From a virus: DNA of 45,680 nucleotides. The position numbers and the translations under genes are program-made. The stretch lies in the IMG/VR virus record IMGVR_UViG_3300034947_000011, positions 1 to 45,680 of that record, one strand, 5' to 3'. The first letter of the stretch is position 1. Every line of letters starts with the position of its first letter. Below the pieces are notes generated by a model. It had not been told where the DNA came from, did no database searches, and saw only the letters and a list, made by a program, of their open reading frames with translations. Below, piece by piece: positions 1 through 45,680 of this stretch.

Positions 1-103
1 CCTTGCAGCCAACCACGCTAATTTGTAGCGTTATAGCGGCATCTGTAGCGTTCAAGTCCGGTATAATGTCTCTCACATCATCAACTGTTAATGCTATTGT
101 CAT
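1..103 (-). CDS. Head-tail connector, 5' fragment (duplicate of the gene at 45247-45642)
   Basis: The start codon is at 101-103 on the minus strand, and the fragment encodes the first 34 residues, beginning MTIALTVDDVRDIIPDLNAT. It is the same gene as the complete copy at the right end, cut by the contig boundary. It should not be counted as a second gene. Confidence 0.9.
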   Translation of the reverse strand, partial: MTIALTVDDVRDIIPDLNATDAAITLQISVVGCK

Positions 104-141
104 AATTCACCACGGTTAAATTTAATACTGTTATTGTATCG
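1..141. repeat. Direct terminal repeat, left copy
   Basis: The first 141 bases are identical to bases 45540-45680. An exact repeat of this size at both contig ends shows that the molecule closes on itself. 141 is also a common largest k-mer in short-read assemblers, so the repeat probably marks a circularised or circularly permuted genome rather than true fixed termini. The repeat carries the 5' end of the head-tail connector gene. Confidence 0.95.
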
Positions 142-152
142 TTTATTTGCTA

Positions 153-182
153 TTAATAAAAAAGTATTGCTATTTATATAAT
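153..182 (+). promoter_or_regulatory. Candidate promoter for the 226-893 gene pair
   Basis: A perfect TATAAT lies at 177-182 and a poor -35 (TTAATA, 153-158) lies 18 bases upstream, within a very AT-rich tract. It is placed about 44 bases before the GTG start at 226. The weak -35 makes this tentative. The divergent connector/tail operon (start at 103) must also be promoted from this region or by read-through, but I see no clear minus-strand promoter. Confidence 0.4.
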
Positions 183-225
183 ATTGTGTAAAGTTATTAT
201 TGTTTTATTTGAAAGGAGAATAAAA

Positions 226-462
226 GTGGTAAAACAAAAAACAAAGAAAGAAGCAGACTTGTTACAACAAATAGCAGATCTGGAACAAGACAACGCGCAC
301 ATGATTGACAAGCTTGCAACAATGCCAGGCATCAAGAAATGCAACCTGCGCAACAAAATGTTAATGGCAATACTGCCTCAAGTGCGCATTGATTATGCTA
401 AATCAGATGCTCAACGTGCTCTAAAAGCGGTTGATGAAATTATGGAAGTTTGGGGGATGTAG
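226..462 (+). CDS. Hypothetical 78-aa charged protein
   Basis: A GTG start at 226 is chosen because AGGAG lies 7 bases upstream; the frame stays open to 184 but has no ribosome site there. The protein opens with a lysine/glutamate-rich helical stretch (KQKTKKEADLLQQIADLEQD), probably a short coiled coil, followed by a second helical segment. It is the first gene of a two-gene plus-strand unit that lies against the late operon. I do not recognise the family. Its position as an isolated pair near the end of the structural genes resembles a moron. Confidence 0.65.
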   Translation: MVKQKTKKEADLLQQIADLEQDNAHMIDKLATMPGIKKCNLRNKMLMAILPQVRIDYAKSDAQRALKAVDEIMEVWGM

Positions 463-464
463 TG

Positions 465-893
465 ATGGTTAATTCAATAAAGAAAAACATTGCATTTACT
501 GCAACAACATCAGCAATGGCATGGATGGTTTACGCAAATAATTTTGATTATGCAAATGTTGTTTTTGTTATTTACACGCTGTTTGTTATTGCCGGCTTTG
601 TTTCTGCGCTTTTCATGTATTCTGTTTCAGCGATCATCAACAATGACGCACTATCAGTAAGCTGGAAAAGCGAAGATGCAAAAAGCTTTGATAAAACAGT
701 AATGGCTGCAATAAAACTAAATAAAAAGTTTAGCGGTATTGGATTTTTGATTAACTCAATAAAAACATCAATAACAGTTATCTTAATGTTGTTATGTGGT
801 TTTGAGTTTTTAGTTGTATTTTACATATTGACGACACTAATGGTTATTCACTGTGTTAGAGTGTGCGCAAATGCGGCGACAAAACATGCCTAA
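465..893 (+). CDS. Hypothetical integral membrane protein (142 aa)
   Basis: ATG at 465 follows the stop of the preceding gene by two bases and has a G-rich ribosome site (GGGGGA) 8 bases upstream; an in-frame TTG at 450 is a weaker alternative. The protein has hydrophobic segments near residues 8-25, 33-58 and 95-125, suggesting three to four membrane spans with a lysine-rich loop near residues 70-90. Function is unknown. A short membrane protein in a small independent unit could act in superinfection exclusion, but that is a guess. Confidence 0.65.
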   Translation: MVNSIKKNIAFTATTSAMAWMVYANNFDYANVVFVIYTLFVIAGFVSALFMYSVSAIINNDALSVSWKSEDAKSFDKTVMAAIKLNKKFSGIGFLINSIKTSITVILMLLCGFEFLVVFYILTTLMVIHCVRVCANAATKHA

Positions 894-897
894 AAAC

Positions 898-921
898 AAA
901 GCCCCTTACCTGAGGCTTTTT
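898..921. terminator. Bidirectional terminator between convergent genes
   Basis: AAAGCC (898-903) pairs with GGCTTT (914-919), followed by further T on the plus strand and flanked by A on the other side. It lies exactly between the stop at 893 (plus) and the stop at 923 (minus) and would terminate both units. Confidence 0.8.
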
Positions 922-922
922 A

Positions 923-2164
923 TTAATCCACGTTCACAGAATACTGCTGCACTGTTATAGTGCTTGTTCCGTCAACTCTGGTGACCTGTGGCTTGATTAT
1001 GTCGCCTGACTCCATGCTTACAGCTACTAACAACGATGCAGAACCTGTTATTGCCCCTATCTCAACACTGGCAACCATATCATCTGGTAAAACAGCAAAA
1101 CCAGATCCGCTATCCTTAACGAATCTAAAATTGAACACTCTATCACCGCCAGTGCTTATCGCAGATAGCGCAACATGTATAGTTCCATCGAATGTGGTTT
1201 CTCCATCGTATCTTAACGCACCAGTTGCAGCATCAACCAATGTGAAACGCTCTATATTAGATCCAGCTAGTAGTCCTGTGCCAAAATTAATGTCATACCA
1301 TTGCCCGCTAGTAACTGGATTTGTGATAGCTACGTTGTCTTTGATATAAGCAGAGCCGATCCGCTGGCTATCAGGCATAATATTGTTTGCTGCAGAAACA
1401 ACTTTCAATGATTTCTGAGTTAAACTACCAGCCGCGAACACAGTACCATTGATCCCACCCTCTTCCTGGCAGCCTCGAAAGTTTAGACTGTCTATTCCTG
1501 CTTGAATTTCAGGCTTCATATCAAAAACAGTTTCATTAGATCCGATTGATAGCGTTGGCGTTATGAAATTAATTGAGCCACTTGTTGCTGCTCCCTGCCC
1601 TGTAAAATGAACACAACCAGGCGCGTTATTGCCAAACACAAACATTAAATTGACTTCGAAAAATAGCGTTCCTTCAAATACTAATCCTTGATTGAAATTA
1701 GTTATTGATCCGAAGTGAACGTTCCAACCACCACTTGATGTTCCGCCATTAATAGAACCCATAGCTAACATGTTGGTGAATTTAGGGCCATTAGATGCCT
1801 GAAAACTCCAAGGATCGCCGCCTGATGTATTATTAATTTCCCACATGTTACCGTTAGGTGCTTCAAACCACGTTAAGTCTTGTATTTCAATTTCGCCCTG
1901 AGCATCTAAATCGCGGAAACAAGAATCAGTCCCTGTATAAATCCATTTTGCTCTATTTAAAGCTCTTAGTGTGGCTCGCTTACCTGCGCCAGGCAATGCC
2001 AATGGATAAGGACTAGAAATATCATTGTCAAAAATATACTCATTGTCACCAGGTATTATTGATAAAACACCATCTTTTAACACTGGATCAGGAAGGTCAA
2101 ATAACGACCTCACAACAACAGCGCTAGTATTAGGCTTTAGCGTAAAAACTTTTGAAAAACCCAT
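923..2164 (-). CDS. Putative tail fibre / receptor-binding protein (413 aa)
   Basis: This is the last gene of the capsid-fibre operon. It starts two bases downstream of the preceding stop. Residues ~70-250 are rich in G, N, S and aromatic residues with short beta-like repeats, as in beta-helix or beta-sandwich fibre domains. The C-terminal ~150 residues (TFDGTIHVALSAISTGGDRVFNFRF) look like a jelly-roll tip module. No catalytic motif was seen. The call rests on composition and position next to other fibre genes; a head-fibre role is also possible. Confidence 0.6.
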   Translation of the reverse strand: MGFSKVFTLKPNTSAVVVRSLFDLPDPVLKDGVLSIIPGDNEYIFDNDISSPYPLALPGAGKRATLRALNRAKWIYTGTDSCFRDLDAQGEIEIQDLTWFEAPNGNMWEINNTSGGDPWSFQASNGPKFTNMLAMGSINGGTSSGGWNVHFGSITNFNQGLVFEGTLFFEVNLMFVFGNNAPGCVHFTGQGAATSGSINFITPTLSIGSNETVFDMKPEIQAGIDSLNFRGCQEEGGINGTVFAAGSLTQKSLKVVSAANNIMPDSQRIGSAYIKDNVAITNPVTSGQWYDINFGTGLLAGSNIERFTLVDAATGALRYDGETTFDGTIHVALSAISTGGDRVFNFRFVKDSGSGFAVLPDDMVASVEIGAITGSASLLVAVSMESGDIIKPQVTRVDGTSTITVQQYSVNVD

Positions 2165-2165
2165 A

Positions 2166-2441
2166 TCAGACCACCTTTACATTTATAGTGCAACCCTGAT
2201 TCGACCAAATGAACGCGCCAACATCGTCAACATCGTTTATCAATTCTTCTCTAGGATAAAATGGCCTAAAACCAGTCGTATTATCAGGTTCACCTGCAAG
2301 AGCCGCCCCTGAATACAACTTACCTTGCCCATTCCCAATCATCTTTACGCTAATCTGTATCCCAGGAGTTATCCCTGTTTCGCTGTAAATATCTACAACT
2401 GTTTTAGCCGGTACAACAATATTTGGTATTGTATTTGCCAT
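2166..2441 (-). CDS. Short virion protein, paralogue of the N-terminal domain of the 2910-4292 product
   Basis: The 91-aa product begins MANTIPNIVVPAKTVVDIYS and matches most of residues 1-87 of the upstream fibre gene product (shared IPAKTVVD, MIGNG, KLYSG, GEPDN, GAFIWSNQGCTI). The ribosome site AGAGG precedes the ATG. Because the same domain is elsewhere fused to a C-terminal fibre domain, it is probably an attachment or decoration domain that anchors to the virion. The exact role is unknown. Confidence 0.65.
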   Translation of the reverse strand: MANTIPNIVVPAKTVVDIYSETGITPGIQISVKMIGNGQGKLYSGAALAGEPDNTTGFRPFYPREELINDVDDVGAFIWSNQGCTINVKVV

Positions 2442-2463
2442 TTATACAACCTCTTTTAGCATG

Positions 2464-2907
2464 TTAACTCGCAATTATACCGTGTAATAACGGTTGTGTT
2501 ACGGTTATTATATCACAATTTTCATCTTGATAACTAACAGCAGAGCGATTATAGGCAGCGTAATATCTCTGCTCACCGTTTATAATCCACTCAATATCAT
2601 CGAATGATTTAATGAATTTACCTTCTGCCACTTGCTCAACACCATCCTCATCAGTGTAAACAGTGTCTTTAGCTTTACCAATCACCGCTGTCATCGGCAG
2701 ACTTAGAAACCAATCAACCTGCTCTTGGTTCAATCGGCTTAGCGCAACAGACTTAACACCAGTCGCTTTAATCGGATTCTTATCGGCAATCAGTTTTGCC
2801 TCACCATTATCATCAACGTAACAATGTTTACTTCCAGCTTCAGCTTCTGCTAATAGTGCTGTACGAAATACAGGTGTATCAATTACTTCTGTTATATAAT
2901 CTCTCAT
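2464..2907 (-). CDS. Hypothetical protein of the fibre operon (147 aa)
   Basis: It starts three bases after the upstream fibre gene stop, so it is translated in the same operon. The protein is acidic and soluble, with no membrane segment or signal peptide. Its place between two fibre genes suggests a fibre-assembly chaperone or minor structural protein, but I recognise no family motif. Confidence 0.6.
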   Translation of the reverse strand: MRDYITEVIDTPVFRTALLAEAEAGSKHCYVDDNGEAKLIADKNPIKATGVKSVALSRLNQEQVDWFLSLPMTAVIGKAKDTVYTDEDGVEQVAEGKFIKSFDDIEWIINGEQRYYAAYNRSAVSYQDENCDIITVTQPLLHGIIAS

Positions 2908-2909
2908 AA

Positions 2910-4292
2910 TTAAGCTCCTGCCAGTACGTCATAATCGTTAGCTTTGAGTGACTTCATGTGTCCGAACATGTGCGTTACACCTTCCGAAAATGCGCCAACA
3001 CGAATCAGGGCAGGCGATGTTATAGGTGATGCAGTAGCAACAACGGAATCTTCTATAACCTCATTCACTGACAATTTAAAGTTTGTGCCGTCAAATATAA
3101 CAAGCACGTTGTCCAGTGTGTTTGGCGTAATGGTCGATGTTGATGTTAACGTATCAGTTAAGCCGCTAATCAACTTGGCAACGTAATTACCTGAACTGTT
3201 AATACTCAATGATACATATTCAGTTAATCCAGCATTGCCTAATATAAATACCGTTTGATCAACAGAGTTAATTCCTAGCACATCAAAAACAGTGTTTATT
3301 GTAAATAGTGCCGGGTCAAACCCTGCTGGTACTGGATAGGTTAGGTTTGTTGCTGCTTGTGTTGTATTGAGTCCATATATAGGGTTTACATGGAATGGTA
3401 GACCAGTGTCGTTAGGTGCCCACACAATACACTCTGTCAGAGTGGCACCTATTGATCTGAAATCTGCCGCATAGAAAGAACTACCACCTATCTCAGTGGT
3501 GTCTACTGTTAGGTTAAATCTTTTCCACTGCTCGGTTAATTCAACCAAAGATTCAGACACAGAGTTATGTGATAGCAATCCAACATATCCTGTGCCAGAT
3601 ACAGTTCTTGCCCATATGTATTTGCTTTCACCATTTATAATCCCAATAGCGTTTCCTGACGCATAGTAATCGCCATTTCCTGTTATAAGATATGCGTCTG
3701 TAGTGCCGTTTGGTGATATTACCGATGATGGTGATACAGTTGCTAGTCCATTTATCCAAAAGCTTGCGTCTGTCAAGTCTGTTTCTATTTTATTAGTCAC
3801 CGCACCACCAAGCAACACGCCATCCTTCTCAATACGTGGATGGTCAATTGCTGCTGTTTTTATTGTGCCTACTGGGTCTCCGCCTAAATCAGTAGGGCAC
3901 GCAGCACTATACTGCGCAGTTGATGCGCATGTGTATGTTGCAGGTCCAGTGCCTAGTCTTGGCTCGATTCCCCACGTGCAATCGTACTGAGTGTAAAATA
4001 AAACTCTTGGATCTGTTTCGATTAGTGACGGCGCAATTGTACAACCTTGATTTGACCAAATAAAAGCGCCAGAGTCTCCTGTGTCGTTTAACGCCTTCTC
4101 TTTCTCATAGATCGGATAAAACCCAGTTGCATTATCTGGCTCGCCATCTAAAGACGGACCTGAGTAAAGCTTGGCTTCACCATTTCCTATCATTTCAATT
4201 ACGATTTTAGATCCTGTTATGATATCTGTTTGCGCATATAGATCGACAACAGTTTTCGCTGGAATAATCACATTAGGCAGAGTATCAGACAT
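2910..4292 (-). CDS. Putative tail/head fibre with C-terminal lectin-like domain (460 aa)
   Basis: Residues 1-90 form a domain duplicated in the short gene at 2166-2441. A linker then leads to a beta-rich region (~160-300), and the C-terminal part (ending DNVLVIFDGTNFKLSVNEVIEDSVVA...) resembles a laminin-G/concanavalin-like jelly roll of the type used for sugar binding. It is the first gene after the capsid terminator. I infer a receptor-binding or decorating fibre. The N-terminal domain would be the virion anchor and the C-terminal part the ligand-binding end. Confidence 0.6.
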   Translation of the reverse strand: MSDTLPNVIIPAKTVVDLYAQTDIITGSKIVIEMIGNGEAKLYSGPSLDGEPDNATGFYPIYEKEKALNDTGDSGAFIWSNQGCTIAPSLIETDPRVLFYTQYDCTWGIEPRLGTGPATYTCASTAQYSAACPTDLGGDPVGTIKTAAIDHPRIEKDGVLLGGAVTNKIETDLTDASFWINGLATVSPSSVISPNGTTDAYLITGNGDYYASGNAIGIINGESKYIWARTVSGTGYVGLLSHNSVSESLVELTEQWKRFNLTVDTTEIGGSSFYAADFRSIGATLTECIVWAPNDTGLPFHVNPIYGLNTTQAATNLTYPVPAGFDPALFTINTVFDVLGINSVDQTVFILGNAGLTEYVSLSINSSGNYVAKLISGLTDTLTSTSTITPNTLDNVLVIFDGTNFKLSVNEVIEDSVVATASPITSPALIRVGAFSEGVTHMFGHMKSLKANDYDVLAGA

Positions 4293-4307
4293 TTATCCCC
4301 TCTCGTA

Positions 4308-4334
4308 AAAATAGCTCCATATAGGAGCTATTTT
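4308..4334. terminator. Strong hairpin terminator after the capsid gene
   Basis: Eleven base pairs (AAAATAGCTCC / GGAGCTATTTT) enclose a 5-base loop, with U-rich ends on both strands. It follows the major capsid stop at 4360 on the minus strand and precedes the fibre genes. Partial termination here would give more capsid than fibre mRNA. Confidence 0.8.
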
Positions 4335-4359
4335 AAAACTTTTAACTAGCTGTTGCTAA

Positions 4360-5391
4360 TTAAGCAGCTTGGCAGTAAAGCGCACATTTCTGACCGCTGA
4401 ATGTGTTTTTAGAGACAAAGCCCTGCGCCATCCACTTGACCATTACATACGGGTCATTGTGCTTGGTGCGTTGGTCCATGTAGCTAGACATTGCCTGACC
4501 GGTAACAGCGTGCAAACCATCAAGATTGATGTATGCCATCATTAGTTCTTGACCGCCCGATAGCATTGGATCTTCATAAACTGAAGCGATACCGTTCATG
4601 CCGCGAACTTGTTGCAATACTGTTCCGAAGCTAGGCTCAGTTGTGCTGTATGGTGTACGCTCCCAATAAGACATCATTTCACGAGAAATTGCTAACTCGA
4701 TTAACTGCGAGCAGTTGTTAGTGATACGTAGCAAATCACGTAAACGTGCAATCTCATCAACAATGGCTTTGCCTGTTGTCGCGTTGTCGTCCATGTCTAC
4801 AGATGTTGTAGCTTGCACTAGAGATGTATCAGCTTTAATACCTGACCATACTCGACCGTCAGGAGACTTAACAGTTGCATCACCGTTCCACAGATAGTTG
4901 TTAGCAGTGCGGAGTAACACGAGTGTAGCTTCGCGGCTATCATCAACCATTGTATCAAAACCGTCCGCGCCAAATGTTAGATATTCACGCCAGTCGCGCT
5001 TAGTGCCGTGATCCATGATTGGAATCACAGTGCCAGCGTTTTTGTATTCAACTGCATCAGTGATAATACCTGTTTGACCAGATAGAGACACCTTTCCACC
5101 TGTTTGTGCGCTTGCTTGACGATACGTGTAATCAAGCTTACCAAGGTTAACTGCTTTTGATACAGCATTAATTCGCTGATACGTTGCAAACTCACCAGCA
5201 GGATTCATAATAATCTGCGTGCGATCATCCATTTCGCGATAGGCTTCGTCCGGGCTTACACCTGCATTTGTTAACAGTTTTTTAAAGTCTGATTCAGACG
5301 CACGTTGCAGCTCAGCGTTAACTTGATACTGGTGACGCTGTGCGCGAGTCCATTCTTTCGCTTTATTGCGATTTAAATATAAAGTGCTCAT
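4360..5391 (-). CDS. Major capsid protein (343 aa)
   Basis: It lies directly downstream of the protease/scaffold and decoration genes, the usual order for HK97-fold capsids. Length (343 aa) and features are consistent: a helical N-arm, then an E-loop-like region around residues 85-125, and conserved-looking segments such as VIPIMDHGTKRDWREYLTFG and an R/W-rich C-terminal domain. The sequence resembles the DUF6260-type HK97-fold capsid families of Proteobacterial phages, but the family name is from memory. A strong terminator follows. Confidence 0.8.
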   Translation of the reverse strand: MSTLYLNRNKAKEWTRAQRHQYQVNAELQRASESDFKKLLTNAGVSPDEAYREMDDRTQIIMNPAGEFATYQRINAVSKAVNLGKLDYTYRQASAQTGGKVSLSGQTGIITDAVEYKNAGTVIPIMDHGTKRDWREYLTFGADGFDTMVDDSREATLVLLRTANNYLWNGDATVKSPDGRVWSGIKADTSLVQATTSVDMDDNATTGKAIVDEIARLRDLLRITNNCSQLIELAISREMMSYWERTPYSTTEPSFGTVLQQVRGMNGIASVYEDPMLSGGQELMMAYINLDGLHAVTGQAMSSYMDQRTKHNDPYVMVKWMAQGFVSKNTFSGQKCALYCQAA

Positions 5392-5814
5392 TTATAGCGC
5401 CTCCACTAATACTAATTCATCATCTGCTGATGTTGTTACCGTTTCGCGTGCCACCGCTACAGCTACACCTGCTGACAACACAACTAAGCGACCACTTGCA
5501 GCGCGTTCAAGTAGCGTTTCATTTTCAACTAGCGCTTGACCTGTTGCCGCGCGAACCCGGAAAACTAAGCCCTGTCGTGCAATATACGCTTCCATTGAAT
5601 CGCCAACAACAAACGCATCTGAAATATGACCGCCTACACCTGGCCCTTTTTCTTTTGCAATAAGTAATTGTCCAGCCGTATCTGCCGCGCCTGCATCTAG
5701 ATCATTACCTGATTTTGCAACAATGTTACCAGGTAAAAACGTTGCACCGGCTAAGCCTTCAACGACAAGTGGATTTGGAAGCTCCACCGGGCCTGCATGT
5801 ACTTTATAAGCCAT
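5392..5814 (-). CDS. Capsid decoration protein (DUF2190-like, 140 aa)
   Basis: A small, glycine/alanine-rich beta protein with the pattern PNPLVVEGLAGATFLPGNIVAKSG, which fits the DUF2190 head-decoration/fibre-base family. It overlaps the protease stop by one base and the capsid start follows immediately, so the three are translated together. In this family the protein binds the outside of the expanded capsid. A second partially related beta domain could not be confirmed by eye. Confidence 0.7.
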   Translation of the reverse strand: MAYKVHAGPVELPNPLVVEGLAGATFLPGNIVAKSGNDLDAGAADTAGQLLIAKEKGPGVGGHISDAFVVGDSMEAYIARQGLVFRVRAATGQALVENETLLERAASGRLVVLSAGVAVAVARETVTTSADDELVLVEAL

Positions 5815-6209
5815 TATTTAGTCTCCCAAGGTTTCATGGAAATTGTAGAACCTTCTTTATCTTTAGGAGATTGTGAATTGGTTCCGTTTGGTGCGCCTAC
5901 TACAACGCCATTTTTAGCAAGGACTTTGTGAAGTGCATTGGCACCGAGCGCCTTTGCTTCAGCTTCTTCAAGCCCCATAAATGGAGCAGCTTGTTTAGCT
6001 AGTGCATCAAGCTCTTTGTCTTTGTTACCGGCAAGCTCGGCTTGCAATGTTTTTACTGTTTCGGTTAGTGGCGCAATAGCTTTGTTGACCGCTGCGGCAA
6101 TATCCGGCGTATTTGACTCATTGTATTTTGCAAGCAATTCAGCGTCGGAAATTTCTGCATTAACAGTAATCCCTTTTGCTGCAAGTGCTGCGATCAGTGT
6201 TTCGCGCAT
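5814..6209 (-). CDS. Nested scaffold protein from internal start (131 aa)
   Basis: An in-frame ATG at 6209 inside the protease gene is preceded by GAGGGTGA with 4 bases of spacing, a better ribosome site than chance would give. The product begins MRETLIAALAAKGITVNAEI and is alanine/lysine/glutamate-rich and helical, as expected of a scaffold. Phage lambda uses the same layout (Nu3 nested in C). The internal start is visible in the sequence; that it is used is inference. Confidence 0.6.
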   Translation of the reverse strand: MRETLIAALAAKGITVNAEISDAELLAKYNESNTPDIAAAVNKAIAPLTETVKTLQAELAGNKDKELDALAKQAAPFMGLEEAEAKALGANALHKVLAKNGVVVGAPNGTNSQSPKDKEGSTISMKPWETK

Positions 6210-6977
6210 TGCGTCACCCTCTTTATTGTTAATTAAATTATTGTCATTTGCATTATCGCAATTGTTTTTATTGTGTGCAAATGCCTGTTTACATGCAGCA
6301 AAGAATCGTGCCAATAGGCTTTTTTCTTGCTCGTTTGTGGCAATTCCGTTAATCACCTCGTCAATATCTCCGAGCGTTTTTAGCATCTCGTCGATATTTA
6401 CTGTGATGGTCTGGTCATCATTTTCGCCATTAAAGCGGATAAATGTTGCAGCGCCACCAGCAGGCGGCTCATCATCAGGTAGCATTGCAACGTGATCACC
6501 GATCTGATTCTTGGCTTTTGCATGGTATTCTTTTCCGCAAGCATTAACGCCTGATTCATTGTTTCCATCGAAAAATAACCCGGTAGAAATTCCAATCGGC
6601 TCACCGTTTTTTAGGCGATTAACATAATACTCGCCATTATCCTGCGCAAGCATCATCTTTTCTTTGAACTCGGCATCTGCATAGTTTACGCCGTTGTTAT
6701 TATACGTGTTGATGATCACGCCACCCGAGAAGTGATCCATCATGGCTTTTCCTGACATTGCCGAAATGCCGTTTCCGTTTTCGTCCTCTGGGTGTCGTAG
6801 AGTAACAGGCTGCCCGCGATACGTTGCAAGGCCTTTGGCATTCTCTTCTTTTTCGTAAAGAATGCCGTTCATTACCGCATCATCAACTGTGATCGGTATT
6901 CCTAAGATCTGCCAAATCCCGTCTTTAACTTGACGGAACTGACTTTTCTGAGTGTTTGTGTAAATGTTTATCCGCAT
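5814..6977 (-). CDS. Prohead protease fused to scaffold (DUF2213-like, 387 aa)
   Basis: Residues 1-190 match DUF2213 prohead-protease proteins: RGQPVTLRHPEDENG near residue 55, IGISTG near residue 130, and the KNQIGDHVAMLPDDEPPAGG segment near residues 155-175, where H is likely catalytic. The rest is a charged, alanine-rich helical scaffold region. A strong internal start at 6209 would make the scaffold alone. The ATG at 6977 has AAGGAG upstream. It is the first gene of the capsid operon. Confidence 0.8.
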   Translation of the reverse strand: MRINIYTNTQKSQFRQVKDGIWQILGIPITVDDAVMNGILYEKEENAKGLATYRGQPVTLRHPEDENGNGISAMSGKAMMDHFSGGVIINTYNNNGVNYADAEFKEKMMLAQDNGEYYVNRLKNGEPIGISTGLFFDGNNESGVNACGKEYHAKAKNQIGDHVAMLPDDEPPAGGAATFIRFNGENDDQTITVNIDEMLKTLGDIDEVINGIATNEQEKSLLARFFAACKQAFAHNKNNCDNANDNNLINNKEGDAMRETLIAALAAKGITVNAEISDAELLAKYNESNTPDIAAAVNKAIAPLTETVKTLQAELAGNKDKELDALAKQAAPFMGLEEAEAKALGANALHKVLAKNGVVVGAPNGTNSQSPKDKEGSTISMKPWETK

Positions 6978-6997
6978 ATAATTACTCCTTTTATCGG

Positions 6998-7026
6998 ATT
7001 ATACCGCCGTGTTAATTTTGTGCAAA
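6998..7026 (-). promoter_or_regulatory. Promoter of the capsid operon
   Basis: On the minus strand, TTTGCA (7026-7021), a 17-base spacer and a perfect TATAAT (7003-6998) lie about 20 bases before the protease start at 6977, with a terminator just upstream. The layout marks the start of a new transcription unit. Confidence 0.65.
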
Positions 7027-7095
7027 ATGCGATAGAAAACTGACAAATTTGAAACAGTCGTGATTGATTTTGTTAGCTATCAGTAGACGTTAAGA

Positions 7096-7118
7096 GAAAA
7101 GCCAGCGGTTAGGCTGGC
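7096..7118 (-). terminator. Terminator after the tailspike gene
   Basis: GCCAGC pairs with GCTGGC across a 6-base loop and is followed on the minus strand by TTTTCTCTT. It lies 31 bases after the tailspike stop and separates it from the capsid operon. Confidence 0.75.
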
Positions 7119-7148
7119 ATATATTTTCCGTTCGTTGTTGATGATCTG

Positions 7149-9644
7149 CTATATCTGCTCCAAGTATATCCCACCTATATTAACGCTGTCACCAACATCA
7201 ATACCAAGGAATCTCACAGTAACACATGCGTGCGTAGCTCCTACAGGCTTTGATTCTCTGTGTGGGAATTTGTATCTTGCATAATACAATCTATCTCCAG
7301 TATACGATGGATCTGAAGTGTCAGCATATCCTGTTGAAAAATCATAAAATCTTGTAGAACCTTGTGAAACCAACGCCAGGGTGTTTGTTGTCTCAAATAA
7401 TATAGTTCCTGTAGGTGACGCTGCATAAGAGTTTGGCGCGGCAAATGTAAAAGTGTCGGCGTCAGTAATGCCACTAACAACAAATACCCTATTCCACTCA
7501 GTCTCCACAGCACCTGAAACTCTTATTGAACTTCCTAGTGTTAATCCATGGTTTGTACATACAGCAGTTGCAGTTGTCGTACTTCTTGTCAAGGACGTAA
7601 TAGTACCTGAAACAATTTCATGCTCTCTGAAGTATTGCGTAGTTATTTGCGCGGTTAAATCACCAGTTGTTGTACCGCCTCTCAGTATTACATTGGTTCC
7701 GATTAAACTCTTCTGATCCAATGCTACTGGTGTTGTTCCTACAGTATATGATTCTGTTAGCGAAAATGTACTTTGCAATTGAAGCGCGGCAGCAGATCCG
7801 TCAAATGTGTTTGTATTTACTATTACACTATCTATACCATTATTGCGTTTGTAGCAATAAAAACCAGCATCTCCTCCAAACTCTAGTGACGCGCCTACTG
7901 TTGAATAATTAAAATCCCAATTCCAGTTTTTAATGCTAGATTTTGACACAGTTTGAGAATAACCGTTGAAAACAATATTTTTTGCATTTGAAATAGTCAC
8001 GTCATCATCACACATAAACAAACCTGACTCTGCGGTGTTTAAAAATTCGTTATATCCACTGAAATGCAGACCGTCAATTGAAAGATCCATTCTGCCTATA
8101 AATAGAGGTATTCTTGGAACTGATAACTTATCAGTTCTTGTCAGAGGTTTTGTGTTGTCATTGTTTTTTGGTAAAACTGTACATCCAGATACGTTTATTG
8201 CTATTTGTCTGTTTGTTGTAGTTCCTCTAATCATAAAATCATCACAACAATTCTCAAAATGACAACAACTAAAACTAATAGATTGGAACCCTGCCAAATC
8301 TGTAATATCTAGCACCGAATTACCGCAAAAATCAAAACTGCAATTAATGAATATTATCTCAGTACCTAAATCATTTACTAAAACTGCATTATCACCACCA
8401 GCGAATGTACCATTAAAAAACGACATCCTTTCACCAGAGTTAGAGCCTGCGCTGTCAGGGAATGTCAGTATATTATCCCCTGCCAATTCCCATCTGAAAT
8501 TCTGAAAGTTGTTTATATATGTGTCATAACCCCTAATTCTAACCAGTTCACTAAAATCTTGTATTACTATGCTGCCTAAACCTGCATCTCTAAAGTTTGA
8601 TGCTGATGCGCCAGATACACTATTGCCAAATTCAACACCAACTGAAGTACCGGAAACCCCCGGGCCGACAAGTGAAAATCTACCATTAAACACATCTCCG
8701 TTTGACGAAGCGTTTTTTATGTCTCCATATGTATTGCCTTCATTATTTAGTTTAATCGCGGTTACTGTAGTAGCTGCACCACTGTAGTCAAAAACAACAC
8801 TTCCTTTTGATTTAAACTTAACCCACGGACGTAATGTTAGGCCAGTTAAGCATTGATACACTCCGCTATCAATAACAATCTCCTGTACAGCTGAGTCATT
8901 GCCATTTGCAACAGCCCTGCTAACAATCAAATCATGCATGTCCTGAATTACAAGTGCGTTGTCAGCAATTAATTCAGAGAGGCCAAATTGTGATGCGATA
9001 ATTTCACCGTTGTCATTATTTAACGATGCTGGCTGTGTCATTTGGTACGCTGCTGGCTCCGTTGTATTCAAAGTGCTACCAACAACAGATGAAATTGTTT
9101 TACCGATTGCTGCAGAAGGTACAGAATAAACAACCTGAACAGATGCATCATAGATATACTCAGGAATTGGCGTCACTGTATCAGTGCTGTAGATAACTGC
9201 GCTGTCTGCAACGTTGAGAGAGCGGGCGATTGATTTTAGTTCGCCAATTGCAACAGCTTGCCATTTTCCATCCTCTGGTGATTGCGTAGGATCGCTGCCT
9301 GTTGGTGTATAAGGAAGTGCACCTATATACCGCCATACAGCATCTTCTAGATTTGTTACTGCTTGCGATGTATAAACTTGATTTGCTGATGTTATTTGAA
9401 CTTTTGTTACGTCTGAAAAATCACCAACAATTTGATACCCTGCTGCTGCGATTGCTGTTGTTATGCGCGTTTCTGCGTAAGCTTCTGTGCCAGCAAGTGT
9501 CTTCTTTGTCACCCCTTTTCGGTTTGTGTATGTTTCTGCTGTGTCATTTACAAACAAATCGTGGGTAATAAGGTTGTCTTTAGCAACCGCTAAATCTGTT
9601 GATCCGACTGGCTGTGATGAAGGGCGTGGGTTGTCGTATGCCAT
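7149..9644 (-). CDS. Tailspike with beta-helix (pectate-lyase-like) domain (831 aa)
   Basis: ATG at 9644 (MAYDNPRPSSQPVGSTDL) is chosen over the upstream extension to 9704, which overlaps the RNA terminator. Residues 1-25 resemble the virion-anchoring head of podovirus/siphovirus spikes (NPRPSSQPVGSTDLAVAKDNL). Residues ~25-175 form a head-binding and linker region. Residues ~215-580 show short repeating G/N/D/F-rich segments typical of a right-handed beta-helix, and the C-terminal ~200 residues are beta-sandwich-like. It probably binds and cleaves surface polysaccharide; no catalytic residues could be assigned. Confidence 0.75.
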   Translation of the reverse strand: MAYDNPRPSSQPVGSTDLAVAKDNLITHDLFVNDTAETYTNRKGVTKKTLAGTEAYAETRITTAIAAAGYQIVGDFSDVTKVQITSANQVYTSQAVTNLEDAVWRYIGALPYTPTGSDPTQSPEDGKWQAVAIGELKSIARSLNVADSAVIYSTDTVTPIPEYIYDASVQVVYSVPSAAIGKTISSVVGSTLNTTEPAAYQMTQPASLNNDNGEIIASQFGLSELIADNALVIQDMHDLIVSRAVANGNDSAVQEIVIDSGVYQCLTGLTLRPWVKFKSKGSVVFDYSGAATTVTAIKLNNEGNTYGDIKNASSNGDVFNGRFSLVGPGVSGTSVGVEFGNSVSGASASNFRDAGLGSIVIQDFSELVRIRGYDTYINNFQNFRWELAGDNILTFPDSAGSNSGERMSFFNGTFAGGDNAVLVNDLGTEIIFINCSFDFCGNSVLDITDLAGFQSISFSCCHFENCCDDFMIRGTTTNRQIAINVSGCTVLPKNNDNTKPLTRTDKLSVPRIPLFIGRMDLSIDGLHFSGYNEFLNTAESGLFMCDDDVTISNAKNIVFNGYSQTVSKSSIKNWNWDFNYSTVGASLEFGGDAGFYCYKRNNGIDSVIVNTNTFDGSAAALQLQSTFSLTESYTVGTTPVALDQKSLIGTNVILRGGTTTGDLTAQITTQYFREHEIVSGTITSLTRSTTTATAVCTNHGLTLGSSIRVSGAVETEWNRVFVVSGITDADTFTFAAPNSYAASPTGTILFETTNTLALVSQGSTRFYDFSTGYADTSDPSYTGDRLYYARYKFPHRESKPVGATHACVTVRFLGIDVGDSVNIGGIYLEQI

Positions 9645-9690
9645 GAAAAATATCCTATTAAATTGATTAACAGTCATTTTATAGCAGGCG

Positions 9691-9728
9691 AAAAAAAACA
9701 GCAAAAGCCGTTAAGCTAGTGCTGTTTT
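9691..9728 (-). terminator. Rho-independent terminator of the structured RNA
   Basis: On the minus strand AAAACAGC (9728-9721) pairs with GCTGTTTT (9702-9695), with a small inner AGC/GCT stem in the loop, and eight consecutive T follow GCTG. It lies just upstream of the tailspike start and closes the RNA unit that starts near 10411. Confidence 0.85.
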
Positions 9729-10081
9729 AAATCATGTCTTTTTGCCGGTGGCGACATTACCAACCATGAGAGTATCCCGATCGACATGACCACAGAGATC
9801 GGACTCTGGCACTTTGCATACGAAAACAGCAAGAGCGTTGATGAATCAACATAGCCGCAAGGAGTGCCTATCTGTCTCGGCGTGGCATTTCTGCCCGGCG
9901 TCTTCTATCTGTAATCGCTTGACTCACGTGGAGGAAGTGAGCTGCGTGGTTAATATTTATTAAATGCACTTGAACGTGACAACCAATGGATCTAACCAAA
10001 GCTGAAATAGCTACAAATGCACTTAATAAATACCGCGTGTGCGGTCACTTGTCATATTTCCTCAAAACTGAAAGCCCACAG

Positions 10082-10252
10082 TTATCGGCTAACATTACAC
10101 AATCGCTCTGTTTTATATAGTTGAAGCAGGAAAACTATGCCGCTTATACCTGCCAGCTTGCGGCTCTCTATGCATCGCTGAGGCGCGATTATTTCAACTA
10201 ATACAAACAAAACAAAAATGATAGAAGATAAAGCTTTAACGGCTAAAATCAT
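10082..10252 (-). CDS. Doubtful 56-aa hydrophobic ORF inside the structured RNA
   Basis: ATG at 10252 follows GAGGTGA with good spacing, and the product (MILAVKALSSIIFVLFVLVE...) has one clear membrane-like segment. However, the frame runs through the 8-bp stem and pseudoknot at 10118-10200, and the hydrophobic run comes from a U-rich stretch of the RNA. It could be a small lysis-related membrane peptide beside the holin, but an accidental frame is more likely. Confidence 0.22.
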   Translation of the reverse strand: MILAVKALSSIIFVLFVLVEIIAPQRCIESRKLAGISGIVFLLQLYKTERLCNVSR

Positions 10253-10416
10253 TATCACCTCTTTTGCAGGATTAAAATGCGTGTGATTACTTACGGTAAT
10301 CAATCTGGTTCATATTTATTCTCGCCTTACCTAGCAGCGAGCGTTCTTGGTAACTTTTACATCCGTTGACTACCCAAGCTGTGGATGTTGTCGGGTAAGC
10401 GTTGCCTACAAATCGA

Positions 10417-10445
10417 ATACTATACACGCAGGCCTAATGTGTCAA
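10417..10445 (-). promoter_or_regulatory. Sigma-70 promoter of the structured RNA
   Basis: A perfect -35 TTGACA (10445-10440), a 17-base spacer and TAGTAT (10422-10417) lie in the gap just after the holin stop; TATAGT two bases upstream is an alternative -10. The predicted start is near 10411, immediately before the first pseudoknot. The gene-sized RNA therefore has a dedicated strong promoter inside the late region. Confidence 0.8.
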
Positions 10446-10448
10446 CAA

Positions 10449-10919
10449 TTATTTTGTATCTGTACCTATTTTTTTATCATAACTGCGCATTGCTGCAACT
10501 CCAAGCATTGACATTAGCAGCCCGATTATGTCCGTAACACCTAAATCCGGGAACATTGGCAAAACTATATCAGATGCATTAACTGAGCCATGCAAAGCAG
10601 AGTAACACTGCCAAGTCCAAATTCCTGTCATTACTAAAGCTTTCGGAATGTACATCAAGCCTAATGATAATGCGCCAACCCAACCGATAGCAGGTCTCCA
10701 GCCAGACTGGAACAGCTTTCCACTTTTAGCATCAGCTAGGTTTATGTCAGCCTGTTTCAGCATTAGTTGAACATGGGCATTTAGTTTTGCCAAGTCGCCA
10801 TTTTGTCGCATTTCTTCGAGCTTTCGCATTTCTTCTGCTCGTTTTGTTGGATCTGGAAATAGCTTTTCAATTGCTATTTTACCGAGATCAAAAGCTGCCG
10901 TTAATGGATCGAATGTCAT
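10449..10919 (-). CDS. Holin (3TM holin family, 156 aa)
   Basis: The sequence WRPAIGWVGALSLGLMYIPKAL, then FPDLGVTDIIGLLMSMLGVAAMRSYDK near the C-terminus, is the signature of the 'holin of 3TMs' family. An amphipathic helical N-terminus (~residues 15-65) precedes the hydrophobic segments at about 72-95 and 125-145. It forms the inner-membrane lesion that times lysis. It lies 10 bases after the endolysin gene, forming the lysis pair. No spanin gene was identified. Confidence 0.85.
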   Translation of the reverse strand: MTFDPLTAAFDLGKIAIEKLFPDPTKRAEEMRKLEEMRQNGDLAKLNAHVQLMLKQADINLADAKSGKLFQSGWRPAIGWVGALSLGLMYIPKALVMTGIWTWQCYSALHGSVNASDIVLPMFPDLGVTDIIGLLMSMLGVAAMRSYDKKIGTDTK

Positions 10920-10928
10920 ACTAACTCC

Positions 10929-11282
10929 TTATTTAAAACCATTGTATTCAAAACTAAAGTGGTTTGCATCACCATCTTCAAACTGGCCTCCCCACCTGGC
11001 TAGCTTATGCATTCTAACCCATGCAAGGCCAAGTAATTGATATTCTTCACAACCGCCATCTGTTATATACTTGTCGTCAACAAATAAGTTTAAATCAACA
11101 GCTAATCGCATCTTATGCACACTGTTTGCTGCGCTGTAGCTTCGCTTAACGCCAAACTTTCCATGCACGCGCTTATCACGATATGCGTCGCCGAATGTTA
11201 ACCCCCATCCTTGTGCAGTTGCAAAGTTGATTAGTTCAGATACGCATCGCGTAAATTCTTGTTGTGTTTTTGATAGGCTCAT
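10929..11282 (-). CDS. Endolysin, M15-family L-Ala-D-Glu-type peptidase (117 aa)
   Basis: Zinc-site residues of the VanY/M15 fold are visible: H56 and D63 in SVHKMRLAVDLNLF, and H108 in DGDANHFSFEYNG, with the WGGQFEDGD motif between. The length of 117 aa is normal for single-domain phage M15 endolysins. It would cleave peptidoglycan stem peptides after holin release. The ATG overlaps the HNH stop (ATGA), so it is translationally coupled to it. No signal peptide is present, so holin-dependent export is expected. Confidence 0.85.
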   Translation of the reverse strand: MSLSKTQQEFTRCVSELINFATAQGWGLTFGDAYRDKRVHGKFGVKRSYSAANSVHKMRLAVDLNLFVDDKYITDGGCEEYQLLGLAWVRMHKLARWGGQFEDGDANHFSFEYNGFK

Positions 11283-11983
11283 AATAAACCATCTTCTTTT
11301 AATTTATTCAAATTGTGAGTTACTTTATATTTTCCAAACTCACCGTGCAATTTTAATGCAGCATCATTATAAGCTAGTACGGCTTCTTTTTTATTTTGGT
11401 AATAGCCAAGATGTATGCTTTTGCTATTTACGGTAATATTAACAATCCAACAGGGTGGCATTCTTGAGCTGTCATAGTCATACCATCTTACGCCAAAATA
11501 ACCGCTTGAATTATTGCACGGAATAAGTTGGTGCTGAGCGTTATTATTTTTTGTTACTTCACGCAAGTTCTCGATTCTGTTGTTTGTCCTGTCATTGTCA
11601 ATATGATCTAAAAACTTAGGCTCAGTTCCATTGTGCCACATCCAAATTAATCGATGGGTAAGATATAGATTATGTGAAATGGTTGTTCTTCTGTATCCGT
11701 TACTTTCCAATTTTCCTTTATGTATATCACCAATTTTCTGCGTCCCTCTTGCTACTTTTCGTACAAAATAGCCATCTACATGGTAGTCGAACAAATGCTT
11801 CAACTCTTCTTGTGCTGGTAATGACAAATTCTTTTGATTATAACCAACGCTTTGAGCTGATTTTAACCTTCTTATCTTCGCCATTTCAGAGGCGCACCGC
11901 TTGCAGGTTCCGCGGTACCCTCCTTTACATTTATAAAAACTATCTAATGACTTTTCTTGCCCGCATCGTATACATTTTTTCAT
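11279..11983 (-). CDS. Free-standing HNH homing endonuclease with zinc ribbon and AP2 domain (234 aa)
   Basis: Domains in order: a Cys4 zinc ribbon (C4, C7, C27, C30); an HNH nuclease core (H110 in LTHRLIW, D127-H128 in LDHIDNDRTNN, N139 in IENLREVT); and an AP2 DNA-binding domain at ~158-220 (SSGYFGVRWYDY ... AVLAYNDAALKLHG). These are the parts of phage-borne selfish HNH genes. It has its own promoter and sits between the head gene and endolysin, with stop/start overlap to the latter. It probably entered by homing. All expected catalytic residues are present. Confidence 0.88.
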   Translation of the reverse strand: MKKCIRCGQEKSLDSFYKCKGGYRGTCKRCASEMAKIRRLKSAQSVGYNQKNLSLPAQEELKHLFDYHVDGYFVRKVARGTQKIGDIHKGKLESNGYRRTTISHNLYLTHRLIWMWHNGTEPKFLDHIDNDRTNNRIENLREVTKNNNAQHQLIPCNNSSGYFGVRWYDYDSSRMPPCWIVNITVNSKSIHLGYYQNKKEAVLAYNDAALKLHGEFGKYKVTHNLNKLKEDGLL

Positions 11984-12015
11984 AGTTAATTATCCTCATC
12001 TTTAAGACATAGGCA

Positions 12016-12044
12016 ATTATACCTCAGTGCACAAACAATGTCTT
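12016..12044 (-). promoter_or_regulatory. Promoter for the HNH-endolysin-holin unit
   Basis: On the minus strand AAGACA (12044-12039), a 17-base spacer and a perfect TATAAT (12021-12016) lie between the head-protein stop (12044) and the HNH start (11983). It would drive HNH, endolysin and holin as a lysis unit. Confidence 0.6.
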
Positions 12045-13123
12045 TATTTAGATGGGAACCATTTCGATTTTTGTTTTGCCATTGCGTCAATCATCTTCTG
12101 TTGCAACACTTCACCAGTTTTTCTATTTACCAAAACGTCAAGCGTAGAGCAAAGACACGAAATACTATTAGCATCCTTAGCCCACCAATCGCGCTGCTCC
12201 TGCATCGTGTGAATAGTTCCATGCCTTGCTGCGTGAGTGTGTCTTGTTGTTGGTGACAATGCAGATCTGTGTGCCTGCTTAATTTCCCAATCATCATCTT
12301 TTAGCGCAGTCTCGTTTAGCTCCTTGGCTTCTCTCATGTACGCCGACCGGTAAGCATGATTAACCTCAGTCCTCGCTATTCGCTCAGCTCTCACCATGCC
12401 TACACCTAACCGCTTGTTAATCATTCCTTTGAGATCGCGCACACCAACACCACGCGCAACGCCTTCAGCCAATGTTAAACGCAACTGGCTTTTCATTTCA
12501 CCGGTTAAGCCTTTCATTAATTCAAATGTGCGTCCATAAACCAACCGCAATCTATCCATGTATGCCGGTGATTGTAGTTGTTGCTGCGCGTTTAACAATG
12601 ATAGATTTGCCTCCACAGGTGTTCCAGTGGTTATTCTGACTGCAGACTCAAAACTATCTGTTGTGCCATCCTCCAGGGAGGATTGAACGTAATCATTTAG
12701 GAAGAAACGAGTAGTCCAAAAGTCAGAACCAGATAAAATATCTTCCGTCAATATCCGGTCAATAGCAGACATCGTCCGATCCATTGTGTCCGCATCCAGC
12801 AAATAATCGTAGCGGATGGCGTTTTGCATTAGTTTTAATTCACTTTTAAGTAAATTATCTGGCAATTCAAAATCGCTGTTCGCTATAAGATATGCTGCAT
12901 CCGCCTTATTTGCTGCCAATGTTGCTCTGCGCTTTTCGTCTTTCGTGACTCTCGGCGCTTCGTCATCAGGCACAATGCGCTTAACGCTTGGTATCGTTTC
13001 GATAACGTCATTAATGCGCTTGGCTGCACGCTGCCAGCGGTTTTTATTGTTGACAAAGGCTAGGCTTATGTTTAGTTGCTGCCCAGTTGGATGCTTGTGC
13101 GATCCTGGTTTAAGAGGGTTCAT
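12044..13123 (-). CDS. Head morphogenesis protein, Mu gpF-like (359 aa)
   Basis: The region from residue ~225 (RAERIARTEVNHAYRSAYMREAKE) to ~305 (HRSALSPTTRHTHAARHG) matches the phage Mu gpF-like head domain, with the conserved RTEV..A and R.TH motifs. It overlaps the portal stop by four bases and follows the portal gene, the usual order. In related phages this minor head protein sits near the portal and may be injected. The N-terminal ~200 residues are helical and less conserved. Confidence 0.83.
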   Translation of the reverse strand: MNPLKPGSHKHPTGQQLNISLAFVNNKNRWQRAAKRINDVIETIPSVKRIVPDDEAPRVTKDEKRRATLAANKADAAYLIANSDFELPDNLLKSELKLMQNAIRYDYLLDADTMDRTMSAIDRILTEDILSGSDFWTTRFFLNDYVQSSLEDGTTDSFESAVRITTGTPVEANLSLLNAQQQLQSPAYMDRLRLVYGRTFELMKGLTGEMKSQLRLTLAEGVARGVGVRDLKGMINKRLGVGMVRAERIARTEVNHAYRSAYMREAKELNETALKDDDWEIKQAHRSALSPTTRHTHAARHGTIHTMQEQRDWWAKDANSISCLCSTLDVLVNRKTGEVLQQKMIDAMAKQKSKWFPSK

Positions 13124-14505
13124 TCATCACCCTCGCCACCATCATCCAACACAATAACGTCTTCAACAGGAGCTCCAGCCTCTTTCTGAATGTATTCAGT
13201 ACTATAAACCGGCTGCATTTTACTATCAACGCACACCTTATTTGTCTCTGCACGTTTCTTGGCTAAATCAACTTGCTGCTCTGCTGTTGACTCATTCAGA
13301 TCGCGCCATACGATGTTTATTTTGTCTTTTGGTTCAGGAAAATTGAATTTAATCATCCAATCATTGAGTAACCCGGTAATCATTTCGTTACCTACCTGCT
13401 CCTGTCTATCCATGATAACGCGATTCCAGTTTTTGATGTCTTCACCGCTCGCCCGCTCGCCTGTTTGGTGACCCACTAAAATTGTCATTGGTTTTGAGTG
13501 ATGTGCTGCACACTCATTGACTGCAATTGTCCATGCATTAGTCGGATCTGCTAAAGTTGTTTGCAGCATTTTAACATCTCCTACTGTAACCAGGCTGCGG
13601 CTAATATCATTGTCAAAGTCATCCATCGAATCAAGTATTGCATTAGCATCTGCTAGAGTTGAGTTTTCAGGCAGCGTATTTGCATATTTGTTTGACGCAT
13701 TCTGGAAGAACCCCTCAGCCCCGCTCATGCGAACTTTTGCCGCATCCATTAACGCTTCAAAGCAGCCCTCATTGCATGGAATTCCGTAAATTGAACCATC
13801 TAACGCACCCTCGCCATAGGCAAACACCCTGCTGGCGTGTATTTGATAGCCTGACTCTTCCCATTCATTTGTCGAGCCAGCTACATTTGTTTTTAGGTCG
13901 AATATTAACGGACTTCCATAGTTTATGTTTGCAGGATTCTGCACAGCTGTCGAAACTTCTAATTGTGCTTCATGGTAGACGCGCAAGCCAACTAGATAAT
14001 CCATTGTTGGTAGCGTCACAAGCTCATCTATGGTGTTAGCAGAATCTTGTTCACTTGTTACATACATCATTGCACCGTAACGCATAGGCCTCTGAGCTTT
14101 GTCTAATCCTTTCAGCCGCTCCCATGCTTTTAGTCGTGTAAAGTGTTCATCAACTGCTATCTCAAATTCTGTTGGATTATTTTTACGACGATCAGCATCT
14201 TCATCGCCATCAAATATAACAGGTGCAACTCGCCAGGTATCATTAACAATTGAAAAGGCAAGGTTAGATCCAAGCCCGTTTCTATATGCCATATCATAAT
14301 GCTGGCGCAGTGATATTGTGTCAGGGTAACCGGCTTGCTCAGCAATGTTTCGCTTGTGATCTGCTTTTAGCGCTCTACCTCTGCGCAACTCGCCTGCTGT
14401 GCGCAAACCAACATGCCCAAGATCTGCACGGTCAATTGAATTATTAGCTTGCTTGTTTCGCGCCTGCATTTTGCGTCGATTTTGTTTGTTTTTGCGTTTA
14501 GACAT
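13120..14505 (-). CDS. Portal protein (DUF1073-like, 461 aa)
   Basis: ATG at 14505 (MSKRKNKQNRRKMQ) is chosen because GAGG lies 9 bases upstream; the frame extends to 14520 without a ribosome site. Length, position between terminase and gpF-like gene, and segments such as GLGSNLAFSIVNDTWRVAPVIFDG and ILVGHQTGERASGEDIKNWNRVIMDRQE fit the DUF1073/Phage_portal_3-type family. The portal forms the dodecameric DNA entry ring. A hairpin covers its ribosome site. Confidence 0.8.
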   Translation of the reverse strand: MSKRKNKQNRRKMQARNKQANNSIDRADLGHVGLRTAGELRRGRALKADHKRNIAEQAGYPDTISLRQHYDMAYRNGLGSNLAFSIVNDTWRVAPVIFDGDEDADRRKNNPTEFEIAVDEHFTRLKAWERLKGLDKAQRPMRYGAMMYVTSEQDSANTIDELVTLPTMDYLVGLRVYHEAQLEVSTAVQNPANINYGSPLIFDLKTNVAGSTNEWEESGYQIHASRVFAYGEGALDGSIYGIPCNEGCFEALMDAAKVRMSGAEGFFQNASNKYANTLPENSTLADANAILDSMDDFDNDISRSLVTVGDVKMLQTTLADPTNAWTIAVNECAAHHSKPMTILVGHQTGERASGEDIKNWNRVIMDRQEQVGNEMITGLLNDWMIKFNFPEPKDKINIVWRDLNESTAEQQVDLAKKRAETNKVCVDSKMQPVYSTEYIQKEAGAPVEDVIVLDDGGEGDE

Positions 14506-14512
14506 AAAGAAA

Positions 14513-14535
14513 AGCCTCATTAAGTTTATGAGGCT
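14513..14535 (-). promoter_or_regulatory. Hairpin over the portal ribosome site (attenuator or terminator)
   Basis: On the minus strand AGCCTCAT (14535-14528) pairs with ATGAGGCT (14520-14513), followed by TTTTCTTT and then the portal ATG. The only Shine-Dalgarno-like GAGG is in the downstream arm. The element could terminate upstream transcription and also hide the portal ribosome site. Confidence 0.6.
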
Positions 14536-14570
14536 ATTGTAACTTATCTAATGTGTAAATAAAAAATAGG

Positions 14571-14753
14571 CTATTTAATGATTTTAACAATTGCTATTAT
14601 TACAGATGATAAAAAAGCAGAAGCTAAAGTCAACCACAATGGAAAATCAAACCAAGTCGAAAACACAACTTCAGTGCCAAGATTAAACCACAGAAAAAAT
14701 ACACTCCATAATGTCAATAACGGAAACAATAACCATAAGAATCTAATTTTCAA
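14571..14753 (-). CDS. Small two-span membrane protein (60 aa)
   Basis: Start is uncertain: the frame begins at a TTG (14753) only one base after AAGGAGA, so an ATT a few codons later may be the real start. The product is almost entirely hydrophobic, with spans near residues 4-23 and 38-57. It is one of three small membrane genes between terminase and portal. Possible roles are holin/antiholin or membrane exclusion; none is shown by the sequence. Confidence 0.45.
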   Translation of the reverse strand: MKIRFLWLLFPLLTLWSVFFLWFNLGTEVVFSTWFDFPLWLTLASAFLSSVIIAIVKIIK

Positions 14754-14809
14754 TCTCCTTAAATAAAATATTTACACATAACATTATTACAAAATCAGAA
14801 TATGTCAAG

Positions 14810-15010
14810 TTATTCTTGTTCTTTCTTCCTGTCCTTTGCCGCCCAATACAGTCTAATTGCCCGGTCAACAATTAGAGTTATTACCCCACACGCTGAGATA
14901 AACTGAAATGTATCAACATCAATAACCAGACCTAGCTTTTGTGCTGCCTCACTTATCGGTATCGCCACGATTGAGCTTTTCCCTACTGCGTCTATTCCTT
15001 TCTCTAGCAT
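14810..15010 (-). CDS. Small membrane protein, holin-like (66 aa)
   Basis: The ATG lies inside the end of the upstream gene and uses GAGG 10 bases upstream. The product has one central hydrophobic segment (~residues 33-52, FISACGVITLIVDRAIRLYW) and a charged C-terminal tail (AAKDRKKEQE), a layout seen in small phage holins. A family member cannot be named. A 3TM holin is already present next to the endolysin, so this may be an accessory holin or antiholin. Confidence 0.55.
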   Translation of the reverse strand: MLEKGIDAVGKSSIVAIPISEAAQKLGLVIDVDTFQFISACGVITLIVDRAIRLYWAAKDRKKEQE

Positions 15011-15456
15011 CGGCTATTAACCTCATTGTTTTTAACAATACTCTTGCCCCTGCTATTGCAATAAGCGCTATAAGTCCAATTTCTATCATTCCATGCTGCC
15101 CATATTGTCGCGGCATTTATAGCCCATATCGCAAATGGGAATATTGCTGATATAGTTGTTGCATATCCATCTGCAAAATAGCAATCAACAACAGAAACCG
15201 ACATTAACACACACGCCATCCCTGTCACTATTTGGCTGTATAACATTTTAAGCCTGCACATAACGATCCACCAGGCAAAAACAATAAGAAATAGTGCAAC
15301 ATAATAAACATAGGCTTGATTGTGATATTGCAAAATATTAAACGCAACATCGCTTAATGTATCTGATAGTGCAGCTATAGAAAGAGCAATAACTGCTCCT
15401 TGCTTGTTATGCAATATTAATGCTGTAATTAAAAATATAATTGAAATCATAATCAT
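15004..15456 (-). CDS. Hypothetical polytopic membrane protein (150 aa)
   Basis: About four membrane segments are visible (residues 2-15, 22-40, 48-68 and 75-118), with a polar cysteine-containing tail. The ATG overlaps the preceding 27-aa gene stop (ATGA). It belongs to the small-gene set between terminase and portal. Function is unknown. Confidence 0.6.
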   Translation of the reverse strand: MIMISIIFLITALILHNKQGAVIALSIAALSDTLSDVAFNILQYHNQAYVYYVALFLIVFAWWIVMCRLKMLYSQIVTGMACVLMSVSVVDCYFADGYATTISAIFPFAIWAINAATIWAAWNDRNWTYSAYCNSRGKSIVKNNEVNSRC

Positions 15457-15536
15457 TTCTTCACTGGATTAGTTGCAAATGATTTTTCATCTGTTGGTTT
15501 TTCTGGACGTTCCGGTTGCCTGTCTGTGATAAACAT
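15453..15536 (-). CDS. 27-aa proline/charged peptide
   Basis: A short frame from ATG 15536 (MFITDRQPERPEKPTDEKSF...) with AGAGG upstream, ending in an ATGA overlap with the next gene. Proper ribosome site and coupling support translation, possibly only to bring ribosomes to the membrane gene behind it. No family is recognised. Confidence 0.45.
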   Translation of the reverse strand: MFITDRQPERPEKPTDEKSFATNPVKK

Positions 15537-15634
15537 AATAACCTCTGTTAAGTTGTTTTAAATCATTGTAGTGTCAATTTGTGTAAATGTAAAAGGACGA
15601 GCAGTTATTAATTAATTGCCATGTGCTTGACGGG

Positions 15635-17059
15635 CTACCTTCTCCGCGCCTTCCTTGCAGCCAGTACGCTTGATAGGGATGATTCTTTAACTTCATAGTC
15701 AGCCATTATAAGCGCGTCCGCTAAGTTTGTAGATGCAATGCCACGCTTTAACAGCTTATCTTTTGGCTCAACTCTTAGCTTACTTCCGACATATTCACGC
15801 AATGGAGCAGATAACTCGAATATCAATTTTTCTAATGTATCTTTATCTATTAATTCGCTGTCGAATGAAATAATAGCATTTCTATCATAATCCATTTCCT
15901 GAGTCGCAAGCCATGCCTGCTGACATCTGTATCGCATTCTCCACCAGCGTTGTGCCTTTAATGATATAAACACCTCTTTATTTTTCTTCTTGTGCTGATC
16001 ATCAATCTGATCAGGGTTTTCTATTGCGCCGGATGCGTTGAACGGCACTATTTTAATTTCGCCAGTTCCTAATATTTTGTGCTCAAATTGAGGCTTGGAT
16101 AGTGTTTGCGCCGTTCCAGCCCCGACGCCTATTGTATCAAATACAAGTTCATCTGCGCCGTTCTGAAGAACATTCTCCCATGTGTCGTGAGCCGCGCTCA
16201 CCGGGTCGCTCTGTCTAAATTCACTAGCAAAAGTGACAACCTGGCCGTGCAGCATAATATTTGCATTCGGATCTTTACCGCCGGCGCTGACATCATCGCC
16301 CATTCGCTTTATGCCTTCAGGTTCGATACCAAGCTGCTTGTGTATATCGACACACGCCCTCACCCATTTCTGAGGTATAACCGACAATGGACTGCTATTG
16401 AGTGGGTTCCCTTCCCATACCCATTCATACAAATCAGGGTCTTTTGCTTTATCATCCAGCCTCTCAGTGTTTAATGCGTCAGGGAAAAACGGATTGTCAG
16501 ACCAATTAATTTTAGTGACAATAGAATCAGATGGTGGATTAACAACAAACCGCTGATAGGTTGCATCCATTATCCCTCGCGGATTGAATGTAATTATTAT
16601 TCTAGCCGACTCTGTTCGTATTGATGGTGTTAATACTGCCCAGCTTTCCTCTGTTATATCCTCGCTCTCTTCGCACCAGACGCGATCAATACGGGCAATA
16701 GATTTAACTGAGGTAACATTTGAACGCAAGCCACGGAAGAAGAAGCGAGATCCATTAGCTCCGCATATCTCAGTCTTTGTTTTTGTGAAAAAAGAATCAA
16801 GCCCAAGCTTTTCTATTTGCTCCCACAGTAGCGCCATAACAGAATCATTAATCGAGTTCTGCAGTTCCCTTGCGCATAGTACCTGAATGTCGGCTAGATA
16901 TGCCTCAATGATGAGTGTTTTAGCTACAAATACACTCTTTGCGCCGCCCCTTCCGCCATGCATGATGTGATAGCGCTGATTCCTAAACAGCTGTTTACGA
17001 CTACCAATATTATCCAGGTCGACATGAGGCTCTAATTTAGCGACAACTTCATAGTTCAT
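15635..17059 (-). CDS. terL: Terminase large subunit (474 aa)
   Basis: ATPase motifs: Walker A GGRGGAKS (35-42), Walker B-like IDRVWCEES (124-132), coupling motif ITFNP (156-160). Nuclease residues: D255/D256 in MGDDVSAGG, D308 in VFDTIGVGAG, and an acidic residue in NLADALIMADYE near the C-terminus. This is the PBSX/terminase_3-type arrangement and normal length. It packages DNA through the portal and cuts concatemers. It overlaps the small-subunit gene by four bases. Headful-type packaging would fit the circular assembly but is not proven. Confidence 0.93.
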   Translation of the reverse strand: MNYEVVAKLEPHVDLDNIGSRKQLFRNQRYHIMHGGRGGAKSVFVAKTLIIEAYLADIQVLCARELQNSINDSVMALLWEQIEKLGLDSFFTKTKTEICGANGSRFFFRGLRSNVTSVKSIARIDRVWCEESEDITEESWAVLTPSIRTESARIIITFNPRGIMDATYQRFVVNPPSDSIVTKINWSDNPFFPDALNTERLDDKAKDPDLYEWVWEGNPLNSSPLSVIPQKWVRACVDIHKQLGIEPEGIKRMGDDVSAGGKDPNANIMLHGQVVTFASEFRQSDPVSAAHDTWENVLQNGADELVFDTIGVGAGTAQTLSKPQFEHKILGTGEIKIVPFNASGAIENPDQIDDQHKKKNKEVFISLKAQRWWRMRYRCQQAWLATQEMDYDRNAIISFDSELIDKDTLEKLIFELSAPLREYVGSKLRVEPKDKLLKRGIASTNLADALIMADYEVKESSLSSVLAARKARRR

Positions 17060-17436
17060 TTTTTATCCGGTCGGACGACTGTTACTTTCAAATCTGCTGA
17101 ATGACTACCATCGCTTGAAATATTATCCTGCTGAACTTTTTCAGTGAACCCATGATTGGCAAGAAGTAATTTAGTAATTGCTGAATTAAACTTATTTGAC
17201 AAGCCGCCGTTAATGAGTTTGACGCACTGAACTTCTTCGATCCGCTCTAAGGTGTCCGATAATATTTGACTTTTGTTCTCTTCTTTCCACTTATAAACCG
17301 TGGATTTGCTAATGTTTATGTAACTGCAAAGCCCGACAATGGTCGGCACAACTTGGTCGAGATCTTGATATGAATTCAAATAATCCTCGATCATAAACTC
17401 AAGTTCTTGCGTCATTTTTGTTGGTCTACCGGCCAT
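17056..17436 (-). CDS. terS: Terminase small subunit (126 aa)
   Basis: It begins MAGRPTK, a start typical of small terminases, and has a helix-turn-helix at ~35-55 (GLCSYINISKSTVYKWKEEN) for recognising the packaging site. Its stop overlaps the large-subunit start. The ATG is immediately downstream of a hairpin with a T tract, and AGGA in that hairpin is the only ribosome site. Confidence 0.85.
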   Translation of the reverse strand: MAGRPTKMTQELEFMIEDYLNSYQDLDQVVPTIVGLCSYINISKSTVYKWKEENKSQILSDTLERIEEVQCVKLINGGLSNKFNSAITKLLLANHGFTEKVQQDNISSDGSHSADLKVTVVRPDKK

Positions 17437-17474
17437 AAAAAATCCTAGTAAAGTTGTTAATCAATACTAGGATT
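17437..17474 (-). terminator. Terminator/dyad directly before terS
   Basis: AATCCTAGTA and TACTAGGATT form a 10-bp stem around a 14-base loop, and the minus strand then reads six T up to the terS ATG. It would stop transcription from the upstream early block. Its upstream arm overlaps the terS -10 box, so it could also be an operator. Confidence 0.65.
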
Positions 17475-17500
17475 ATACGGTTTGCTAGGTGTTAAGTAAA
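17472..17500 (-). promoter_or_regulatory. Promoter of the terminase operon
   Basis: On the minus strand TTTACT (17500-17495), a 17-base spacer and a perfect TATAAT (17477-17472). The predicted start (~17465) falls at the end of the upstream arm of the dyad, so transcripts from here would escape the terminator that stops read-through RNA. Confidence 0.65.
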
Positions 17501-17503
17501 TTA

Positions 17504-17809
17504 TCAAAACCCAATCTCATCATCAATCCGCTTTTTCTCCTGCAAATCATAAATGCGATCACGAACCATTACCTTACTTTTTGCATAAAGCGTCTTAGAT
17601 AGTTTCTTCAAAATAGGCGATTCAGCTTCTCTCTCAATCTTTTTGCGAAGTCTTCGATCGAACTCTTCGATAGCTGCTTTTCTTTTTGCCTCATTATAGT
17701 CCAGGCAATCATCGCATCTTGTTGGCTTTGTTTTGTCATCAAGCCATTTTGTAAAGTGGCTTATGTGCTTATTCTGCCCGCAACATGTGCAGTAATATTC
17801 ATCTCTCAT
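17504..17809 (-). CDS. Small zinc-ribbon protein (101 aa)
   Basis: The N-terminus carries CTCCGQNKHISHFTK and, after a short loop, RCDDC, so the four cysteines (C-x2-C ... C-x2-C) form a zinc ribbon like that of HNH-associated phage proteins. The rest is a long charged helix with no nuclease motif. It is the last gene of the minus-strand early block, followed by the terS terminator. It could be a DNA-binding accessory protein. Confidence 0.65.
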   Translation of the reverse strand: MRDEYYCTCCGQNKHISHFTKWLDDKTKPTRCDDCLDYNEAKRKAAIEEFDRRLRKKIEREAESPILKKLSKTLYAKSKVMVRDRIYDLQEKKRIDDEIGF

Positions 17810-17820
17810 GTTTCACCTCG

Positions 17821-18063
17821 TTAATTTAAATAAATACCGGCTTGCTCCATGCTTTTATTGATCATTGATAAAGCTGTTTGTTCGTCAATGCTATCAAATA
17901 TTTCATCAATTGTTTTACTGTTATCATTTAACGAAATACCAATGTTGCATACTCCATAATCAAGCGGTTCAAAATATATTTTAACTTCAGGTATATTGTC
18001 CCCGGTAACATCTTTCTTTACTAACACCTGGCCCTTAACTGTTTCAAATATTTTGCAAAACAT
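17821..18063 (-). CDS. Hypothetical 80-aa acidic protein
   Basis: ATG at 18063 has AAGGA upstream. The protein is soluble and acidic, with alternating beta-like segments (GQVLVKKDVTGDNIPEVKIYFEP) followed by a helical C-terminus. No family is recognised. It lies in the early block of small genes with short gaps. Confidence 0.6.
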   Translation of the reverse strand: MFCKIFETVKGQVLVKKDVTGDNIPEVKIYFEPLDYGVCNIGISLNDNSKTIDEIFDSIDEQTALSMINKSMEQAGIYLN

Positions 18064-18072
18064 AACTAATCC

Positions 18073-18159
18073 TTAGCTAATTAATTGATACAAAATAGCA
18101 GCATCTGTTGCAGAACCGATCAACAAAACAATTAAAAGCCATTTAACTTTTGCGCTCAT
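18073..18159 (-). CDS. 28-aa single-span membrane peptide
   Basis: The sequence MSAKVKWLLIVLLIGSATDA is a short basic start followed by a clear membrane helix. AGGAGAG lies at good distance upstream, and its ATG is inside the end of the preceding 50-aa gene. The strong ribosome site supports it; function is unknown. Confidence 0.5.
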   Translation of the reverse strand: MSAKVKWLLIVLLIGSATDAAILYQLIS

Positions 18160-18295
18160 AATTCTCTCCTGATTTTAATTCAATTTTATAGTTTGTGGCC
18201 CATACACATTGAGCAAACTGCCGGCCTAATTCACACGCCAAAAAATGCTGCCATCTTGTCCACTTCAAAACATGACCATTCATCAGTGCAGGCAT
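18143..18295 (-). CDS. 50-aa hypothetical protein
   Basis: ATG at 18295 is two bases after the preceding stop and uses GGAGAG. The product (MPALMNGHVLKWTRWQHFLA...) is rich in tryptophan, histidine and charged residues. It overlaps the 28-aa membrane peptide start, so the genes are coupled. No family recognised. Confidence 0.5.
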   Translation of the reverse strand: MPALMNGHVLKWTRWQHFLACELGRQFAQCVWATNYKIELKSGENYERKS

Positions 18296-18297
18296 GA

Positions 18298-18531
18298 TCA
18301 CTCTCCATACTTTTCAAGACGTTCAATTTCAGCCTCTATGTAAAATTTGATTTTCTTTGCGTCACGCAATTTTTCTGAGTGTTCAACTTCTCCATACCGG
18401 TACGAAGCCCTGAAAATCTCGCCAATCTGAGCGTTCATGTTTTTGTGGCTGATTAAATGTTGCAGCTCTGTTGCGTTTTCTGGCAGCTTATAATAACTAG
18501 CTGTTGAGCCATCTGATTTGATTTTTTTCAT
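18298..18531 (-). CDS. 77-aa hypothetical protein
   Basis: A soluble helical protein with a charged C-terminal helix (DAKKIKFYIEAEIERLEKYGE), resembling small phage DUF3310-like proteins in composition only (HLISHKNMNAQIGEIFRASYR). It begins six bases after the 53-aa gene upstream. No confident family. Confidence 0.55.
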   Translation of the reverse strand: MKKIKSDGSTASYYKLPENATELQHLISHKNMNAQIGEIFRASYRYGEVEHSEKLRDAKKIKFYIEAEIERLEKYGE

Positions 18532-18536
18532 AAAAA

Positions 18537-18698
18537 TTATCCTATGTAAATTTCTCTAAATGAATCACAATAACTAGAACCATCAATGTGGTATTTCATT
18601 TCAACAAGCCCGGTTAACGGATATTTCACTTTGTTATTGCACGCGCAATTACTTCTCGGTTTCTTTGCGTAACGACAATTTATGCATTGCTTTTTCAT
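18537..18698 (-). CDS. 53-aa cysteine-rich protein
   Basis: Five cysteines are placed as C5-x2-C8, C18-x-C20 and C44, suggesting a small zinc- or iron-binding module. AGGAA precedes the ATG at 18698. It is short enough to be missed by many gene finders. A nucleic-acid or host-protein-binding role is plausible, but not shown. Confidence 0.55.
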   Translation of the reverse strand: MKKQCINCRYAKKPRSNCACNNKVKYPLTGLVEMKYHIDGSSYCDSFREIYIG

Positions 18699-18873
18699 AT
18701 TCTAGTTCCTTTTACTGGATGCGTTAGCCAAAGCCGCCGCGAAATTCAAACCGGCCTCGGCATTGTTTCCATCACATTTTCACATGGCCTTACCAGGCAA
18801 GGGACAATTAGCCTCTCGGCTCATCTCGCTAAACGAGGGCAACACACTCGGATTGCTGATAACGATCACCTCC

Positions 18874-19650
18874 TCACTTTGATTCTGGTAATTTTACACC
18901 TGAATCCGCAAGCGTTCTAAATATCGTTTTCATATAACCGATAGAGTCTTCCCAACATGGCTGCTTATCTGGCGCTATAGCAAGCTCATACAGGGCTTTT
19001 GCAGTTTCCTCTAGCACTTGCTCTGTTGTTGGCGCTGGTGGCTCTGTGGTTAGCAGCATCGTTGTTACAGCAATAGGTACAGATGATTCATCAGGAAGTA
19101 TATAAGATCCAGTATCGAACTTAGGGTCTTTGCTTAGATAAACAGCGGGCCCTTTAATTTCATGATGGTAGCATGTGTCGCCTAGTTCAAATGTTGCAGA
19201 TGGTTTAAATTCTTTAAACCATTTCTTATGAGCTTCATAGCTTTGCGGCTCTCCGTCATTCATCCAGGTAGCCTCTGACAGTTCTTTTACGCAGTGGTTG
19301 TACTCGCTGACAGTGCATATCTTATATCCATATTTACCACGTTTGATATCATATGTTAATTCTCCACAACTCTTGTCATAAAACAAATCCCACACTGGAG
19401 TTTTTGCTCGCATAAAATTAACCGCATCAACAACGGTCTTTTTGTTTTCGCGCTCAACTAAATAATAATAATCTGCATGGTATGCATACTCTCCGTCATC
19501 GAATTCATTGAAATACCCATGCTCATCTAAATCTGATGACAAGCCATTGTAAGCTTTATGTTGTTCAATCGTACGGTTATTTAGCTTATCAACAACAGCA
19601 AAATTCTTTCCGTCTTCCCATTTTATGTCTGCGCTTGTTAATTTACTCAT
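18874..19650 (-). CDS. Hypothetical early protein (258 aa)
   Basis: ATG at 19650 (MSKLTSADIKWEDGKNFAVV) with AAAGGA upstream is preferred to the longer frame at 19689. The N-terminal half is acidic and tyrosine-rich (DDGEYAYHADYYYLVERENKK). Residues ~155-185 (FELGDTCYHHEIKGPAVYLSKD) look like a small beta domain. The C-terminal ~70 residues are helical. I recognise no family. It is the largest product of the regulator-headed minus-strand early block. Confidence 0.65.
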   Translation of the reverse strand: MSKLTSADIKWEDGKNFAVVDKLNNRTIEQHKAYNGLSSDLDEHGYFNEFDDGEYAYHADYYYLVERENKKTVVDAVNFMRAKTPVWDLFYDKSCGELTYDIKRGKYGYKICTVSEYNHCVKELSEATWMNDGEPQSYEAHKKWFKEFKPSATFELGDTCYHHEIKGPAVYLSKDPKFDTGSYILPDESSVPIAVTTMLLTTEPPAPTTEQVLEETAKALYELAIAPDKQPCWEDSIGYMKTIFRTLADSGVKLPESK

Positions 19651-19714
19651 TGTCCTTTCCTTTTCGTTTTGTTCCAAAGATTTCATCAAATGCTTTTTGT
19701 GTTTGCTCGTCCAT
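19643..19714 (-). CDS. 23-aa leader-type peptide
   Basis: MDEQTQKAFDEIFGTKRKGK starts three bases after the regulator stop with a GGAG site, and its stop overlaps the next start. It may simply couple translation between the regulator and the 258-aa protein. Confidence 0.35.
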   Translation of the reverse strand: MDEQTQKAFDEIFGTKRKGKDNE

Positions 19715-19716
19715 GT

Positions 19717-19992
19717 TTACTCCGCAATAGGCAAATACTTAAGCGCATATCCGATTTTAGGGTGAGTCACGATCTCAATGCCGCCTAGTTCATTTAACTT
19801 TTTGCGCAGCGTGCTGATATGCTGCGTCAAAGTGTGACGAGCAACAACACCAGTTAGCTCCATCAGTTCTTGTTCTGGAATAACCGCCGGGTATTTATCA
19901 CGGAATTTCTCAAGCAGCTTAACATGCATTAGCCGCATCATCGTTGATTTGCCGTTCGCTGTAACTTCTGTTCCATTAATTTCTATTTGCAT
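19717..19992 (-). CDS. Stand-alone winged-helix regulator, OmpR/PhoB C-terminal type (91 aa)
   Basis: Residues ~20-87 match the DNA-binding effector domain of OmpR/PhoB/ToxR proteins: a helix pair, the recognition-helix segment RHTLTQHISTLRKKLNELGG and the wing IEIVTHPKIGYALKYL. No receiver domain is present, so it is not phosphorelay-controlled. It faces the divergent control region and has an 11-bp inverted repeat over its own promoter, which suggests autoregulation and control of the early/late decision. It is the first gene of its operon. Confidence 0.8.
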   Translation of the reverse strand: MQIEINGTEVTANGKSTMMRLMHVKLLEKFRDKYPAVIPEQELMELTGVVARHTLTQHISTLRKKLNELGGIEIVTHPKIGYALKYLPIAE

Positions 19993-20005
19993 TTTTGCTC
20001 TCCTG

Positions 20006-20055
20006 TTTAGTTGATAAATTCAATATATACGCACTTTAAACAAATATCAACTAAA
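20006..20055. promoter_or_regulatory. Paired 11-bp inverted repeat operator
   Basis: TTTAGTTGATA (20006-20016) and TATCAACTAAA (20045-20055) are perfect inverted copies 39 bases apart. One copy covers the -35 box of the regulator promoter, the other lies just downstream of its start point. This is the geometry of a repressor-loop operator, probably bound by the winged-helix regulator. Confidence 0.65.
20022..20050 (-). promoter_or_regulatory. Promoter of the winged-helix regulator operon
   Basis: On the minus strand TTGATA (20050-20045), a 17-base spacer and TATATT (20027-20022). It is ~30 bases before the ATG at 19992 and lies between the two operator half-sites. Confidence 0.7.
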
Positions 20056-20084
20056 AATGTTAAATTTATTCAAAATAATCAAAA

Positions 20085-20181
20085 TTGGACAAAAAATAAA
20101 ATTGGACACGTTTTGGACACGTTTTGGACAAAGATTTTCCTTTTAAATCAATCACTTATGCAAAAAAAGACGTTTTGGACA
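20085..20181 (+). repeat. Iteron array A: five TTGGACA repeats
   Basis: Exact TTGGACA copies start at 20085, 20102, 20113, 20124 and 20175. The three central copies are 11 bases apart (unit TTGGACACGTT), so they lie on the same face of the helix. The array is opposed to the complementary array at 20324-20409. Confidence 0.85.
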
Positions 20182-20229
20182 CTTTTTCTGGAGTTAGAAA
20201 GAGTTAAAAAAAGACAAGATACACCCCCC

Positions 20230-20275
20230 CTTTATATATATTTATAATAATATTATTAATAATAAAATCTGTAAG
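20230..20275. other. AT-rich tract between iteron arrays, candidate DNA-unwinding element
   Basis: About 45 bases of almost pure A/T follow a run of seven C (20223-20229 region). Between two opposed iteron arrays and upstream of the primase/helicase gene, this is where an origin would melt. No gene is seen in 19993-20521, about 530 bases, which holds only these control elements. Confidence 0.6.
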
Positions 20276-20323
20276 AGTCTTATGTCTTTTGTCTTTTTAA
20301 ATATATCTATCCCCGGAAAAAAG

Positions 20324-20409
20324 CGTCCAAATGTCCAAGTCGTTGATTTAAAATAGAAAAGTTGTCCAATTCCTGTCCAATTCCTGTCCAATTTTGCAAA
20401 AATGTCCAA
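20324..20409 (-). repeat. Iteron array B: five TGTCCAA repeats plus one variant
   Basis: TGTCCAA (the complement of TTGGACA) starts at 20332, 20363, 20374, 20385 and 20403, with a variant CGTCCAA at 20324. Copies at 20363, 20374 and 20385 are again 11 bases apart. Together with array A this gives ten exact sites pointing toward the AT-rich tract. Confidence 0.85.
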
Positions 20410-20453
20410 TTCCATTAAAAATAATGGTTATTTACTAAGAAGTCCGACCAGTT

Positions 20454-20499
20454 GTATATACGTTGAAATTTCATCTGCAAAATGATTAACTGTATATAC
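20454..20499. promoter_or_regulatory. Two GTATATAC palindromes before the replication operon
   Basis: GTATATAC occurs at 20454-20461 and 20492-20499, the second just upstream of the ribbon-helix-helix gene. Related GTATAC/ATATATAC sequence lies before the second small ribbon-helix-helix-like gene at 23333-23348. They may be operator sites for these proteins and the second may include the operon -10 region; no good -35 was found. Confidence 0.4.
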
Positions 20500-20521
20500 A
20501 TAACCAAACAGCGGAGAAATT

Positions 20522-20719
20522 ATGAAACCACTTAATGTCAGATTTCCAGATGAAATTAGAATTGAAATACTACATGCATCTGTAGAACTTAACTGCAGTT
20601 TTAGTCACGCTGCCAGGCTTGCAATGACAACTGGACTAAATAAGATAAAAACAGATGCTGCTAAGTCGAAGGAGAAAGAGCAGAAGTCAACAGAAGAACA
20701 ATTAGACATGCTAAAGTAA
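20522..20719 (+). CDS. Ribbon-helix-helix DNA-binding protein (65 aa)
   Basis: It begins with a beta strand (MKPLNVRFPDEIRIEILHAS) followed by two helices, the Arc/MetJ pattern, and ends in a charged tail. GGAG lies upstream of the ATG. As the first gene of the replication operon, next to paired GTATATAC sites, it is probably its autoregulator. Confidence 0.7.
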   Translation: MKPLNVRFPDEIRIEILHASVELNCSFSHAARLAMTTGLNKIKTDAAKSKEKEQKSTEEQLDMLK

Positions 20720-20729
20720 GGAAACAATC

Positions 20730-23291
20730 ATGCCAGCATTAGCAAGTATATTTAACAGCCACCAGCAATCAGTGAGCAACAAGATTGCAACATGGGCAGA
20801 TATAAAATCCATGTGCTCAACTCCAATTCTCTTTGATAGCGAGATATCAGAGCAGAAAGACAGCGATGGGGAGCTAATAAGCAACAAATACATGTTGTCA
20901 TGCATTGCTGCTCACGATTGCAAACTAAAAACAAAACAGGCGATCACGCAGCACAATTCTATGTCGTGGCTACGCGTTGATTCAGACGAGAATTATTATT
21001 CAATTAATGAGTTAGCAAAAGCTTTGGCAAGCATAGGCATTAACACATTTGTTATTCACACATCCTGGAGCAGCAAAAAAGATTTCAATAAATTAAAATG
21101 TCTAATACCATTGGCAACACCTATTGATTTGGCTACATGGCAAAACTTGCAGGAAAGAGTCACGGAAGCATTGCACACTGACCCATGCATGAACAATATG
21201 ACGCAAATCAGCTATGCGCCAGCAACATATCCCGGGCATTGTTATGAGCATTACATTCACGAAGCCGGGCATCATAACTTTGATTTGTTGCCACAGTTAA
21301 AACCAAAACCAGTAATTCAAAAGCGCGAGTCAATCAGCTATGAGGGCGATTCTCTTATTAAGGAATATAACAGCAGATTTGATTGGGATTTTGAGTTAAC
21401 TGCTCACGGATATAAGAAAAAAGGGAAGCGATGGCTGTCGCCAACTGCAACATCAAAGATTCCTGGCGGTTCAATTTTTACTGGTGACGATGGCAAACTA
21501 TTATTTCACACACACCACACAAGCGATCCAATTCATAAATTAGGTGCTGTTGATGGGTTCGGATTTGCCTGTGTAATGGCCGGGAAAAGTGCTAGAGATA
21601 TGGTTATTGAATTAGCAAACGGAGAGTTAAAAGAATGGAACCAGAAAAAACAAAAAGCTTTTGTGGAAGGGAAGGAGCAAGAGCAAGTTTTAAATGACGA
21701 TGACTTTGCTAAATTTAGCGCTATTTTTGCAAAAAAAACAGATGCAGAAAGCAATATCCACCCATTTTTTGGCAACATAAAAGCTCCTGTTGATGGTCAT
21801 TATACGATGCCAACTGAGCTAACACCTCAGCAGCAAAGCGTTAAAAAAATAATTAGTAAGCCGCAATTTTCTGATAAAAGCCAGTTGGTAGATGTCGGCA
21901 CTCCAAGTTGGGTTTTTCCAACTCCTGTTGATGAATCAATCAACATATTTACTGCACCTGGTTTAGTTGGTGAGTGCATTAAATACATAAATAGCACTGG
22001 CAGAAGACCACGGCCGACGCTTGCAATCGGTGCGGCATTAGCTGCAATGGGAGTTGTTGGAGGAATATCGCATGAGGACGTCGATTTTGGAGCCACAAGT
22101 AATTTGTTTTGTTTTAATGTTGCCGGCTCTGGATCAGGGAAAGAGGCTGTTCTTCAAAGTATAAGTAAAATAATAAGCGAGTCAGGATTCAAGGGATGTG
22201 TTTTTGGCAAAATAAAATCAGAGCAGGAAATTTACAGAAGCCTTATACATTCCCAAGTTGCTTGCTACAACATCGACGAGATCGGGGAGGTGCTAGGGAA
22301 GATTACCGGTTCAACAGAGACATATATGACAGGGGTGATCGGAGCTCTAATGGATATTTACAGTTCTGCTAGTAGCATAATGAATCTTGGTTTTGATGAG
22401 CAGCAGGATATTAAAGAAAAAGTGACAAAAACAGTCTCTATGTTGCAAAAGAAAATTGAAGACAATGAAGACGCTGATGTTAGCCAGCAAATAATAGATT
22501 CATTGAAGCCATTTCTTGAGGACATTGAAACAGGTTTTTTGAGGGCTCCGTTTTTAACGGTTTCAGGCTGCACAACACCATTAAAGTTTACAAAATTAGC
22601 AACGCCTGATTATGTTTTAAATGGGTTCATCGGAAGGTCATTAATATTTAGGGAAAACGAGGATGCGCCAAGGAAAGATTATTATTTTAAAAAACAGCCG
22701 TTCCCGCCTAATCTTTCGCATGAATTAAAAAAGATAAAGAACTGCGGAACACAAAAAAACATAGAGTTTGGCAGAACTCAGAATTATGGTGATAAAGTTG
22801 CAGTCAAGACAACGCAGGAAGCCCAGGAATGGCTAAGAGCGCTTGATTACAATATTGACACAGAAGCAATAGAGCACGTTAGCACTACCGGTATGCAAGC
22901 TCTAATAAACAGAAAACAAGAGCTAATTTTAAAAGTTAGCTTTATATTGGCAATTGGTGATGGCAAGGTGCGCACTTTAGAGCATGTTAAATGGGCGCAA
23001 AAACTTGTTGATAGAGATATATCAACAAAAATAAACCTTGTTATTGACGGGTCTGATCCAGAAGAAGGTCAAACAGGCGTTGATCGTATTTCAGATTTAA
23101 CGCAAAAGGTTATCAAGGTCATGCGAAGAAAGGCAATTGATTTATTGCCAAGCGTCATAGCAGGAGACATTAGGGGGTATAACTCTAAAGATGTTGAAAA
23201 AGTGCTGCTTGTTCTCATCTCTCAAGGTGTTGTAAATGTTGTTGAACGGAAAGGGAAAAAGAATAGATACATTTTGTCTGATTTATCTTAA
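20730..23291 (+). CDS. Bifunctional primase/helicase-type replication protein (DUF3987-like, 853 aa)
   Basis: Residues ~60-200 look like an archaeo-eukaryotic-type primase domain: SWLRVDSDENYY with acidic metal ligands, then FVIHTSWSSKKDFNKLKCLIPLATPI. Residues ~410-720 form a DUF3987 P-loop ATPase with Walker A GSGSGKE near 466-473 and an acidic YNIDEIGE segment near 515 as Walker B. A winged-helix-like C-terminus follows. It would prime and unwind at the adjacent iteron region. The family is known from phages and plasmids; the primase reading is by motif only. Confidence 0.8.
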   Translation: MPALASIFNSHQQSVSNKIATWADIKSMCSTPILFDSEISEQKDSDGELISNKYMLSCIAAHDCKLKTKQAITQHNSMSWLRVDSDENYYSINELAKALASIGINTFVIHTSWSSKKDFNKLKCLIPLATPIDLATWQNLQERVTEALHTDPCMNNMTQISYAPATYPGHCYEHYIHEAGHHNFDLLPQLKPKPVIQKRESISYEGDSLIKEYNSRFDWDFELTAHGYKKKGKRWLSPTATSKIPGGSIFTGDDGKLLFHTHHTSDPIHKLGAVDGFGFACVMAGKSARDMVIELANGELKEWNQKKQKAFVEGKEQEQVLNDDDFAKFSAIFAKKTDAESNIHPFFGNIKAPVDGHYTMPTELTPQQQSVKKIISKPQFSDKSQLVDVGTPSWVFPTPVDESINIFTAPGLVGECIKYINSTGRRPRPTLAIGAALAAMGVVGGISHEDVDFGATSNLFCFNVAGSGSGKEAVLQSISKIISESGFKGCVFGKIKSEQEIYRSLIHSQVACYNIDEIGEVLGKITGSTETYMTGVIGALMDIYSSASSIMNLGFDEQQDIKEKVTKTVSMLQKKIEDNEDADVSQQIIDSLKPFLEDIETGFLRAPFLTVSGCTTPLKFTKLATPDYVLNGFIGRSLIFRENEDAPRKDYYFKKQPFPPNLSHELKKIKNCGTQKNIEFGRTQNYGDKVAVKTTQEAQEWLRALDYNIDTEAIEHVSTTGMQALINRKQELILKVSFILAIGDGKVRTLEHVKWAQKLVDRDISTKINLVIDGSDPEEGQTGVDRISDLTQKVIKVMRRKAIDLLPSVIAGDIRGYNSKDVEKVLLVLISQGVVNVVERKGKKNRYILSDLS

Positions 23292-23310
23292 ATTAATTTA
23301 AATTAATGTA

Positions 23311-23338
23311 TTGCTATTTTATATGCTATGTGTATACT
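23311..23338 (+). promoter_or_regulatory. Internal promoter before the recombination genes
   Basis: TTGCTA (23311-23316), a 16-base spacer and TATACT (23333-23338), followed by ATATATAC. It lies in the gap after the primase stop. Confidence 0.5.
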
Positions 23339-23366
23339 GAATATATACAAAGCAATGGAGAGGAAA

Positions 23367-23522
23367 ATGAAAAGCAAAAGACTTATAGATTTTAAAGATG
23401 CATATATCTTAGTTAAAAAATATGCAGAGGACCATTGTGAGGGAAATTTCTCAATGGCAGTTCGCAAACTTATAAAGAAAGGAGTAAAAAATGCAAAACA
23501 TGACTCCACAAAAACCAGTTAG
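23367..23522 (+). CDS. Small ribbon-helix-helix-like protein (51 aa)
   Basis: ATG at 23367 (MKSKRLIDFKDAYILVKKYA) uses GGAGAGG upstream; the frame is open further but without a better start. The basic strand followed by two helices (FSMAVRKLIKKGVK) suggests a ribbon-helix-helix protein. It overlaps the Sak4-like gene by 32 bases. Confidence 0.55.
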   Translation: MKSKRLIDFKDAYILVKKYAEDHCEGNFSMAVRKLIKKGVKNAKHDSTKTS

Positions 23523-24345
23523 CAAACCTCCGATCATTACACTGGTCGGGCTAGCTGGAACAGGTAAAACAACACTGGCGGCAATGTTTCCAAGCCCTGT
23601 GTTTATTCAGGCAGAAGAATCAGGTGCGGTGTTTGATTCATGGGATGATGGGGCAAAGCCTGATTTATTCCCATTGCTACCGGCAGCAAAGGCCAATGCA
23701 GTTAAGCGCGGCGTTCTTGATGTGTCAACACGAGAGGCATTAAAAGAGCAATTGCGTTATCTTGTAAAGCAATCGCACAACTACAAAACGCTTGTAATTG
23801 ATAGTATCACGGCGTTTCACAGAATGATTGAAAATGAATTATGTGAGCGCGACAAAGTTGATAATGTTGGCGATGCGTGCGGAGGTTTCCACAAGGGCTA
23901 TATTGCCTTGGCAGATTGGCATCTTGAAATTATGAAGATCTTCAACTTGCTGAGAAATCGCGGAATAACAATTGTAATTTTGGCGCACACCGGTATTCAG
24001 CGATTGAAGAATCGCCCGGATGAAGATGATTACACTGTTTATTCGTTAGATATGAATGAAAAAAGCGTTCCAATTTACGTTAATTATTCGGATGCAGTGT
24101 TGTACATTGCAAAGAACGAATTTGTAAAGGGGAAAGAAACAAACAAAAAAGGAGTTTTGACAAAGTGGGGTAAAATTGTTCAAACAGGTGAGCGGAAGAT
24201 AATAACAACCGGTGATGGCAAGGTTGGATTTGTTCACGCTAAAAATCGTTACAATATGCCGTCAGAAATACCATTCAACCAGGGTGAGAACCCTATATTG
24301 CAATACATTAGTTTTTTTAACCAACAATCAAACAAGAGTGAGTAA
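23491..24345 (+). CDS. Sak4-like RecA-fold ATPase (284 aa)
   Basis: Walker A GLAGTGKT at residues 20-27, Walker B-like KTLVIDSIT near 97-105 and GITIVILAHTGIQRLK near 163-178 fit the AAA_24/Sak4 phage recombination ATPases. These assist single-strand annealing recombination and often sit next to an SSB-like gene, as here. AGGAG precedes the ATG. Confidence 0.82.
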   Translation: MQNMTPQKPVSKPPIITLVGLAGTGKTTLAAMFPSPVFIQAEESGAVFDSWDDGAKPDLFPLLPAAKANAVKRGVLDVSTREALKEQLRYLVKQSHNYKTLVIDSITAFHRMIENELCERDKVDNVGDACGGFHKGYIALADWHLEIMKIFNLLRNRGITIVILAHTGIQRLKNRPDEDDYTVYSLDMNEKSVPIYVNYSDAVLYIAKNEFVKGKETNKKGVLTKWGKIVQTGERKIITTGDGKVGFVHAKNRYNMPSEIPFNQGENPILQYISFFNQQSNKSE

Positions 24346-24351
24346 AATATT

Positions 24352-24948
24352 ATGAATCCATTTTTCGGTAATATCCAAGCACCTGCAGACGGAAACTTTG
24401 ACATGTCAGTAGAAGTGATCCCGGCAAAAACAGTCTTAAAGGCTGTGATTGAGGAATCAAAGTGGGACACATACACACCAGAGCCAACAAATACTGATCC
24501 GCATCCTGCTACGCAGACATTTATAAAAAACACTTGGTCAATCATTGAGGGTGATTATCAGAACCGCAAAGTATTTCAAAAACTGCATGTCCGTGATGAA
24601 AACACCGGAAAGGCACAACGGGCGCTACAAATGCTTGCTGCTATTGATGCAAATGCTGGTGGTAAAATTATGGCGGCAGGTACGATGCCTGATGATATGA
24701 TGCTGTCGATGTCATTGAGCAACGTGCCGATGAATATCACGGTTGATGTTTGGGAGATTGGCGGCAATTCCGGGAATTATATTATTGCGGTTAGTAGAGC
24801 TCAACAACCAGTGCAAACTGTTAGCCAAAACCAATCTATTCACCAGGCAGCACAGAATGTTCAGCAACAGCCTGTGCAGCAAGTGCAATATGCGCAACCA
24901 CAGCAGCCAACTGCGCAACAACTTGAAGCTGCAGACATTGATTTTTAA
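24352..24948 (+). CDS. SSB-like protein (DUF669-like, 198 aa)
   Basis: A beta-rich core (residues ~55-145; WSIIEGDYQNRKVFQKLHVRDE, VDVWEIGGNSGNYIIAVS) is followed by a glutamine-rich linker and an acidic hydrophobic tip (AADIDF). The same three-part layout is used by single-stranded-DNA-binding proteins to recruit partners. It directly follows the Sak4-like gene, its usual partner. No Shine-Dalgarno is obvious, so it may be coupled. Confidence 0.75.
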   Translation: MNPFFGNIQAPADGNFDMSVEVIPAKTVLKAVIEESKWDTYTPEPTNTDPHPATQTFIKNTWSIIEGDYQNRKVFQKLHVRDENTGKAQRALQMLAAIDANAGGKIMAAGTMPDDMMLSMSLSNVPMNITVDVWEIGGNSGNYIIAVSRAQQPVQTVSQNQSIHQAAQNVQQQPVQQVQYAQPQQPTAQQLEAADIDF

Positions 24949-24966
24949 TATTTAGCAATAATAAAC

Positions 24967-24989
24967 AAAGGCGTGTAATGCGCCTTTTT
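24967..24989 (+). terminator. Hairpin terminator inside the replication operon
   Basis: AAAGGCG (24967-24973) pairs with CGCCTTT (24981-24987) across 7 bases and is followed by TT and AT-rich sequence. It sits between the SSB-like and DUF1351 genes and should reduce downstream expression. Confidence 0.7.
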
Positions 24990-25003
24990 ATTAAGGAGTA
25001 ATT

Positions 25004-25846
25004 ATGCAAATCACTATATTTGAGGAAGTGACAACATCGAAAGTGTTGGCTGCATTTGCAGAAAAGGCAGAAAGCTACACAGATCTGTATGTCGATATGA
25101 ATGACAAAGAGCAACGCCGATTTGTGAAAAAGCAAGCTGAAGAAATCAACTCAATATTAAAAAAACTTAATCGTGCACGTATTGATAAAACAAAAGCAGC
25201 AAAAGACAGCATTGATGATGAATTTAACGCAATTGTTGCTAGCCTGTCTAAATCAAACGAACCATTTACATTGCTAATTGATGAGTATAAGGCCGAGCGA
25301 AAGCGCATTTTAGACGCAGAAAAAGCAGAAAAAGCTCGCATTGAGGCATATTATCAAATGGGGATGGATCACGAAGATGCAATCAAAGAAAATGAACTGT
25401 TTGATTTGCGCAAAGAAAAAGAAAAGCGTGAGCGCGCCACGCTATATTGGTATCACGCAGAGAGCGATGCGTGCGGTATAGCTACGGATGAAGACGATCT
25501 AATGCATATATGCAATACTGATGGTCTTGCCGAACCGTGCTCTGAAGAAGTTTACATATCATGTCTAAATAGAAATAAAGAGGCAGATTTAGCAGCAGCA
25601 GAAGCTAGACGCCTGCGTGATATAGAACAAGCTAAGATTGACGAGCAAAACCGTATTAAAGCCGAGCAACAGCGTGCCATTGATGAGCAAAAGAAGCGTG
25701 AAGCGAATCGTGCGCATGTTATAGCGATCTGTAAGGATGCGAAAGAAAGCTTAATGCAACAGGCAGGTTTATCAGAAGCTGATGCCGTGAGTGCTGTAAA
25801 GGCCATTCGTGCAGGATTGATTTCTCATTGTTATATTAAGTTTTAA
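25004..25846 (+). CDS. DUF1351-like recombination-associated protein (280 aa)
   Basis: A long, charged, largely helical protein (MQITIFEEVTTSKVLAAFAE...) matching DUF1351 proteins that occur beside phage recombination genes. Residues ~95-145 and 195-240 are coiled-coil-like with K/E/R/A repeats. AAGGAG precedes the ATG. The biochemical role of the family is not established. Confidence 0.7.
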   Translation: MQITIFEEVTTSKVLAAFAEKAESYTDLYVDMNDKEQRRFVKKQAEEINSILKKLNRARIDKTKAAKDSIDDEFNAIVASLSKSNEPFTLLIDEYKAERKRILDAEKAEKARIEAYYQMGMDHEDAIKENELFDLRKEKEKRERATLYWYHAESDACGIATDEDDLMHICNTDGLAEPCSEEVYISCLNRNKEADLAAAEARRLRDIEQAKIDEQNRIKAEQQRAIDEQKKREANRAHVIAICKDAKESLMQQAGLSEADAVSAVKAIRAGLISHCYIKF

Positions 25847-25853
25847 ATCAACC

Positions 25854-25875
25854 AGCGCCAGAAATGGCGCTTTCT
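25854..25875 (+). terminator. Weak hairpin terminator after DUF1351
   Basis: AGCGCC (25854-25859) pairs with GGCGCT (25866-25871) across AGAAAT, followed by TTCT. It is a second attenuating hairpin in the operon. Confidence 0.5.
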
Positions 25876-25887
25876 AGGTAAATTCAC

Positions 25888-27711
25888 ATGTTTAAACTAA
25901 GAGATTATCAGCAACAGGCTGTAAATTTGTCTGTTGAACACATGAAAAAATGCAGAGATTCAGCGCTATTGAATCTTGCAACAGGCGCAGGGAAGAGCAT
26001 TATAATAGCTGAGATAGCAAAACAGATTAACAAGCTATCTAATAAAAAAGTGCTTTGTGTAGCCCCCACGAAGGAGCTAGTACTTCAAAACAGAGAGAAA
26101 TATCTAGCAACTGGTGAACCGGCATCTATATTTTCAGCTAGCGCAGGGGCGAAGTGTTTAAAGCATGATGTTGTATTTGGATCTCCTTTAACGATCATTA
26201 ACAACATCGAAAAGTTTGGAAACAGATTTGCACTTGTGATAATAGATGAGGCGCACAACTGCACTCCAACAATAAAAAAAATGGTTGAAACAATGCGTTG
26301 TGCAAATAAAAACTTGCGCGTGCTAGGGCTTACTGCGACACCTTACCGAATGAATAGCGGGTTTATTTATGAGCTAGACGAAAACAATAATCCAGTTGGC
26401 GATGATAAAACTCACAATCCATTTTATAAAAAGCTGCTTTACATTGTTGAGGCTGAATATTTAATAGAGCGAGGATATTTAACGCCACCGACTACAAAAG
26501 TGACAGCTAGCAGTTACGATACATCTGAGCTTGAAATTAAAGCTGGCAAATTCACCTCAGACAGTGTTGACCGCGTATTTACAGCAGACCAAAGACTTAC
26601 ACATGACATAGTTCAGCAAGTTATAGTTGCCGCTAGTGATAGAATGGGTGTTATGTTTTTTGCATCAACAATTCAACACGCAGAAGAAATAATGAGATCT
26701 TTGCCGGTTGGGAATAGTGAACTTATCACTGGCAAAACAAAAGCAAAGGATCGTGAGTTAATAATAAATAAATTCAAGAAAATGCAATTCAAATATCTTG
26801 TTAATGTGTCAGTTTTGACAACTGGCTTTGACGCGCCGCATGTTGATGTGATCGCAATATTGAGAGCAACAGAGTCAGCAAGCCTTCTTCAGCAGATTAT
26901 AGGTCGTGGATTAAGGCTGCATGAAAGAAAGGCAGATTGTCTGGTTATGGATTTTGCCGAGAACATAGAGCGACACGGACTAGAAGATAATTTATTCAAG
27001 CCGGAAATAAAAGTTAATGTTTCAACCGGTGAAAAATTTAGAGTCCAGGCGGAGTGCGAATACTGCGGATTTGTTAATGATTTTGGTGGTAGGCCAAACA
27101 AAGATAATTTACAAATTGATGCGCAAGGTTATTTTCTTGATCTTATGGGCCAACGCATTCTAGATGAAGAAACAAAAAAACCATACCCGGCACATTTTGG
27201 CAGGAGGTGCGAGGCGCAAGAACTTGTTAACGGTAATTTTGTCAGATGTGAAGGGCGGTGGTCATTTAAACCATGCCCACATTGCGATGCTGAGAATGAT
27301 ATTGCTGCAAAGTATTGCAGTTCGTGCAAGGGAGAGCTTATTGATCCGAATTCCAAGCTAAAACTGGAATTTAAGAAAATTAAGCGTTCACCTTACGAGC
27401 CAACAAGCGATAAAGTTTTATACTGGTTCTGCCAGCATCATAAAACTAAAACAGGCAAAATAAAGCTAAAAATTGATTGGCAAACAGAATACAGAAAATT
27501 CGATGCTTATTATGATCCGCTGCAGCAATGGTCATGGGTCCCATTGTGTCAAGCCGTGTTTGGCCGTGTTGTAAATAACATTGATGAATTTATAGAATTT
27601 ATGCGTCGTGGTATGGGGACAATGCCAACAACTATAACAAGTTCTAAAACTAAAAACGCAAGGTTTGTAACCATTAAAGCGTATAACCAGCCGGAAGATT
27701 TGGAGGCCTGA
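25888..27711 (+). CDS. DEAD/DEAH-box helicase with zinc fingers (607 aa)
   Basis: Superfamily-2 motifs: ATGAGKS (31-37), IIDEAHN (118-124), GLTATPYR (147-154) and, in the second RecA domain, TTGFDAPHVDVI and QIIGRGLRLH. The C-terminal part has three cysteine pairs (CEYCGF; CEG...CPHCDAEN; YCSSCKGE), probably zinc ribbons for DNA binding. Phage helicases of this type act in replication or transcription-coupled repair. It is followed by a VRR nuclease, a frequent partner. Confidence 0.85.
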   Translation: MFKLRDYQQQAVNLSVEHMKKCRDSALLNLATGAGKSIIIAEIAKQINKLSNKKVLCVAPTKELVLQNREKYLATGEPASIFSASAGAKCLKHDVVFGSPLTIINNIEKFGNRFALVIIDEAHNCTPTIKKMVETMRCANKNLRVLGLTATPYRMNSGFIYELDENNNPVGDDKTHNPFYKKLLYIVEAEYLIERGYLTPPTTKVTASSYDTSELEIKAGKFTSDSVDRVFTADQRLTHDIVQQVIVAASDRMGVMFFASTIQHAEEIMRSLPVGNSELITGKTKAKDRELIINKFKKMQFKYLVNVSVLTTGFDAPHVDVIAILRATESASLLQQIIGRGLRLHERKADCLVMDFAENIERHGLEDNLFKPEIKVNVSTGEKFRVQAECEYCGFVNDFGGRPNKDNLQIDAQGYFLDLMGQRILDEETKKPYPAHFGRRCEAQELVNGNFVRCEGRWSFKPCPHCDAENDIAAKYCSSCKGELIDPNSKLKLEFKKIKRSPYEPTSDKVLYWFCQHHKTKTGKIKLKIDWQTEYRKFDAYYDPLQQWSWVPLCQAVFGRVVNNIDEFIEFMRRGMGTMPTTITSSKTKNARFVTIKAYNQPEDLEA

Positions 27712-27714
27712 GCA

Positions 27715-28122
27715 ATGAAAATAGATCCAAGAATAAAAGTGTTTGGCGATAAAAAATTACGCATGAAAAAACCACCATCTGAGAATGCTGAGCAGATCAC
27801 TATCTTTAATCATTTGCGGCTGCATTATCCGGAAATTGCAGCACTAGCAGCGCATGTTAAGAATGAAGGAAAGAAGTCACAAGGTGAGGCTCAGAAAGAC
27901 GCGCAAATGGGCTTAAATCCAGGATTTAGCGACATTATTATAATCGGTAATCCTGTCTTTGTCTGTGAGTTGAAAAAGCGTGATTTCACAAAGTCACGGA
28001 TAAGTGATGATCAACAAGAGTTTTTATTAGCATCTCAAGATGCTGGTGCTTTTGCTTGTGTTGCATTGGGTGCGCTTGGTTTTTTTGATGCTTTAGAGGA
28101 ATGGAAGAATGCACAAAGATGA
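27715..28122 (+). CDS. VRR-NUC nuclease (135 aa)
   Basis: PD-(D/E)XK-type residues: E27 in SENAEQITIF, D73 in NPGFSDIIII, and E85-x-K87 in VCELKKRD, with the GLNPGFSDI loop typical of VRR-NUC. Small phage VRR nucleases often resolve branched DNA. It begins three bases after the helicase stop. Confidence 0.82.
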   Translation: MKIDPRIKVFGDKKLRMKKPPSENAEQITIFNHLRLHYPEIAALAAHVKNEGKKSQGEAQKDAQMGLNPGFSDIIIIGNPVFVCELKKRDFTKSRISDDQQEFLLASQDAGAFACVALGALGFFDALEEWKNAQR

Positions 28123-28318
28123 TAAGCAGTGGATAACTTCGCAACTAAAAAAATTACCAACGCCATTGCTAAGGCAGCAAACATTGCAGAAATATCGCGA
28201 TGCATTTAAGCAAGCTTATGACGCAGAGCCTATGCCGCACAGGAAAGAAGGAAAAGCCAGGTATCATGCAAACAATAGATTGAGGAGATATGTTGAGAAA
28301 GTGATTAATTTAAAATAA
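28109..28318 (+). CDS. Small basic protein after the VRR nuclease (69 aa)
   Basis: It overlaps the nuclease stop by 14 bases. It is rich in K, R and Q, helical, and ends RYHANNRLRRYVEKV. Many VRR phage neighbourhoods carry such a protein, but function is unknown. Confidence 0.6.
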   Translation: MHKDDKQWITSQLKKLPTPLLRQQTLQKYRDAFKQAYDAEPMPHRKEGKARYHANNRLRRYVEKVINLK

Positions 28319-28332
28319 TTTGTGAAATATCA

Positions 28333-28360
28333 TTTACTTTTAAGTTAACTATGCTATATT
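28333..28360 (+). promoter_or_regulatory. Promoter of the second early unit
   Basis: TTTACT (28333-28338), a 16-base spacer and TATATT (28355-28360), in the gap before the 50-aa gene at 28412. Confidence 0.5.
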
Positions 28361-28380
28361 TACATTATCGAAGGCAAAAA

Positions 28381-28412
28381 CAGAAAGGAAATATCACAGA
28401 AAGGAAATATTA
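28381..28412 (+). repeat. Tandem duplicated ribosome-binding segment
   Basis: CAGAAAGGAAATATCA (28381-28396) is followed at once by CAGAAAGGAAATATTA (28397-28412). The start codon of the 50-aa gene begins in the last base, so two identical Shine-Dalgarno sites stand in a row. Confidence 0.8.
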
Positions 28413-28564
28413 TGAACACTGAAATGATTAAAGCGCAAAAAGAAATGAGTGCAGCACTTACAGAAATGGCACGCACAGAGCCTTATCCTGAATTATATGC
28501 AGCAGCAAAAGCACGCCACATTGAAGCAAAACGAAAAATGATTGAGCTATACAATGCAAAATAA
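28412..28564 (+). CDS. 50-aa helical protein
   Basis: MNTEMIKAQKEMSAALTEMA continues as one amphipathic helix pair. The AAGGAA site is duplicated upstream. It overlaps the next gene by 11 bases. No family recognised. Confidence 0.55.
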   Translation: MNTEMIKAQKEMSAALTEMARTEPYPELYAAAKARHIEAKRKMIELYNAK

Positions 28565-28715
28565 TCCATTTAACGGCTACCCATTGAATGGTAGCCGCAA
28601 AGATAGACTTGATTTTATCAAGTCTGAGAAATCAAAAGGTAACTATCAATCAGCATGGCGGTTTTATCTTTTAAATCCGAAAGGCATAAGCAGAAGGACA
28701 TTTGATAATTTATGA
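28554..28715 (+). CDS. 53-aa hypothetical protein
   Basis: The frame starts inside the previous gene and ends in an ATGA overlap with the next, which supports translation by coupling. An 8-bp hairpin (28574-28581/28590-28597) lies in its first third and could slow or stop transcription. The C-terminal half (SAWRFYLLNPKGISRRTFDN) looks helical and basic. Unknown function. Confidence 0.5.
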   Translation: MQNNPFNGYPLNGSRKDRLDFIKSEKSKGNYQSAWRFYLLNPKGISRRTFDNL

Positions 28716-28945
28716 TTGGCCCAGCAATCAAATGGCATCTTGAAGTTAACGGGTGCTCAAATTACAAACTAGCCGCTGCGTGGGGTGTCACTCCACCAGC
28801 AATCACAAAGTTAGTTAAAAAAGATTCAAACCCAACATGGTCAACAATTGAAAGAGTTGCTAAAACGTTAAATATTAGTGTTGCTGATATTGTTGATCGC
28901 GCAATCAAGATAAGGAATGAAGAAAATGAAGCTAGTAATTCTTGA
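28712..28945 (+). CDS. Small helix-turn-helix (XRE/Cro-type) protein (77 aa)
   Basis: Residues ~15-62 fit the XRE helix-turn-helix: NYKLAAAWGVTPPAITKLVK as the HTH, then TIERVAKTLNISVADIVDRA. It may control the surrounding early genes. The ATG overlaps the preceding stop. Confidence 0.72.
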   Translation: MIGPAIKWHLEVNGCSNYKLAAAWGVTPPAITKLVKKDSNPTWSTIERVAKTLNISVADIVDRAIKIRNEENEASNS

Positions 28946-29261
28946 AAGCCCGTTTGCCGGTGATGTTGAAAGCAACATTGAATACGCAAGAAGGTGCGTC
29001 AGAGATAGCCTTATGCGCGGAGAATCGCCTATTGCGTCACACCTTCTTTACACACAAGAAGGTGTATTAGACGATAACATCCCATCTGAGCGAGTGCGCG
29101 GTATTAATGCCGGGCTTGCATGGCGCAAAGTTGCTGATGCATCTGTTGTTTATATAGATCGCGGAATTAGCAATGGGATGCAGTATGGAATAGATGCAGC
29201 TATTGAGAGTGGATTGCGTGTTGTATATAGACAGATAGAGGTTGATAACAATGCTAAATGA
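28926..29261 (+). CDS. DUF4406/nucleoside deoxyribosyltransferase-like protein (111 aa)
   Basis: It begins MKLVILESPFAGDVESNIEY, with E/SP.AGD...N and later VVYIDRGISNGMQYGIDAA, the fold signature of DUF4406/DUF7768 proteins related to nucleoside 2-deoxyribosyltransferases. ATG 28926 has AGGA nine bases upstream; 28917 is an alternative start three codons earlier. These proteins may act on nucleotides or modified bases; the substrate is unknown. Confidence 0.68.
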   Translation: MKLVILESPFAGDVESNIEYARRCVRDSLMRGESPIASHLLYTQEGVLDDNIPSERVRGINAGLAWRKVADASVVYIDRGISNGMQYGIDAAIESGLRVVYRQIEVDNNAK

Positions 29262-30471
29262 AGAAATCCTCCTTAAATTCTGTGAAGGTGTCCAGGTCGA
29301 TAACATAAAAGCTTATTTCGCACATGATTGCAACGCAGCAGCTGCAGCTAGAGCATTAGGCAAAACCAGAAAGTCTGTAGCAAACTCTGTAAATCGAGCA
29401 AATAAAAGGGCTGCTGACAAAGGTTATATTGATACTTTCCCTGATCTAAAGATTGCTGAAGGGCGTAAACTTGGTAAAGTAACAACGCAAGTTAATAGTA
29501 AAGGCGAGATCAAAAATGTTTGGTATCGGCAGGATGACTACCACCAGCAATCATTACTCGCAATAGAAGAATATTGCAAAGAACTACCAAAAATCATTTC
29601 AAAAGCCCCTCTAAATTTATCAAACCAAAGTAAAGACGTGATCCCCTGGTTCAACATAGGTGACTGTCACTTAGGTATGCTGTCATATCACAACGAGGTT
29701 AATGACTCTTTTGACTTGTCAATCGGTGAGCGTGATTTATGCGCAGCAATTGGGATGCTAATAGATGAGTCCATGAACTGTGAGCGTTGCGTTATTCAAG
29801 ACATGGGTGACATGACACACTACGAGAATGTTGCAGGCGTAACAGACGCTTCAGGTCATGATTTGGACTGTGATGGGCGATTCCCTAAAATGATAATGAC
29901 CTACGTCCGTGTGATGCGCTTTATCATGGATAAGGCACTATCTAAGTTCAAATACGTCGATGTGATTATTAACCAGGGTAACCACTCACGCACCAATGAT
30001 TTTTGGATGCGAACATTACTTTTTAACCTTTATGAAAATGATGACAGGGTAAATGTACTGGACAATCAAAACATCTTTATACCTTATCGTATGGGAAACA
30101 CATTTGTCATGTCGCATCATTCTGACAAATGCAAACCTAAAAAGCTTGCTGATGTAATGACTACCGACTACCGCCAGGACTTTGGTGAGACAGAATACCA
30201 TTATATTGATATTGGACATATCCACCACTCAATGCAATTAAAAGAGCACCCTGGCATAACAATCGAATCGTTTAACCAGCTTGCAACCAAAGACGCATAC
30301 GCACACGAGGGTGGATGGCGTAGCAGATCTTGCTTGACGGTTGTCTATCGCTCTAAAACATATGGAGAAATAGGCCGTCAAAAAATATCGTTAGAACGTG
30401 TTAGAGATATTTTAAACAACGTTCCTGCCGGTACAAATTCACAGAAAAGACCAAAAGTTTATAGTGTTTAA
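29251..30471 (+). CDS. Metallophosphoesterase / exonuclease-like protein with N-terminal HTH (406 aa)
   Basis: Calcineurin-like metal motifs are in order: FNIGDCHLGM, QDMGDMTHYEN, INQGNHSR, VMSHHSDK and GHIHHS. The first ~60 residues form a helix-turn-helix-like segment (AAAAARALGKTRKSVANSVNRA). The family includes phage DNA exonucleases/phosphatases of this size. ATG 29251 uses GAGG nine bases upstream; a TTG at 29242 is the alternative. Confidence 0.78.
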   Translation: MLNEEILLKFCEGVQVDNIKAYFAHDCNAAAAARALGKTRKSVANSVNRANKRAADKGYIDTFPDLKIAEGRKLGKVTTQVNSKGEIKNVWYRQDDYHQQSLLAIEEYCKELPKIISKAPLNLSNQSKDVIPWFNIGDCHLGMLSYHNEVNDSFDLSIGERDLCAAIGMLIDESMNCERCVIQDMGDMTHYENVAGVTDASGHDLDCDGRFPKMIMTYVRVMRFIMDKALSKFKYVDVIINQGNHSRTNDFWMRTLLFNLYENDDRVNVLDNQNIFIPYRMGNTFVMSHHSDKCKPKKLADVMTTDYRQDFGETEYHYIDIGHIHHSMQLKEHPGITIESFNQLATKDAYAHEGGWRSRSCLTVVYRSKTYGEIGRQKISLERVRDILNNVPAGTNSQKRPKVYSV

Positions 30472-30486
30472 TTAAGGAGAAGCAAA

Positions 30487-31017
30487 ATGGCAAATGACCT
30501 ATGGCGAACTCCGCCTGAAGTGTTTAATGCACTTGATCGTGAATTTGAATTTGTTGCTGATATGGCTGCCAGCGAAGAAAATGCATTGTGTAGTGAATTT
30601 TTTGATGAAGAATATGACAGCCTGTTATTTGATTGGGCATACCATTTTTTAGTAACAAAAACAGGCAATGCGTGTAATAAATACGTGTGGCTGAATCCGC
30701 CATATTCAGATCCTATGCCATGGATTAAAAAGGCTGCTGAATCACAGAAAAACGGATTGGGTGTTGTTATGCTACTTAATTCTGATAACTCTGTTGGATG
30801 GTTCGCTGAGGCGTTAAAAACAGTTAGCGAGATCCGGAATATAGTAGGGTATGAAGATGAATGCGGTAAATTCCATAGCGGAAGAATCGCTTTTTTAGAT
30901 GAAAACGGGAATCCTGCAAAAGGCAACAATAAGCCACAGCTAATATTGGTTTTTAATCCATTTAAGATCGGTGCTTGTGTTACCAGCTATGTTAAAAAAT
31001 CGGAGCTGTATAAATGA
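30487..31017 (+). CDS. Phage N6-adenine DNA methyltransferase, Dam-like (176 aa)
   Basis: Matches the phage Dam family: MANDLWRTPPEVFNALDREF start, then catalytic NPPYS at 70-74 (VWLNPPYSDPMPWIKKAA). It would methylate adenines of phage DNA and so protect it from host restriction. AAGGAG precedes the ATG. It overlaps the second methyltransferase by four bases. Confidence 0.85.
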   Translation: MANDLWRTPPEVFNALDREFEFVADMAASEENALCSEFFDEEYDSLLFDWAYHFLVTKTGNACNKYVWLNPPYSDPMPWIKKAAESQKNGLGVVMLLNSDNSVGWFAEALKTVSEIRNIVGYEDECGKFHSGRIAFLDENGNPAKGNNKPQLILVFNPFKIGACVTSYVKKSELYK

Positions 31018-31724
31018 TCAAATTAATGAAAGGCGATTGCCTGGAAAGAATGAAAGAAATAGAAACCGGAAGTGTTGATTTGATACTTGCCGATCCACCT
31101 TATGGCACAACTGCATGTAAGTGGGATTCGATTATACCGCTTGAACCAATGTGGGAGCAGTTAAAGCGGATTATAAAGCCAAATGGGGCAATTGTGATGA
31201 CTGCAAGCCAACCTTTTACAACTATCCTAATTGGCTCCAATATGAAAGGCTTTAGATACTCATGGGTATGGGAGAAGGAGCAATGGGTCAACTTTCAGCA
31301 TGCAAAAAGACAGCCGCTAAAAGTGCATGAGGATATTTGCGTTTTTGGGGTTAAATCGCCGCTGTATAATCCGCAGGGACTTATCCCTTGCGACATAAAA
31401 AAATCAAATAAATTCAAAGGCGGAAATTTAGGGCACTGCGGAAGCGAGAAAAAAAGAAGCGAATATAAGCAATCTTTTAAAAACTACCCAAAAAGCATTC
31501 AAAAGTTTACCCGCGAGAGAGGCATTCACCCAACACAAAAGCCAGTTGCTTTAATGGAATACCTAATCAAAACATACACCAACGAAGGTGAGACAGTGCT
31601 TGATTTCACGATGGGTAGCGGAACCACAGGAGTCGCAGCTAAAAACCTAAATCGCTCATTTATAGGTATTGAACTTGACGAAAACTATTTCAACATTGCA
31701 AAAGATCGCATAGAAAAAGCTTGA
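31014..31724 (+). CDS. Beta-class site-specific adenine DNA methyltransferase (236 aa)
   Basis: Motif IV DPPY at 27-30 comes before motif I FTMGSGTTG (198-206), the beta-class order, with HPTQKPVALMEYLI just before motif I. The recognition region lies between (~60-170). No restriction endonuclease lies beside it, so it is an orphan protective methyltransferase. It shares an operon with the Dam-like enzyme. Confidence 0.85.
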   Translation: MIKLMKGDCLERMKEIETGSVDLILADPPYGTTACKWDSIIPLEPMWEQLKRIIKPNGAIVMTASQPFTTILIGSNMKGFRYSWVWEKEQWVNFQHAKRQPLKVHEDICVFGVKSPLYNPQGLIPCDIKKSNKFKGGNLGHCGSEKKRSEYKQSFKNYPKSIQKFTRERGIHPTQKPVALMEYLIKTYTNEGETVLDFTMGSGTTGVAAKNLNRSFIGIELDENYFNIAKDRIEKA

Positions 31725-31760
31725 CTTTTAGAATAAAATAACAACAAAACGGAGGTTGTT

Positions 31761-32696
31761 ATGGGTAATGTAATAATTGAATGCCATGTGAAAGGTGCAA
31801 CAGAAGCAAATCCTAAAGTGCCGTTTTATAAACGTGGTAAATATGCAGGCCTACATGATGAAGCTATGATAAAGCATTTTCATAAAGTAGGCGCAACACA
31901 CATTCAAATTATGCCGGTGTTTGACTGCCTCGAAACTTTTTGGGCCTACGATCCTGTATCATGGATGGAATTAAACCCAAAATACGGCACAAGAGAAGAG
32001 TTTTTTAAAATGGTTGAGGCATTGCAAGCCGAAGGGTTTAAAGTCATCTTAGATGTCGTTTATAACCACACAGCTGCACCTATTCCTGGTGTAGTTTATG
32101 GCGATGATAAATATTGCAACTTTTCAGGATGCGGCGGCAACGTTATAGCAAATCGTAGTTTAGATACCATCATGGAATCGGTTGATTATTGGATGCAGTT
32201 TGTAGATGGTATGCGTTTCGATCTTGGTTACATGCTTGGCCGTGAAGATGAGGGTGCGTTTAACACGGACGCTGAATTTTTCAACAGAATGCATAAGCAT
32301 CACTTATCAGGGAAAGTGCTTATAACTGAATCGTGGGATTGTCACGGTTACGGACTTAATCAATTCCGTGATTATTGGCTTGAATTCAACGATCAATTTC
32401 GAGAGTGCGTAAAAGGTGGAAACGAATTCCATGACTATAGTTCGCTACCTTGGCACAAATCAATTAACTATGGCTTCTGCCACGATGGCGAAACAATGTA
32501 CGACCATGTTGTGCGCAGACAGGACCACATGGGCACACCAAAAAGCTATCAACTGCATATTGATTGGCTAATGAAGCAAATAAGAAAAGGTAATTGGTGC
32601 TTAATCCAGCTGGGCGACACTATTAGCAATTCACAAGGCGGGCATACAAACCCATATAACATTGATTCGCCATTGTCGTGGGTAACATGGCAGTAA
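31761..32696 (+). CDS. GH13 glycosidase, GlgX/isoamylase-like catalytic domain (311 aa)
   Basis: The product is the core of a glycogen-debranching-type GH13 enzyme. Conserved regions: I DVVYNH (98-103), II GMRFD (150-154, nucleophile D154), III ITESWD (E190 acid/base), IV FCHDG (H241, D242 stabiliser). The N-terminus IIECHVKGATEANP corresponds to the GlgX/isoamylase VYEAHVKGFT segment, and the C-terminal GDTISNSQGGHTNPYN to their GDEFGRTQ.GNNNAYN. At 311 aa it lacks the N-terminal CBM48 and C-terminal beta domain of ~650-aa GlgX. No signal peptide is seen, so it should be cytoplasmic. GGAGG precedes the ATG. It could mobilise host glycogen during infection; polysaccharide specificity is inference. 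Confidence 0.88.
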   Translation: MGNVIIECHVKGATEANPKVPFYKRGKYAGLHDEAMIKHFHKVGATHIQIMPVFDCLETFWAYDPVSWMELNPKYGTREEFFKMVEALQAEGFKVILDVVYNHTAAPIPGVVYGDDKYCNFSGCGGNVIANRSLDTIMESVDYWMQFVDGMRFDLGYMLGREDEGAFNTDAEFFNRMHKHHLSGKVLITESWDCHGYGLNQFRDYWLEFNDQFRECVKGGNEFHDYSSLPWHKSINYGFCHDGETMYDHVVRRQDHMGTPKSYQLHIDWLMKQIRKGNWCLIQLGDTISNSQGGHTNPYNIDSPLSWVTWQ

Positions 32697-32711
32697 ATCA
32701 TGGACAACAAA

Positions 32712-32732
32712 AAGCCGGGGAATGCCCGGCTT
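32712..32732. terminator. Bidirectional terminator after the GH13 gene
   Basis: AAGCCGGG (32712-32719) pairs with CCCGGCTT (32725-32732) around GAATG. It lies between the stop at 32696 (plus) and the stop at 32747 (minus) of the convergent small gene. Confidence 0.8.
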
Positions 32733-32746
32733 AATTATAATGAATC

Positions 32747-32899
32747 TTAATTTCCTAAATTGTATTCTTGCAGTTTTACCAGCAAAAACATCGAAAAGAA
32801 TAAAATGCCGGTAAACCCCAGCACTGCTAGCGCTTCTACAACCAGGCCAAACCAACCCTTTACTTTTAACTCTTCTTTCATTTCTTTTGATAGTTTCAT
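32747..32899 (-). CDS. 50-aa single-span membrane protein
   Basis: ATG at 32899 (MKLSKEMKEELKVKGWFGLV) uses AGGAGT upstream. A basic amphipathic start is followed by a membrane segment (ALAVLGFTGILFFSMFLLVK). It follows another small minus gene in a divergent pair. Function unknown. Confidence 0.6.
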   Translation of the reverse strand: MKLSKEMKEELKVKGWFGLVVEALAVLGFTGILFFSMFLLVKLQEYNLGN

Positions 32900-32909
32900 G
32901 TCGCCACTC

Positions 32910-33080
32910 CTAAACGCGATTAGTTTCTGACAAATCAGAGTTTGAAACATACAACTCCTTATTATCAATGCGGATTTTTGAGCGTTCAGCACCTGGCTCA
33001 ATAACTTGTACAAAACTATCTTTAGCTAGAATGCCAGCTGATACTGTGTGAATTTCTTTATTTAAGATTACGTTTTTCAT
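32910..33080 (-). CDS. 56-aa hypothetical protein
   Basis: ATG at 33080 (MKNVILNKEIHTVSAGILAK) uses AAAGGAG upstream. It is a small soluble beta-type protein, with DSFVQVIEPGAERSKIRIDN suggesting a Tudor/SH3-like fold. No family recognised. It diverges from the coiled-coil gene at 33213. Confidence 0.6.
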   Translation of the reverse strand: MKNVILNKEIHTVSAGILAKDSFVQVIEPGAERSKIRIDNKELYVSNSDLSETNRV

Positions 33081-33151
33081 GGTGTCACTCCTTTTTGTTT
33101 GTGTTGACATAATAAACATTAGTATAGACAAAAAATATTTGCAAGAAAAAG

Positions 33152-33180
33152 TTTACATTTATTTAATATTGGATTACTAT
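33152..33180 (+). promoter_or_regulatory. Promoter of the 33.2-34.5 kb unit
   Basis: TTTACA (33152-33157), a 17-base spacer and TACTAT (33175-33180), 32 bases before the ATG at 33213. Confidence 0.65.
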
Positions 33181-33212
33181 TTGTGGTGTCAATTAATTAA
33201 AGGAGATTAAAC

Positions 33213-33950
33213 ATGCAAACAATTATTAATGAAATAGCAGAAAAATTATCGGCATACGAGTCAAAAGCGGTTGATGAATACAATGAAGTTATTGATGCGC
33301 TTGAAGACAGAAACACAAAACTTCAAGAGCAAAGTGATGTTTTAGAAAAGCAGCATCAAGCACTAAAGGTAATCGACAGAGATACTAAAAAACTGGCTGA
33401 GGTTAACGAGCAGCTGAAAAAGCAGATTGTGAACGAAAAGCTAGCCAATAGCTCACTAAAACACATGCTTGACGTTGCAAAAAAAGAGCTAAAATCGTTA
33501 AAATCCCAGGTTAAAAGAAACAAGGCAGCTATGAAAGCAAAAGACGCTAAGCTAGCAAAGCTTGAAAAATTTAAAGGCAAGACAGAGGATGAAATAACCC
33601 CGCTGCAAACTATCTATAGCACTGAAAATGATATTCTGCAGATTTACCCGCAACAGCTGGAACTTGGAATAGAAGGCAAAAAACGAAAACAAGTGGCATT
33701 GCTTTACACTGACCGGAAAGGATGCTTTATCACATGTTGTCTTGACAATGACAATGAAGTTGCATTTAGCTCATTCATTAACCATGGAGCTGATATTGCA
33801 GAGCGTACCAGGGCGCTAATAAATAAAAACACAATGCAAGTACCAAATTGTGTAGCTGAATTTGCTCAACAGTGGCTATATCGCGTAAATGTTATACAGA
33901 AAATGAAGATAGAGCGAATTGATTTAACGTGCTTTTATGGAGATAAATAA
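33213..33950 (+). CDS. Coiled-coil protein with C-terminal globular domain (245 aa)
   Basis: Residues ~15-125 are a long coiled coil (K/E/L-rich heptads). Residues ~130-245 form a globular domain (QVALLYTDRKGCFITCCLDND). AAAGGAG precedes the ATG. The layout fits an oligomeric adaptor or an inhibitor of a host complex, but no family is recognised. Confidence 0.65.
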   Translation: MQTIINEIAEKLSAYESKAVDEYNEVIDALEDRNTKLQEQSDVLEKQHQALKVIDRDTKKLAEVNEQLKKQIVNEKLANSSLKHMLDVAKKELKSLKSQVKRNKAAMKAKDAKLAKLEKFKGKTEDEITPLQTIYSTENDILQIYPQQLELGIEGKKRKQVALLYTDRKGCFITCCLDNDNEVAFSSFINHGADIAERTRALINKNTMQVPNCVAEFAQQWLYRVNVIQKMKIERIDLTCFYGDK

Positions 33951-33951
33951 C

Positions 33952-34164
33952 ATGGAATTTATAAAGCTAATAAGTCGAATGAATCAATGCAATAACGTTA
34001 AATGCGGAATTGATATTGAGCAAGAGCATGTAATTCTCTGGTGGCAGATTTCATTGTTTGCGCGTTATGAAGTAAAAATGAAAGCGCATCAGTTGACAGT
34101 TAAAAATTACGAATTTCAGCGCTTAATGATGAAGGCTAAAAAAGATATGGAGCTATTAAAATGA
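33952..34164 (+). CDS. 70-aa hypothetical protein
   Basis: ATG at 33952 (MEFIKLISRMNQCNNVKCGI) uses GGAG from the end of the previous gene. Soluble, basic, no recognised motif. Stop overlaps the next ATG (ATGA). Confidence 0.55.
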   Translation: MEFIKLISRMNQCNNVKCGIDIEQEHVILWWQISLFARYEVKMKAHQLTVKNYEFQRLMMKAKKDMELLK

Positions 34165-34361
34165 AAGATAACAAAACACTGGCTTCAATTGCAACTGAAC
34201 TTGGCCTTTATTGCAATGATGGAATTATATACTCGACACACACGCCAGAGATATTTAATGACGACGTGTTTTTAATAGGCCCAAACGGAAGCCTTATAAA
34301 AATAAACTTAAATAAAAAACCAGATGGAAATATTCACCAAAACAAGGAGCTATTAAAATGA
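34161..34361 (+). CDS. 66-aa hypothetical protein
   Basis: Starts MKDNKTLASIATELGLYCND; the middle (FLIGPNGSLIKINLN) looks like a small beta hairpin. It is overlap-coupled to genes on both sides. No family recognised. Confidence 0.55.
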   Translation: MKDNKTLASIATELGLYCNDGIIYSTHTPEIFNDDVFLIGPNGSLIKINLNKKPDGNIHQNKELLK

Positions 34362-34519
34362 CAATACTTGCAGAATACGCTCTGGAACAAGCAAGGCAAT
34401 TGCTAGAAACTATAGCAGAACTAAAAGCCAATGAGAAAGAGATACTTGATGATTATATTGGCGAGTGGATAACACTAGAAGAGGCTAAAGAAAGATTGGT
34501 GAAATTGGATGAGAAATAA
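34358..34519 (+). CDS. 53-aa helical protein
   Basis: MTILAEYALEQARQLLETIA continues as acidic amphipathic helices. AAGGAG precedes the ATG, which overlaps the previous stop (ATGA). It ends the unit and is followed by a terminator. Confidence 0.55.
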   Translation: MTILAEYALEQARQLLETIAELKANEKEILDDYIGEWITLEEAKERLVKLDEK

Positions 34520-34562
34520 ACTATATTTCTTCCTACGCAAGCGCAAAAAGCGATTATAAGTT

Positions 34563-34587
34563 AAAGCCCCTATGCCGGGGCTTTTTT
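34563..34587. terminator. Bidirectional terminator
   Basis: AAAGCCCC (34563-34570) pairs with GGGGCTTT (34577-34584), followed by TTT. It ends the plus unit and overlaps the end of the convergent HTH gene. Confidence 0.85.
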
Positions 34588-34818
34588 GTTTTTAGAGCCA
34601 ACCTTCCGGCCAAGAGGAGTATTCATTCTCAAATATTCATAGTCTAATTTAGATAGTTCGTTTTTGTATTTGTCCATGGCGGCAAGTCGATTAAAAACGC
34701 TCTTGCGAGGAATTCTTCCATTCTGCCATAAGTACACCGACTGCCGCTCCAAGCCTGCATCACGTGCAATTTGTGAGATGTTCTGCTCACATTCTTTCAA
34801 TATATTCAATAAATTCAT
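34570..34818 (-). CDS. Cro/XRE-like helix-turn-helix protein (82 aa)
   Basis: Residues ~14-50 form a helix-turn-helix (ISQIARDAGLERQSVYLWQNGRI), followed by KSVFNRLAAMDKYKNEL. The C-terminal tail is basic (GRKVGSKNKKAP). It diverges from the cassette region; it may regulate its own unit. No integrase accompanies it, so a lysogeny repressor role is doubtful. Confidence 0.68.
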   Translation of the reverse strand: MNLLNILKECEQNISQIARDAGLERQSVYLWQNGRIPRKSVFNRLAAMDKYKNELSKLDYEYLRMNTPLGRKVGSKNKKAPA

Positions 34819-34891
34819 TAATGGTCTCTTTATTTGTTGATATGTAAATATATTAACGCTATTATTGCTGTATTGTCAAATAGCTATTAAG

Positions 34892-35207
34892 TTGGTCAAA
34901 TGTTCAAAATAGACACTGCAACGATAAAAATACCACGCTGGCCAACGCCGCAGCATAAAGTCACTAAGGCGTTTAATGATGGTAAGCTTCACGCGCTAAA
35001 TCACTATTATGATGAAGAGCCAGATCCAGATTGGCCTTATGGTGTTAAATCGTGGTCTGTTAATCCATATTCAGAAAATAGACCTGCAGCGTTTTATTCA
35101 TGGATTGCAGGGTTTTGTGAGCAGTGGGCTGATTTGGTTAGAGATGAGAAAGAAACATAACCACCACGATAACTGGCAGCGTTAGCGCGTCCGCGTTTAT
35201 GGCGTTG
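34892..35207 (+). mobile_element. Integron-type gene cassette 1
   Basis: Inferred unit from G/TTGGTC at 34891 to the cut point in the R' box of attC site 1. It holds one gene, starting 8 bases after the left boundary and ending inside the attC R'' box, the compact arrangement typical of cassettes. The left boundary is the less certain end. Confidence 0.6.
34900..35160 (+). CDS. Cassette gene 1, hypothetical protein with RMF-like pattern (86 aa)
   Basis: No Shine-Dalgarno is visible, as is often the case for cassette genes. The pattern G-x5-N...NPYSEN...FYSWIAGFCEQWADLV recalls ribosome-modulation-factor-like small proteins (G...NPY...W..G), but this is weak. The stop TAA is part of the R'' box of the attC site behind it. 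Confidence 0.6.
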   Translation: MFKIDTATIKIPRWPTPQHKVTKAFNDGKLHALNHYYDEEPDPDWPYGVKSWSVNPYSENRPAAFYSWIAGFCEQWADLVRDEKET

Positions 35208-35213
35208 TTATGT
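35155..35213 (+). other. attC-like recombination site 1 (59 bp)
   Basis: R'' ACATAAC (35155-35161) and R' GTTATGT (35207-35213) are perfect inverted copies, extended outward to 9 bp by AA/TT. Inside, ATAAC (35169-35173) pairs with GTTTAT (35195-35200) with one extrahelical base, leaving 7- and 6-base unpaired spacers. This is the integron attC plan (R, spacer, L with bulge, loop). R' differs from the GTTRRRY consensus at its fifth base. Confidence 0.72.
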
Positions 35214-35498
35214 TTGGATAAATAATTTAAACGAAGAGTATTAAAAAAATGAAAGATCATGAAAAAGCACAATTAGTAAACGAGCTAACAGAAATTGCAA
35301 GAAAATATCATTCTCATGGGTGCTTAAGAGAAAAGATTAGCAAAGCAGTTAATTCAAAAATACAGCTAGGTGGCTGTGTAGTTTATGAAAAGGCCCCTTG
35401 GTGGGCAAATCCTGACCTTCCAAAGCCTAAAATCACATGCTAGAAACATAACATTTAGTATTAAGCGCCACGTCTTTTTGTGGCGTCTTAATCGCGTG
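35208..35498 (+). mobile_element. Integron-type gene cassette 2
   Basis: Unit of 291 bp between the cut points of the two attC-like sites, holding one small gene in the orientation required (gene, then attC). Size and layout are normal for integron cassettes. Confidence 0.7.
35249..35443 (+). CDS. Cassette gene 2, hypothetical 64-aa protein
   Basis: Starts MKDHEKAQLVNELTEIARKY with a weak GAAGAG site upstream. The N-terminal half is helical (NELTEIARKYHSHGCLREKI), a pattern shared with small phage and accessory-genome proteins. The stop is two bases before attC site 2. Function unknown; cassette genes can be anti-phage or exclusion genes, so such a role is possible. Confidence 0.6.
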   Translation: MKDHEKAQLVNELTEIARKYHSHGCLREKISKAVNSKIQLGGCVVYEKAPWWANPDLPKPKITC

Positions 35499-35504
35499 TT
35501 ATGT
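35446..35504 (+). other. attC-like recombination site 2 (59 bp)
   Basis: R'' ACATAAC (35446-35452) and R' GTTATGT (35498-35504) are the same boxes as in site 1 and at exactly the same 59-bp span. The inner arm TTAAG-CGCCAC (35461-35471) pairs with GTGGCG-T-CTTAA (35480-35491) with one bulged T, leaving 8- and 6-base spacers. This is a textbook attC layout. The inner hairpin may also end transcription of the J-like gene, which stops at 35512. Confidence 0.78.
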
Positions 35505-35511
35505 GTGAATA

Positions 35512-38500
35512 CTAAACCGGATAAGTAACAGTCAACGTTACCGCACAAGTTGTAGTATTAAGCGGATCTGCAATCTCGCGCAATTCAAGGTCAAATGTCA
35601 CTGTCTCAGTAGTTGACGCTGTAACAGCGAACGATGCACCAGATCCTTCAAGTGTTATCCATGTATCAACTTCTCCAATATCCAATGTGCCGACAAGATT
35701 AGTTGCTTGTAGCTCATAAAACTGACCAATAAACTCAGCAACAGTCGTATAAGTTCCACCTGTTGCATCGCTTGCCTGCCATTGACCGTCTGATAAAAAG
35801 TCGATACGTGCTTGACCAAATTCAATGCTTGCATCTGTTTCTATTGTTATCGAAGCTGGCAAAGACACGGCTGCGGCTACAACTGCATTTATACCGATCT
35901 GATTCGTTACAGTATTTTCAACATAATCAATTTGTCTTATTGTAAATTCTATAACACACTCACTAACCCCTACAGTTGCAACTCTGTCTAGCTGCCATGA
36001 CGTATCAGCATCCAATGTTATCCATGATCCGAATGTTCCGCTAGTAACAGAACCACTAATCAATGTTGCATAAATCTCGAATGAATCTCCTATGCTTGTA
36101 GTTACGCCACCGCTGTACCATAGTGCATTTGTTCCATTTAGCGAGATCTGTCCATTGTTAGCAAAAGTTAAGATGCTGCTAGCTGTTTCGCCGTCTTGCG
36201 CAACATCCAATGCAATCAAACCATTGCCTATAATTGGAGCTGCTTCAGGCGGTAAGGCACTGTCTCTCTCGTACATTTCAGGGCGATACTCAACAAGTTC
36301 AATCTCAACCGTTCCGTCTGCAGCCGGTGTGCGTGATTTTAGTGTAAAATTAGACGAAGCCAAATCATCAGCATCAGCTATAAAGTAGCGTGAACCAATT
36401 TGCTGATCACCCGTTGCCGTGTATGCGCCACTTATACCGATAGCCGTAAAGCCAAATTCAGTATCTACCCTTGGATCGCATGTTACTGTGTTCGACGGAT
36501 AGCCTTCATCGTCAGTTAAAAATACAACGTATGATTTACCAGCCTCTGGCACAAACCTCTCGCTTGTGTCGTAGTCATCGCCAGATATGCCTAGTATTTC
36601 TCCATCAAACGTGTCGATGTCATTAATGTCAACCCAACTAACACGATCTAGCAACTCAAGTTCAAGCGCATCTCTGTATGTGGTTTCGTTAACAGATCGG
36701 CGTTGATATGCAACGCGTCGGATCTCCAAGTCTGCCCGGTTAGCCGCTTGATACTCGTCCCGGCAACCAGCTAGCTTTATCTCAATCGGAATAGCGCCAA
36801 TATCACCTGATGTTATTTCACCTGTTCCAGTGTTAAACGCACGCTCTGCATAAGCCTCCGTGTTAGTCTCATCGTCAACATAGATAATTCGCACGCTATC
36901 AGCATCATCATCACGCTGCGGTTGCCACGCTTGTTTTGCATTGTTGCCGGTTACCGAGCGCCTGTTAAACATGGCTGAGCTAACAGGTTTTGCTTCATCT
37001 CTAGCAAATCGCCACTGCTGTCCGTCGTGAAATCCAACGGTGCGCGCAACATTGCAAATTGCTTCAACTCGCTCACCTTTTGATAAGTCAGCATCGTCAA
37101 ATGTGAATGTAAAGCCTCCAAGCCTGGAGTCGCTTAACCCGTCATAAATGCCGTAAAGCTCTGCTAAATTTACTGATGATTCTGTTTCGCCTCCTGAGCT
37201 TATTAACGTATATGCTGCTGCATCCGCGAATGAGTTTGTCGGTTGTAAATTACTTGTTTCATAATCATCTGTAACTCGGTTGTAATATGGCAACTTGCGT
37301 CGGTAATCAAGATTGATTTTCTGGCTAGATTGATCTGGGCTAAACAAAGTCGCCCGGCGTTTCACTAGCAATGTTGTGCAATCACCAAAATCATCAACTG
37401 AGTACGGAGTTACAGAAACATATCCTTCAACTTTTAATTGCTCACTAGCATTTCCGCTGGAATCTATTACGTCAGTTAACCTTCTTGCTCGGACGCGATA
37501 TTGAGCAGGGACCATACCTGGGAATTCTGATTTTGCAAATATTGTGGTTATAAACTGTGGATCTAATGTGTTTTTTGTTATTGACACATCCTTTGTAAAT
37601 CTAACCGAAGTTGCAATGTTTTCAATTTCAAATCTGACAGCAAGCGTGATTGTTCCGCCTCCAGATGCACGAACACCCAATGGAGCTTGCCAGTGAATAT
37701 AAATTTCTTCTGCTGCCTCTCCTGGCGTGTCGAACCATCCAATGTAATAATCAAGATAGCCTGCAAACCCTCCACCAATAAAGCCGTCAGGAGATCCGCG
37801 CCCGATAGTTCCTGTCACATCTGCCGGGCCTGTATATGTTCCAAATGATAACGTGTTAACAATAACATAACCGAATGAGCCAACATAACTTATTGATATG
37901 ATTGGAAAAACACCATTGAACGAAGGCGATCTTATATATAAATATGATGACGATGACAATTCCAGATCTTGAACATCAGCAAGATCAGCTTTTACTTGTA
38001 CTTTTGCTCCACCCAAATCAATTAAATTTAGTGATATATCAGGTCTTACAAGTGTGTCGCTATCAGGTGCAACCAATATCTGCCCATCTACATTTGTTGC
38101 GGCTTGATGTATAACGAGATACTTATCAAGTGGTTTGTTCCCTGGAGTGTAAACAGTGGCAGAGCTTGCCGGGATGTCTGTTATATCAGTATCACCAACA
38201 CGCACCTCATCAACAATCACCTCTCCTGCGCTGATACAAAAAACACCTATTTGATTTTTAATGTTGTTTTCGTAGTAATAGTATGATGGCTGAATGAAAT
38301 CTGGATATGAAACGCCATAACCAAAACATTCAGGTATTCCTTGACCTGGTCTAAACTGATTTGATGCTGCGTTTAGTCTGTTGTTAGGTGATTCGTTTCT
38401 AGCGTCCTCCGCGCCAGGTAGTTTTGGCATACTTAGGTATGTAATGACAGATGCTGCAAGTGATACAACAGCAACTACTATCGCCCAACCAACTGCAGTT

Positions 38501-38760
38501 AGAGCCGGACGATTAATGATCACAAGGCTGTCATTCTCACCAAGTGTAAAATCAAGTAATGACTCATCAACATTATCGTGGTCGTTGCGGAATATCTCTT
38601 TATTGTTCAGCCAAAAAGAGCAGGCTAAATTACCACACAACTCATCCTGTGAAGTGAAAGTTTTGCTAAGCCAATCAAGTACATTTGTGTCTTTATCGAC
38701 ATCATAAACATTAGATGCAACAATTCCGGCTGGATCGCGTCTGTGTATAATTTTAGGCAT
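35512..38760 (-). CDS. Tail tip attachment protein J-like (1082 aa)
   Basis: The N-terminal ~120 residues include a hydrophobic stretch (TAVGWAIVVAVVSLAASVITYL, ~85-108), resembling a lambda gpI-type segment fused to the front. It is followed by GpJ-like region features (RPGQGIPECFGYGVSYP, VDEVRVGDTDI). The middle contains baseplate-hub-like beta domains (~380-720), and the C-terminal ~300 residues are beta-sandwich modules for receptor binding. It overlaps the NlpC-like gene by eight bases, the lambda K-I-J order. It is the last gene of the tail operon. Confidence 0.8.
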   Translation of the reverse strand: MPKIIHRRDPAGIVASNVYDVDKDTNVLDWLSKTFTSQDELCGNLACSFWLNNKEIFRNDHDNVDESLLDFTLGENDSLVIINRPALTAVGWAIVVAVVSLAASVITYLSMPKLPGAEDARNESPNNRLNAASNQFRPGQGIPECFGYGVSYPDFIQPSYYYYENNIKNQIGVFCISAGEVIVDEVRVGDTDITDIPASSATVYTPGNKPLDKYLVIHQAATNVDGQILVAPDSDTLVRPDISLNLIDLGGAKVQVKADLADVQDLELSSSSYLYIRSPSFNGVFPIISISYVGSFGYVIVNTLSFGTYTGPADVTGTIGRGSPDGFIGGGFAGYLDYYIGWFDTPGEAAEEIYIHWQAPLGVRASGGGTITLAVRFEIENIATSVRFTKDVSITKNTLDPQFITTIFAKSEFPGMVPAQYRVRARRLTDVIDSSGNASEQLKVEGYVSVTPYSVDDFGDCTTLLVKRRATLFSPDQSSQKINLDYRRKLPYYNRVTDDYETSNLQPTNSFADAAAYTLISSGGETESSVNLAELYGIYDGLSDSRLGGFTFTFDDADLSKGERVEAICNVARTVGFHDGQQWRFARDEAKPVSSAMFNRRSVTGNNAKQAWQPQRDDDADSVRIIYVDDETNTEAYAERAFNTGTGEITSGDIGAIPIEIKLAGCRDEYQAANRADLEIRRVAYQRRSVNETTYRDALELELLDRVSWVDINDIDTFDGEILGISGDDYDTSERFVPEAGKSYVVFLTDDEGYPSNTVTCDPRVDTEFGFTAIGISGAYTATGDQQIGSRYFIADADDLASSNFTLKSRTPAADGTVEIELVEYRPEMYERDSALPPEAAPIIGNGLIALDVAQDGETASSILTFANNGQISLNGTNALWYSGGVTTSIGDSFEIYATLISGSVTSGTFGSWITLDADTSWQLDRVATVGVSECVIEFTIRQIDYVENTVTNQIGINAVVAAAVSLPASITIETDASIEFGQARIDFLSDGQWQASDATGGTYTTVAEFIGQFYELQATNLVGTLDIGEVDTWITLEGSGASFAVTASTTETVTFDLELREIADPLNTTTCAVTLTVTYPV

Positions 38761-39145
38761 ATTTGAAAAATCTCACGTTTCTGTGTCGTTTATTTATTGT
38801 TTGGTAAGTGTCTAGTTTAACACCTAGTCCGCTGGTTGCATGTAGCACTTTACCGCATAAACATCTTCCTACATGTAGCAAGTTGTCTTTATTGTCAAAC
38901 ACTGCCATTATCGCACCGTTAACAGGCTGGCTAATTTGAAACTTGCTCATGTCCATTTGCTTAGCCGCTTCTTGTGTCGGACAATCTTTGTCATCATACC
39001 CACTGCAGTGCGGAAGTTCTGTTCCATCTATTTCTCTGAATGATGCCAGAACTAATCCCCAGCAATCGAAAGAGTCTGGGCCTTCTGCTCGGTTAACCCA
39101 TGGTTTGCCAACCGTTTTATTGCAAAACTCTTCTGGTGTCATCAT
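38753..39145 (-). CDS. Tail tip NlpC/P60-type peptidase, gpK-like (130 aa)
   Basis: Catalytic residues are visible: C28 in DSFDCWGLV, H91 in LLHVGRCL, and H102 in KVLHATS. Tail-tip NlpC/P60 proteins cut peptidoglycan during DNA entry. Position before the J-like gene matches lambda gpK, although the N-terminal gpK domain is lacking. Confidence 0.82.
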   Translation of the reverse strand: MMTPEEFCNKTVGKPWVNRAEGPDSFDCWGLVLASFREIDGTELPHCSGYDDKDCPTQEAAKQMDMSKFQISQPVNGAIMAVFDNKDNLLHVGRCLCGKVLHATSGLGVKLDTYQTINKRHRNVRFFKYA

Positions 39146-39627
39146 ATCTTAGCCTTAGTTCCTGGGAACTCGTAACCGTTATATCTACGAGCAACTGATT
39201 GCCCTCTAGGGTTTGCTGTATCTAATGTTAAAGCCACACTATCAGCGTCCATGGCGAAGTTCCCGACAGACAACTGCACTGCAGGTCTGTACGGTGCTGA
39301 TAGGTCATTTGAGAGCCAAAATTTAACGGTTGCATCAATCGGAATCATCCATCCAAGTGGGTATTTATCAATAGCTTTTACGAACTGTTTGGCCTGACTA
39401 CCAACGCGCCCTAATTGGATCTCGTAACTGATAGAATTGCGCTCGTCCTGTAGTGTTTCTTTGATTGTCATAAAGGCAGGCTGATAAACAACGCTTGCAA
39501 ATGTTTTCTCAAAATACTGATCTTTAACGAACCGCAAATAACCGAATGCTGGGTGATAAATCTCCAGTGTCATATATTCAATTATTCGCGGCTTAGTTGT
39601 AAAAAATTGTCTGCTTGATATTGGCAT
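39142..39627 (-). CDS. Minor tail protein, DUF1833-like (161 aa)
   Basis: The beta-rich sequence (TLEIYHPAFGYLRFVKDQ, ...LTLDTANPRGQSVARRYNGYEFP) matches the DUF1833 pattern of phage tail proteins, equivalent in position to lambda gpL. Overlaps neighbours at both ends. Confidence 0.7.
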   Translation of the reverse strand: MPISSRQFFTTKPRIIEYMTLEIYHPAFGYLRFVKDQYFEKTFASVVYQPAFMTIKETLQDERNSISYEIQLGRVGSQAKQFVKAIDKYPLGWMIPIDATVKFWLSNDLSAPYRPAVQLSVGNFAMDADSVALTLDTANPRGQSVARRYNGYEFPGTKAKI

Positions 39628-40109
39628 TATCCGTTCAACCCCTCGTCAAGTAGTGAGCCACCTAAATCAATATCACCACAATTCACGCCCCAAAGCGCCT
39701 CAAGTTCAGTTGCGTATGCATCATCATTGTTTATGATTTCACGTGTTATTATGCGAGCTGTGTAAGTGTGAATACCGTTATTTGTTTTGCTTTGTAATTG
39801 CGGATAACCATCAGATGTGTATCTGCATTCCTGAGCAAGTACCGAGCGATCCTCGGTTATTAGAGGACCATCAAACCAAGGTGAATAAGATTTTATTTTG
39901 TTTTCGCGTAGCCACAACTGAAAACGCCGCGCATCACCATTTTTAAATTGATACGTTATGTTGTGAAATTGTGGCGTATCTTCAGAAAACACTTCCACAA
40001 AAGCAGGGCCACTAGCTAAATCATTCTCTCTGAAGCCAACAATTTCTTCCCGGCTATATCCAGAAACTAAAGGCCCGCGCAATCCATCAGGCCACACTAT
40101 TGCTGCCAT
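39627..40109 (-). CDS. Minor tail protein, gpM-like (160 aa)
   Basis: A beta-rich protein (NITYQFKNGDARRFQLWLRE, then SPWFDGPLITEDRS) directly downstream of the tape measure and overlapping it by one base. Position corresponds to lambda gpM or HK97-type distal tail proteins. Family not confirmed. Confidence 0.65.
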   Translation of the reverse strand: MAAIVWPDGLRGPLVSGYSREEIVGFRENDLASGPAFVEVFSEDTPQFHNITYQFKNGDARRFQLWLRENKIKSYSPWFDGPLITEDRSVLAQECRYTSDGYPQLQSKTNNGIHTYTARIITREIINNDDAYATELEALWGVNCGDIDLGGSLLDEGLNG

Positions 40110-41887
40110 TATGTTCTTCTCCTGCCGTTAAGTATGCCATGCATGTTGGAGTTGCTTTGCATCCCGCGTCTGCCTTTGCTGTTTGGGTTTGTCATTTCAC
40201 TTTGCACTATATCAAAAACATCGCGTTTAGTTAATTCATCGCGTCGATATTGCACTGAATACCCATCAGCTCCGGCATAATTATTGATGATAGGCTGATA
40301 GCTGTTTCCACCTCCGTTCATTGATTTCATTTCGGCGTTTGATAGCACCTTCCCGTTGTTGCCCGGGATCATTAGTAATTCAGGTTTATTTTTCTCTCCA
40401 ACTTCATACGTTTTACCAGATATTACAGAACCGCCGTGCTCTCGACCACCATACACCGCGCTACCAATCGAACCTATAAAACTTGCCCCTGCTGCCGCAA
40501 CTGTTGCCATTGCCCCCAAGTTCCAAGGGAAAGGCCCAGACGCCAGCGCATTAGATAACGCCAATGAAAGATTCAATCCAGCCTGAGCAACTGCAAATCC
40601 CTTTGATAATGCAAACATCGCTTTATATGCTGTTGATTGCTCACCCTCTGACTGCTTCAGCACATCAGCGATTTGACCAAAAGAACTGCTAAAGCTTCCC
40701 ATTGCCATCATTGCTATTTGCTGTCTAGCTGCTGCGCCTTCTTTGTTTAATTGTGTTAATGCGCTTTGATATTGTTCTTCATTAATCAAACCTTGTTCGT
40801 GATATGATTTTACTAAGTCTTGCTCAGCTTTCAGTTTGTCTTCTGGCGTTTCACCGCGCTCGATGATTGATTCAACAGTTGTGACAGCTTCTTTTGTTAA
40901 CGCTTTGTTTTCTCTATCTTGTTTTTGTTTTGCCTTTTCTGCTTCAATGCTGTCATAAATAGCATCAATCTGATCGTGCATTGCATCAGTTGCGCCGATC
41001 AAATCAGCTTTATAATGCGCAACACCTCTGGCACTCATCCCTATTGTTGCTGTTTGCAAGTCTAATTGCTCTCGCAAAGACTCAACCGCAGTTTTAACTT
41101 TTATGACTGCTTTCTTTTCTTCTTCCTGGTCTTTTAATGACTTGCCGGTTGCTGCTGCATAAGCTTTTTTCTTTTTGGTTAATGCATCAATTTCATTTTT
41201 AAGGGTGTCACGAGCTGCAGTTTCTTCAATAACTTTCTTTTTAAGATCGTCTTGATTTTTTGCGTTCAACTTCAAAAACATGTTTTCTGTTTCACTCAAC
41301 TTTTCACCGTCTTTCCGGCGCTTAGCTAAGTTATCGTATGCTTCAACTAATTTTTGAGTTTTTCCTATGCGCTTTTCAGCCTCTTTTAACAGCTTCTGGT
41401 TTGCTGTTATTTCGTCTTCTGTTTGATTAACTAGAAATTGAGACTGTGCTTCTGATAGAGTTGACGCTTTTACGAGTTCTTTTATTTTATCAGTCAATTC
41501 CTCAGTGCTTTTTCCTGCGCCAAACAATGCCGGGATCAACATCCCAACGAGTGACGCAGATATACCAACAACAGCACCAAGTAATGGAGCACCAAGTACA
41601 AAACCTAAATCTGCACCTTGTTGGGACAAGGCGACCATTGCTGACTGTCCACCTTGTAATTGTCCGACAAGCTGTTGAATCTGAATACCTGCCATGCCTG
41701 CTTTACGGCTCATTCCTGATAACGCCGCATTAACTCCCTTGGCGGTTTTAGTTGTTTGCGTATCAAGTTTTTTTAATGTCGATGTTGTTTTGTTTACAAC
41801 CATATCAACGTCTTTCGTTGAATTAACAGCGCCGCTAGTATCAGCATCCACCACCCAGCTAATGCCACCAACATTCTCATTTGCCAT
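40109..41887 (-). CDS. Tape measure protein (592 aa)
   Basis: Helical, Q/K/A-rich with two hydrophobic segments (~95-120, LGAVVGISASLVGMLIPALFG, and ~435-475). The start (WVVDADTSGAVNSTKDVDMV) and KGVNAALSGMSRKAG motif are typical of lambda gpH-type tape measures. It sets tail length; at about 0.15 nm per residue, 592 aa suggest a tail near 90 nm. It overlaps the upstream chaperone-like gene. Confidence 0.82.
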   Translation of the reverse strand: MANENVGGISWVVDADTSGAVNSTKDVDMVVNKTTSTLKKLDTQTTKTAKGVNAALSGMSRKAGMAGIQIQQLVGQLQGGQSAMVALSQQGADLGFVLGAPLLGAVVGISASLVGMLIPALFGAGKSTEELTDKIKELVKASTLSEAQSQFLVNQTEDEITANQKLLKEAEKRIGKTQKLVEAYDNLAKRRKDGEKLSETENMFLKLNAKNQDDLKKKVIEETAARDTLKNEIDALTKKKKAYAAATGKSLKDQEEEKKAVIKVKTAVESLREQLDLQTATIGMSARGVAHYKADLIGATDAMHDQIDAIYDSIEAEKAKQKQDRENKALTKEAVTTVESIIERGETPEDKLKAEQDLVKSYHEQGLINEEQYQSALTQLNKEGAAARQQIAMMAMGSFSSSFGQIADVLKQSEGEQSTAYKAMFALSKGFAVAQAGLNLSLALSNALASGPFPWNLGAMATVAAAGASFIGSIGSAVYGGREHGGSVISGKTYEVGEKNKPELLMIPGNNGKVLSNAEMKSMNGGGNSYQPIINNYAGADGYSVQYRRDELTKRDVFDIVQSEMTNPNSKGRRGMQSNSNMHGILNGRRRT

Positions 41888-42455
41888 TGTTTTTCTCCAT
41901 TAGCGCTTTCATCGCGGCTTTGTGATCGTCAAGTGACGGAGTATCTTGTTTGCTTGATTCTGGCGGGAATTTGGCAGCAAGTAACTGACAAAATTCGCTC
42001 ATAGTTAAATCTAAAGCCTCAGACCTGCTCAATCCAAAATGAATCATTGCATCAGCAACTATTTTATTAACATCAAACTTATCAAGTGGCTTTGATTTTC
42101 CTTTGTTGCCAGAATAATCAGGGCGGTTAACCCCTGCTATCCCGTGTCGCATTAGTGAAGCAGCAACAACAACTTGATCATTAATTGAAATTTTATCTTT
42201 GTTTAAATGCGGCTTTTGCCTTCTGGATTTAATTAGATGCTTATCTATTGCAGCATCATTAGAGCAAGCCAATAGAATATCACGCGCTAAATCGAGCCGT
42301 ATCCAGTCAGGTACTTTACTGCTATGAATCATTTCATAAAATGTTAAAATGCGCGTAGCGTTAGCCAGCTTTGCCATATTGCGCAAGCTCGGTATTAGAT
42401 TAAAAGTTTTGTTATTTATCGTGACAGCGAAGTGTCCAATTTCAGCCTGTTGCAT
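41877..42455 (-). CDS. Putative tail assembly chaperone (192 aa)
   Basis: Position between tail tube and tape measure is that of tail assembly chaperones. The sequence is helical (LSRSEALDLTMSEFCQLLAAKF) and resembles DUF6246-type tail proteins. No -1 frameshift signal as in lambda G/GT is needed, since one frame is uninterrupted. It overlaps the tape measure by 11 bases. Confidence 0.6.
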   Translation of the reverse strand: MQQAEIGHFAVTINNKTFNLIPSLRNMAKLANATRILTFYEMIHSSKVPDWIRLDLARDILLACSNDAAIDKHLIKSRRQKPHLNKDKISINDQVVVAASLMRHGIAGVNRPDYSGNKGKSKPLDKFDVNKIVADAMIHFGLSRSEALDLTMSEFCQLLAAKFPPESSKQDTPSLDDHKAAMKALMEKNNGK

Positions 42456-42489
42456 TGATTAACTCGGTAAAAGTAAAGTGGATATGATG

Positions 42490-42519
42490 ATTATACTTAT
42501 TGATTCCTTGGAATGGAAA
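42490..42519 (-). promoter_or_regulatory. Promoter for the tail chaperone-tip operon
   Basis: On the minus strand TTTCCA (42519-42514), an 18-base spacer and a perfect TATAAT (42495-42490), 35 bases before the ATG at 42455. It restarts transcription after the terminator at 43060-43078. Confidence 0.6.
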
Positions 42520-42542
42520 AGCGCAAAGAAATTAATAATAAC

Positions 42543-42571
42543 TTGACAGTGTAAGGTGTAAGAAATAAAAT
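42543..42571 (+). promoter_or_regulatory. Strong sigma-70 promoter for the reversed gene 42606
   Basis: A perfect TTGACA (42543-42548), a 17-base spacer and TAAAAT (42566-42571), about 35 bases before the ATG. It is a near-consensus promoter and diverges from the tail operon promoter. Confidence 0.8.
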
Positions 42572-42605
42572 TAAGTTAATTTTAACTAACTTTGGGCAGC
42601 AAAAT

Positions 42606-43049
42606 ATGAAAAAAGCATTTATGACACAAATCGAAAATTCAACAATTGACAATACATTTCCGATTCACTACAGATACGTTGATCACATGCACGAAGATGG
42701 TATTCACCTTGTTCTGCAAAAGATGTATCCTATACGAGAAACACCTTGCTTTTATATGTGTATAGACGAATGGCAATACAGTATGTACAAACCAGGAAAC
42801 TTACAATACTGCAATAGAGTTAAACGCATATCAAAAGATGGATTGCGACGGTACGCTTACCCAACGAAAGAGCTTGCGCTTGCATCTTACATAAAGCGCA
42901 AGACAAGTCAAAACTGTCACGCGACGAAAGCATTGGAAAGGTCAGAATTAGCTCTTAAATTTGCAAAATCTCTAAAAGAACCACCAAAATGTGATTCTTC
43001 AATTAACATGGGAAAATGCAACTTTTACGAAATGATTGTTTTTGATTAA
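42606..43049 (+). CDS. Reversed accessory gene (moron) within the tail operon (147 aa)
   Basis: A soluble basic protein (MTQIENSTIDNTFPIHYRYV ... CFYMCIDEWQYSMYKPGN) on the opposite strand to all tail genes. The segment RYAYPTKELALASYIKRKTSQ suggests a phage-type RNA- or DNA-binding helix. It has its own near-consensus promoter. No family recognised. Such isolated units usually act on the host, for example in exclusion, and are often expressed at times when late genes are off. Confidence 0.68.
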   Translation: MKKAFMTQIENSTIDNTFPIHYRYVDHMHEDGIHLVLQKMYPIRETPCFYMCIDEWQYSMYKPGNLQYCNRVKRISKDGLRRYAYPTKELALASYIKRKTSQNCHATKALERSELALKFAKSLKEPPKCDSSINMGKCNFYEMIVFD

Positions 43050-43059
43050 CACAAACAAA

Positions 43060-43078
43060 AGCCCTCACAAAGAGGGCT
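43060..43078 (-). terminator. Terminator after the tail tube/43112 unit
   Basis: AGCCCTC (43060-43066) pairs with GAGGGCT (43072-43078); the minus strand then reads TTTTGTTTGTG. It ends the connector/tail tube unit coming from 45.6 kb; on the plus strand, with no T tract, it would be weak for the moron. Confidence 0.75.
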
Positions 43079-43111
43079 ACAAATCAAAATCCAGGCGTCA
43101 CGTCGCGAATA

Positions 43112-43456
43112 TCAAATCTCCAACACATACGCAGTGGCAGCTAAGCCACCAGTAATTGTTAAATTACCATCTCCTAACCATTGCTTATAAGTTGCATTCA
43201 ATGGCGCTTGAAATGTCGTGCCATCTGCAACGACAAAATCTAGGCCGCCGGTCAAGTCAATTGAGCCAACGCCAGAACATGTATAAGACGTTGCAGTGTC
43301 ACCAACAACATTAACAGTTAACGGGCCACCGCTTGCATTTTCAATTACCAGGATTGATTTTTTAGATAAATCCAATGCTACTGAATCGCTAGCGGTTAGT
43401 GTAACCGGCACAATTGCACCTTCAGCTCCAAAAGTATATTTATTTAAAACAGCCAT
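43112..43456 (-). CDS. Small beta-rich virion protein (114 aa)
   Basis: A G/T/V-rich beta protein (ILVIENASGGPLTVNVVGDT) just downstream of the tail tube gene. It could be a tail- or capsid-decoration protein. It sits at the end of the connector/tail tube unit. No family confirmed. Confidence 0.6.
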   Translation of the reverse strand: MAVLNKYTFGAEGAIVPVTLTASDSVALDLSKKSILVIENASGGPLTVNVVGDTATSYTCSGVGSIDLTGGLDFVVADGTTFQAPLNATYKQWLGDGNLTITGGLAATAYVLEI

Positions 43457-43467
43457 TTAATTACTCC

Positions 43468-43965
43468 TTACGCTGTAACGGTTAAAGTTGGTGGATAAGT
43501 CGGGCTTGTTGCGTTCGCTAGCTCCATCGTGAACGTGCTTAGATCTGCATCAGGATCTTCAACGCTGATTGAGTTGATGATCATGTATGCAATCAATGTC
43601 ACATCAGGGCGAACATAGCGTACAAGAATCACAGGATCTTCACTTAAATCTTGCTTAATAGAATTAAAGCGATGCACCAGCAATTCTGAGATAAACCCAG
43701 CATTAGGGTATGAATCAGGATCGCGGACATAGTTACCAGAAACAGATAGCGACAAACTAGAAGTAGATAGTTGATTTTCTGTGAAGCCAGACGATGCAAA
43801 AGAATCATTTGCCTCAAGTGAATTGCCATCAATCGAGAATGATTTTGTGTTGATCGCACCTAGCGGTTTGAATGTAGTTGTTGCCGGGTCTTCGTCTGTG
43901 CACTGAACAGCAAATTCAAGTGTTGAGTTTCGCCCCACAAGACGTTTAGTTGGACATCCTGCCAT
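43468..43965 (-). CDS. Major tail tube protein (165 aa)
   Basis: Beta-rich protein with the pattern of siphovirus tail tube proteins (STLEFAVQCTDED, SGNYVRDPDSYPNAGFISELL), size 165 aa, placed between the tail terminator and the chaperone/tape measure. Hexamers would build the tube. High expression is expected. Confidence 0.75.
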   Translation of the reverse strand: MAGCPTKRLVGRNSTLEFAVQCTDEDPATTTFKPLGAINTKSFSIDGNSLEANDSFASSGFTENQLSTSSLSLSVSGNYVRDPDSYPNAGFISELLVHRFNSIKQDLSEDPVILVRYVRPDVTLIAYMIINSISVEDPDADLSTFTMELANATSPTYPPTLTVTA

Positions 43966-44037
43966 AGTTATTACCTCATATTCATTATTTGTTAATTAAC
44001 ACTGTCATTATACGTTATTGAGTTGGATTGCAAAAAG

Positions 44038-44460
44038 TTAGAGGATTTTACCGCTATCAACACTAACCGACCATTCCATATCATAAACAACGCGACCACT
44101 ATCCATCTTATACGCTCCGCCAATTCGCCCAAGTGGATCAATGTTTACAATGCAATCAGCATGGTCAAACTCTAATAAAGCCTGATAAAGTAATTCTGCA
44201 TACGCTTCAGCAAATACCGGTGGCTCACCAACCTTTCCCATAATAGCAAACACAAATACAGGATCTGACACAAAGCGATTACCGCCACCTGGTGATACGG
44301 ATTTAATCAATAATATTCGCTCGCTTGCAGGCGCTTTTTCTTCTTCAAGCAAGCGCATCTGCACTATTGGAGCAGGCTGTGTTGATCCTCCCGGACCTGT
44401 CCATGTGCCTAATAGTCCGGCTGTTTGCAGGTATGTGTAAATTGTTTGAATTGGTGTCAT
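44038..44460 (-). CDS. Tail terminator protein (140 aa)
   Basis: Position and size fit lambda gpU-type tail terminators: N-terminal helix (MTPIQTIYTYLQTAGLLGTW), then a beta sheet (ERILLIKSVSPGGGNRFVSD). It overlaps the gp10-like gene by four bases. Confidence 0.68.
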   Translation of the reverse strand: MTPIQTIYTYLQTAGLLGTWTGPGGSTQPAPIVQMRLLEEEKAPASERILLIKSVSPGGGNRFVSDPVFVFAIMGKVGEPPVFAEAYAELLYQALLEFDHADCIVNIDPLGRIGGAYKMDSGRVVYDMEWSVSVDSGKIL

Positions 44461-44882
44461 AATTTGTATGCGCTCCCGATAGCTTTTTGCATCATTGCTC
44501 TTTGGTCTGAATCTGTGAAACCACGTTCTAAGAATTTAGGTGTTGCTTGCGGATTCCACCCTGGACCAGTTTTTTTGTCTGGAGGCATTGGGCTCCAGTT
44601 TTTGTGCTCATGTAAATAAAGCGCGTAGTTAAAACCGCCTTTAGTAACACCACCAGCGAATCCAGCGACACCAATAATGCCATTTGGAGATTTATCAATG
44701 CGTCTAAATGCTGAGTTCATTAATGTACCATATTCAAGTGGCGCAAGTTCCTTAGCTCTAGTTATGCCAATAGATAAAACTTTAGCCATAGCTGATTCTG
44801 TGCGCGGACCGGCCATTTTACCAACTAGCTTTTGATATTTGCGCTTAACATCAGAACCGCTTTTACCTGGTTTTGCTGGCAT
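44457..44882 (-). CDS. Head-tail joining protein, HK97 gp10-like (141 aa)
   Basis: The pattern AKELAPLEYGTLMNSAFRRID ... NYALYLHEHKNWSPMPPDKK is that of the HK97 gp10-like/minor tail family, in the right place between connector and terminator genes. Confidence 0.72.
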   Translation of the reverse strand: MPAKPGKSGSDVKRKYQKLVGKMAGPRTESAMAKVLSIGITRAKELAPLEYGTLMNSAFRRIDKSPNGIIGVAGFAGGVTKGGFNYALYLHEHKNWSPMPPDKKTGPGWNPQATPKFLERGFTDSDQRAMMQKAIGSAYKL

Positions 44883-45247
44883 TATGCATTCGTCCCGATT
44901 GTATATGATTCAGACTCGCTAAACTTGGTGTGGTCGTGAATGATAACAGTACGCACAACCTCAGCCCCAACATCTGCAGGAGTTGTAATTCCGATGTGCG
45001 AACCCTTGGCGATCATCTCGCCTTCTTGTGGCTCAACATGTACGCCAGAAACCAGATCGCTTTCGCGCACCCAAAACGTGCTTGCCGGGTAAAACTCCGA
45101 GCCTGTCAGATCTGCGAGCTTGGTTTTGCCGCCTCGTTTCAATGCACATTTATAGACACGAACATCTCCAAGCGTTTCAAGGCCGGTAAATGGGTCTGTT
45201 TCGCCTTTACCCCATACTGTGCAGATGTTATAGCGTGGTATAGCCAT
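44882..45247 (-). CDS. Head closure protein (121 aa)
   Basis: ATG at 45247 overlaps the previous stop (TGATG); the frame extends one TTG codon further. A beta-rich protein (KLADLTGSEFYPASTFWVRE) in the head-closure position. Family not confirmed. Confidence 0.65.
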   Translation of the reverse strand: MAIPRYNICTVWGKGETDPFTGLETLGDVRVYKCALKRGGKTKLADLTGSEFYPASTFWVRESDLVSGVHVEPQEGEMIAKGSHIGITTPADVGAEVVRTVIIHDHTKFSESESYTIGTNA

Positions 45248-45642
45248 CAAACCGCATCCTCATAATATTTAGACGTTCTACCGGTAACAGCAAACACTTT
45301 TCTTGTTCTGAATGCATTTTCAACACACCCTGCGCTATCAAGTTGCAATGCAGTCTCCCAATAAGAAGTCATACCATAAGCTCTGCTAGAATACGTTTCA
45401 GCATCCCCGTCAGCATATTTTCTACTTGTAACATCACCTTTATTGTCGCCACCTTCTGCAAAGTGAGCCACAGTATAGATTTTAATGGCCTTGGCAACGT
45501 CTTGGCAGTCTGCATAGTTAGCTTCAAGGCATGAGTCAACCTTGCAGCCAACCACGCTAATTTGTAGCGTTATAGCGGCATCTGTAGCGTTCAAGTCCGG
45601 TATAATGTCTCTCACATCATCAACTGTTAATGCTATTGTCAT
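45247..45642 (-). CDS. Head-tail adaptor (DUF4054/gp6-like, 131 aa)
   Basis: Starts MTIALTVDDVRDIIPDLNAT and contains KYADGDAETYSS and a C-terminal helix, a pattern seen in DUF4054 head-tail adaptors. First gene of the connector/tail unit. Its 5' part recurs at 1-103 because of the terminal repeat. Confidence 0.75.
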   Translation of the reverse strand: MTIALTVDDVRDIIPDLNATDAAITLQISVVGCKVDSCLEANYADCQDVAKAIKIYTVAHFAEGGDNKGDVTSRKYADGDAETYSSRAYGMTSYWETALQLDSAGCVENAFRTRKVFAVTGRTSKYYEDAV

Positions 45643-45680
45643 AATTCACCACGGTTAAATTTAATACTGTTATTGTATCG
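45540..45680. repeat. Direct terminal repeat, right copy
   Basis: Identical to bases 1-141. See the left copy. The unique genome length is thus 45539 bases. Confidence 0.95.

Follow-up and report, generated by a model that had tools for sequence, protein, structure and literature searches.

A candidate family of large structured noncoding RNAs encoded immediately upstream of the tailspike gene in a group of phages

What is encoded in the 804 nt that lie between the holin gene (10919-10449) and the tailspike gene (start codon 9644) of a virus record in which both genes are on the minus strand? The window, that is, the whole stretch of DNA that was analyzed, is a record of 45,680 bases whose portal protein was nearest to those of the Vibrio phages pYD21-A and LP.1 (61-63%), and the source is a marine phage, probably with Vibrio bacteria as host. 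The holin was identified by a match to PHROG 3427 (E 8e-33) and the tailspike by an N-terminus in common with the pYD21-A tail spike, which upholds the placement of an RNA unit between these two genes in the original prediction. The unit is carried on the minus strand, which the prediction had left unstated. From 5' to 3', it consists of the promoter that had been claimed (10445-10417; -35 at 10445-10440, a spacer of 17, and -10 at 10422-10417), a unit of ~720 nt, and the equally claimed hairpin and eight T (9726-9691). The features at its borders are as follows.

10417-10445, minus strand: sigma70-type promoter TTGACA-17-TAGTAT, from the sequence
9691-9726, minus strand: intrinsic terminator AACAGCA...TGCTGTT plus eight T, from the sequence and comparison
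9678-9686, minus strand: extended -10-like TGCTATAAA, consensus match only

Elsewhere on the minus strand of the window (11279-11983), a 234-aa ORF, judged by eye to be apparently an HNH-type endonuclease, was located between the head morphogenesis and endolysin genes; pYD21-A has an annotated endonuclease at the matching position.

The metagenomic search for homologues that the prediction had proposed was carried out by portal, tailspike, and DNA-pattern scans of IMG/VR. Homologous units were found in eight other phages, namely six IMG/VR contigs (L029, L031, L032, L034, L037, and L043), pYD21-A, and LP.1. All nine phages have the unit immediately before the tailspike gene and in the orientation of that gene, and each unit is bordered by a promoter-like site and an intrinsic terminator. 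The motif TTGAC(A/G/C)-16/17-TAtnTT was present at the corresponding position in most of the nine units, the weakest promoter-like site being that of pYD21-A (TTGACA-18-TAGTCT), and a hairpin with a T-run was located 3' of the core in every unit, its stem sequences differing from phage to phage. In pYD21-A, the unit corresponds to an 877-nt intergenic region that contains a tRNA-Gly and directly precedes the tail spike gene. The final ~290 nt of this region matched the 3' half of the window's unit (64%, E 1e-14), in direct pairwise comparison only; blastn with the window 3' half alone returned no phage record. A short version, about 250 nt, was present in LP.1 at the corresponding place. Relatives of the holin were also investigated (48 phage records, eight regions inspected), and no comparable unit was seen behind the holin in those annotated; the RNA therefore tracks the tailspike junction and not the holin. 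Looser core patterns gave, beyond the known units, coding or chance matches only, and one contig scan gave two chance matches. The loci of the Vibrio phages 1.210.O and 1.076.O were considered as family members and rejected because the core was absent. These are intergenic regions of 750-930 nt near the tailspike gene (L020 14221-15150 and L028 6019-6766), which embed tRNA-Pro and tRNA-Trp, respectively, and are about 80-90% alike; they may possibly be a further RNA class.

A 3' core of ~220 nt was common to all nine units. Its consensus fold was obtained with MAFFT and RNAalifold from eight members and comprised two domains.

9724-9945, minus strand: conserved 3' core, 222 nt, supported by a held-out covariance model and two-sided changes
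9816-9945, minus strand: core domain 1, with P1 (GCA/TGC), hairpin Pa, segmented helix P2, and Pb and Pc in the P2 loop, from RNAalifold
9770-9811, minus strand: Pd (GAGT-CCGAT/ATCGG-ACTC) beside the 5' arm of P3, with two-sided changes
9792-9875, minus strand: pseudoknot PK2, ACAGA (9875-9871) with TCTGT (9796-9792) in the Pd loop, from covariation
9734-9763, minus strand: pseudoknot PK3, Pf (TTGG/CCAC) interlocked with Pe (ATGTC/GACAT), from covariation

In domain 1, P2 is a long segmented helix (GCGA/TCGT, ANAG/CTNT, and AGAN/NTCT), and two-sided changes were found in Pa, P2, and Pc. The GAAA-tetraloop hairpin of the original prediction is present at 9895-9884 as GGCA(GAAA)TGCC. Domain 2 comprises P3 (GCC/GGC) around Pd, followed by PK3 just before the terminator. 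In P3, TGCC (9811-9808) pairs with GGCA (9746-9743); the helix is GCC/GGC in most units and GGC/GCC in L031. Seven pairs of Pd showed two-sided changes. The two domains contain the arms of PK2, which links the strand that separates Pb from Pc to the loop of Pd and whose arms read TCTGC/GCAGA in L029, CCTGA/TCAGG in pYD21-A, and GGTAT/ATACC in LP.1; 44/45 pairs form. In PK3, all five Pe pairs showed two-sided changes, and in an arm-swap test with hand-chosen arms the own arms paired in 45/45 (Pe) and 32/36 (Pf) cases. The prediction had counted four pseudoknots; comparison supported three (10388-10346, 9763-9734, and 9875-9871/9796-9792), a count of supported pseudoknots rather than a one-by-one check, the arms of the four having been left unlisted.

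Compensatory changes were then counted over the whole core. Two-sided changes were found in 23 of 44 pairs, and across all 44, a pair is formed in 92% of cells. The number of two-sided cells was 53, in comparison with 18.8 after shuffling (0/500), and the covariation score was 0.410, in comparison with 0.162 after shuffling (0/500) and at most 0.105 when the structure was slid; covariation in the core was thus far above both kinds of control, in an alignment of only eight rows in which L034 and L037 are close to each other and PK2 and the register of Pe were set after inspection. Because these rows are few, these two settings were post hoc, and the arms were hand-chosen, the cleanest test is a covariance model trained on the six IMG/VR members, without the window, pYD21-A, and LP.1. 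This model matched the window (3.6e-36), pYD21-A (4.1e-29), and LP.1 (2.1e-11), the E-values being rough because of a short calibration, and it was held out for sequences and not for the choice of helices, since the window and pYD21-A were part of the alignment from which its structure was taken. No other source was matched in 409 kb, and nothing significant was found in 80 kb and 100 kb more (~0.59 Mb). Folding energy in comparison with shuffled sequences was not diagnostic (core, z = +0.17; whole unit, z = -2.1 with 20 shuffles). On this comparison of sequences, the core is a predicted fold with two pseudoknots that is conserved by paired mutations.

Such a core might act by itself or on the genes that follow it. 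The explanation that we favor, at a probability of roughly 0.55, is that the product of the locus is a large noncoding RNA of an uncatalogued family, which stands alone, acts in trans, and perhaps self-assembles. The fixed place of the unit directly upstream of the tailspike gene and its shared strand, both expected of a leader, were counted against a stand-alone RNA, and the main rival, which we regard as unlikely, is that the unit is a structured leader of the virion operon, with the core acting in cis on RNA polymerase or ribosomes so that transcription passes the terminator into the tailspike and head genes. HK022 put RNAs and lambda late-gene antitermination act in cis on transcription, and the HK022 put RNA and the lambda late leader resemble the present unit as structured RNAs that precede phage genes and are flanked by a promoter and a terminator; however, the unit here is far larger, with a complex pseudoknotted fold, tRNA cargo, and no conserved anti-terminator pairing. 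A leader role would agree with the terminator at the end of a unit that is always immediately upstream of the tailspike, and with the reduction of the LP.1 unit to promoter, core, and terminator. In the window, the 5' arm of the terminator could also form 7 bp with a segment of the core (8/500 shuffles), but this pairing was absent from the other eight units, and attenuation through an alternative terminator pairing was rejected because the pairing occurs in the window only. Moreover, the length of the 5' part, which reaches 1.2 kb, and the complete tRNA in it would be unusual for an attenuator or a put site. The sequence TGnnATAaA was found directly after the terminator in five phages (the window, L029, L031, L032, and L043). 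This -10-like site, which speaks against the leader reading, suggests that the tailspike is transcribed separately, and it is possibly a separate, perhaps late, promoter of the tailspike operon. The original prediction had the RNA expressed with the lysis genes; the unit has a promoter-like site of its own and adjoins the lysis genes, yet all nine phages also have it immediately before the tailspike.

In comparison with the core, the 5' part varied from 44 to 1,232 nt in length and was a mosaic of modules shared pairwise among the units. The LP.1 unit was almost the core alone, with its promoter 44 nt before the core. The features of this region in the window are as follows.

9954-10032, minus strand: long-range stem P_long, formed by 10032-10014 and 9972-9954 around a variable domain, from comparison
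10033-10044, minus strand: hairpin CCGC(ACAC)GCGG after AAGTGA, in 7/9 units, with CCCT/AGGG in L029 (two-sided)
10346-10388, minus strand: 5' pseudoknot PK1, ACATCC/GGATGT interlocked with CTTGGGTA/TACCAAG, in a module shared with schitoviruses
10321-10341, minus strand: hairpin CTCGC...GCGAG, with CATGT...ACATG in L002/L003, three two-sided changes
10082-10252, minus strand: ORF of 56 codons with ribosome site GAGGTGATA, with similar ORFs in L037 and L043

The 10-bp long-range stem that had been claimed (9954-9963/10023-10032) was exact, and it extends to 18-19 bp with G-U pairs. Seven members have AAGTGACC, the CCGC/GCGG hairpin, and P_long in common; in these units 12-13 of 13 inspected P_long pairs were kept, with exchanges of C-G for T-A, T-A for A-T, and G-T for G-C, around a loop of 39-128 nt. 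The claimed 10-base direct repeat, AAATGCACTT, is also present and lies within P_long; it arises because the inner part of this stem holds the self-complementary TGCA, which makes the two arms read alike.

Between P_long and the core, a tRNA was found in L029 (Met), L032 (Leu), and L034 (Trp), and the tRNA-Gly of pYD21-A likewise precedes the core. The locus could therefore be viewed as a phage tRNA transcript, in which the structured RNA would process, protect, or deliver the embedded tRNA, or would be a retained precursor. The tRNAs before the core in these four units are in line with such a role, as are T-arm-like remnants in L031, L034, and pYD21-A. However, the units of the window, L031, L037, L043, and LP.1 keep the core without a recognizable tRNA, so conservation of the core does not depend on the tRNA, and we consider this explanation very unlikely.

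PK1 and the hairpin at 10321-10341 form a module of ~80 nt after the leader, and a version of this module, 78-85% alike, was found in noncoding regions of schitoviruses of Vibrio breoganii (Mukerjeevirus and Pariacacavirus; L001-L003). There, the CTtGGGTA/TACCaAG of PK1 is changed to CTaGGGTA/TACCtAG. A pattern derived from the 5' module retrieved known schitoviruses only from IMG/VR. The schitovirus loci resemble the present unit in this 5' module and, in the case of L003, in a region of ~1 kb with a tRNA-like T arm, but they are without the 3' core and have another genomic neighborhood. To judge from these matches, the 5' module has moved between unrelated phage RNAs. The L003 region of Pariacacavirus 1.238.A (2346-3332; MG592603.1 57926-58912) is ~1 kb of noncoding DNA with several hairpins and a tRNA-like acceptor/T arm, and two parts of it occur in swapped order around a wHTH gene in the Mukerjeevirus (L002); it looks like another uncatalogued ornate RNA.

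The coding potential of the unit was also analyzed. The original prediction of no convincing gene mostly holds; the exception is the single 56-codon ORF with a good ribosome site (10252-10082). Comparison with L037 and L043, three short sequences in all, gave a pN/pS of about 0.8-1.1, with no sign of purifying selection, and no third-position excess. The blocks of the ORF that are best conserved coincide with two stem arms (10193-10201/10118-10125), the conserved sequence extends beyond the stop codon, and no Pfam or PHROG match was found for this ORF. It is probably not a gene, judging by these patterns. A cargo peptide is possible because the 5' regions of other units hold unrelated small ORFs. 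These are small, mostly basic, and mutually unlike (L029 12727-12930, L031 13833-14054, and the 5' region of pYD21-A), and that of L029 has a weak match to PHROG 4425 (E 0.002). It could be argued from the window ORF, its likeness in L037/L043, and the unrelated ORFs of L029, L031, and pYD21-A that the locus amounts to small genes and a terminator with incidental structure. However, no reading frame was shared in the core, and the 23 covarying pairs, the ORF pN/pS of about 1, and the conservation beyond its stop codon all run counter to this, so that the small-gene reading is largely refuted for the core and is, for the locus, extremely improbable.

The unit was then compared with known RNAs. 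No family of Rfam reached its gathering cut-off in cmscan anywhere in the window, the GOLLD, ROOL, and OLE models included, and no credible weaker match was seen in the unit; there, cmscan likewise gave no match above cut-off to OLE, HEARO, group I/II introns, or any other family, and in the relatives only the tRNA family matched. Twelve records, the window among them, were searched with the GOLLD model (RF02032), and none had a match at E <= 10; cmscan gave no GOLLD match either. With the ROOL model (RF03087), neither the window nor its relatives reached E <= 10; no control genome matched this model either, so it is the cmscan result that carries weight. The original prediction had offered a member of such a class or a new one, and the unmatched Rfam models speak against membership in GOLLD, ROOL, or OLE, while covariation and the held-out model speak for a new class. 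Among the papers searched, none was found that describes the RNA unit. By these comparisons, the unit is supported as a previously uncatalogued RNA family of a known kind, the large phage ornate RNAs.

In architecture, the nearest known system is GOLLD, in which a conserved 3' region is combined with a variable 5' region, tRNAs sometimes in the linker, pseudoknots, and a 14-mer cage (PMC12286853). The present family is likewise a large phage-borne RNA with a constant 3' part, a poorly conserved 5' part, pseudoknots, and tRNAs in some members: the core is in 9/9 units with a mosaic 5' part, and a tRNA precedes it in 4/9 (none in the window). In contrast, its core is ~220 nt, in comparison with 416 positions in the GOLLD model, which did not match. 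ROOL, which occurs in phages and prophages and is frequently close to tRNAs (PMC12286853), is likewise large and pseudoknotted but has no sequence or model similarity to the present unit. In phage biology, the nearest analog is the lncRNA of ICP1, an orf-less RNA of ~800 nt between gp139 and gp140, by the lysis genes, which is the most abundant transcript of that phage (PMC7567579, PMC9040626). Both are in Vibrio phages, in an orf-less space (~1 kb in ICP1) beside lysis genes on the same strand; however, the ICP1 locus has no sequence similarity to the unit and no match to the core model, is not beside a tailspike gene, and has no tRNA. The ICP1 region itself (L017 10098-11108; NC_015157 80097-81107) gave no Rfam match over the cut-off and was unmatched by the GOLLD and ROOL models.

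During infection, the stand-alone RNA that we favor would start at its own promoter and end at the terminator. The folded RNA would accumulate, with the core as the functional scaffold and the 5' region as an exchangeable slot for tRNAs, other structured modules, and perhaps peptides. By analogy with GOLLD and ROOL, it might assemble with itself or with a host factor and present or protect the contents of the variable region; self-assembly is the weakest step of this explanation. Counted in favor were the nine syntenic bordered units, the held-out matches, the covariation in comparison with controls, the constant core, the tRNAs before it, the -10-like site behind the terminator in five phages, and the ICP1 RNA and GOLLD as precedents. 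Counted against it were the 56-codon ORF, for which a coding role is improbable but conceivable, and the finding of the core in one phage group only, with no independent phage lineage; counted against the GOLLD/ROOL-like part was that there is no sequence or model similarity to either. The RNA could instead be a decoy or inhibitor that titrates a host factor (an RNase, the ribosome, RNA polymerase, or a defense protein), with the pseudoknots as binding sites. Phage RNAs of this kind are known, and compact invariant patches beside the covarying helices (AGATAGA, CTCCT, ATGCAAA, and GGCGAAAGA) resemble recognition sites; however, no specific target or matching motif was found, and we hold this role to be highly unlikely for the unit.

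To our knowledge, few classes of large ornate RNA have been described, and for none of them has a function been established. The present family is compact (~250 nt in LP.1), is present in two isolated phages (pYD21-A and LP.1), and has a fold supported by covariation, so that the role of phage ornate RNAs becomes testable on a small RNA. The constant core with swappable 5' modules, one of which is shared with unrelated schitoviruses, suggests that these RNAs are modular platforms. It is rather unlikely, though conceivable by analogy, that the family adds a third class of phage RNA particles that self-assemble, one with no sequence relationship to the cage-forming GOLLD and ROOL, in which the core drives homo-oligomerization and the 5' part is exchangeable cargo. 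If so, unrelated phages would have converged on RNA cages made of a constant scaffold and a cargo slot, and the 5' cargo would comprise tRNAs, modules traded with schitoviruses, and peptides.
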